Source of the DNA: Gemmatimonadota bacterium
GTDB lineage: Bacteria; Gemmatimonadota; Gemmatimonadetes; Gemmatimonadales; GWC2-71-9
Reading direction: 5' to 3'
Assembly (NCBI GenBank): GCA_003222155.1
Contig: QHUU01000095.1
Span: 1 to 34,715 of the forward strand
Length of the DNA stretch: 34,715 nucleotides
Part shown: piece by piece, positions 1 through 34,715 of the stretch
Layout: each line of letters opens with the position of its first letter
How positions within the stretch are numbered: position 1 is the stretch's first letter
The notes under the pieces: generated by a model
Told to the model about the DNA's origin: nothing
The model's input: only the letters and a program-made list of their open reading frames with translations
Databases searched by the model: none
Made by a program: the position numbers and the translations under genes

Positions 1-233
1 CCTCGCTGCGCGACATGGACCTCGGTCTGACCGTTTCGAGTCGGCGCGTCGCGCCCGACCACGCGACAGAGTTTGGCGCGTTCCAGCAGTCCTGGCGCGA
101 CTCGAGCGGCAGACGCATGACGGAGTTCGGCAGGTACGTCGCCTTCCTGCTCCGCCAGGAGGACGGCCGCTGGCGGATGGACCGCTTCTTCGGCTTCGAG
201 GACTCGACTCGGCCGCGCTCAACACGGCCATGA
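1..233 (+). CDS. SnoaL/DUF4440-like protein, C-terminal part (5' end outside window)
   Basis: Only the last ~76 codons are present; the frame is open to the left edge and stops at TGA 231-233. The visible part reads as the end of an NTF2-like fold of the SnoaL/DUF4440 type: a strand with GRYVAFLLRQEDGRWRMDRF is the usual pattern of these small cone-shaped proteins, in which a polar strand is followed by a Trp-containing 'GRW' turn. Members are often secreted proteins of unknown function or small isomerase-like enzymes. No catalytic residue can be judged from the fragment. A second protein of this type lies at 3615-4040. The family assignment is moderately sure and the function is unknown. Confidence 0.55.
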   Translation, partial: SLRDMDLGLTVSSRRVAPDHATEFGAFQQSWRDSSGRRMTEFGRYVAFLLRQEDGRWRMDRFFGFEDSTRPRSTRP

Positions 234-400
234 CTTTGGCGCGGGACGCGCCTGGCCATCATCGAGGTGTGGGACAGCGTGGAAGCACATCAAGCGTCCG
301 TGTCAGCTCTCGGGCAGAGGGGTGGCGGCTTGCGCTCGTCGGTGTGCGCCCGGCAGCTTAAGACAGAAACATCCCGCAACCGCTGGAGGCAGCTCGGACC

Positions 401-691
401 ATGAGTGAACCTGTCTTCATACTGGCGCTGACGATCGCCGCCGCCACGATCGTACTGGTTGCGAAGACGATCGCCGGGGCAGTCGCCGCACGTGGACCCT
501 CGCGATCCGACCTGGCCCAGATCAGGCAGCAATTGGACCAGCACGCCGCCGCGCTGGAAGACGCCCAGACCACGTTGACCAATCAGTCGACGCAGGTCGC
601 GGAGCTGCAAGAACGCCTTGACTTTGCCGAGCGACTGTTGGCCCAAGGCCGAGATCGCTCGGCGTTGGGGGCCGGGGACAAGCGCGAATGA
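401..691 (+). CDS. Small membrane-anchored coiled-coil protein (paralogue 1 of 3)
   Basis: 96 aa. Residues 4-30 form one hydrophobic membrane segment. The rest is polar and helical with heptad spacing (about residues 35-85), ending in the motif LQERLDFAERLLAQ. GGAGG at 385-389 stands 11 nt before the ATG. The same layout and nearly the same C-terminal motif occur at 1352-1597 and 1621-1947, so the three are paralogues. The layout recalls small envelope proteins such as PspB, but I see no sequence reason to assign that family. The stop overlaps the start of the next gene (ATGA, 688-691), which points to co-translation with the barrel-like protein. Function unknown. Confidence 0.75.
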   Translation: MSEPVFILALTIAAATIVLVAKTIAGAVAARGPSRSDLAQIRQQLDQHAAALEDAQTTLTNQSTQVAELQERLDFAERLLAQGRDRSALGAGDKRE

Positions 692-1302
692 GCTTACGCG
701 CCATCCGTTGGGTGGCCCGCCTCGCGATGACCCTCTGTCCGCTCCCGGCAGCAGGCGGGCTCGCGTCGGGGCAGGATAGCCCTCGCGATGCCCGGCTCGA
801 CAGGCTGCCGGTCTCCGTCAGCCTCCCCGTGCTCGTCGGATGGGCTGAGGGGTCTCGGGGGCTCGGCCTCACCACCGGTGTGTCGCTCTCGGTCCGAACC
901 TCAGCCACCGCAGCTGCGGGGATCACGATTCGCTCGTGGCTGGGCGATGTCGGCGCGCAACCTTGCAGCCTCGGTGGCGACTGCTTCTGGCAGCAGGAGA
1001 CGACCGGGCTGGCCTTCCTGGCTCACGCGGATCTGTATCCTTTCAGGAAACGCCTTCTCTTCTTTCGCGCAGCCGGGGGGATCTCGTGGCTGCGCGAGCG
1101 CGAGGCCCAAGGGACCGTCATCCACGAGGCGCGTTCCTGGCCGTTCACGCTCCTTGCCGCCGTCGGCTGGGACGCGCGCCTCACGAATCATGTATACGCG
1201 ACGCCGCTGCTCGAGCTGCTCGCCACCGCGCGCCACGAACCCGCGCCACGCTCCAGCCCGCCGTGGTTCGTGCAGACCGGGGTAGCATTGACGGTGCGAT
1301 GA
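688..1302 (+). CDS. Exported hypothetical protein, possible outer-membrane beta-barrel
   Basis: 204 aa. The N-terminus has basic residues and a hydrophobic stretch ending near GGLASGQD (about residue 29), consistent with a Sec signal peptide. The mature part alternates polar and hydrophobic residues in short strands rich in Gly and aromatics (LPVSVSLPVLVGWAEG, LTTGVSLSVRTSA, ALTVR at the end), as in small outer-membrane barrels. Two Cys (in QPCSLGGDCF) could form a disulfide. The start overlaps the previous stop as ATGA. No named family is recognised; the barrel reading is an inference from strand periodicity. Confidence 0.6.
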   Translation: MSLRAIRWVARLAMTLCPLPAAGGLASGQDSPRDARLDRLPVSVSLPVLVGWAEGSRGLGLTTGVSLSVRTSATAAAGITIRSWLGDVGAQPCSLGGDCFWQQETTGLAFLAHADLYPFRKRLLFFRAAGGISWLREREAQGTVIHEARSWPFTLLAAVGWDARLTNHVYATPLLELLATARHEPAPRSSPPWFVQTGVALTVR

Positions 1303-1309
1303 GCGTGCG

Positions 1310-1318
1310 CAGCTTAAG
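1310..1318 (+). repeat. CAGCTTAAG motif, copy 2 of 3
   Basis: The nine bases CAGCTTAAG occur at 354-362, 1310-1318 and 7737-7745, each time in the short gap before a + strand gene (38, 33 and 4 nt before the start codons). A 9-mer is expected well under once per strand in a window of this size, so the placement looks non-random. It could be a promoter element or a protein site; no function is known to me. Confidence 0.3.
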
Positions 1319-1351
1319 GGCGGTGTCACAGCGATTCAGGAGGAAGGCGAC

Positions 1352-1597
1352 ATGAACCCTGACTTTCTTGTCCCACTCATACCCATCGTAGCGATCGTTG
1401 CGTTCGCGGTGGTCAGGATCGCTCGGCTGCGTGCCACCCGTCCCGAATCAGCATCGGCCGACGTCGCCGCGCGGCTCGAGGCACTGGAACGTGGTGTCGA
1501 GGGCCTCCAACAGGAGCTGGCGGAAACACACGAGCGACTCGACTTCGCCGAGCGTTTGCTCAGCAAGGCGCGGGAAGAGCGGCGGATCGGCAGCTAG
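1352..1597 (+). CDS. Small membrane-anchored coiled-coil protein (paralogue 2 of 3)
   Basis: 81 aa. One N-terminal membrane helix (residues 5-26, VPLIPIVAIVAFAVVRIA) is followed by a charged linker and a coiled coil (about 38-75) ending with HERLDFAERLLSKAREE. The start is firmly set by a near-perfect Shine-Dalgarno, AGGAGGAAGG at 1338-1347. It is the shortest of the three paralogues at 401, 1352 and 1621. They could self-associate through the shared C-terminal helix, but this is inferred. A CAGCTTAAG motif lies 33 nt upstream of the start codon. Confidence 0.75.
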   Translation: MNPDFLVPLIPIVAIVAFAVVRIARLRATRPESASADVAARLEALERGVEGLQQELAETHERLDFAERLLSKAREERRIGS

Positions 1598-1620
1598 CGG
1601 GTAGATCACCGGGCCGTCCC

Positions 1621-1947
1621 ATGACCTTCAAGGCCTCGACGTGGTACCCGATCGCCGTTGTGCTGAGCGTCATCAACCTGCTCGGAGCCGCGTTCGCGGT
1701 CGGGCGAGCCGAGCCTTCGCATGCCGCGGTCCACGCGTCGCTGGCGCTGGCGTTCGTGTTGTGGGCTCGGGGCCTGCGGCAGCGTCGCGGCGGGAGCGAG
1801 GTCCAGGTTCAGGCCCGGCTCGAGGCCCTCGAAGCCGATGTGGGCAGGCTCGGGCAGGAGCTGAGCGAGGTGCAGGAGCGCCTGGACTTCACCGAACGGG
1901 TGCTGGCGCAGGCACGGGAAACGGATCGACTGGGCCCGGAGCGCTAG
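1621..1947 (+). CDS. Small two-helix membrane protein with coiled coil (paralogue 3 of 3)
   Basis: 108 aa. Two hydrophobic segments (about residues 9-28 and 36-52) put both ends on the same side of the membrane. A coiled coil follows (about 62-100) with the signature VQERLDFTERVLAQARE shared with the proteins at 401 and 1352. Compared with its paralogues it has one extra membrane helix. It lies 23 nt after the previous stop and 19 nt before the next start, as in an operon. Function unknown; the family relation is read directly from the shared motif. Confidence 0.7.
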   Translation: MTFKASTWYPIAVVLSVINLLGAAFAVGRAEPSHAAVHASLALAFVLWARGLRQRRGGSEVQVQARLEALEADVGRLGQELSEVQERLDFTERVLAQARETDRLGPER

Positions 1948-1966
1948 GGTCTGATCAGGAGGCACC

Positions 1967-2401
1967 ATGATATCACATTCCGGGATCGCTCTCGCTCTCT
2001 CAGCCTGCATCATCCCCACCGTCGCACGCTCGAGTAGCGCACAAGCGCGCGACACGGTCCGTGCCCGCCTCGCTCGGCCCGTGGTGGCCGTCATTCGCAC
2101 TCGCACGGTCATCGCCGTCGGCGACACGGCGCAGCTGGCGCCGCAGTTTGGCGCGATCCGCGCTGCCGTCGACAGCCTCGGCTTCGCTCTTCAGGCGTTC
2201 GCGCGACCGGCACGGCAGGTGGTGGACCAGGCACATCACGCCATCTATTTCGTTTCCAGCGACCTTGTACTCGGCTATGTCATCATCGTGCCCGGACGCC
2301 GCCCGGTCGCTGTGTACGGTCCGGTCAGCCCGGACTCCCTCCGCGCTCGCGTGTTGGCATATCTCCGAATCAACCGTGAGCTGGAGACCGGGGGACCATA
2401 G
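1967..2401 (+). CDS. Exported hypothetical protein
   Basis: 144 aa. A signal peptide is likely (hydrophobic residues 6-20, small residues before QARDT near 27). AGGAGG at 1956-1961 sets the ATG. The mature part is a short alpha/beta protein with the strand AIYFVSSDLVLGYVIIVPGRRP and a final helix SLRARVLAYLRINREL. No Cys, metal motif or repeat is visible and I recognise no family. Its place in the run of small envelope genes suggests an extracytoplasmic location. Confidence 0.6.
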   Translation: MISHSGIALALSACIIPTVARSSSAQARDTVRARLARPVVAVIRTRTVIAVGDTAQLAPQFGAIRAAVDSLGFALQAFARPARQVVDQAHHAIYFVSSDLVLGYVIIVPGRRPVAVYGPVSPDSLRARVLAYLRINRELETGGP

Positions 2402-2417
2402 AGGCGCGCCGCCCTGC

Positions 2418-2684
2418 ATGATCGTCCGCCTGGTCGCGCCAACAGCGGTTTTTTTCCCCTGCGGCATCGCCGCCGCGGTGGCCGTCACGCATTTGAACAC
2501 TCTCCCCGCGTTCGTCGTGATTGCGCCCGGCTACATGGTCCAGGCGTGGCTGTTCGAGACCCACCGAGCGCTTGGCGGGTTCGGCTATCAGGTGACCATG
2601 GTCGGGGTGTCCGCGCTGGTGTGGACGCTGATCATCTTCAGCCTGGCTAGTGCAGTCCGGCTGCTGCGACGTCTGGTGCGATAG
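2418..2684 (+). CDS. Small integral membrane protein
   Basis: 88 aa, starting at the ATG at 2418. The upstream part of this open frame overlaps the previous gene and lacks coding character. Three hydrophobic stretches are visible (about residues 3-24, 30-46 and 59-80), followed by a basic end RLLRRLVR. The reading frame stops at TAG 2682-2684, inside the ribosome-binding site of the next gene. No known family is recognised and no strong Shine-Dalgarno precedes it, so the exact start is less certain than the gene. Confidence 0.5.
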   Translation: MIVRLVAPTAVFFPCGIAAAVAVTHLNTLPAFVVIAPGYMVQAWLFETHRALGGFGYQVTMVGVSALVWTLIIFSLASAVRLLRRLVR

Positions 2685-2694
2685 GAGGGTTCCT

Positions 2695-3618
2695 ACGTTC
2701 GTTCTTGCCCGCGCCGTGACCTACGCCATGCTGTTTGTCGGCCTGCTGCTGGTCTTCTTCCCGAGGCGCATCCTCCAATCGTCCGGCATGGTCCCGCCCA
2801 CCACGCTGGGCCTCCTGGAGGTCGTCGGAGTTCTGCTCGGCACCGCCGGTGCCGCCCTCGCGCTCTGGTGCATCCTGACGTTCGTGCTTGTCGGCAAGGG
2901 CACGCCCGCCCCGTTCGATCCGCCGCGTCGGCTCGTGGTCGCCGGACCCTATCGCTACGTTCGCAATCCGATGTACATCGGGGCGGGGCTCGGGCTGGCC
3001 GGAGCGGCGATGGTCTACGGCTCGCTGCCGCTGCTCGGCTACGTGGGCTTGTTCCTCCTCGCTGCGCACGCGTTCGTCGTCCTCTATGAGGAGCCGACCC
3101 TGACGCGGCTGTTCGGGGAGCAGTACCGGGCGTACCAGGCGAGCGTGCGGCGATGGCTGCCGCGCTTCTCGGTGATGGACAGGCCAGATCAACGGTGGCT
3201 GCGGGCGGTGCTCCTCCTGGGTGTCCTGTACCTCGTCGTCGGCGCCACCTTCGCGACGCTCGCCGGTCGATCTGGGTCCGGTCAGATGCGAGTCGCGTGG
3301 CGGCTCGCCGCCTGGGTTGTGAGCGCGGCCGCGTTCGCGGCTCACATAGGCTACGAGCACGTTCGATTACGTCACTCGCCTCGTAGGACAGCCGTGCACG
3401 CCGCCATGGCGGTCGCGCTCGGGGCCTTCGCTCTTGCGGTCGCGGCGAACGTCCACGGACACGCGGCCGCCTCCCACAACCAGCGCGGCCTCGCCCTCGC
3501 CCTGGTGGCTTGGCCCGCCCTGTCCGGATTGCCGGCGTTTGTCGTCGCGCTGGCTGCAGGCAGCGGGCTTGCTCTCATCCGGCGGCGGGTTACGCGGGGC
3601 GCAGGAGGCCACTCATGA
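2695..3618 (+). CDS. ICMT/PEMT-like membrane methyltransferase with extra C-terminal membrane domain
   Basis: About 307 aa. The motif PYRYVRNPMYIGAGL and the later YEEPTLTRLFGEQYRAY are typical of the isoprenylcysteine carboxyl methyltransferase / phospholipid methyltransferase superfamily, which uses SAM inside the membrane. Normal members end near SVRRWLPR; here about 140 more residues with further membrane helices follow, ending GLALIRRRV. The start is odd: AGGAGGG at 2683-2689 is well spaced for an ACG codon at 2695. The nearest standard codons are GTG 2716 (too far from it) and GTG 2650 (upstream of it). I place the start at ACG, but 2716 and 2650 remain possible. The stop overlaps the next ATG (ATGA). 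The substrate cannot be told. Confidence 0.7.
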   Translation, partial: TFVLARAVTYAMLFVGLLLVFFPRRILQSSGMVPPTTLGLLEVVGVLLGTAGAALALWCILTFVLVGKGTPAPFDPPRRLVVAGPYRYVRNPMYIGAGLGLAGAAMVYGSLPLLGYVGLFLLAAHAFVVLYEEPTLTRLFGEQYRAYQASVRRWLPRFSVMDRPDQRWLRAVLLLGVLYLVVGATFATLAGRSGSGQMRVAWRLAAWVVSAAAFAAHIGYEHVRLRHSPRRTAVHAAMAVALGAFALAVAANVHGHAAASHNQRGLALALVAWPALSGLPAFVVALAAGSGLALIRRRVTRGAGGHS

Positions 3619-4040
3619 TCGTTGCTTTCGCCGTGGTGCTGTTCGCGACCGCCGCACCGCAAGATACCGAGCCCCGCGTTCTCCTGCGGTTGGAGGATGA
3701 GTGGGCGCTCGCGCTGATTCATCGTGACGCCGGGGTGTTTCGACGCCTCCTGGCGGATCGGTTCATCTACACCGAGGACGACCGCACCATGAGTCGGGAC
3801 GATGTGTTGCACGAGATCGTCGCCGGAGCGGATACGGTCAAGACGGCGCACAACGAAGACATGCGCGTCCACCGCTTTGGAGCGACGGCCGTCGTCACGG
3901 GCTGGCTGGTGGTCGCGGGCCTTGGGCCCAGTGGACCCTTCGATCGCCGGTACCGGTTCACGGATACGTGGGTCAGGCGGGGCGGGCGATGGCAGATCGT
4001 CGCGGCGCACGATTACCTCGTTCCGGCACCACACCGGTAG
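3615..4040 (+). CDS. Secreted SnoaL/DUF4440-like protein
   Basis: 141 aa. A signal-like N-terminus (MIVAFAVVLFATAAPQD) is followed by the NTF2-like pattern: an opening helix EPRVLLRLEDEWALALIHRD, then FRRLLADRFIYTEDDRTMSRDDVL, and the closing strand WVRRGGRWQIVAAHDYLV. These are hallmarks of DUF4440. AGGAGG at 3603-3608 and the ATGA overlap with the methyltransferase gene define the start. Family members are small proteins whose ligands are mostly unknown. The N-terminal export signal suggests a periplasmic role. Confidence 0.75.
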   Translation: MIVAFAVVLFATAAPQDTEPRVLLRLEDEWALALIHRDAGVFRRLLADRFIYTEDDRTMSRDDVLHEIVAGADTVKTAHNEDMRVHRFGATAVVTGWLVVAGLGPSGPFDRRYRFTDTWVRRGGRWQIVAAHDYLVPAPHR

Positions 4041-4043
4041 CGT

Positions 4044-4529
4044 GTGAAGCACAGCCAGTTCCGCGCCAGCGGCGTGCGCCTCTCCGTGGTGAGTCCCGAC
4101 AGTCCGGCGGCGCAGTATTGTCTCGAACGCTACTTCGAGGAACTCGCGGCCCGGTTCGAATCCGGCTACGATCCCGCGCTCGGCATATCGGCCACGCCCG
4201 CGGAGCTGACGCCGCCGCAGGGCTACTTCGTGGTGGCCACGCTGGACGAAGAGCCAATCGGGTGCGGCGCACTGAAGTGTCACGCGGCCCATGGCGAGAT
4301 CAAGCGCATGTGGGTCGCAAAGTCGGCCCGTGGTCTCGGCCTCGGAGCCCGGATCCTGCTTCATCTGGAAGACCTCGCGCGACAACGGCGCCTTCCGCTG
4401 CTCCGGCTGGAAACCAACAAGGCTCTCACCGAGGCGCAGGCCCTCTACCGGCGGCATGGCTTCCGCGAAGTCCCGGCGTTCAACGACGAGCCATACGCGC
4501 AGCACTGGTTCGAAAAGGCATTAGCTTAG
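4044..4529 (+). CDS. GNAT-family N-acetyltransferase
   Basis: 161 aa with a GTG start 3 nt after the previous stop. The GNAT core is clear. Motif A at about residues 86-110 (EIKRMWVAKSARGLGLGARIL) contains the acetyl-CoA pyrophosphate loop R-G-L-G-L-G. Motif B follows as LETNKALTEAQALYRRHGFREV, ending in the usual PAFNDEPYAQHWFEK. Members move an acetyl group from acetyl-CoA to an amine; the acceptor cannot be predicted. The pattern is close to the MarR-linked or stand-alone GNATs common in soil bacteria. Confidence 0.85.
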   Translation: MKHSQFRASGVRLSVVSPDSPAAQYCLERYFEELAARFESGYDPALGISATPAELTPPQGYFVVATLDEEPIGCGALKCHAAHGEIKRMWVAKSARGLGLGARILLHLEDLARQRRLPLLRLETNKALTEAQALYRRHGFREVPAFNDEPYAQHWFEKALA

Positions 4530-4570
4530 GTGCGGTCCGTGAGGCACGTGCTCTTCCCCGGGAGGATCGC

Positions 4571-5023
4571 ATGACCGTACCGTTGCTCCGTGTTTCGCTC
4601 GTGACCTCGTCGCTGGCGGCGTGCGTTGCCGCGGCGCTCGCCGCTCAAGCGCCCGTCGATACCGCGGCGACCATCCGGACCGCCGACACGGCCGCGCATG
4701 CCTGGCTCGCCCTCGTCGACAAAGGCGAGATCGCCAAGAGCTGGGACGAAGCGGCCCTCTCCTTTCAGCTCGGCGTCACCAAGACCAAGTGGACGCAGCT
4801 CGTCGTGAGCGCGCGCGCGCCCTTCGAGCCGTTCGGGGCACGGCATCAGATCATGGCGCGATACACGACGGATCCTCCCAATGCGCCACCCGGCCGGTAT
4901 GTCCTGCTGCAATACAAGACGGACGTCTCGGGCGGTCGCCAGGTGGTGGAGACGGTGATCCCGACCCTCGACGGGACGCGGGGGTGGCGGGTTGCCGGGT
5001 ACTACGTCCGGTTGGAGCAGTGA
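4571..5023 (+). CDS. Secreted DUF4019-family protein
   Basis: 150 aa. A signal peptide (hydrophobic residues 4-24, then AAQAP) precedes the domain. The stretches ALVDKGEIAKSWDEAA, PFGARHQIMARYT and GRYVLLQYKTDVSGGRQVVE, with the closing RGWRVAGYYVR, match the DUF4019 pattern of a small cystatin-like exported domain of unknown function. GGGAGGA at 4560-4566 stands before the ATG. The next gene starts 15 nt downstream, so the two may be co-transcribed. Confidence 0.75.
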   Translation: MTVPLLRVSLVTSSLAACVAAALAAQAPVDTAATIRTADTAAHAWLALVDKGEIAKSWDEAALSFQLGVTKTKWTQLVVSARAPFEPFGARHQIMARYTTDPPNAPPGRYVLLQYKTDVSGGRQVVETVIPTLDGTRGWRVAGYYVRLEQ

Positions 5024-5037
5024 ACGGCGGCCGTCCC

Positions 5038-6144
5038 ATGGCCGCGGTGAAAATCGGGATCATCGGCTCCCGCTTTCAGGCGGATTGCATCGCGGGGGCC
5101 GTCAAAGCCACGGCGGACGACGCGGAGGTCGTCGCCGTGGCGTCGCCCACGCCCGGACACGCCGCAAGCTTCGCGCAGCGGCACGGTATCCCTCACCCCT
5201 ATACGGATTACCGGGAGCTGCTGCGCGATCCCGCCGTCGAAATGATCTCGATCACGGCCCCCAATCGTCTGCACGCGCAGATCGCGATCGACGCTGCCAG
5301 GGCAGGGAAGCACGTGGTGTGCGAGAAGCCCCTGTGCCTGACGCTCGAGGAAGCCGACGGGATGATCGAGGCGTGCCGCCGGGCGGGCGTACTGCTGCTC
5401 TATGCCGAAGAGCTGTTCTTCGCGCCGAAATACGCGAAGGCGAAACAGCTGGCGGACGAAGGTGCATTCGGGCGCGTGCACCTGGTGAAGCAGGGTGAGA
5501 AGCATTCGGGTCCGCACTCGGACTGGTTCTGGGACGTGGAGCAGTCGGGCGGCGGCGCGGTCATGGACCTGGGGTGCCACGGCATTGCGTTCTGCTGGTG
5601 GTTCCTCGGCAAGCGGAAGGTCAAGAGCGTCTACTCTCACATGACGACGCAGGTACACCACGGGCGCACCCAGGGCGAGGATGAGGCCGTCACGATCATC
5701 GAATTCGAACACGGCGCCGTCGGTGTGGTCGAGAGCAGCTGGAACCGGCCCGGCGGCATGGACGACTGCATCGAGGTGTTCGGCGACAAGGGGCAGACCT
5801 ACGCCGACCTGCTCATGGGGAACGCGCTCCCGACGTACTCGGAAACAGGGTTCGGGTATGCCGTCGAGAAGGCCGCGACGACCAGGGGCTGGACCTATCC
5901 CGTGTTCGAGGAGCACTGGAACTACGGCTTCCCGCAGGAGATGCGCCACTTCGCCCGGTGTGTGCGCGGCAAGGAGACGCCGATTTCGGACGGCGAGACC
6001 GGGCGCGTGGTGCAGGAGGTCCTCTATGCCGCGTACGCGTCCGCCGGCCTGGGGCGAAAAGTCATGCTGCCGTTCCGCCCGCAAGGCATCGCGAAGCCGA
6101 TCGACCTCTGGAAGATGCCGGAACGCGCCCAGGCGGCGCTCTGA
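5038..6144 (+). CDS. Gfo/Idh/MocA-family NAD(P)-dependent oxidoreductase
   Basis: 368 aa. An N-terminal Rossmann fold (residues 4-120) starts with VKIGIIGSRFQADCI. The family motif EKP is at 96-98 (CEKPLCLTLEEADGMI), holding the usual catalytic or cofactor-contacting lysine. The C-terminal alpha/beta sheet domain carries GGGAVMDLGCHGIAF and a His in HWNYGF. Members oxidise or reduce sugars, inositols or amino-sugars with NAD(P). The usual GxGxxG loop is changed to G-S-R-F-Q-A, as seen in some subgroups. The neighbouring permease gene (24 nt away) suggests uptake and catabolism of one substrate, which cannot be named. Confidence 0.88.
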   Translation: MAAVKIGIIGSRFQADCIAGAVKATADDAEVVAVASPTPGHAASFAQRHGIPHPYTDYRELLRDPAVEMISITAPNRLHAQIAIDAARAGKHVVCEKPLCLTLEEADGMIEACRRAGVLLLYAEELFFAPKYAKAKQLADEGAFGRVHLVKQGEKHSGPHSDWFWDVEQSGGGAVMDLGCHGIAFCWWFLGKRKVKSVYSHMTTQVHHGRTQGEDEAVTIIEFEHGAVGVVESSWNRPGGMDDCIEVFGDKGQTYADLLMGNALPTYSETGFGYAVEKAATTRGWTYPVFEEHWNYGFPQEMRHFARCVRGKETPISDGETGRVVQEVLYAAYASAGLGRKVMLPFRPQGIAKPIDLWKMPERAQAAL

Positions 6145-6167
6145 CCCGAACCCCCGGGCCGTCTCCG

Positions 6168-7520
6168 ATGCTGCGCCGGTTCGGCCTGCTGCACGCCACG
6201 GCGCTCAACATGACGAACATGATCGGGATCGGACCGTTCATCACGATCCCGCTCCTCATGTCGGCGCTGGGCGGTCCGCAGGCCATGCTCGGCTGGGTCG
6301 TGGCGCTGGTGATCGTCGTGTGCGACGGCATGGTCTGGAGCGAGCTGGGGGCGGCGCTGCCGGGATCGGGCGGCTCGTTCGGGTATCTGCGCCGGGGCTA
6401 CGGCGCGGACAAGGTCGGCCGCCTGATGGGGTTTCTCTTCGTCTGGCAGTTCGTGCTCAGTGGCCCTCTCGAGATCGCGTCCGGATACATCGGCTTTTCG
6501 CAATACCTCGGCTACCTCTGGAAGGGGATCACGCAGCGCCAGACGATGCTCGTCGTGACGATGATCGGGCTCGCGAACTTGGCACTCCTGTACCGGCGGA
6601 TCACGTCGATCGCGACCATCACCGTCACACTGTGGATGGGCACGCTCGTCACCGTGATCGTGGTCGTCGTGACCGGAGCCCGGCACTTCGATCCGCGGGT
6701 GGCCTTCGACTTTCCGCCGGGCGCGTTCACGTTCTCTTTGGGCTTTCTCCTGGGCCTGGGTGCCGCGTCGCGCATCGGCGTGTACGACTACCTGGGCTAC
6801 TATGATGTCTGCTACATCGGCGACGAAGTCCAGAATCCCGGCCGGGTGATCCCGCGGTCGATTCTCCTCAGCACCGCCCTGGTGGCGGCGATCTACCTCG
6901 CGATCAATCTGTCGATCATCGGCGTCGTCCCATGGCGGGACTTTGTCCCGGCGGCGTCACACGCGCAGTCCGGCTTCGTGGTGTCCGTCTTCATGGAACG
7001 GACATACGGTCCGGGCGTCGCGACGCTGTTCACGGCTATGATCCTGTGGACGGCATTCGGCTCGGTGTTCGCCCTGTTGCTGGGGTACTCGCGCGTGCCG
7101 TATGCGGCGGCGAAGGACGGCTACTTCTTCAAGGTGTTCGCCCGGCTGCACCCGTCCCAGGGATTTCCCAACGTCTCGCTCGTGGTACTGGGCGTCCTCT
7201 CGATCGTCGCCGGGTTCGTGTCGCTGGGCATGGTGATCGATGCGTTGATCACAACCAGGATTCTGGTCCAGTTCATCGGGCAGATCGGGGCGGTGACGTT
7301 GCTGCGCCGGCGAGCGCCGGACCTGCCGAGGCCGTATCGGATGTGGCTCTATCCCGTGCCAAGCCTCGTCGCGTTGCTGGGATGGATCTTCATCTTTGCC
7401 ACCACGCCGCCCGCGGTGATCGCGTTTGGACTGGGCGCGCTGCTGCTGGGCGTCGTGTGTTTCGTCGCATGGTCGTGGACAGGACGCACCTGGCCGTTCG
7501 CGGCACGGCAGCTCGTCTGA
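6168..7520 (+). CDS. APC-superfamily amino acid permease
   Basis: 450 aa with about 12 hydrophobic segments. The N-terminal signature LNMTNMIGIGPFITIPLLM is the substrate-binding first helix of APC/LeuT-fold permeases (unwound GIGPF segment). GSGGSFGYLRRGYG and YIGDEVQNPGRVIPRSI are further family marks. The ATG at 6168 is the first start consistent with this helix; upstream the frame runs inside the oxidoreductase gene. It probably imports an amino acid or amine by cation symport. The tight position after the oxidoreductase suggests a shared transcript. Confidence 0.85.
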   Translation: MLRRFGLLHATALNMTNMIGIGPFITIPLLMSALGGPQAMLGWVVALVIVVCDGMVWSELGAALPGSGGSFGYLRRGYGADKVGRLMGFLFVWQFVLSGPLEIASGYIGFSQYLGYLWKGITQRQTMLVVTMIGLANLALLYRRITSIATITVTLWMGTLVTVIVVVVTGARHFDPRVAFDFPPGAFTFSLGFLLGLGAASRIGVYDYLGYYDVCYIGDEVQNPGRVIPRSILLSTALVAAIYLAINLSIIGVVPWRDFVPAASHAQSGFVVSVFMERTYGPGVATLFTAMILWTAFGSVFALLLGYSRVPYAAAKDGYFFKVFARLHPSQGFPNVSLVVLGVLSIVAGFVSLGMVIDALITTRILVQFIGQIGAVTLLRRRAPDLPRPYRMWLYPVPSLVALLGWIFIFATTPPAVIAFGLGALLLGVVCFVAWSWTGRTWPFAARQLV

Positions 7521-7536
7521 CCCGAGGGAGAAACCG

Positions 7537-7707
7537 ATGAAAGCCTACCTGCTGGTCACCGGCATTCTGTTCGCCGTCATCGTCGTCGCGCACGTTTGGG
7601 AGGTCCTCGACCGGCGACGCGCTTTTGCGAGTGACATCCTCGTGCTCGCCGTGAGCGCCGGGCTCAGCGTGTGGGCGTGGCGTCTGTCGCGGAAAGGTGC
7701 CGGCTGA
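7537..7707 (+). CDS. Small two-helix membrane protein
   Basis: 56 aa. Two membrane helices (residues 3-21 and 33-50) are joined by the charged loop WEVLDRRRAFAS, with the basic end RLSRKGAG. GAGGGAGAAA at 7523-7532 provides a ribosome-binding site. The layout is like widespread short hypothetical membrane proteins in soil genomes. It follows the permease by 16 nt. Function unknown. Confidence 0.6.
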   Translation: MKAYLLVTGILFAVIVVAHVWEVLDRRRAFASDILVLAVSAGLSVWAWRLSRKGAG

Positions 7708-7749
7708 CGTGGTCTTGCGCCGGCCGAGTAATCGTTCAGCTTAAGCAGC

Positions 7750-8286
7750 GTGCCCGACCACAAGCGCGCCATCTTGCGGCATTTCCTCGCCGCCCTCGCT
7801 TATCGCACGCAAAAGGCGCTGCGCGACGCGCCAGTTTCGTTCGGGACGTTCCAGGCAGGTCAGCAGGTGCGCACTCCCATGGAACTGGTGCGGCACATGA
7901 CCAGCGTGCTGGGCTACGCGCGCACCTTCTTCGTGGGCGGCCGGTATCGACCGGAGCCGCTGCCCGACATCGCGGCGGAGGCTGCGCGCTTTCATCAGAT
8001 GCTCCTCGACCTGTCCCACCACCTGGCCGCCGGCACGCCGCTGCGCGACACCAGCGAGGAACGGCTGCTGCAAGGCCCGTTCGCCGACGCCATGACGCAT
8101 GCAGGACAACTCGCCATGCTGCGGCGTCTCAGCGGGTCGCCGGTATCGCCCGAGAACTTCATTGAGGCCGCGATCGACGCGGCAAACGTGGGACCCGCAC
8201 AGCCACGGCCGGTCAGCCCTGATGAGCACTGGCCCGAGGCACCGCGGCCCTCCAGCACGCCCTCTTCTCGAAAGGACGTCCCATGA
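7750..8286 (+). CDS. DinB-like four-helix protein
   Basis: 178 aa with a GTG start. The helical pattern RTPMELVRHMTSVLGYA and, later, ADAMTHAGQLAMLRRLSG places His residues as in the DinB/YfiT superfamily, where three His in a four-helix bundle bind a metal. Two of the expected His (in LVRHM and MTHAGQ) are clear. The third is not obvious. Members include thiol transferases and many uncharacterised proteins. The start is uncertain because no clear Shine-Dalgarno precedes it and a CAGCTTAAG motif sits only 4 nt upstream. The stop overlaps the next ATG (ATGA). Confidence 0.65.
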   Translation: MPDHKRAILRHFLAALAYRTQKALRDAPVSFGTFQAGQQVRTPMELVRHMTSVLGYARTFFVGGRYRPEPLPDIAAEAARFHQMLLDLSHHLAAGTPLRDTSEERLLQGPFADAMTHAGQLAMLRRLSGSPVSPENFIEAAIDAANVGPAQPRPVSPDEHWPEAPRPSSTPSSRKDVP

Positions 8287-8783
8287 TCGGCGGGCTTACG
8301 ACGTTCACGCTGGTTCACGTGCTGCTGAGTCTCGTCGGCATCTTCGCGGGGTTCGTCGTTGCGGGAGGGCTGGTGGCCGGCAAGCGGCTCGACGGCTGGA
8401 CCGGCGTTTTTCTCGCGACGACGGTCGCGACGAGCGTCACCGGGTTCGGCTTTCCGTTCGTGACCTTCCTCCCGTCGCACGCCGTGGGGATCATCTCGCT
8501 CGTCGTGTTGGCCGCCGTGATCGTGGCGCGCTACGCCAAGCATCTCGCCGGCGCCTGGCGCAGGATCTACGTGGTGGGAACGGTCCTCGCCCTGTACCTC
8601 AACGTCTTTGTGCTGCTGGTGCAGCTGTTTCGGCGGCTGCCGGCGCTGATCGTCGCCGCGCCGAAGCAGCAGGAGCCGCCATTTCTGGTGACGCAGCTCC
8701 TCGTCCTGGCCCTGTTCGGGTGGCTCGGCCGGGCCGCGGTCCGGGGATTCCGCGTCGAGCCGGTCGGGGCGCCACGAGCCTGA
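8283..8783 (+). CDS. Conserved four-helix membrane protein of unknown function
   Basis: 166 aa. Four membrane helices can be seen (about 9-32, 40-65, 69-85 and 96-117), with a further one near 130-150. The stretches VHVLLSLVGIFAGFVVAGG, TSVTGFGFPF and ARYAKHLAGAWRRIYVVG belong to a family I have seen in many proteobacterial and other genomes, annotated only as hypothetical membrane protein. It is translationally coupled to the DinB-like gene (ATGA). The gene ends 5 nt before the stop of the convergent amidinohydrolase gene. Confidence 0.7.
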   Translation: MIGGLTTFTLVHVLLSLVGIFAGFVVAGGLVAGKRLDGWTGVFLATTVATSVTGFGFPFVTFLPSHAVGIISLVVLAAVIVARYAKHLAGAWRRIYVVGTVLALYLNVFVLLVQLFRRLPALIVAAPKQQEPPFLVTQLLVLALFGWLGRAAVRGFRVEPVGAPRA

Positions 8784-8788
8784 GGCGC

Positions 8789-9784
8789 CTAGGTCAGCAC
8801 GAATTCATAAGAGTGACGGTTGAGATGCAGCAGCATGCAGGACAGGAGCGCGCCGGACTTGTGGTACTCGCTCAGGTTGAAGAAGCTCAGGTCGAATCCC
8901 AAACTGACGGCGATGTCCTCCAGTCGGCGGTTCTTCGCGACCTCCGCGGCGTAGTCGTCCGTGCCGGCTTGGAGCTCGCTCACGTGCGAGGCGTTGAGGA
9001 TCGTGTTCGACAACCGCGCCGAGTTGCAGATCCCAGCGTAGCAGTCGTCCACGGACACGTCGATGATGTTGGTGTGCCGCTCGAGCGCTCCCAGCTCTTC
9101 GCGCCCGTACAGCTCCGTGCACACCATGGTATCGTCGCGGGTCACGGGGAAGACGGTGCAATCGAGATGGTACAGGTAGCGGTCCGTTTCCTCGAGCTTG
9201 ACGACCTGCATGTCGTAGCGCCGCTCCATCCACTCGTACGCTGCGCTCTCCGAGCGGATGCCGTAGCCACCCGCGTACACGTTGTCGCACAGGTGCTTCA
9301 GCTCGGCCTCGCCCTCGAACTTGTGGGGCGGTCGGGCGGTGCTGTAACCGAGCGACTCGAAGAACGCCACTCCCGGCGGAGCCTCGCCCACGCGCGGCGG
9401 AGCGCAGAAGTTGGAGACGAGCGCGGTGTTCTTGTCAGGCAGGTGTTCGAGCACCGCGCCGAGGCTCGCCGTGAAGACCAGGTCCTGGAGCTTGCGGTCT
9501 CCCCGGCTGGGCAACAGGTACACCACCGCTTCGGAGGCCACGAAGTGGTAGAGGTCGAGCCATTGCCGCATCGCCTTGCGCGCGTCTGGCCCGCGGCGCT
9601 CGGTCGGCAGGTCCTCCATCCAGTGATTGTCGGCGACCTGGGTGGAGAGCGAAAACGGCACGGCCAGCAGGAACGCCGGCTTGCCGAGCTGCGTCGGGTT
9701 CAGGGGCCGGCTGTGCGGCTCGGCGACCGCGGCGGGAGCCGGTGCGACGCCGGTCATGGTGTCTGCGGCCTGTGCGCGTATCAC
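8789..9784 (-). CDS. Amidinotransferase/dimethylargininase-type enzyme
   Basis: 331 aa. The five-bladed guanidine-modifying fold is recognised from three catalytic regions: FEGEAELKHL (156-165, the acidic residue that holds the guanidinium), YHLDCTVFPV (H206, D208) and SGALLSCMLL with the candidate nucleophile C316. Relatives hydrolyse or transfer amidino groups of arginine or methylarginines. The usual FxGxD is FEGEAE here, so substrate specificity is open. The GTG start is set by AGGAGG just upstream (9790-9795 complement). It overlaps the stop of the upstream decarboxylase-like gene by 4 nt (GTGA), so the two are very likely made together. Confidence 0.8.
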   Translation of the reverse strand: MIRAQAADTMTGVAPAPAAVAEPHSRPLNPTQLGKPAFLLAVPFSLSTQVADNHWMEDLPTERRGPDARKAMRQWLDLYHFVASEAVVYLLPSRGDRKLQDLVFTASLGAVLEHLPDKNTALVSNFCAPPRVGEAPPGVAFFESLGYSTARPPHKFEGEAELKHLCDNVYAGGYGIRSESAAYEWMERRYDMQVVKLEETDRYLYHLDCTVFPVTRDDTMVCTELYGREELGALERHTNIIDVSVDDCYAGICNSARLSNTILNASHVSELQAGTDDYAAEVAKNRRLEDIAVSLGFDLSFFNLSEYHKSGALLSCMLLHLNRHSYEFVLT

Positions 9785-10518
9785 GGTGCCTCCTCTGGTG
9801 ACCTGTCGGCGATGCGAACCAGCGGGTCGATCCCGGCCTCGACGTGCACGCCCGGTTGCTGCAGCGGGATGAACTCGAACCGCCGCGACAACGGCACGAT
9901 GAGATCGACCTGGGATCCGTAGCGGATCTGCGAAAACCGCTGGTTCTGTGCGACGGGGCGGTTCTGCTTGAGTTGGAACGGCATGATCGCATTGACGTCG
10001 TAGTCCGCGATCTGCAGCACGAAATACGACTGTCCGAGAGCCGGGGCGTACACGCGGTTGAGCATCCGCTGATTGGTGTGCAGGTAGCCGGCGGCGCCCG
10101 TGTCGAGGCGGAGATCCTGGAACAGGCCCTTCTCGACGCCGAGCGTCGGCTGGTTGTACGTGCCGATCTCGTCGAGCTCCTTGTACGAGAGGCGTCCGGG
10201 GAACGGGACGCGGTTGATGTGGACGTCCACGAACGTCATGAACACGCCGATTACCAGACTCTCGCGATCGTACGACGGATCGCGGATGGCGTCGCGCAGG
10301 GAGTAGCTCTTCCCCTTGATGTCCACGATGGGCTCGTCGGGCATGACCGTCTGCTGATAGACGACGATGCCGTCGGCGGGCGAGAAGAAATAGCTCGTGT
10401 CGGTGAGGGCCGGTCGCGTGGGATCCCGAAAGAAGTACTCTTCGGCAAGCCAGCGGAGCGGCTTCTCCTTCACGGGGGTCACGTCATTGTCCACCCACTC
10501 GCGCAGACTCTTCGCCAT
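9781..10518 (-). CDS. Phosphatidylserine-decarboxylase-like pyruvoyl enzyme
   Basis: 245 aa. PSD-family landmarks are in order: SPADGIV (D49), VDIKGKSYSLRD, FMTFVDVHINRVPFPG (H100) and RYGSQVDLIVP (G201-S202). In the family, cleavage before the Ser of a G-S motif makes the pyruvoyl group, with Asp and His completing the triad, so all three needed residues are present. The processing site is YGSQ rather than the classical LGST. That change is known in PSD-like enzymes acting on free amino acids, so the substrate may not be phosphatidylserine. GGGAG lies 6 nt before the ATG. The gene is coupled to the amidinohydrolase-like gene. Confidence 0.82.
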   Translation of the reverse strand: MAKSLREWVDNDVTPVKEKPLRWLAEEYFFRDPTRPALTDTSYFFSPADGIVVYQQTVMPDEPIVDIKGKSYSLRDAIRDPSYDRESLVIGVFMTFVDVHINRVPFPGRLSYKELDEIGTYNQPTLGVEKGLFQDLRLDTGAAGYLHTNQRMLNRVYAPALGQSYFVLQIADYDVNAIMPFQLKQNRPVAQNQRFSQIRYGSQVDLIVPLSRRFEFIPLQQPGVHVEAGIDPLVRIADRSPEEAP

Positions 10519-10773
10519 CGAACGCTCCCGACGTGGAGGGCGGCCGAGGGCGCGGGCAAAAAAAGTACCAGGCCGTGCGCGGTCAGCGCGGTGGCATGGC
10601 GCGGCCGATCACTTTGGTCACGTCTCGGTCCGTCGGTCACGTTTTGTTACGGCGGAGACGTTCCGCGCCGTGGCCGCGGTGCCGCAGCGATGGCGACGGC
10701 GAGACAGCGGCGCGCTACAGCGACAGTGACCGCGCGTGACGGACGTCACGGGCGCGCCGGTCGAGGCCGGCGC
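10519..10773. promoter_or_regulatory. Gap upstream of the decarboxylase gene, with a GGTCACGT direct repeat
   Basis: Between the M50/HlyD gene (ends 10774) and the decarboxylase-like gene lie 255 bases without a credible gene. GGTCACGT occurs twice, at 10616-10623 and 10635-10642, exactly 19 nt apart, and a related GTCACG sits at 10745-10750. Same-face repeats upstream of a start codon suggest an operator for the - strand gene pair. No convincing -35/-10 pair is visible, and the regulator is unknown. Confidence 0.35.
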
Positions 10774-13068
10774 TCACCACCATGACCAGAGGTTCACGCC
10801 CAGCGTGAGCGCCAGCCGACGGAAGACGATGTCGAGAATCCGCAGCCGGTCGCCGAACACCTTCGCCTGACCGCTCATGCCGGGCTTGAGGAGGAGCGAG
10901 TCGTTGTCGATTTCGGTGGTGACGCGAATCGTACGCGGGGCTCTCCCCGCCCCCGCCGCCGACACGCCTTCCCCGGAGGGCGGCCCGGCGTCCGCGCTCG
11001 TCGCGATCGCAGTCACGACGCCCCGGAAGGTGCGATCGGGATACGCCCGCGCCCGCAATGCGACGGGCTGCCCCACGCGGACGGCGGCGATTTCCCGCTC
11101 GGCAACGCTGAGCTCGGCGCTGACTCGTCTCAGCTCGTAGACCTTCGCGAGCAGGTCGCCCTGCCGCACGTTTTGACCCACCAGCTCGGCCAACTCCCTG
11201 GTCGGCGTGGCGACGATGCCGGCGACGGGGCTTCGCACCGCGACCTGGCGCAGCTCGCCTTCGAGGTAGCGGTGCTGCGCCTCGAGCCCTCCGGCCTCCG
11301 CCCTGGCGGCTTCGACCTCCTCGACGCGGGATCCGTGAAGCAGCGCCTCCAGCCGACGACGCGCTTCCAGCTCGTCCTGTGCGGCGGTCGCGGCCTGCTC
11401 TTCGCTGCTCTCGAGGTCCACGCGGGTCAGGACGCCGCTGTCGGCGAGCTGCCGGTTGCGGCTCAGCCGCGCGCGCGCGTATTGGAGGCGGGTGCTGGCC
11501 TGCTCCAGCGCGGTGCGGGCCAGCCCGATCGAATCGGCGGTGGGACCGGCCTCGAGCATCCGCACGTGGGCCCGCGTCTCGCGCAGCCGGGCATCGGTTT
11601 TCGCGAGATCGGCCCGGTGCGCGCGATCGGAGAGGCGGGCGACCACGTCGCCCGCCCGGACGGCGTCGCCCTCTGCGACGTAGACCCGCTCGACGAGCCC
11701 GTCGGTCTCGGTGCGCACATCCGCGTTGTGGAGCGGCTCGATCGTGAACGCCCCGGCGACGCGGAGGCGGGCGTGCCCCAGGATACCGCCGGCCAGGACG
11801 CCTGCGGCGACCGCCAGGCCACGGAGGGCCCGCGTTCGCTTCCGCCGGTGCTCCGGCGACGGCGGCTCAGCCGGGCGTCCATCATGCGATGCCGTGCCAA
11901 AGAGCGTGCCGATCCGGCCGCGGACGTTGGTGACCAGCAGCCCGACGAACAGCGCAAGGGCGAGGGGCTGACTCCCCGCCATCAGCAACCCCAGTGTTTT
12001 CACGCTCCCCACGGCCAGCAACCCCAGGGACGGCACGGCCGCGAGCAGACCGTACCCCAGGTAAATGCGTCGTTCGCGCGGAGACAGATCGGCCGCGGGC
12101 GAGCCCGCCCGGCCCCACGCGCGGCGGACGAGTCCGCCCACGTAGCGAAACGACCGCCTCCGGAGATTGGGCACGTCGAGGTAGTCGCTGAGCAGGTAAT
12201 AGCCGTCGAGCTTGAGGATGGGGCTGAGATTGAGGAGCGTCTTGACGCCGGACCCCGCCATCACGATCAACGCGATGTAGTTCACGCCCATGTCGAGGTC
12301 GGTCAGCCGCCAGGTAAACACCGCGAGGGCCCACAGCACGAGCTCGAAGTAGGGGCCGGCGAACCCGACCCACAGCCGCTTCGCCTTCTCCGGGAAGAGC
12401 CAGGCGTCGCTCACGTTACAGTAGAAGGCGGGCTGAAAGTAGATCAACATGAAGCCGACTTCGTGTACCTCCCCACCGAAGTGCTTGCACGTGACGCCAT
12501 GGGCGAATTCATGCGCCGACGCCGCGAGAAATGTGACCGCCAGAAACGGCACGATCGCCGTCAGGTGGTACAGCCGCGCCAGGTCCTGGGCGATGTCGCT
12601 CCAGTTCGCACCGGCGGTGGCCAGCGCAGCGACGACGACCGCGCCGGAGGCGGCCAGAAACTGCGGCGTGTAGCACCACCGCAGCGCGCTCGCGAGTCGG
12701 TCGAGCAGGCGGTTCGGATCGGCGACGGGGAAGCGGAGGTAGAGGAGGCTTCCCCGAATGCGGCGCCGGCGCTGGTTGGCGGCGACCGCCGCCGGCGCGG
12801 ACTCGAGCAGGCCCGCCCTGCCGAGATGGCGCAAGAACGTCGCCAGGCCCTCCGGCGCCAGCGCCGCCCCGAAGCGCGCCTCCGTCCGCTGCCGGATTCC
12901 CTCGACCGACGTCTCGCCGTCGCACTGCTGTGTGATGAATCGTTCGACCTCCCCGAGACGAAAGAAATCTCCCGTGCGGGGGTCCTTCACGATCGCAACG
13001 GTCCCTTCGGTCGTGGTTTGCTCGCGGACCAGCAGATCGCGTCGCAGCAGCGGCGGAGCCGAGATCAC
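10774..13068 (-). CDS. PqqD-like domain + M50 membrane protease + HlyD-type adaptor (putative peptide maturation/export protein)
   Basis: 764 aa. Residues 1-92 form a PqqD-like winged helix (TGDFFRLGEVERFI, LATFLRHLGRAGLLES), the fold that binds leader peptides in RiPP pathways. Several membrane helices follow (about 135-385), carrying the M50 zinc motif H186-E-F-A-H190 and the third-ligand motif LKLDGYYLL (286-293). Residues ~440-485 form a lipoyl/barrel-sandwich domain (VAEGDAVRAGDVVARL). A long coiled-coil hairpin follows, then the returning half VRSPVAGIVAT, and the protein ends KPGMSGQAKVFG...NLWSWW. Such 'peptide zinc metalloprotease' adaptors accompany peptide export. The GTG start has no clear Shine-Dalgarno. 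The short leader-peptide-like gene upstream is the likely partner. Confidence 0.85.
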   Translation of the reverse strand: MISAPPLLRRDLLVREQTTTEGTVAIVKDPRTGDFFRLGEVERFITQQCDGETSVEGIRQRTEARFGAALAPEGLATFLRHLGRAGLLESAPAAVAANQRRRRIRGSLLYLRFPVADPNRLLDRLASALRWCYTPQFLAASGAVVVAALATAGANWSDIAQDLARLYHLTAIVPFLAVTFLAASAHEFAHGVTCKHFGGEVHEVGFMLIYFQPAFYCNVSDAWLFPEKAKRLWVGFAGPYFELVLWALAVFTWRLTDLDMGVNYIALIVMAGSGVKTLLNLSPILKLDGYYLLSDYLDVPNLRRRSFRYVGGLVRRAWGRAGSPAADLSPRERRIYLGYGLLAAVPSLGLLAVGSVKTLGLLMAGSQPLALALFVGLLVTNVRGRIGTLFGTASHDGRPAEPPSPEHRRKRTRALRGLAVAAGVLAGGILGHARLRVAGAFTIEPLHNADVRTETDGLVERVYVAEGDAVRAGDVVARLSDRAHRADLAKTDARLRETRAHVRMLEAGPTADSIGLARTALEQASTRLQYARARLSRNRQLADSGVLTRVDLESSEEQAATAAQDELEARRRLEALLHGSRVEEVEAARAEAGGLEAQHRYLEGELRQVAVRSPVAGIVATPTRELAELVGQNVRQGDLLAKVYELRRVSAELSVAEREIAAVRVGQPVALRARAYPDRTFRGVVTAIATSADAGPPSGEGVSAAGAGRAPRTIRVTTEIDNDSLLLKPGMSGQAKVFGDRLRILDIVFRRLALTLGVNLWSWW

Positions 13069-13085
13069 GCCGCGACCGGGACCAC

Positions 13086-13116
13086 GAAGGCCGCCGGAGG
13101 TTCTCCGGCGGCCTTC
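13086..13116 (-). terminator. Perfect hairpin between peptide gene and exporter gene (attenuator or leaky terminator)
   Basis: A perfect 14-bp inverted repeat (GAAGGCCGCCGGAG / CTCCGGCGGCCTTC) with a 3-nt loop lies in the 91-nt gap between the 44-codon gene and the M50/HlyD gene. On the - strand no U-run follows, so it may act as an RNA-stabilising or partly terminating structure that lets the peptide gene be expressed in excess. On the + strand it is followed by TTGTTAC, but no + strand gene precedes it. Confidence 0.55.
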
Positions 13117-13159
13117 TTGTTACTGCCCACCACGTCACTGCCTATCAACCACGGCGGTG

Positions 13160-13294
13160 TTAATCGTCGTCGTGGTGGTGATGGTGGTCGTGGTCTTCAT
13201 CGTCGCCCACGGAGATGCCGATGGAAATGCCACCGACGAGGTCGGGCGCGATGCGCTCCTCGAGTTTCTCGAGGGAAGGGTACAAGTGTTTCAT
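13160..13294 (-). CDS. Putative double-glycine leader peptide with Asp/His-rich core (candidate secreted peptide/RiPP precursor)
   Basis: 44 aa, too short for ordinary gene calling. ATG at 13294-13292 is preceded by an ideal Shine-Dalgarno, GGAGGTGA, 6 nt away (complement of 13299-13306); the stop is TAA. Residues 1-22 look like a leader: a charged helix with SLEKLEERIAPD, ending in VGG. The remaining 22 residues begin ISIGISVG and end in an acidic/histidine tail (EDHDHHHHHDDD). A leader cut after Gly-Gly is the classical signal for peptide export. The adjacent downstream gene encodes a PqqD-like leader-binding domain joined to a protease and an adaptor. The His/Asp tail could bind metal. That it is a precursor is inferred; that it is a well-initiated ORF is seen. 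Confidence 0.68.
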   Translation of the reverse strand: MKHLYPSLEKLEERIAPDLVGGISIGISVGDDEDHDHHHHHDDD

Positions 13295-13393
13295 GATGTC
13301 ACCTCCATGAAAGGACCGTCATGTGAAGCCTGCCTTCCGGCTTCGGTGGGGACCCGCGCAAACGGCATGCCCTCCGGGAGCATGGCCCATCCC

Positions 13394-13420
13394 CTTGCCG
13401 CGGCACCAAAACGCGGCAAG
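13394..13420. repeat. Hairpin in the gap upstream of the peptide gene
   Basis: The inverted repeat CTTGCCGCG (13394-13402) / CGCGGCAAG (13412-13420) has a 9-nt loop. It lies 100-126 nt upstream of the peptide gene start on the - strand, within the 207-nt divergent gap 13295-13501. It may be an operator or an RNA leader structure. No T-run follows on either strand, so a terminator is unlikely. Confidence 0.4.
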
Positions 13421-13501
13421 ACGCGACCGCCTCCTTCTTGACCCGGCCACACCAGGCCTGCACCGAACTCAGGCAGCGGGGCGGGGAGTCGGGGCGCCCA
13501 C

Positions 13502-14341
13502 ATGTTGCACCGTGGCGACGCCGCGCGCACATTCCCGGCGGCGATGCGCTCCTCTCCTGCGATTCCACCGGTTCTCTGCTACCACCGTATCGGTGGCCCG
13601 CCCGAGCTGGGTGTGACCCGCGTCGCTCGCGTGGTGTTCGCGCGCCAGATGCACGCGCTGGCACGATCGGGCTGGCGGACCGTGACACTGGGCGAGTTCG
13701 TCACGCGCCTGCAACGTGGAGGCGCGGCTTCGGATCGGGAGTTCCTCCTCAGTTTCGACGACGGCTACGCGAGCCTGGTCGACAACGCGTACCCGGTGCT
13801 GGCCGACGTCGGGTTCACCGCCACGACGTTTCTCGTCACCGACTTCGTCGGTCGTACCAACACCTGGGACGTGCGCTACACCTGGCGCCGGCTGCCGCAC
13901 CTCGACTGGGATGCCATCGAGCGCTGGCGCGGGCGGGGACTCGAGTTCGCGTCGCACACCGCCTCGCACGCGCGGCTCACCTGGCTCCCGGACGAGCGGA
14001 TCGCGGACGAGCTCGGCCGCTCACGCGAGACGTTGCTCGCGCGACTGGGGCCCGACGCCGGCCGCGCCGTGGCGTACCCCTTCGGCGCGCGCGACGCGCG
14101 GATCGAACGCCTGGCGCGCGCCGCAGGGTACGACGTCGGGTTCGCCGGCGTCCGGGCGAACGGATCACCGCTCGGTCTCGGCCGCGTGCCGGTCTACATG
14201 TGGGATGTGGGGGAGAGGCCACTGGGGTTACGGGGGGACGCGATCGGGGACTTGGGACGACTGGTCGCGGGCATCGCGAACTGGTGCGCGGTCGGCACGA
14301 GCTGGATGCTGAGGCTGCGATCGGGTGGCGTCGCGGTATGA
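13502..14341 (+). CDS. NodB-type polysaccharide deacetylase
   Basis: 279 aa. The NodB motifs are in order: LSFDDGY (84-89, with the metal-binding second Asp), SHTASH (H152 and H156, the two metal His), and AYPFG (191-195). The enzyme removes N- or O-acetyl groups from a carbohydrate, likely an envelope polysaccharide. No signal peptide is evident, so it may act in the cytoplasm or be exported by another route. Two ATG starts are possible (13502 and 13544), neither with a strong Shine-Dalgarno; the later one leaves the domain whole. The stop overlaps the next gene (ATGA). Confidence 0.82.
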   Translation: MLHRGDAARTFPAAMRSSPAIPPVLCYHRIGGPPELGVTRVARVVFARQMHALARSGWRTVTLGEFVTRLQRGGAASDREFLLSFDDGYASLVDNAYPVLADVGFTATTFLVTDFVGRTNTWDVRYTWRRLPHLDWDAIERWRGRGLEFASHTASHARLTWLPDERIADELGRSRETLLARLGPDAGRAVAYPFGARDARIERLARAAGYDVGFAGVRANGSPLGLGRVPVYMWDVGERPLGLRGDAIGDLGRLVAGIANWCAVGTSWMLRLRSGGVAV

Positions 14342-15828
14342 AGGCCTGGACCGTGCTGCTACTCGCGACGCCCGTCGCGGCCCTCGCCCAGCAGCCAGCG
14401 CTCGGTCTGTTCGACGGCCAAACCGACGTCGGCCGGACCGGAAAACCAGGCTCGGCGGTGTACGACGCCGCCCGGGACCAGTACACCATCGCCGGCTCCG
14501 GCGCCAACATGTGGCTCGACCGTGACGAGTTCCATTTCGTGTGGAAGCGCCTCAGGGGAAACTTCATCCTCGCGGCGCGGGCGCAGTTCTGGGGCACCGG
14601 TGTCGAGCCCCATCGCAAGCTCGGCTGGACGGTGCGCTCCACCCTCGCGACCGGTGCGCCACACGTAACGGCGGCGGTACACGGGGACGGTCTCGTGGCA
14701 CTGCAGTTTCGTCGCACGCCCGGAGGCGCGACCGAGGAGGTCCGATCGCCCGTGACCGGAGCGGACGTGATTCAGCTCGAGCGGGCGGGGGATCGCTACA
14801 CACTCTCGGTCGGCCGCTTCGGCGACACCCTCGCGCCGGTGCGAGTGGCGGACCTGCCGCTCGGCGACGAGATCTACGTGGGCCTCTTCGTGTGCGCGCA
14901 CAACGACACCGTCGTCGAGCGAGCCACCTTCCGCGACGTGCGGATCACCGTCCCCGCGCGGGACGGCTTCGTGCCGTACCGGGAATACATCGGGAGCAAT
15001 CTCGAGATCCTCGACGTCACGACCGGGGACCGCACGATCGTGTACCGCTCTCCCGCGTCGCTCCAGGCGCCGAACTGGACCAGGGACGGCACGGCGCTGA
15101 TTTACAACAGTCAGGGCCTGCTGTATCGCTTCGACCTCGCGGACCGGCGCCCGGTGGTCTTGAATACGGGGTTCGCGACCAGCAACAACAACGATCACGT
15201 GCTGTCGTTCGACGGGCGCACGCTCGGCATCAGCCACCACAGCGCGGACGATCACAACGCGTCGATCGTGTACACGGTGCCGGTCGGCGGTGGGACGCCG
15301 CGGCGGGTCACGGCGCTGGGCCCGTCGTACCTGCACGGCTGGTCCCCGGACGGGAGGTTTCTGGTCTACACCGGAGAGCGCGGTGGGGAGTTCGACGTCT
15401 ACCGGATCTCGGTCGACGGCGGGGACGAAGCGCGGCTCACGACCGCGCCGGGCCTGGACGACGGCCCGGAGTACTCACCGGACGGCGCGTACATCTATTT
15501 CAACTCCGTCCGCAGCGGGACCATGCAGATCTGGCGGATGCGGCCCGACGGCGGCGCGCAGCAGCAGCTCACGAGCGACCGGTACAACAACTGGTTCCCG
15601 CACGTGTCGCCCGACGGCAAGTGGATCGTGTTTTTGTCGTTCATGCAGGACGTGGCACCGAGCGACCACCCCTTCTACAAGCAGGTCTACCTCCGCCTGA
15701 TGCCCGCGGCGGGGGGGAGCCCACGCGTGGTCGGCTACCTGTACGGCGGCCAGGGGACGATCAACGTGCCTTCCTGGTCGCCCGACAGCCGGCGCGTGGC
15801 GTTCGTCAGCAATACCGACTCGCGCTAG
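14338..15828 (+). CDS. Secreted TolB-like beta-propeller protein with N-terminal lectin-like domain
   Basis: 496 aa. A signal peptide ([19 protein letters not shown]) is followed by a jelly-roll-like domain (about 25-210; [29 protein letters not shown]) similar to DUF1080/DUF1349-type domains. A TolB-type propeller then occupies about 220-496. At least four repeats with the W-SPDG pattern are seen ([66 protein letters not shown]). These propellers bind proteins or sugars in the periplasm. It is translationally coupled to the deacetylase, which suggests joint work on a polysaccharide. Its stop shares CTAG with the convergent fabI stop. Confidence 0.82.
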
Positions 15829-16727
15829 AGCAGGTTGCCCGTCGCCACCGCCGCGCCCATCGCGTGATATCCCTTGTCCACGTAGATCGTCGCGCCCGTG
15901 ATGCCGCTGCCCAGGGCGCTGGCGAGGAAGGCGGCCGTGGTCGCCACCTCGCGGGCGGTGAGCGGCTCCGTGAGGGGCGCATTCGCGGCGTAGTAGTCGA
16001 CCATCTTCTCGATCTTGCCGATGGCGCTCGCGGCGCGGGAGGCGAGCGGGCCCGCCGAGATCGTATTCACGCGCACGCCGTACTTGCGCCCCGCCTCGAA
16101 TGCCAGGGTGCGGGTATCGCTCTCCAGTGCCGCCTTGGCCGACGACATCCCACCGCCGTATCCCGGGACCACGCGCTCGCTCGCCATGTACGTGAGCGAA
16201 AGGAAGGACCCGCCCGGCCGCATCAGCGGCGCCAGCCGGGCGACCAGCGACACCAGCGAATACGCGCTCACGCTCACCGCCGCGAGGTACCCCAGTCGGC
16301 TGGTTTCGAGCAGGGGCTTCTTGACCTCGGGGCCGTTCGCCAGCGAATGGACCACGATGTCGAGCGGTCGCTCCCCCAGGTCCTGCGCGAGGCGGTGCGC
16401 CAGCCCCGCCACCGAGAAGTCCCCTACATCCTTATAGCGCTTGTTGCCGCGGATCTCTTCGGGCGCGTCGGCCAGCGTGTCGTAGGCCGCGTCGAGCGGA
16501 TAGATCTTCTCGAACGCGAGCAAGGATCCGTCGGGCATGCGCCGGGCGTCGTCGATCTTCCCCCGCTCGAGCAGGTTGAGGAAGATGTTGAGGGCGGGGG
16601 GCCACGTGCCGGTGCACACCGTGGCGCCCGCCTCGGCCAAAGCCTTGGCGATGGCGAAGCCGTACCCCGCATCGTCGGCGACGCCGGCCACGAGGGCGCG
16701 TTTCCCGCGCAGATCGATGCTCAGCAT
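15825..16727 (-). CDS. fabI: Enoyl-[acyl-carrier-protein] reductase (NADH), plant/plastid type
   Basis: 300 aa. It catalyses the last reduction step of each fatty-acid elongation cycle. Evidence: the N-terminal Rossmann motif [16 protein letters not shown]; the catalytic pair Y180/Y190 and K198 in [20 protein letters not shown]; and a long insertion (about 42-100, TWPPALNIF to [14 protein letters not shown]) that is typical of plastid and apicomplexan ENR and absent from the short E. coli-type FabI. The Tyr-Lys spacing of eight also matches the plant type. GGAGGG upstream of the ATG overlaps the stop of the upstream flavoenzyme gene, so it is the third gene of the ferredoxin operon. Confidence 0.93.
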
Positions 16728-16737
16728 CCACCCTCCG

Positions 16738-17913
16738 TCACAAAAAGAATCTCGCCGCCACCGGAATCAGCTGCGGGTGCTTGACGAGCGCGTGCGTGAA
16801 GATGCGGCCCAGCGTCCGCTTCTCGAGCGGGATTGCGTTCACGGTACGGGCGAGCGAGTTGAGGAACGCGTCGTCCACGTCTTCCAGCGCGCGCTTGAGG
16901 CGGTAGTATCGGACATGGTCCTCACCCAGGAGCTCCATCCACGCGGCGTGATACGCGCACAGCCGCCCGGCCCCGGTGTCCCCGGCGCAGATGGCGGCCG
17001 CGGCTGTCTGGCCCGCAAGGCGGCCCGCCTTCATGGCGTTCACGATCCCGCCGCCCGACAGGGGGTTGATCATGTGCGCCGCATCGCCCGCCACGAGCAC
17101 GCCGTCGCTGTACGCGGCCTTGATCGTGGCGTGCACGATGACGCCGCCCACCGTGTACCCCGTCTTGGCGCCTCCCGGGTAGCGCCGGGCGATCCACCCA
17201 TCGAGGTATTGCCGGGCGTTGCGGCCGTCGGCCTTGAGGGCGACCAGCCCGAGCCCGACGTTTGCGATGCCGGGCCCCTTGGGGAACAGCCACGCGTATC
17301 CGCCCGGGGCGATCCGCTCCCCGAACTGCAGATAGATCGCGTCCGGATCGAAATCGATGCCCTCGATGACATACTGGGCGCACGACTCCATGTCGCGCGC
17401 CGGCACGCGGGTATCGAGCCCCGCCCAGCGGCCGACCATCGCCTCGACGCCGTCCGCGCCGATCACGATGCGCGCCCGCCACGTCTCCTCGCCGCCGGCC
17501 CCGCGCAGCTCCACTCGCCAGCGGCCGTCCGCATCCCGGCTCATCCCGGCCGCCTCCGTGCCGACCAGCAGCGTGACGCCCGCTGCCGTGGCCCGCGCCG
17601 CGAGGAACGCGTCGAAGCGCGTGCGATCGAGAATCCAGCCGACGTCGCGCTCGGCGACCTTGACCTCCGTGTCGTCCGGCGCGAGGAAAATCACCCGTGT
17701 GATCTTGCGTGCCACCCACGGCGCCCCGTCGGGCTCGGCAAACTCGCGCAGCCCCGCGTCCCCAACCCCCTCGGCGCAGCGCACGGGAGCGCCGACGGCA
17801 CGGTCGCGTTCCAGCAACACCACGTCCAGTTCCGGTGCGTGGCGCTTCGCCTCCCACGCCGCCACACAGCCGGCGGGACCGGCACCGATGACCAGGACAT
17901 CGGTGTCCCGCAT
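16738..17913 (-). CDS. Geranylgeranyl reductase family flavoprotein
   Basis: 391 aa. The FAD-binding motif [20 protein letters not shown] stands at the start. [13 protein letters not shown] and [26 protein letters not shown] are the second and third FAD/ligand motifs of the geranylgeranyl reductase (ChlP/DGGR) branch of the group-A flavin monooxygenase fold. Such enzymes saturate isoprenoid chains of quinones, chlorophyll or lipids; here a menaquinone side chain or membrane lipid is plausible. The ATG at 17913 overlaps the ferredoxin stop (ATGA), and ferredoxin is a known electron donor for the family. Longer starts upstream overlap the ferredoxin gene and are unlikely. Confidence 0.88.
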
Positions 17914-18116
17914 CACGCCGTGACCATCGCCAACGCGCCGACGGGGCAGGGGGCGATGCATTTGCGACACCCGGTGCAGGCGGCCCGGTCCACCACCAAG
18001 TCCGTGAGCCGCAGGTGAATGGCTTCGGGGGGGCAAAGCGGCAGGCACAACCCGCAGCGGTCGCACACCTGGAGATCCACCACCGCAATCTCGGAGCGGG
18101 CCGGCGCGGGTCGCAT
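17913..18116 (-). CDS. 2[4Fe-4S] ferredoxin
   Basis: 67 aa. Two complete cluster motifs are visible: C18-x2-C21-x2-C24-x3-C28-P and C47-x2-C50-x2-C53-x3-C57-P. These bind two [4Fe-4S] clusters in the bacterial ferredoxin fold. An extra 17-residue N-terminal tail precedes the first. The gene is first in the - strand operon, coupled by ATGA to the geranylgeranyl-reductase-family gene, for which it probably supplies electrons. No strong Shine-Dalgarno precedes ATG 18116. Confidence 0.88.
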   Translation of the reverse strand: MRPAPARSEIAVVDLQVCDRCGLCLPLCPPEAIHLRLTDLVVDRAACTGCRKCIAPCPVGALAMVTA

Positions 18117-18235
18117 GGGCGAACGCTAGCGGCCCCCGTCAGGGGCGTCAAGCATCAGCCTTGCTTGGAGTTACGCTTTTCATTAGCTTGATGCGCTCGC
18201 ACGCGCCCCCCTAACGACTTTCACCCGACGACCTC
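18117..18235. promoter_or_regulatory. Divergent promoter region between the ferredoxin operon and mreB
   Basis: This 119-nt gap separates two divergent operons and must hold a promoter for each. On the + strand TTGCTT at 18161-18166 and TAGCTT at 18184-18189 are 17 nt apart, a weak -35/-10 match. I see no clear pair for the - strand. Confidence 0.3.
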
Positions 18236-19279
18236 GTGCCCTTTCGCTGGCCGAATTGGAAGCTCGGAGCCTGGAGTCCGGCGAATGAGATCGCCGTGGA
18301 TCTGGGCACCGCCAACACCCTGATCTACGTGAAGGGCGAGGGCATCGTGCTCAACGAGCCCTCCGTGGTAGCGATCGAGAAGGCGACCGGGAAAATCAAG
18401 GGGATTGGGCTCGAGGCGAAGCGGATGCTGGGGCGCACTCCGGACGGGATCCTGGCGGTGCGGCCGCTCAAGGACGGCGTGATCGCCGACTTCGACGTCA
18501 CCGAGAAGATGTTGCGATTCTTCCTGAAGACCATCATCGACCGCCACCTGTTTCGCGTGAAGCCGAAAGTGATCGTGTGCGTGCCGTCGGGTATCACCGA
18601 GGTCGAAAAGCGCGCCGTGCGCGATTCGGCCCAGTCGGCGGGGGCGAAGGAGGTCTACATGGTGGCCGAGCCGATGGCTGCGGCGATCGGCGTGGGGCTC
18701 CCGGTCGAGACTCCGACGGGCAACATGGTGATCGACATCGGTGGAGGTACGACGGAGATCGCCGTGATCGCGCTCTCCGGCATCGTGTCGGACACGTCGA
18801 TCCGCACGGGCGGCGACGAGCTGGACCAGGCCATCGTGCAATTCATGCGCAAGAACTACAACCTCCTGATCGGGGAGCCGACGGCGGAGCAGATCAAGAT
18901 CCAGATCGGGTCCGCGGCGCCCGTGGGGGAGGAGCGCGAGATGGAAGTGAAGGGCCGGGACTTGGTGTCCGGGATTCCCAAGATCGTGCGCGTGCACTCG
19001 AGCGAGATCCGCGAGGCGGTGCAGGAGCCGATTCAGCAGATCGTCGACGCCGTGCGCCGGGCGCTCGAGATCACGCCCCCGGAGCTGGCGTCGGACATCG
19101 TGGATCGCGGGATCGTGATGACCGGCGGGGGCGCGCTGATCCGCGGCCTCGACGTGCTGCTGCAGCAGGAGACGGGCCTGCCGATCCACCTCGACGAGGA
19201 CCCGATGACCTGCGTCGTGCGGGGGACGGGACGGATCCTCGACGATCCGGAGAAATACCGCAACGTCCTGACCACCTAG
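18236..19279 (+). CDS. mreB: Rod shape-determining protein MreB
   Basis: 347 aa, GTG start. Actin-like ATPase that forms filaments along the inner membrane and guides cell-wall synthesis. Motifs: phosphate 1 [19 protein letters not shown] near the N-terminus, the connect/phosphate 2 region [19 protein letters not shown], and the adenosine motif [15 protein letters not shown]. Length is normal. The N-terminal [11 protein letters not shown] is short and partly hydrophobic, as expected for membrane contact. It leads the operon mreB-mreC-mreD-mrdA-rodA, with mreC beginning 4 nt after its stop. Confidence 0.97.
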
Positions 19280-19283
19280 GGCG

Positions 19284-20135
19284 ATGGCGCTCGGAGCGGA
19301 CCGCTACGCGTCGCGGGCCGACACCCTCGTGTTTCTCGGGTGCGTTCTCCTCTCCGCGGCCGCCATGAGTCTTCCCGGGCGGCTGCGCGATCCGCTCGCG
19401 CGGGGCCTGCGCCAGACGGTGCTCGCGCCGTTCCTGAGCCTGCAGCAGCAGATCGAGCGCCTCTCGGCGTCGCTGGCCCGCTACGATGCCGTCGTGGCGC
19501 AGCGCGATTCGGCGGCCCTGGTCGCCACGTTCCTCCCCGAGCTGCGGGGGGAGAATGCCCGCCTGCGCGGCCTGCTCGGGCTGGGGACGCGGCTCGGCAC
19601 CGGCTACATCCCCGCCGAGGTGCTGCGCGAGCCCGAGCCGACCAGTCCGCTCACGTTCATCGTCTCCGCCGGTAAGAAGCAGGGGGTCAAGCCGCTCTCG
19701 GCGGTGGTGAGCCCCGAAGGGCTGGTAGGCATCGTGAGCACGGTGGACCAGCAGACCAGCGTGGTGGTGACGTGGGCGCACCCCGAGTTCCGGGCCAGCG
19801 CGATGGCGGTCGACGGCAGCGTGTACGGGATCGTCGCGCCGCACGGGTCCGAGGGCCCCCGCGTGTGGCTGCTCGAGCTAGAGGGCGTGGCGTATCGGCA
19901 GCTCGTCGCCAACGGCACGCCGATCCTCACGTCGGGCCTGGGCGGCGTCATGCCACGCGGCATCCCGATCGGCGTCGTGGTGGGCGTCGCGGCCGAGGCG
20001 GAGGGGTGGGAGCGCACCTACCTGCTGCGGCCCGCCGTGCACCCGGCCGCCGTCACCCACGTGATGATCCTGGGAGGCACGCCGGCGCGCGGAGACCTGC
20101 GGTCGGTGTTCGAAGCGAGCGGGGAAGCGCCGTGA
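19284..20135 (+). CDS. mreC: Cell shape-determining protein MreC
   Basis: 283 aa. A membrane helix near residues 14-33 is followed by a periplasmic coiled coil (about 45-100, with QQQIERLSASLARYDAVVAQ). The beta-sheet domain of MreC follows (PLTFIVSAGKKQGVKPLSAVVSPEGLVGIV; VVTWAHPEFRASAMAVDGSVYGIV). It links MreB to the wall-synthesis enzymes PBP2 and RodA. The stop overlaps the GTG start of mreD (GTGA). Length and order are typical. Confidence 0.95.
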   Translation: MALGADRYASRADTLVFLGCVLLSAAAMSLPGRLRDPLARGLRQTVLAPFLSLQQQIERLSASLARYDAVVAQRDSAALVATFLPELRGENARLRGLLGLGTRLGTGYIPAEVLREPEPTSPLTFIVSAGKKQGVKPLSAVVSPEGLVGIVSTVDQQTSVVVTWAHPEFRASAMAVDGSVYGIVAPHGSEGPRVWLLELEGVAYRQLVANGTPILTSGLGGVMPRGIPIGVVVGVAAEAEGWERTYLLRPAVHPAAVTHVMILGGTPARGDLRSVFEASGEAP

Positions 20136-20629
20136 GGCGGAGCGACAAATACCGCTTCTACGTGATCCTGGGGGTGCTCGTGGTGCTGCAGTTCTCGGCG
20201 CGGCGCTGGCTCGGCGGCGACCGGGTCGCGCCCGACTTCCTGCTGCTGGCCCTGCTGATCTATACCATCCGGGCCCGCCCCGGGCCGAGCGCCGTGGCCG
20301 GATTCGTCGTGGGCCTGGTGCGCGATGCCCTCACCCCCGCCTCGTTCGGCGCCGGGGCGCTCGCCCACACGCTCGTGGGGTATCTCTCGTCCTGGAGCAA
20401 GGCGGTCTTCTTTGCGGAAAACCTGTTCGTGAACGGCTGTCTGTTCTTCGCCGGCACCTGGTGCCGCAATCTGGCGGTGGCGCTCGCCTCCGGGAAGCTC
20501 AAGGGCGGCATGCTCGGCTGGGAGCTGCTCGTGTGGTCGCCGATTCAGAGCCTGACCACGGCGGTCGCGGGCGTGCTGGTGCTGTGGCTCGTAGGCCGCC
20601 GCATCGCGGTGCGGATGAGCGACGCATGA
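20132..20629 (+). CDS. mreD: Rod shape-determining protein MreD
   Basis: 165 aa with about five membrane helices and little conserved sequence, as usual for MreD. The identification rests on the place between mreC and mrdA, the size, and the pattern VAPDFLLLALLIYTIRARPGPSAVAGFVVGLVRDAL, which matches the second and third helices of the family (an acidic residue after a glycine-rich turn). The GTG start overlaps the mreC stop and its own stop overlaps the ATG of mrdA. Confidence 0.93.
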   Translation: MRRSDKYRFYVILGVLVVLQFSARRWLGGDRVAPDFLLLALLIYTIRARPGPSAVAGFVVGLVRDALTPASFGAGALAHTLVGYLSSWSKAVFFAENLFVNGCLFFAGTWCRNLAVALASGKLKGGMLGWELLVWSPIQSLTTAVAGVLVLWLVGRRIAVRMSDA

Positions 20630-22542
20630 GCTCGTTCCATCCGCACCTGCTCGATCGCCGGCTCCGGCTCGTCCGAATGGTGGTGTGGGTGGCCGTGGGA
20701 GCGTTCGTGGTCGTGTTCTTCCGCACGCAGATCCTCGAGCACTCCAAGTACCAGCTCCAGTCCGAGACGAACCGGCTGCGTCCGATCCCGCTCCCCGCGC
20801 CCCGCGGCATCATCACCGACCGCAACGGCAAGCTGCTCGCCGAGAACGTGCCGGGCTACACCATCTCACTCCTCCCGGCGGCGGATGAAGACTCGCTGCA
20901 CGCGACCCTGCGACGTATCGCGCCCATCGTGAAGCTCGACAGCGTCGGCATCGAGCGCGTCCTGGTCCGCTACCGGCGCACGCCGTACCTGCCGGTCACC
21001 GTCCTCCCCAACGCGACGTTCGCGCTGGTGTCGGCGCTGGAGGAGCGGCGCCTGATCTTCCCGGGCCTGCTCATCCAGCCCGAGCCGAAACGCCACTACC
21101 CGGACAGCTCGCTCGTGGCCCATCTGGTGGGCTACATCGGAGAGGTGACCGAGGCGGAGCGGGCGCAGCGGCGCCTCGCGCCGGTGCGGCTGGGCGGGCT
21201 GCTCGGCAAGGACGGGCTGGAGCGTGAATACGACGACTCGCTGCGCGGCGCCGACGGGGTGCGCTTCGTGGAAGTGAGCGCGCTGGGACGCGTGGTGCGC
21301 GAGGCGGGCGCCGCCTCCACCCTGCCGCCCATTCCGGGACGGGCGCTCTCCACCACGATCGACCTGGACCTGCAGCGCTACGTGGCGCAGATCTTTCCCG
21401 CGGGCCAGCGGGGCGCCGTGCTGGCGCTCAATCCCAACAGCGGGGAGGTGCTCGCGCTGTACAGCGCCCCGGGCTACGACCCGAACGCCTTCGTCGGCGG
21501 CGTCGATCCCGACTACTGGCGCTTCCTCAATGTGAGCGCGGCGCACCCGCTGCTCGATCGCGCCATCAAGACGTTCTATCCCCCCGGCTCCACGTGGAAG
21601 CTGGCGCTCGCCACCATGGGGCTCAAGCGCGGGATCGTCACGCTGCGCTCGCACATGCCGATCTCGTGCCGGGGCGGCCTGCAGTACGGCAATCGCTTCT
21701 TCCGCTGCTGGTCCGCCACCGGCCACGGCGACCTGACCCTCGCCGACGCGATCGCGCAGAGCTGCGACGTGTACTTCTATCAGCTGGGCCTCAAGCTCGG
21801 GCTGACGTCGCTGCTCGAGGACGCCAGCGGGCTGGGCTTCCGCTCCCGCACCGGGATCGACCTGCCGGGCGAGATCACAGCGGTGTTCCCGGGGGGGACG
21901 GACTATTACGACCGCGTCTACGGCCCGCGCCGGTGGACGTCCGCGGTCACCCTCAATCTCGCCATCGGGCAGGGGGAGAACGCGCAGACGCTGGTGAACA
22001 TGGTGCGGTTCTACCAAATGCTGGCGAGCGACGGGCGCGCCCGCCCCCCGTACCTGGTTCACCCCGCCGCCAGCTCGAACGTGAGCCTCGGGCTCCTGCC
22101 CGAGCAGCTCGCCGGGCTGCGTCAGGCGATGATCAGCGTGGTGGAGCGGGGGACGGCGCGCGGCGCGGGGCGCTTCGGCGGCAGCATCGCCATCGCCGGC
22201 AAGACCGGCACCGCGCAGAATCCCCACGGGCCGGCGCACGGTTGGTTCATCGGGTTCGCGCCCGCCGAGAAGCCCGAGATCGTGGTGGGCGCCATCATCG
22301 AGTTCGCCCGCGAGGGCCCCTACGTGGCACCGCTCGTCACCCGCGTGATCGGGCACTACCTGGGGGTCGACACCACGGCGGCGTCGCACGTGCGGATCGT
22401 GCTTCCGACGGACACCGCGCCGCATTCCAGGCGGTTGCTGCCGGGCCCGCCGACGATCGAGGATTCCACCATCGTGCCCACCGACACGGGCGCCACCCCG
22501 GCCGACACCGGCAATGCGACCCCCCCTCCACGAAATCGATAA
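20626..22542 (+). CDS. mrdA: Penicillin-binding protein 2 (peptidoglycan D,D-transpeptidase MrdA)
   Basis: 638 aa. A single N-terminal anchor (about 14-38) is followed by the dimerisation/pedestal domain (PRGIITDRNGKLLAENVPGY) and the transpeptidase domain. Active-site motifs: S322-T-W-K325 (nucleophile Ser), S379-C-D381 and K526-T-G528. It cross-links new peptidoglycan during elongation, in complex with RodA. After the domain there is a Thr/Pro-rich tail of about 55 residues ending in PPPRNR, which has no clear family counterpart. The last 29 nt of the gene overlap the start of rodA. Confidence 0.96.
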   Translation: MSSFHPHLLDRRLRLVRMVVWVAVGAFVVVFFRTQILEHSKYQLQSETNRLRPIPLPAPRGIITDRNGKLLAENVPGYTISLLPAADEDSLHATLRRIAPIVKLDSVGIERVLVRYRRTPYLPVTVLPNATFALVSALEERRLIFPGLLIQPEPKRHYPDSSLVAHLVGYIGEVTEAERAQRRLAPVRLGGLLGKDGLEREYDDSLRGADGVRFVEVSALGRVVREAGAASTLPPIPGRALSTTIDLDLQRYVAQIFPAGQRGAVLALNPNSGEVLALYSAPGYDPNAFVGGVDPDYWRFLNVSAAHPLLDRAIKTFYPPGSTWKLALATMGLKRGIVTLRSHMPISCRGGLQYGNRFFRCWSATGHGDLTLADAIAQSCDVYFYQLGLKLGLTSLLEDASGLGFRSRTGIDLPGEITAVFPGGTDYYDRVYGPRRWTSAVTLNLAIGQGENAQTLVNMVRFYQMLASDGRARPPYLVHPAASSNVSLGLLPEQLAGLRQAMISVVERGTARGAGRFGGSIAIAGKTGTAQNPHGPAHGWFIGFAPAEKPEIVVGAIIEFAREGPYVAPLVTRVIGHYLGVDTTAASHVRIVLPTDTAPHSRRLLPGPPTIEDSTIVPTDTGATPADTGNATPPPRNR

Positions 22543-23761
22543 GCCGCTCCTCGCGGTCACGGTCGGGCTGGCGGCGTATGGCCTGGCGGCGCTGTATTCC
22601 GCCGGCCAGACGGACGTGCCCACGTTTGTGTCCACCATCTGGCACAAGCAGCTCATCTGGCTGGGCGTCGGGCTGCTGGCGATGTCGCTGATGTACCGCA
22701 CGTCGCCGCGCTTGCTCGAATGGGCCACGCCGTATGCCTACGGGATCGGTCTCCTGGTGCTGCTGATCACGCTCACGACCGGCACCGGAGCGGGCACCGC
22801 GGCGAGCGAGCGCTCCTGGATCTCGATCGGCGGCGTGCGCCTGGGTCAGCCGGCCGAGCTCGCGAAGCTCGCGGTCATTCTGATGCTGGCACGCTGGATG
22901 GCCGAGCGGCGCGAAGCGCCCGCCACGCTGCGCGACCTCGTCCCCCCCTGCCTGATCGCGGGCGTGCCCACCCTGCTCGTCGCCAAGCAGCCCGACCTGG
23001 GGAGCGCCATCGTCTTCATCGCCGTCCTGTTCGCGATGCTCTACTGGGCGGGCACCAAGCCGTCCTTGCTGGTGCTGCTCGGCTCGCCGGTCATCGGGTT
23101 GGTCCTGGCGTTCTCGACCGTGGCGTGGGGCGCGTGGATCGTGGTGCTGTTCGGGCTGCTGCTGTGGTGGCGCCCGTACGTCTGGGAAGGGCTCGCGGTG
23201 ATGCTGGCGAACGTGGTCATGGGCGTCATTGCCGTGCCGTTCTGGCGCCGCCTCGCGCCCTACCAGCAGAACCGTCTGCTCGCCTTCCTGAACCCCGAGG
23301 TGGACCCGCGCGCCACGGGGTGGCACGTCATCCAGTCCAAGATCGCCATCGGGTCGGGGGGCTTCCTGGGCCAGGGCTTCACCCACGGGCCGCAGAAGCG
23401 GCTCGCGTTTCTCCCGGCGCAGCACACCGATTTCATCTTTCCCGTGGTAGGCGAGGAGCTGGGCTTCGTCGGGGTGCTCCTGGCGCTGGCGCTGTTCACC
23501 GCGCTGGTGCTGATCCTGCTTCGCGTCTCGCGCCGGGCGACCGATCCCTACTCCAGCCTGTGCGTCTTCGGGATCTCCGGGCTCTTGTTCACGCATATCA
23601 TCGAGAACATCGGCATGACGGTGAACCTGCTGCCCATCACCGGCATCCCGTTGCCGTTCTTCTCGTACGGCGGCTCGTTCCTGCTGGCGTGCTCGCTGGC
23701 GGTAGGGATCTCGCTCCGGGTCGCGTGGGAATCCCGCCAGTCAGGCTATGCCGAGTTGTGA
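22514..23761 (+). CDS. rodA: Rod shape-determining protein RodA (SEDS peptidoglycan polymerase)
   Basis: 415 aa with about ten membrane helices. SEDS motifs: SWISIGGVRLGQPAELAKLA, KQPDLGSAIVFIAV (with the catalytic-region Asp), WHVIQSKIAIGSGGFLGQG, LPAQHTDFIFPVVGEELGF and TGIPLPFFSYGGSF. It polymerises lipid II into glycan strands during cell elongation together with PBP2. The ATG at 22514 lies inside the end of mrdA (29-nt overlap), so translation of the two is probably coupled. It is the last gene of the elongasome operon. Confidence 0.96.
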   Translation: MRPPLHEIDKPLLAVTVGLAAYGLAALYSAGQTDVPTFVSTIWHKQLIWLGVGLLAMSLMYRTSPRLLEWATPYAYGIGLLVLLITLTTGTGAGTAASERSWISIGGVRLGQPAELAKLAVILMLARWMAERREAPATLRDLVPPCLIAGVPTLLVAKQPDLGSAIVFIAVLFAMLYWAGTKPSLLVLLGSPVIGLVLAFSTVAWGAWIVVLFGLLLWWRPYVWEGLAVMLANVVMGVIAVPFWRRLAPYQQNRLLAFLNPEVDPRATGWHVIQSKIAIGSGGFLGQGFTHGPQKRLAFLPAQHTDFIFPVVGEELGFVGVLLALALFTALVLILLRVSRRATDPYSSLCVFGISGLLFTHIIENIGMTVNLLPITGIPLPFFSYGGSFLLACSLAVGISLRVAWESRQSGYAEL

Positions 23762-23833
23762 CAATGGGTTAGGCGACCGGGACTAGCGCCGCCGGGGGCC
23801 CGCTCCCAAATTGTCGCCTTCTACCCCCCCTCT

Positions 23834-24700
<867 letters not shown>

Positions 24701-24706
24701 GCCGGC

Positions 24707-24735
24707 TGTCCTTCGAGGACGCCCCCCGAGGGACA
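24707..24735 (+). terminator. Possible stem-loop after accD
   Basis: TGTCCTTCG and CGAGGGACA pair with one T-G wobble across a short loop, seven bases after the accD stop codon. No T-run follows, so this may be an mRNA-stabilising hairpin or part of an attachment region rather than a strong terminator. Confidence 0.3.
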
Positions 24736-24791
24736 CGACAGGGTACCAAGCACCACCACCCGCACCAAATCCGTACAGCTAAGCACGATTG

Positions 24792-24853
24792 CCGGGGCAC
24801 GAGCCGCGAGGTTCGCGCCCCGTCGCACAGGGTCCGGGGCACACCGGGGGCAC
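24792..24853 (+). repeat. CCGGGGCAC repeats, possible integrase arm-binding sites at the left end
   Basis: CCGGGGCAC occurs at 24792-24800 and 24834-24842, and CCGGGGGCAC at 24844-24853. Repeated G-rich CAC blocks of this kind are a known look of tyrosine-integrase arm sites at element ends. They lie 92-153 nt after the accD stop and immediately before the first element gene. The role is inferred; the repeats are seen. Confidence 0.45.
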
Positions 24854-24857
24854 AACA

Positions 24858-25091
24858 GTGAGCCGTCCAGCCTTCTGGCCCGATCCGCTCACCCTGGCCG
24901 AGCCGCTCGCGGACGGTCGCTTTCGCTGTCGGACCTGTCAGGCTACGTGGTGGCCGATGCTCGACGGTCGGCTCGAGCCGACGCGCGGCTCGTGGCTATG
25001 CCCGCACGGCTGCGGACAGAAGCCCGGCGTTCGTCAGGCCACCCCACCCGCCCTGACCGCGCCCGGGCCACGCACGCGCGAACGCAGGTAA
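24858..25091 (+). CDS. Small zinc-ribbon-like protein
   Basis: 77 aa from GTG 24858, immediately after the repeat blocks. It has a CxxC pair (RCRTCQATWW) and a second Cys pair (LCPHGCGQ), about 24 residues apart, the usual spacing of a four-Cys zinc ribbon. The C-terminal part is Pro/Arg-rich and likely disordered. Small zinc proteins of this kind are common at the left ends of phage-like elements. The start could be an upstream codon, but that would read through the repeats. No named family is recognised. Confidence 0.5.
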   Translation: MSRPAFWPDPLTLAEPLADGRFRCRTCQATWWPMLDGRLEPTRGSWLCPHGCGQKPGVRQATPPALTAPGPRTRERR

Positions 25092-25235
25092 GAGTTTCCA
25101 GAAATGGCTATGTGTCATGGAGCCGTCGTTCTTCCGGCCGTACGTGGTCTGACACCGTAGGCAGGTCGGCTTCGATTCTGTACGGGTTTTCCCAACTTGT
25201 GGGCCAGAACTTTTTTTTGCTGAGGGCTGAACCGA
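25092..25235. other. Short gap with no convincing gene
   Basis: This 144-nt gap contains TTCTGTACGGG and a run of eight T (25210-25217). On the - strand an open frame with one CxxC pair crosses it, but it lacks a believable start. It may carry the promoter of the next gene. Confidence 0.3.
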
Positions 25236-25502
25236 ATGCCCGGACCACTCCCGAAGCCGCCCCATCGCCGACAGCGGCGGAATAAACGCCGGGTGATCCG
25301 GGTAGACCCGGCGCCGGCCTGCGTGGTGTGCGGGGGATTCCCGGCGCCGCTGTGTTCGGCGCGCTGCGTGGCGCGGCTCGAGGAGTTGGGCGGCCCCGCG
25401 AAGGCCGCGGAGGACTGTGAGGACGCGGCGATTCACGCGGCGAGCTTTGCGGAGGCGGACGCCTGGCGCGACCTGGCGGCGCAGCTGCGGGCGATCGGCT
25501 AG
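25236..25502 (+). CDS. Small Cys-containing phage-type protein
   Basis: 88 aa. The N-terminus MPGPLPKPPHRRQRRNKRR is basic and Pro-rich, like the N-termini of many phage packaging and head-associated proteins. It is followed by CVVCGGFPAPLCSARC, four Cys in a compact pattern that could bind zinc, and an amphipathic helix (AAEDCEDAAIHAASFAEADAWRDLAAQL). GAGGG lies about 10 nt before the ATG. No family is named with confidence. Confidence 0.5.
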   Translation: MPGPLPKPPHRRQRRNKRRVIRVDPAPACVVCGGFPAPLCSARCVARLEELGGPAKAAEDCEDAAIHAASFAEADAWRDLAAQLRAIG

Positions 25503-25503
25503 G

Positions 25504-25797
25504 CTATTGCTTCGGAACGGTTGGCTCGCTGGCCGTTGGCTCATCGAACTGCAGCAGCACCTTGAAGACTTTTCCGCCACTGCTCATCTGTTGTTTCAGC
25601 GTCCCGAACGTCTTGTTGACGGAGAGGCCGTCACCGATCCAGAGATGACCGTTCGGGCACTTCTCCACTCGCTCGCCCTTATCCAGCTCGGCGTCGGGGC
25701 GGACGACCACCCTCGCGCCGCATCCGGTGCTGGCGCATTCGAAGACGATGGCCCGAAGATCGGACCAGCCAACGACGACCCGTCGCTCAATCGGCAC
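25504..25797 (-). CDS. Small zinc-binding hypothetical protein on the opposite strand
   Basis: 97 aa, the only gene of the element seen on the - strand. It starts at GTG 25797 with AGGGGGGGA just upstream. It shows CASTGCGARVVVRPDAE and KCPNGHLW, that is C-x4-C and C-x3-H, a likely zinc site, then a beta-rich end. It is transcribed away from the regulator gene at 25933, from the same 135-nt region. Divergent placement beside a repressor-like gene often marks a regulated switch region, but no such role can be shown here. Confidence 0.55.
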   Translation of the reverse strand: MPIERRVVVGWSDLRAIVFECASTGCGARVVVRPDAELDKGERVEKCPNGHLWIGDGLSVNKTFGTLKQQMSSGGKVFKVLLQFDEPTASEPTVPKQ

Positions 25798-25828
25798 GTG
25801 TCCCCCCCTGGCATGGTATTATCTGTAG

Positions 25829-25857
25829 TTGACTTCAATATGTAGCGATGGTACTGT
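25829..25857 (+). promoter_or_regulatory. Sigma70-type promoter for the regulator-metallopeptidase operon
   Basis: TTGACT (25829-25834) and TACTGT (25852-25857) are separated by exactly 17 nt. The surrounding sequence (AGTTGACTTCAATATGTAGC) is unusually AT-rich for this genome. Transcription would start near 25864, just before the hairpin at 25878-25905. Confidence 0.6.
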
Positions 25858-25877
25858 AGGAGCGGTCGGGCGGCGCC

Positions 25878-25917
25878 GCGCCCCGGGGACTGGTCCCTGG
25901 GGCGCTTTTGTGTTTTC
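25878..25917 (+). terminator. Strong intrinsic terminator inside the leader of the regulator gene
   Basis: A 13-bp stem (GCGCCCCGGGGAC / GTCCCTGGGGCGC, one G-T wobble) with a very short loop is followed by TTTTGTGTTTT. It stands between the promoter at 25829-25857 and the gene start at 25933, so it would end most transcripts before the operon unless overridden. This is the layout of an attenuator or of a small-RNA gene. Confidence 0.75.
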
Positions 25918-25932
25918 AGGGGGGAATCGTAC

Positions 25933-26106
25933 ATGCAGGCCAAAGGACTAGGGACGAAAGTCACGAGCATCCGCGTCCCGGAGGACCTCTACACAGAACT
26001 CCGCGGCACGGCGCTCGGCGAAGGGCGGTCCATCAATGCCATCATCGTCGAAGCCATCGAGCGGGCGCTCGAGCCGTCGACGGTGCGGCGATCGGAGGAC
26101 CCGTGA
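25933..26106 (+). CDS. Ribbon-helix-helix (Arc/CopG-type) regulator
   Basis: 57 aa, shorter than ordinary gene-calling limits. The sequence TKVTSIRVPEDLYTELRGTA gives the DNA-contacting beta-strand and first helix; GRSINAIIVEAIERALE is the second helix, the standard Arc/CopG/MetJ fold that acts as a dimer or tetramer on operators. AGGGGGGAA stands before the ATG. The stop overlaps the GTG of the metallopeptidase gene (GTGA). It probably controls its own operon or the lifestyle switch of the element. Confidence 0.75.
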   Translation: MQAKGLGTKVTSIRVPEDLYTELRGTALGEGRSINAIIVEAIERALEPSTVRRSEDP

Positions 26107-26603
26107 GAGAGCTGCCGGTTGAGTTGCCCGTGGCTGAGTGGCCGTGGGCAGTGACGACGCTCGCGCAGGCAGCGGCGTCGTTCGCGTGGAAGCGCGCGCG
26201 ACTGCCCGGGGTGCCCTTTGTGCGGTGGTTCGCGGCAGACGGCGCGCGGCTCGGTCAGCTCGACGAGGCGAAGGGCGAGATCTGGCTATCCACCGAGCTC
26301 GCGGACAACAAGACCGAGCTGCTCCGCACCGTCGGCCACGAAGTTTTTCACGCGACCCAGCACCGCGATCACGCGCTGTTCAACGAGAAGAGCGCCACGT
26401 ACGCGGGCGACCGCTTCCTCGAGGTGTGGGACGAGCACATCGCGGACCTGCACGCCAAGGCTGCGGCCAGTGGCGTCGCCCGGGAACCGTTCCAGCGCTA
26501 CTTCGCGGGGAGCGCATTCGATGCCCCGTTCGATCCCCTCGCCGATCTCAAGCTCGAGTCGCGCCGCCCGCACGCTGCGCGGGCGCGGTACGCGTATGAG
26601 TAA
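26103..26603 (+). CDS. HExxH zinc metallopeptidase-like protein (ImmA-like)
   Basis: 166 aa. The zincin motif is GHEVFHATQH (H79-E80-x-x-H83), with NEKSATYAGDRF about 12 residues later, where Glu/Asp could be the third ligand as in ImmA/IrrE-like or phage-type gluzincins. The protein starts at GTG overlapping the stop of the ribbon-helix-helix gene, so the two are co-translated. In ICEs and phages ImmA cuts the repressor next to it; here the neighbour repressor is of a different fold, so this role is inferred. The last 8 nt overlap the next gene. Confidence 0.7.
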   Translation: MRELPVELPVAEWPWAVTTLAQAAASFAWKRARLPGVPFVRWFAADGARLGQLDEAKGEIWLSTELADNKTELLRTVGHEVFHATQHRDHALFNEKSATYAGDRFLEVWDEHIADLHAKAAASGVAREPFQRYFAGSAFDAPFDPLADLKLESRRPHAARARYAYE

Positions 26604-27144
26604 GCCCCGCGTGGAGCCGACGACCCCCGCTGCCCCGAACGGCCGTGACGTCCCGGTGCTCGAACACGTGCGCGCGTTGTTTCGGGACCACGTCGTGTTT
26701 GGTCCCGAGGTCCCGCCGCTCGCCCGCGACGCCGCGCGCTCGCCGGGGTTCGACCCCGAGCACAACGCCCTCGACGCGAAAATCCTGACGTTCGTCTCAT
26801 CGGCGAACAATTACGGTCGCCACTGGAAGCACGATCGCCCGCCGCACCTTTGGGAAAAAAACGGCGGCGACGCGAAGCTCGATCAGTTGTTTGCCGAGGA
26901 GGAGGGACTGCGCAAGGAATTCGAGCGCCTCGAGGCGGAATTTTGGGCGGCGCGTGATGCCTTATCGGCAGCGCGGGTCGCCGACGGTGGGAGCGCCGCG
27001 ATTCCGGCGCTGACGAAAACCTTGGATCACAGCATTAAGACTTGGCAAAAGGCCAAGCTGGCGCTCGAGGCGGCCAAGGGCAAGCGGAGCGAGCGACAGC
27101 TGTTCCTGCAGGAGAACTATCGACGCGCGCAGGCGGCCAAGTGA
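26596..27144 (+). CDS. Coiled-coil hypothetical phage protein
   Basis: 182 aa from ATG 26596, which overlaps the previous gene by 8 nt. The first half is rich in Pro and aromatic residues (SSANNYGRHWKHDRPPHLW). The second half is a long charged helix pair (about 95-175, KLDQLFAEEEGLRKEFERLEAEF and KTWQKAKLALEAAKGKRSER) with heptad spacing. No enzymatic motif is visible. The position in the operon suggests a structural or assembly role, but I recognise no family. Confidence 0.6.
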   Translation: MSKPRVEPTTPAAPNGRDVPVLEHVRALFRDHVVFGPEVPPLARDAARSPGFDPEHNALDAKILTFVSSANNYGRHWKHDRPPHLWEKNGGDAKLDQLFAEEEGLRKEFERLEAEFWAARDALSAARVADGGSAAIPALTKTLDHSIKTWQKAKLALEAAKGKRSERQLFLQENYRRAQAAK

Positions 27145-27314
27145 CGAGGGCGGAAGAAATCACCATCGCACTCAAGAACTATATCGACGACACCAGGGTG
27201 CGCGCCGACGATGGACGCCTCATGGTGGACGCCAACGGCGTTCCGCTGGCGATCCATGTCGCCAACGCGATCCGCGCGCTGGAAATCATTCGGAATTCTG
27301 CGGGGGAGTTATGA
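27141..27314 (+). CDS. Small hypothetical protein
   Basis: 57 aa, GTG start overlapping the previous stop (GTGA). The sequence EEITIALKNYIDDTRVRADD, then a beta-like DANGVPLAIHVANA and a final helix, looks like a compact soluble domain. Codon use and the overlapping style match its neighbours. No family recognised. Confidence 0.5.
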   Translation: MTRAEEITIALKNYIDDTRVRADDGRLMVDANGVPLAIHVANAIRALEIIRNSAGEL

Positions 27315-27478
27315 ACGCCGACGAGCTCGCCCGCCTGCTGTCGGAGAATGCGCACGCGCTCGCCTGGGAGCAGCGCGACGAATTCCAGCGCGAGACGGCG
27401 CGGCAGGACGCGGAACGCGCGCGGCGTGCGGAGCGGAAGCGCGAGCGGAAGCGGCCCGCGAAGGGCGACACCACATGA
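27311..27478 (+). CDS. Small charged helical protein
   Basis: 55 aa, ATG overlapping the previous stop (ATGA). A leading helix (NADELARLLSENAHALAWEQ) runs into a strongly basic tail (RARRAERKRERKRPAKG) that could bind nucleic acid. It is shorter than ordinary calling limits, but the four-base overlap on both sides supports it. No family recognised. Confidence 0.5.
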   Translation: MNADELARLLSENAHALAWEQRDEFQRETARQDAERARRAERKRERKRPAKGDTT

Positions 27479-27654
27479 ACGATAGAGCGGGGTCCGGTCG
27501 CGCTACGATTCCGGCGCTCCGGGGCAACGGCCTGGCCGGCCGCCCCGCGTTCTCTCGGTGGCCGGGTCGCCGTTACGAGCGGCGGGCAAGCTGTTCCTCG
27601 CTTGGCGGCGAGGCAACGGGCCCGGTCACTTCCCCCGTCCCCGTGAGTCCCTGA
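27475..27654 (+). CDS. Possible small protein, low confidence
   Basis: 59 aa, ATG overlapping the previous stop and ending directly before the next GTG. The composition is Gly/Arg/Ser/Pro-rich without a clear fold, so it may be a chance open frame that only fills the gap. It is kept because the start and stop overlaps follow the pattern of the surrounding genes. Confidence 0.3.
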   Translation: MNDRAGSGRATIPALRGNGLAGRPAFSRWPGRRYERRASCSSLGGEATGPVTSPVPVSP

Positions 27655-27978
27655 GTGGCCACCTACTCGGATACGCAATTTGCCGTCATCAATGTGGCCG
27701 CGGCCGCGGCTACGCTCGTCGCGGCTCAAGCGACTGGCGTCAAGGTCCGCGTGGTGAGCCTGTTCCTCGTGAACACCACGGCCCAGACCCTCACGTTCAA
27801 GAGTGGCGCGGGGGGCACGGCCCTGACCGGGGCGATGGCGTTGGGGGCCAACGGCGTGCTCGTCCTGCCGTACAACCCCGCAGGCTACTTCGAGACCGCC
27901 GCCGCCACGCTCCTCGAGCTCGCGGCGTCCGGTAGCACGCAGGTCTCAGGCGCGCTGCAGTGGGCGGCGGTGAGCTGA
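27655..27978 (+). CDS. Small phage structural-type beta protein
   Basis: 107 aa, GTG start directly after the preceding stop. It is nearly all short beta strands with small residues (AVINVAAAAATLVAAQATGVK; VRVVSLFLVNTTAQTLTFKS; GANGVLVLPYNPAGYFETAA). I have seen this pattern in many prophage tail or fibre modules, usually as an unnamed beta-sandwich protein of about 110 aa beside tail genes. A decoration or fibre-associated role is likely; the exact function is not known. Confidence 0.6.
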   Translation: MATYSDTQFAVINVAAAAATLVAAQATGVKVRVVSLFLVNTTAQTLTFKSGAGGTALTGAMALGANGVLVLPYNPAGYFETAAATLLELAASGSTQVSGALQWAAVS

Positions 27979-28025
27979 GCCGTGAGGAAGCTCGATCCCC
28001 TCATCGCCGCCGCGCGGGCGACCGG

Positions 28026-28757
28026 GTGACCTTCTACTGCGGGCTCGCCACCGCGGACCTAGCGTTTGTGGCCGCCGACACGCGCACAACCTATCCCGGA
28101 CTCGGCGGCCACGTTGTCGATGATGTCTGCCGATCGAAACTCCGGCGCCTGCGGGGGGGCTGGGCGACCGGGAGTGGCATGCACCAGTGGCTCGACATGG
28201 TCTACACCCGCATCGCCGCCCTCGACGCGGGCGACCTGGACGCGATTGGTGCCGCCGTCGGCGCGCTCGCGCGGAGTGGCGAGGTCGACGCCACGCTCTC
28301 GGCACTCGGGGGCTACCGAGAAGCCGTGGCCGCCCGGCCGCCCGGGGAACGCGATCGGGTCGGCGATCTGTGCGTGATCAGCGCGACCGCCGACGGCTTC
28401 CAGGCGGCGACGATTGAGGACCGGGGCACCGTGCGGCGGGTGGGCGCCCACCTCGTCTACAACTCGCTGGCGGAAGTGCCTCCTGAGACGATGGGCGAGC
28501 TCGCGGCGCAGTCCGTCGCTCGTGCGGCGCCGACCGAACTCGACTTGCTGCGACAGGTGGCCCGGTTCTTCGCCGCGGTCTACGCGCGGTGCGGCCCCCG
28601 CGGCCCGATGAGCGATGCCGTGAGCATCGCCCTGATGATGCGCGACGAGGGGAGGCGGGTCGTCCATCGCCACGTCGCGCCGATGTCGAGCGACCGCCTG
28701 GCTGGGCTGTCGAACGCCGACCTGCTCTCCCGCATCGAGGTGTGGTATGCCCCCTAA
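28026..28757 (+). CDS. Proteasome-fold Ntn hydrolase (Anbu/HslV-like) in the mobile element
   Basis: 243 aa. With the start at GTG 28026 the mature protein begins with Thr after Met removal. Counting from that Thr, Asp is residue 17 in FVAADTRT, the same offset as D17 of proteasome beta-type subunits and the same local pattern as bacterial Anbu (ASDSRT). A Lys follows in CRSKLRRL at position 37 (K33 in proteasomes). A Gly-Ser-Gly turn (GWATGSGMHQWLD) follows where family members have their second glycine motif. It would be a threonine-type amidohydrolase that self-assembles. The host function in an element without a head module is unknown. The last 11 nt overlap the tail-like gene. Confidence 0.65.
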   Translation: MTFYCGLATADLAFVAADTRTTYPGLGGHVVDDVCRSKLRRLRGGWATGSGMHQWLDMVYTRIAALDAGDLDAIGAAVGALARSGEVDATLSALGGYREAVAARPPGERDRVGDLCVISATADGFQAATIEDRGTVRRVGAHLVYNSLAEVPPETMGELAAQSVARAAPTELDLLRQVARFFAAVYARCGPRGPMSDAVSIALMMRDEGRRVVHRHVAPMSSDRLAGLSNADLLSRIEVWYAP

Positions 28758-30639
28758 CGACTCCGTCGCGCACGCCCAGCGCTACCGCGGCCCGGGCATC
28801 GTGGACACGGTGCCCGCGATCGGGGTCGGGAAGACGATCAGCGCGCCAGCGAACGGCTCGAGCCCCGACCTCTCGATCGCTAAACGGGAACTCGACGCGA
28901 TCGCCTACATCGCCGGGGGCGCGTGGATCAGTTCGCAAGGGCGCGTCAAGTTCGTCCCCTTCTTCGACGCGAGTGTGGATCCCGTCTCCGGGCTCGTGAC
29001 CTATATGCCGCATCAAGCGGCGCCCGTGGCGATCATCCCGCGCGAAGAGATCGCCGAGCCGATCAGCGTCACGCCGGGCTACAAGTATCGCGTACCGCTC
29101 TTTGACGTGTGGTGGGGCTGGAATGAGGCGACGCAGTCCTGGGGCGCCCGCGCGCCGGATGGGACGGTGAGCGGGGGGGGCGAGGTGCACGGCGTCTCGC
29201 TGTCCGCGCTGAATGCCCTGGGCCAGGCGCGGCTCGTGGCGAATCGCCAACTCGCTGATCACATCGCGAAGTGGATTCCGTCGCAGGGCCTCGCGCAGGG
29301 TCTCGCGCAGCGCCAGGTCCAAACCTTGGGGCTCGGGCAACTCGCCTGGCGATTCCGCACGACCTATGCGCACCCCGAGCTGGAGCTCGGCGATCCGATC
29401 ACGCTGGAGACGGACCGCTTCATTGCCTACGATCCCACGGCCGCGAAAGGGATCGCAGGCGCGCAATGGGTCACGGGCTACGTCGTTGGCATCTTCGACG
29501 TCTGGGGCCGCGACCTCGCCGTCTGGGTGCCCACGTACGCGAGCATCGGCGTCGGCGAGGTGCAGGTCTCGAGCGCGCCGCCGGCGCCGAACCCGAGCAC
29601 GTGTACGGTGACCGTCCAGGCGACGGCGCGCGCGGGCGGCATGCTCGTGGTGTCCTGGGCGGGGAGTCCGACGGTGGCGAGCGTGCGCGTGGCGTGGACG
29701 ACTGCGGCGGCCCTGGCGCCCGCTGGGCCGCTCGGCGCGCCCGTCGAGCAGGCCGCGCTCGGCGGCGCCAGCAGCCTGTTGGGCCTCCCCGGTTCATCGC
29801 TCCAAGCGCAGCCCAGCGAGGTCGCCGCAGGTGCGCCCTCCCGCCTCAGTGGCGCCGCCGGACCCTCGGGTCCCCCGCCCGCCGGTGCGGGAACGGTGCT
29901 CCCGGGGCAGTCGGGCCAGACGCCGCTCGGGCCGTTCGCGTTTTCTGATCTGGTCTACGTGACCGTGACGCCCTACGCGACCATCGACGGCACTGGCGCC
30001 CCGGGCCCCGCCGTCTCCACCCAGGTCCGCATGTTCAGTGACCCAGGGGAACACGATCCGGGGACCGGCCTCCGCCCGCGCTACCAGCCGTTCCACGATG
30101 GCCAATTCGCGCTCAAAGCCTCGGACGCCGCGGGCCGCGAGACGACGGATCACATCTACATCGATCCGACCAAGACCATCAAGGTCGGCACGGCCGCCAA
30201 TCCCTTGAGCATCACGAAGACGCTCACCATTCCCTTCGGTGAGCTGGTGCCGGGGAGCGATACGACGAAGTGGCTCGTGTTCACCACCGGCTACGTCACG
30301 GCCAACGTGCTGAACGCCACGCAGACCCTCTGGGCCTCGGTGGTGCTGCCGCGCGGCGTCACCATTACAGCGATCCGCGCCAAGGTCTACCGGAACGCGG
30401 CGGGCGATGCCGCGGTCATCACGTTCTTTCGCAGCACGTCAACATCGGCGACGCCGCTGGCGTCATTGACCGCCGCCACGGGCGGGTGGACGACGCAGAG
30501 CGCCTCGATCTCCGATCTCGTCGGGAGTGAGGAATACTATCTCGAGGTCGATCTGACGGGGACGGTCTCGATTGCCGACGCACGCTTCGCGTGGTTTGAG
30601 TTGGACTATACGATGCCCGACTACAGTAAGTCGTACTAA
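28747..30639 (+). CDS. Phage tail-tip/fibre-like protein
   Basis: 630 aa, ATG inside the end of the previous gene. The N-terminal half has beta-rich segments (AYIAGGAWISSQGRVKFVPF; PITLETDRFIAYDPT; GYVVGIFDVWGRDLAVWV) as in baseplate-hub or tail-tip proteins of siphophage. A Gly/Ala/Pro-rich linker (about 320-395) follows. The final ~160 residues look like a jelly-roll receptor-binding domain (TLWASVVLPRGVTITAIRA; YYLEVDLTGTVSIADARFAW). No terminase, portal or capsid genes precede it, so it may be used with particles of a helper phage or may be a relic. Confidence 0.65.
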   Translation: MPPNDSVAHAQRYRGPGIVDTVPAIGVGKTISAPANGSSPDLSIAKRELDAIAYIAGGAWISSQGRVKFVPFFDASVDPVSGLVTYMPHQAAPVAIIPREEIAEPISVTPGYKYRVPLFDVWWGWNEATQSWGARAPDGTVSGGGEVHGVSLSALNALGQARLVANRQLADHIAKWIPSQGLAQGLAQRQVQTLGLGQLAWRFRTTYAHPELELGDPITLETDRFIAYDPTAAKGIAGAQWVTGYVVGIFDVWGRDLAVWVPTYASIGVGEVQVSSAPPAPNPSTCTVTVQATARAGGMLVVSWAGSPTVASVRVAWTTAAALAPAGPLGAPVEQAALGGASSLLGLPGSSLQAQPSEVAAGAPSRLSGAAGPSGPPPAGAGTVLPGQSGQTPLGPFAFSDLVYVTVTPYATIDGTGAPGPAVSTQVRMFSDPGEHDPGTGLRPRYQPFHDGQFALKASDAAGRETTDHIYIDPTKTIKVGTAANPLSITKTLTIPFGELVPGSDTTKWLVFTTGYVTANVLNATQTLWASVVLPRGVTITAIRAKVYRNAAGDAAVITFFRSTSTSATPLASLTAATGGWTTQSASISDLVGSEEYYLEVDLTGTVSIADARFAWFELDYTMPDYSKSY

Positions 30640-30652
30640 TTGCCGACGTGGG

Positions 30653-30685
30653 GCGGCCCCGAGCGCTTGGAACGCCCAGGGCCGC
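30653..30685 (+). other. Stem-loop between the tail-like and regulatory modules
   Basis: GCGGCCC (30653-30659) and GGGCCGC (30679-30685) form a 7-bp stem with a 19-nt loop in the 70-nt gap after the tail-like gene. There is no T-run. It may separate transcripts of the structural and replication modules. Confidence 0.35.
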
Positions 30686-30709
30686 ACACAACGGAGTTCA
30701 ACGAGGTAC

Positions 30710-30904
30710 ATGAAGGCTAGTCGCTCCCTCTCCCTCCCACAAGCCGCCCGCCGCGCGCGGGTCGCCCGGCACGTCCTGCTCACCGCGATTCACCGCCATG
30801 AGCTGCCGGCGCGGCTGCACTATGATCGCTGGTGGATCACGCCGGCGGACCTGGCCGTGTGGCGGCGCCGGCAGCGGCAGCGCACGTCGGGGAGCGCGGC
30901 GTGA
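30710..30904 (+). CDS. Excisionase-like helix-turn-helix protein
   Basis: 64 aa. LSLPQAARRARVARHVLLTA is a MerR/AlpA-type helix-turn-helix and HELPARLHYDRWWITPADLAVW gives the wing with the usual W-x-I-x-x-x-D-L-x-x-W end seen in excisionase (HTH_17) proteins. GAGG lies 6 nt before the ATG. The stop overlaps the ATPase GTG (GTGA). Such proteins direct excision or regulate element genes. Confidence 0.7.
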   Translation: MKASRSLSLPQAARRARVARHVLLTAIHRHELPARLHYDRWWITPADLAVWRRRQRQRTSGSAA

Positions 30905-32097
30905 GCGAGCCCCGGACGCCGATTCTCCTCCGGCTCGCCGACGTCACGCCGCGGCCCGTGTCGTGGCTCTGGCCGGGTCGGATTCCCCTCGGCAAGCTCA
31001 CTGTGCTCGACGGCGATCCCGGGCTCGGCAAGTCCACGCTGTCGCTCGACCTCGCCGCGCGGGTCTCGCGGGGGGCGCGCATGCCGGACGGGACGCCCGG
31101 GGTCTCGGGGGGCGTGCTGCTGCTCTCAGCCGAGGACGCCGCCGATGACACGATCGTGCCGCGGCTCCGCGCGGCCGGTGCCGAGATCACGTGGATCGCC
31201 CAGGTCCCCGCCGTGACGTCGATCGACGGTAACAATCCTCCCGTGCTGCCCCTGGATACGCCCGCGCTCACGCAGGCGATTAGCGACCTGGGCGCGCCCG
31301 TGCGCCTCGTGGTGATCGACCCCCTCGTCGCGTTCCTGTCGGAGGGCGTGAACAGCTGGCGCGATCAAGACGTGCGCCGCGCGCTCCACGGGCTCGCCTG
31401 TTTCGCCGAGACGACGGGCGCCGCCGTCCTCGTCATTCGCCACCTCACGAAGTCCAACGGGACGCCGGCGCTTTACCGCGGCGGGGGCTCCATCGGGATC
31501 ATCGGCGCCGCGCGCGCCGGGCTGCTCGTGGCGCGCGACCCCGAGGACCCGACGCGCCGCGTGCTCGCGGCGACGAAGATGAACCTCGCGCCCGAGCCGC
31601 CGTCGCTGTCGTTCCGGCTCGACGTCCACGACGGGCAGCCCCGCATCGCCTGGGGCGGGGAGTCCCCCCATGGCGCCGATGTGCTGGTGAGCCAGCCCCA
31701 GGACGAGGAGGAACGGCATGACGCGCAGGACCTCCGGGCCTTCCTCCGCGAGATGCTCGAGCTGGTCCCGCGCACGCAGAAAGAGGTGATCGCCGCGTGT
31801 CGGGCCGCGGGCTTCGACGTGTCGGAGCGCACGATCCGACGCGCCCGGAAGGCGGCCGGCGTGACGGTGCAGCGGCAGGGCTTCGGCCCGGGGAGCGTTG
31901 TCGTCTGGTCGCTCGGGACTCATAGTGGCCACATACCGGACATAGGGGACAGGGATTCTGAGCCGTCCCCTATGTCCGGTATTGGCCGGTATGATGCTCC
32001 CCCGCTGCCCCCGGAACCACCGATGGAGGACCCAGAACCGGACCCGGAGGGCCTGTTCGACCCGGTGCTCGACGAGGGGGATGCGTGGGAGCCGTGA
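30901..32097 (+). CDS. RepA-like AAA ATPase/helicase (AAA_25 type) with C-terminal winged helix
   Basis: 398 aa. Walker A is GDPGLGKST (38-46) and Walker B LVVIDPLVAFL (about 136-146); VIRHLTKSNG is the sensor-like loop of the RecA/DnaB-like RepA branch. Such ATPases load or act as hexameric helicases for replication of plasmids, phages and satellites. A winged-helix-like region (about 275-330, RTQKEVIAACRAAGFDVSERT) follows, then an acidic/Pro-rich tail. Codons 344-361 lie in a perfect 18-bp inverted repeat, so part of the protein sequence is shaped by that DNA structure. It is co-translated with the preceding helix-turn-helix gene. Confidence 0.78.
   Translation: MSEPRTPILLRLADVTPRPVSWLWPGRIPLGKLTVLDGDPGLGKSTLSLDLAARVSRGARMPDGTPGVSGGVLLLSAEDAADDTIVPRLRAAGAEITWIAQVPAVTSIDGNNPPVLPLDTPALTQAISDLGAPVRLVVIDPLVAFLSEGVNSWRDQDVRRALHGLACFAETTGAAVLVIRHLTKSNGTPALYRGGGSIGIIGAARAGLLVARDPEDPTRRVLAATKMNLAPEPPSLSFRLDVHDGQPRIAWGGESPHGADVLVSQPQDEEERHDAQDLRAFLREMLELVPRTQKEVIAACRAAGFDVSERTIRRARKAAGVTVQRQGFGPGSVVVWSLGTHSGHIPDIGDRDSEPSPMSGIGRYDAPPLPPEPPMEDPEPDPEGLFDPVLDEGDAWEP
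31933..31982. repeat. Perfect 18-bp inverted repeat inside the ATPase gene
   Basis: ATACCGGACATAGGGGAC (31933-31950) and GTCCCCTATGTCCGGTAT (31965-31982) are exact complements with a 14-nt spacer. GGCC flanks both sides (31927-31930, 31984-31987). Such a structure within a replication ATPase gene suggests a replication origin, a protein-binding site or an inserted palindromic element. Confidence 0.7.
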
Positions 32098-32360
32098 ACC
32101 TCGACCCCCTGCTCGAGCAGCTGGCCGAGCTCGTGGCCGAGAAGGTGGCCAACCGGTTGAACGGGAACGGCGCCCCCAACGTTGGGGGCGAGTCGAACGG
32201 CGAGCCCATGCTCACGGCCGAGGCCGTGGCCAAGCGGCTCGACACGAGCGCTCGGTGGGTCTACGACCACGCCGACGAGCTCGGGGGGAAGCGGTTGAGC
32301 CGGCGGTGCCTGCGGTTCCCCGAAGGGGCGATCCGGCGCTACGTTGAGCGCCGGCGGTGA
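32094..32360 (+). CDS. Helix-turn-helix (excisionase-type) DNA-binding protein
   Basis: 88 aa from GTG 32094, overlapping the ATPase stop (an alternative GTG is at 32085). A short N-terminal helix (LDPLLEQLAELVAEKVANRL) is followed by a low-complexity GNGAPNVGGESNG linker. Then comes a winged helix-turn-helix, LTAEAVAKRLDTSARWVYDH, with wing RRCLRFPEGAIRRYVERR, of the HTH_17 class. A 20-bp perfect palindrome lies in the linker-coding part. A regulator or excisionase role is likely. Confidence 0.72.
   Translation: MNLDPLLEQLAELVAEKVANRLNGNGAPNVGGESNGEPMLTAEAVAKRLDTSARWVYDHADELGGKRLSRRCLRFPEGAIRRYVERRR
32171..32190. repeat. Perfect 20-bp palindrome in the helix-turn-helix gene
   Basis: CGCCCCCAACGTTGGGGGCG reads the same on both strands and is flanked on both sides by GAACGG (32165-32170 and 32195-32200). 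It lies 190 nt after the 18-bp inverted repeat. Two-fold symmetry suggests a dimeric protein site, or together with the first repeat an origin region. Confidence 0.6.
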
Positions 32361-32390
32361 CCCCCCTCCCCTTGCGGACGAGGTGAACCT

Positions 32391-32660
32391 GTGGCAAAGT
32401 TCGGTACAGGTAATGAGACAATCCGCCGCATGCTCCAACAGGCGTTGAAGGCCGCGATTCCCACCCAGCCCCAGCTCGCCCGGATGGCCGGGGTGAGCTA
32501 CTCGGCGCTGCGCTCCTACCGGCGCGGTGAGCGCCTCCCGCCCGCAGCAGTGCTGCGGCGGCTGGCGCAGGCCCTCGGGGTTCAGGGGAAGCAGCTGGTG
32601 CGATTGGCGGCGCAGCTCGAGCGCGCGGCGGCCCAACCCACCAAGGGGAGGAAGCCATGA
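32391..32660 (+). CDS. XRE-family transcriptional regulator, short
   Basis: 89 aa, GTG start. A Cro/C1-type helix-turn-helix: PTQPQLARMAGVSYSALRSYRRGERLPPAAVLRRLAQAL shows the usual A-x-x-x-G-V-S-x-x-x-x-x-x-Y pattern. It overlaps the following XRE gene by 4 nt. The two could form a regulator pair or heteromer. Confidence 0.78.
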   Translation: MAKFGTGNETIRRMLQQALKAAIPTQPQLARMAGVSYSALRSYRRGERLPPAAVLRRLAQALGVQGKQLVRLAAQLERAAAQPTKGRKP

Positions 32661-33106
32661 CCGCCCTCAAGCAGCTCCGCGAGGCACGCCACCTCACGCA
32701 ACGCGAACTCGCCGAACGCGCGCGCATCTCCCTGTCGCGCATGGCCGCAGCCGAGCAACAAACCCCAATCGACTGGCTGTGGCTCGAGCGGCTCGCCCGC
32801 GTGCTCGGCTGCTCGAGTGACGCTATCCTGGAACTTGCCCCGGTGCCCGTCGCCCCGCCGGATGCCATCGGCCGGGCGGAGCGGGAACTGCTGGACGCCA
32901 TGCGCCGCGACGCCGAGGCCATCATCGGCGATCATCCGCTCCTCAAGCGGGGCGGGTGGCTTGGCTTGGCCCGCACCGCGTGGCTCGGCGTGCTGTTCCG
33001 GATTCGGGACAATGGGGTCGAGCGTCCCCTACTCCCGGCGCCCGCGCCCGTCGATGACCGCGCCCAGCGGCGCGTGAAGATGCACCGCGCCCGGGCGGCC
33101 GTATGA
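32657..33106 (+). CDS. XRE-family transcriptional regulator with C-terminal domain
   Basis: 149 aa. The N-terminal helix-turn-helix is clear (LKQLREARHLTQRELAERARISLSRMAAAEQ). The C-terminal half has helices and a hydrophobic patch (WLGLARTAWLGVLFRI) that may serve for dimerisation. ATGA overlap with the next gene shows co-translation. Confidence 0.78.
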   Translation: MTALKQLREARHLTQRELAERARISLSRMAAAEQQTPIDWLWLERLARVLGCSSDAILELAPVPVAPPDAIGRAERELLDAMRRDAEAIIGDHPLLKRGGWLGLARTAWLGVLFRIRDNGVERPLLPAPAPVDDRAQRRVKMHRARAAV

Positions 33107-33435
33107 ACGCGCACCGCACGCGCGTGGATTCCCCGGCCGCGCTCATCGAGCTCGCGACGGACGTGATGCGCCGCATTCAGCGCGTCGCCGTCACGACGGG
33201 GCCGGAAAGCCGGATCCGGCTGATGGGGGAGTTGAGCCTCGTGAGCATCTGTCTCGGCGGCATCGAGTACGCGACCGTCCAGGCCGCGCACGGGCTGCCA
33301 GGGTTGCCATCCCGCCACCAGCTGCGGCAGGCCGAGCGGGAGCGGCTGCCCGCATTTCAAGGGGGACGATTGCTCCCGCCGCCCACACGACGGCGGATTA
33401 CGCACCAGGCGAAGCGCGTCGGGGTCGCCGTATGA
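33103..33435 (+). CDS. Hypothetical protein of the integrase operon
   Basis: 110 aa, ATG overlapping the previous stop and ending in an overlap with the next start. A helical first half (SPAALIELATDVMRRIQRVA) is followed by a polar Arg/Pro-rich end (RRRITHQAKRVGV). No motif is recognised. Confidence 0.5.
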   Translation: MNAHRTRVDSPAALIELATDVMRRIQRVAVTTGPESRIRLMGELSLVSICLGGIEYATVQAAHGLPGLPSRHQLRQAERERLPAFQGGRLLPPPTRRRITHQAKRVGVAV

Positions 33436-33623
33436 GCCGCGAGTTGAACGACAATCTGAAATCCGCCAGGCGGTTCAACGAGGTGCTTCAAGCGCTGGGG
33501 TTGCCCCGCGCCGTCGTGGTGAAACACATCCCGTCCTGCAAGGCTTGGCAACGTGGCGAGTGCGACTGTACTCCGGCGGTGCTCTCAGTGCCGAGAGACG
33601 GCGAGGAAGCAGGCACCCCATGA
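33432..33623 (+). CDS. Small Cys-containing hypothetical protein before the integrase gene
   Basis: 63 aa, ATG overlapping the previous stop, with its own stop overlapping the integrase ATG. It has three Cys in SCKAWQRGECDC, a possible metal site. An accessory or excision-control role is possible from the position, but there is no direct support. Confidence 0.5.
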   Translation: MSRELNDNLKSARRFNEVLQALGLPRAVVVKHIPSCKAWQRGECDCTPAVLSVPRDGEEAGTP

Positions 33624-34715
33624 GCCGCGCGGAGCGCCGGGCCTTCGGGCACCTCTACCGCCGCGGGAACACGTGGTGGATTCGCTACTCGGTGGGCGGC
33701 CGGCGCTACCGGGAATCGAGCGGCTCGCCGCGCGAGCAGGTCGCCGCGGACCTGCTGGTGCGCCGAGAGACCGAGCTCGGCCACGGCGTCCACGTCGCGC
33801 CGTCCGTGAAGCGCACGAGTCTCGCGGACCTGCACCAGCTCCTCCGCGACGAGTACGTGGTGCAGGGCTACCGGACCCTGGCACGGGTCGAGGATTCGTT
33901 TCGGCACCTGACCGCGCACTTCGGCGGGGCGCGGGCGACGAGTCTCACCCTCGACCGGCTGAACCGCTACGTCCGCGAGCGGCGGGAGGCCGGGGCGGCG
34001 CTCGGCACGATCTGGAACGAGCTGAAGGCGCTCAAGGCGGCGTTCCACGTGGCGCTACGGGCTGGCCGCGTCGCGCGGGTCCCCACGTTTCCGACGCTCG
34101 AGGGGGCGGACCGCGTGCGCACGGGCTTTTTCGAGGAGGCTGATTTCCGCGCGGTCCTGGCCGAGCTCGAGCCGCCGCTGCAGGCGGTGGTCACGTTCGC
34201 GTATTTTACGGGCTGGCGGATTCCCTCGGAGGTGCAGCGGTTGACGTGGCCACAGGTCGATTTCGCCGCCGGGCTCGTGCGGCTCGAGGTGGGGAGCACG
34301 AAGGGCGCGCCGGGCAAGCGCGACGGGCGCACATTCCCGTTCGCCGCGCTGCCCGCGCTTGCGGCCTTGCTCGCGCGCCAGCGGGCCCACACCGATGCCG
34401 TGGCGCGCGCGACGGGGCAGGTCATCCCGTGGGTGTTTCACCGGAACGGGCGGCCGATTCGCTATTTCGACAAGGCGTGGAAGGCCGCGCTCGACCGCGC
34501 GGCCCACACGGGGCAGGGGACGTTGCGCGTCGTGGTCCGGCCCCAGCTGCTGGGGCGCGTGCCGCACGACTTCCGGCGCACCGCGGTGCGGAACTTGGAG
34601 CGCGCTGGCGTGAGTCGGTCGGTGGCGAAGAAGCTGACCGGCCACAAGACGGACGCGGTCTACAACCGCTACGCGATCGCGCCCGAGCAGGATCTGCGCG
34701 AGGGCGTGGCCAAGC
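33620..34715 (+). CDS. int: Tyrosine recombinase/integrase (C-terminal end outside window)
   Basis: At least 365 aa, open to the right edge. The N-terminal part (about 1-140) is a SAM-like arm- and core-binding region. The catalytic domain has all six expected residues: R200 (FTGWRIPSE), K228 (GSTKGAPGKR), H316 and R319 (RVPHDFRRTA), H342 (LTGHKT) and Y351 (VYNRYAI). It cuts and joins att sites for integration and excision of the element. It overlaps the preceding gene (ATGA), so it is expressed with the regulator cluster. The right attachment site must lie beyond the window. Confidence 0.92.
   Translation, partial: MSRAERRAFGHLYRRGNTWWIRYSVGGRRYRESSGSPREQVAADLLVRRETELGHGVHVAPSVKRTSLADLHQLLRDEYVVQGYRTLARVEDSFRHLTAHFGGARATSLTLDRLNRYVRERREAGAALGTIWNELKALKAAFHVALRAGRVARVPTFPTLEGADRVRTGFFEEADFRAVLAELEPPLQAVVTFAYFTGWRIPSEVQRLTWPQVDFAAGLVRLEVGSTKGAPGKRDGRTFPFAALPALAALLARQRAHTDAVARATGQVIPWVFHRNGRPIRYFDKAWKAALDRAAHTGQGTLRVVVRPQLLGRVPHDFRRTAVRNLERAGVSRSVAKKLTGHKTDAVYNRYAIAPEQDLREGVAK

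Follow-up and report, generated by a model that had tools for sequence, protein, structure and literature searches.

In daptide biosynthesis, precursors such as MpaA carry the motif ELExMEAP, in which AP ends the leader, Pro being residue -1 by the numbering used there. The leader is removed by an intramembrane site-2 protease with an N-terminal RRE (MpaP/DapP), and a Leu and a Met three residues apart in the leader are essential, for the RRE of MpaB (PMC10036551). For EpeX, both cleavage and export are tentatively ascribed to the M50 protease EpeP (PMC10885120). Most descriptions of RRE-fused M50 proteases concern daptides from Actinomycetota and Bacillota; the RRE-Finder paper and a 2025 RRE survey mention neither 'M50' nor 'HlyD' in their main texts. 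Here we describe a 34,715-nucleotide stretch of a Gemmatimonadota contig (QHUU01000095.1; hereafter the window, from genome G000) in which a 44-codon gene precedes a gene for a PqqD-M50-HlyD fusion protein. Because the front part of the peptide is nearly fixed across phyla and the adjoining protein probably serves in its recognition, cutting and delivery for export, the pair appears to represent a family of secreted peptides not described before in bacteria. A logic similar to that of daptides is now seen in Gram-negative soil phyla with few cultured members, where the protease has a built-in export arm and an orphan third protein occurs.

The short gene encodes MKHLYPSLEKLEERIAPDLVGGISIGISVGDDEDHDHHHHHDDD (44 aa). 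The initial annotation had proposed it as a leader-bearing peptide gene with a Shine-Dalgarno sequence ahead of it, and both proposals hold (Table 1); a GGAGG-type site is likewise present in many relatives. Its start codon, leader and position are kept beside homologous proteins in other phyla, indicating that the gene is more than a chance reading frame, and this conservation together with the substitution pattern rules out a chance ORF. The peptide genes of the window and of G001, a congener, differ by 14 synonymous and 6 non-synonymous changes over 29 codons (pN/pS 0.14). Differences in the leader are exclusively synonymous in three further cross-species pairs (L066-L067, L067-L074 and L070-L072), and in the aligned relatives codon changes are mostly silent within the leader and vary freely beyond it. 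Judged from these substitutions, the leader is under purifying selection while the cores differ; random substitution and lack of conservation, which the annotation had named as evidence against the gene, were looked for and not seen. The peptide matched no Pfam or NCBIfam family, and literature searches with the leader motif returned nothing relevant.

Table 1. Features of the peptide locus in the window
Feature	Position	Strand	Basis or remark
Precursor peptide gene, 44 codons	13160..13294	-	Reading frame and ribosome-binding site; start, leader and position kept elsewhere; low pN/pS
Shine-Dalgarno sequence GGAGGTGA	13299..13306	-	Read directly; precedes ATG
Leader, residues 1-17, MKHLYPSLEKLEERIAP	13244..13294	-	Alignment of 21 peptides
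Predicted core, residues 18-44, DLVGGISIGISVGDDEDHDHHHHHDDD, 27 residues	13163..13243	-	Varies between relatives
Perfect GC-rich hairpin, 14-bp stem, 3-nt loop	13086..13116	-	Between peptide and protease genes
PqqD(RRE)-M50-HlyD fusion, 764 aa	10774..13068	-	Domain matches; alignment of 13 homologues, catalytic residues invariant
PqqD/RRE-like domain, residues 1-92, proposed leader binder	12793..13068	-	PF05402; layout of the model
HEFAH zinc-protease motif, residues 186-190	12499..12513	-	Invariant residues
HlyD-type periplasmic adaptor, residues 430-764	10774..11781	-	PF16576/PF13437 over cut-off
Deletion joint	10762..10783	-	ATGGTGGTGAGC at 10772-10783 is what is left of the third gene (its four initial codons); the ends meet at 10762-10771

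The initial annotation had suggested searching related genomes for the same short gene upstream of PqqD-M50-HlyD homologues. This search found it, and the leaders align. A protease-first search detected the peptide upstream in the congeners G001 and G002, and subsequent leader searches brought in G074 and G063 as well as another copy in G002. A wider leader search at E<=1 gave mostly noise, and only matches beside M50 genes were used. A scan of genomes with the leader alignment yielded 14 loci, all with the peptide, in records labelled Gemmatimonadetes, Acidobacteria, Verrucomicrobia (including Opitutia and Chthoniobacterales), Eisenbacteria and Actinobacteria. The same leader thus occurs in Gemmatimonadota, Acidobacteriota and Verrucomicrobiota and in one Eisenbacteria MAG, and the hosts are soil bacteria. 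The fusion gene lies directly downstream at 13 of the 14 loci, the remaining one (L073) stopping at a contig end, so that the proposed association of the short gene with this protein is borne out across genomes. At L065 and L069 the fusion gene is broken by a frameshift, which may reflect assembly error or decay. Protease searches blind to the leader also recovered the peptide, in G434:C368 (L098), G623 (L111) and G442 (L112) and at L102 and L104; two peptides are present at L112 and at L102, and G002, G442 and G432 carry two different peptides per locus. Neither the peptide nor the third gene described below was seen beside the more divergent M50-HlyD genes L126, L127 and L128. The gene families common to the loci across phyla are the fusion, the third gene and, at three loci, a FemAB-family acyltransferase (L070:11782-12816, L071:12209-13366 and L081:5256-6344, in three genomes of different phyla), the last being a possible extra tailoring enzyme.

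A sister peptide family, LTxEQKxxIRxATGKxAExLELSVEELEERIAP followed by 2-12 residues, matched no known family and often occurs in tandem. It adjoins separate hlyD and pqqD-M50 genes at seven loci (L075-L079, L085 and L087), which belong to the window's order and family. Another such peptide lies beside a GAF-like gene (L023:1078-1747).

Across the loci the leader follows the consensus MKHLN[P/L]xLEKLE[E/Q]RIAP and in most relatives reads ELEKLE-QRI-AP. M1, L11, E12, R14 and A16 are invariant in all 21 aligned peptides, and L4, N5, E9, I15 and P17 nearly so; in both G002 peptides, T replaces P at the proposed cut site. Past Pro17 the same peptides show cores of 26-116 residues, with a net charge of -9 to +9, 0 to 9 His residues and differing C-terminal ends (DDD, SGD, HSS, SCS, GSK, PTH and SKC). 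The cores are of low complexity, lack a fixed modification site and are mostly hydrophilic, an I/V/G-rich stretch being found in some only. The initial annotation had taken Gly-Gly as the cut site, a view that the alignment contradicts: the conserved boundary pair is Ala-Pro. Gly-Gly follows the leader directly in some relatives (APGG), stands a few residues past the boundary in the window peptide (residues 21-22) and is missing near it in others (APDLINIGIG, APDCVSVLG and APCLSIGLP), and neither a C39 peptidase nor an ABC transporter was seen next to it. The suggested metal-binding product fares no better as a shared function, which is rejected since His and acidic content are not common to the family. 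Given the wide range of core charge and His counts, Asp/His richness is a trait of the window copy and its near relatives, not of the family.

The hairpin between the peptide and protease genes resembles a terminator or attenuator. No U-tract follows it in the window, but one does in some loci (L066 and L081). Folding of this interval in 14 loci gave comparable strong hairpins in nearly every one. The initial annotation mentioned neither the hairpin nor the loss of a third gene and the divergence of the window allele described below.

The domain composition originally assigned to the downstream gene, namely a PqqD-like domain, an HEFAH M50 protease and a HlyD adaptor, was confirmed by family matches and invariant catalytic residues. 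PF05402 matches residues 27-88 over the Pfam cut-off. The M50 family PF02163 matches below its cut-off (E=8e-5), and the NCBIfam model daptide_HExxH (NF041824) matches residues 16-376 with E=1e-64 and 219 bits, below its 300-bit cut-off; the fusion proteins of the relatives likewise fall under this cut-off. H186, E187, H190 and D288-G289 (in LDGYY) are invariant in all 13 aligned homologues, and the HExxH motif, the downstream DGYY and a multi-helix model are the features of an M50 metalloprotease. In the AlphaFold model (mean pLDDT 74), residues 1-84 have the PqqD/RRE layout of three strands and then three helices (pLDDT about 73-89), and are followed by a multi-helix membrane part and then the adaptor, whose best PDB matches by both sequence and fold are MacA and EmrA.

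In different phyla, and at almost every locus of the group where the available sequence extends far enough, the fusion gene is directly followed by a third gene; the exceptions are the window and G442. The third gene encodes a protein of about 330 residues (315-345) containing LNNGSHRAYALRxxGxxHVPCIVQH, which has no Pfam or NCBIfam family and no meaningful PDB sequence match; its AlphaFold model (pLDDT 50) is too poor for a fold reading. The gene is rare, being found in only two of about 300 genomes of the window's phylum (G001 and G002), with distant partial relatives in the phylum of G430 (Acidobacteria), where five genomes have them. The distant relatives in that phylum (L118-L122) measure about 300 residues and contain a DGYHRAYxLLxAG motif, and no M50 gene was seen in the stretches examined around them. 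The NGSHRA/DGYHRA motif is reminiscent of the ParB/sulfiredoxin fold; no test supported this identity, which remains a lead. A blastn comparison with G001 revealed a net loss of 968 bp in the window, where the sequence passes, four codons into the third gene, into what is the far intergenic region in G001. Nothing anywhere in G000 (about 95% complete) matched the third gene. The deletion, a possible assembly error, placed the third gene outside the view of the initial annotation.

The genes surrounding the locus have the same order in the window, G001 and L061, and encode FabI, a polysaccharide deacetylase and a phosphatidylserine decarboxylase; the window neighbours scanned for domains were the decarboxylase, a DDAH-like protein and the deacetylase. 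The gene with weak DDAH similarity (8789-9784, minus strand) overlaps the end of the decarboxylase-like gene (9781-10518), and this pair is kept in G001 and L061. The G001 contig is filed as Gemmatimonadetes, and L061 (VAWH01000008.1) is filed as 'Actinobacteria AC_1', although its synteny with Gemmatimonadota contigs suggests a misbinned gemmatimonad. In its flanking proteins the window is closest to G001: the decarboxylases are 96.7% identical, and pairs with L061 reach 89-91%. The fusion proteins conflict with this pattern, G001 and L061 being 94.3% identical whereas the window and G001 share only 76.1%, which suggests allele exchange or unusual divergence at the locus. Set against L062 and L061, the window fusion gene (10774-13068) shows the same conflict with its flanking genes (76% against 94% identity). 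A relative-rate test revealed no acceleration of the window copy (59 versus 48 unique changes, chi2 1.13), which favours allele exchange.

The reading that we favour, and consider reasonably probable, is that the precursor is recognised, cut and handed to export by the fusion protein and that the third protein acts in most relatives. By analogy with the daptide leader, RRE and protease, and with EpeP as a precedent, the leader part LEKLEERIAP (residues 8-17) would dock on the N-terminal PqqD-like (RRE) domain, the M50 domain of the same polypeptide would cut the window precursor after Ala16-Pro17, and the 27-residue core would then travel via the fused HlyD arm to an outer-membrane channel of the TolC type, many of which are encoded in G000. 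In most relatives the third protein would probably act on the peptide, for instance modifying a core rich in Ser/Thr/Gly/Lys/His or providing self-protection. The pairing of peptide and fusion gene across loci, the selection on the leader, the invariant catalytic residues and the sister peptides beside split pqqD-M50 and hlyD genes speak for this reading. The mostly hydrophilic core, unlike typical substrates of intramembrane proteases, counts against this mechanism, as does, for the energy source of export, the lack of an ABC, MFS or RND pump gene accompanying the fusion. The T at the proposed cut site in G002, the two frameshifted fusion genes and the missing third gene in the window also weigh against it. 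A bolder version, which we regard as possible but doubtful, is an undescribed cross-phylum class of exported and perhaps modified peptides in which one polypeptide provides leader recognition, intramembrane proteolysis and a periplasmic export arm and the third gene brings a new modification; if it were true, cutting would drive or gate export without a dedicated pump.

With the third gene deleted, the window peptide may leave the cell without modification, or the locus may be in decay and the window copy non-functional. That the window peptide and protease are a remnant no longer used after this loss seems rather unlikely: a clean deletion of about 1 kb with no other third-gene copy in G000 would fit it, but both reading frames are intact, the catalytic residues are kept and G442 retains its peptides and fusion without the third gene. 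The relative-rate test also speaks against decay, not decisively, as the deletion could be recent. An unmodified secreted peptide, with LEERIAP as an export tag, the fusion as a minimal one-piece secretion machine and the cores acting at the surface or in a matrix, for instance by binding ions, is an unlikely explanation for the group. The low-complexity cores, variable in charge and length and lacking a fixed modification site, agree with it, as do the lack of any known modifying enzyme and the two loci without the third gene; the near-constant presence of that gene behind the fusion at the other loci, across phyla, speaks for a second step. Signalling roles of M50 proteases are well known, and the fusion might be a site-2-type signalling protease whose cleavage of the peptide reports the envelope state. 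This appears improbable, as neither a sigma factor nor an anti-sigma factor was seen next to the genes and both the presence of two peptides per locus (G002, G442 and G432) and the hypervariable cores fit products better. Export by a C39-ABC transporter as a classical double-glycine bacteriocin, which the cut site of the initial annotation implies and the Gly-Gly of the window peptide would fit, is very improbable: the position of this pair is unconserved, several relatives lack it near the boundary, and the adjoining partner is an M50 metalloprotease, with no C39/ABC gene seen beside it.

The system makes peptide export by M50 proteases testable with one protein, and the uncharacterised third protein family may hold new chemistry. 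The pattern MKHLN-LEKLEQRIAP ahead of a PqqD-M50-HlyD gene provides a search handle. Status as a new class of modified peptides hinges on the third gene, while the system is already novel as a variant.

The locus has the general traits of a RiPP, namely a short precursor with a conserved leader and variable core (21 peptides) and a leader-recognition (RRE/PqqD) domain encoded beside it; the only candidate core-modifying enzyme is the third gene product, absent in the window. In agreement with the initial annotation, neither a lanthionine nor a radical-SAM enzyme turned up among the scanned neighbours. None of the named RiPP classes fits. Double-glycine bacteriocins are marked by GG/GA at a fixed leader end, which is absent here, and no C39/ABC gene was found in the scanned neighbours or conserved clusters. 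In one relative the core has SHGSKSGSH-type repeats resembling HxsA4 of the His-Xaa-Ser repeat peptides (NF038313, E=2e-7, below cut-off), but the likeness is confined to low-complexity repeats, the leader is unrelated and no HxsB/HxsC enzymes were identified, so that HxsA4 identity was rejected. The C-terminal part of the fusion shares fold and sequence with the HlyD/MacA/EmrA adaptors, which are normally separate proteins working with an ABC or MFS pump, whereas here the adaptor is fused to a protease and no pump gene adjoins. Epipeptides (EpeX/YydF) are made by a radical-SAM epimerase, and no radical-SAM gene was detected among the scanned neighbours or as a cross-phylum cluster. They resemble the present system in that cleavage and export of the peptide are both proposed to be the work of an M50 protease, and the fusion weakly matches the NCBIfam LiaK/YydH protease, but the protease here carries RRE and HlyD parts in addition. 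With daptides the system shares an M50 protease that begins with an RRE, reflected in the NF041824 match, the leader pattern E-L-x-x-[LM]-E ... A-P, in which L8 and L11 correspond to the essential Leu and Met, and the frequent occurrence of several precursors per locus. It differs in the HlyD arm fused to the protease and in three extra leader residues (ERI/QRI) before AP. The scanned neighbours and cross-phylum clusters include neither MpaB/C/D/M-type enzymes nor the oxidoreductase, PLP aminotransferase and methyltransferase genes of a daptide cluster, the precursor ends vary and lack the invariant C-terminal Thr of daptides, and the NF041824 score stays below its cut-off. The original proposal of a candidate new peptide system stands, though as a relative of RRE-M50 systems of the daptide or epipeptide kind. 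By sequence, the closest characterised proteins are the RRE-fused intramembrane M50 proteases of daptides, and this candidate RiPP-like system, though outside the daptides as defined by these features, probably works like a daptide-type maturation step.
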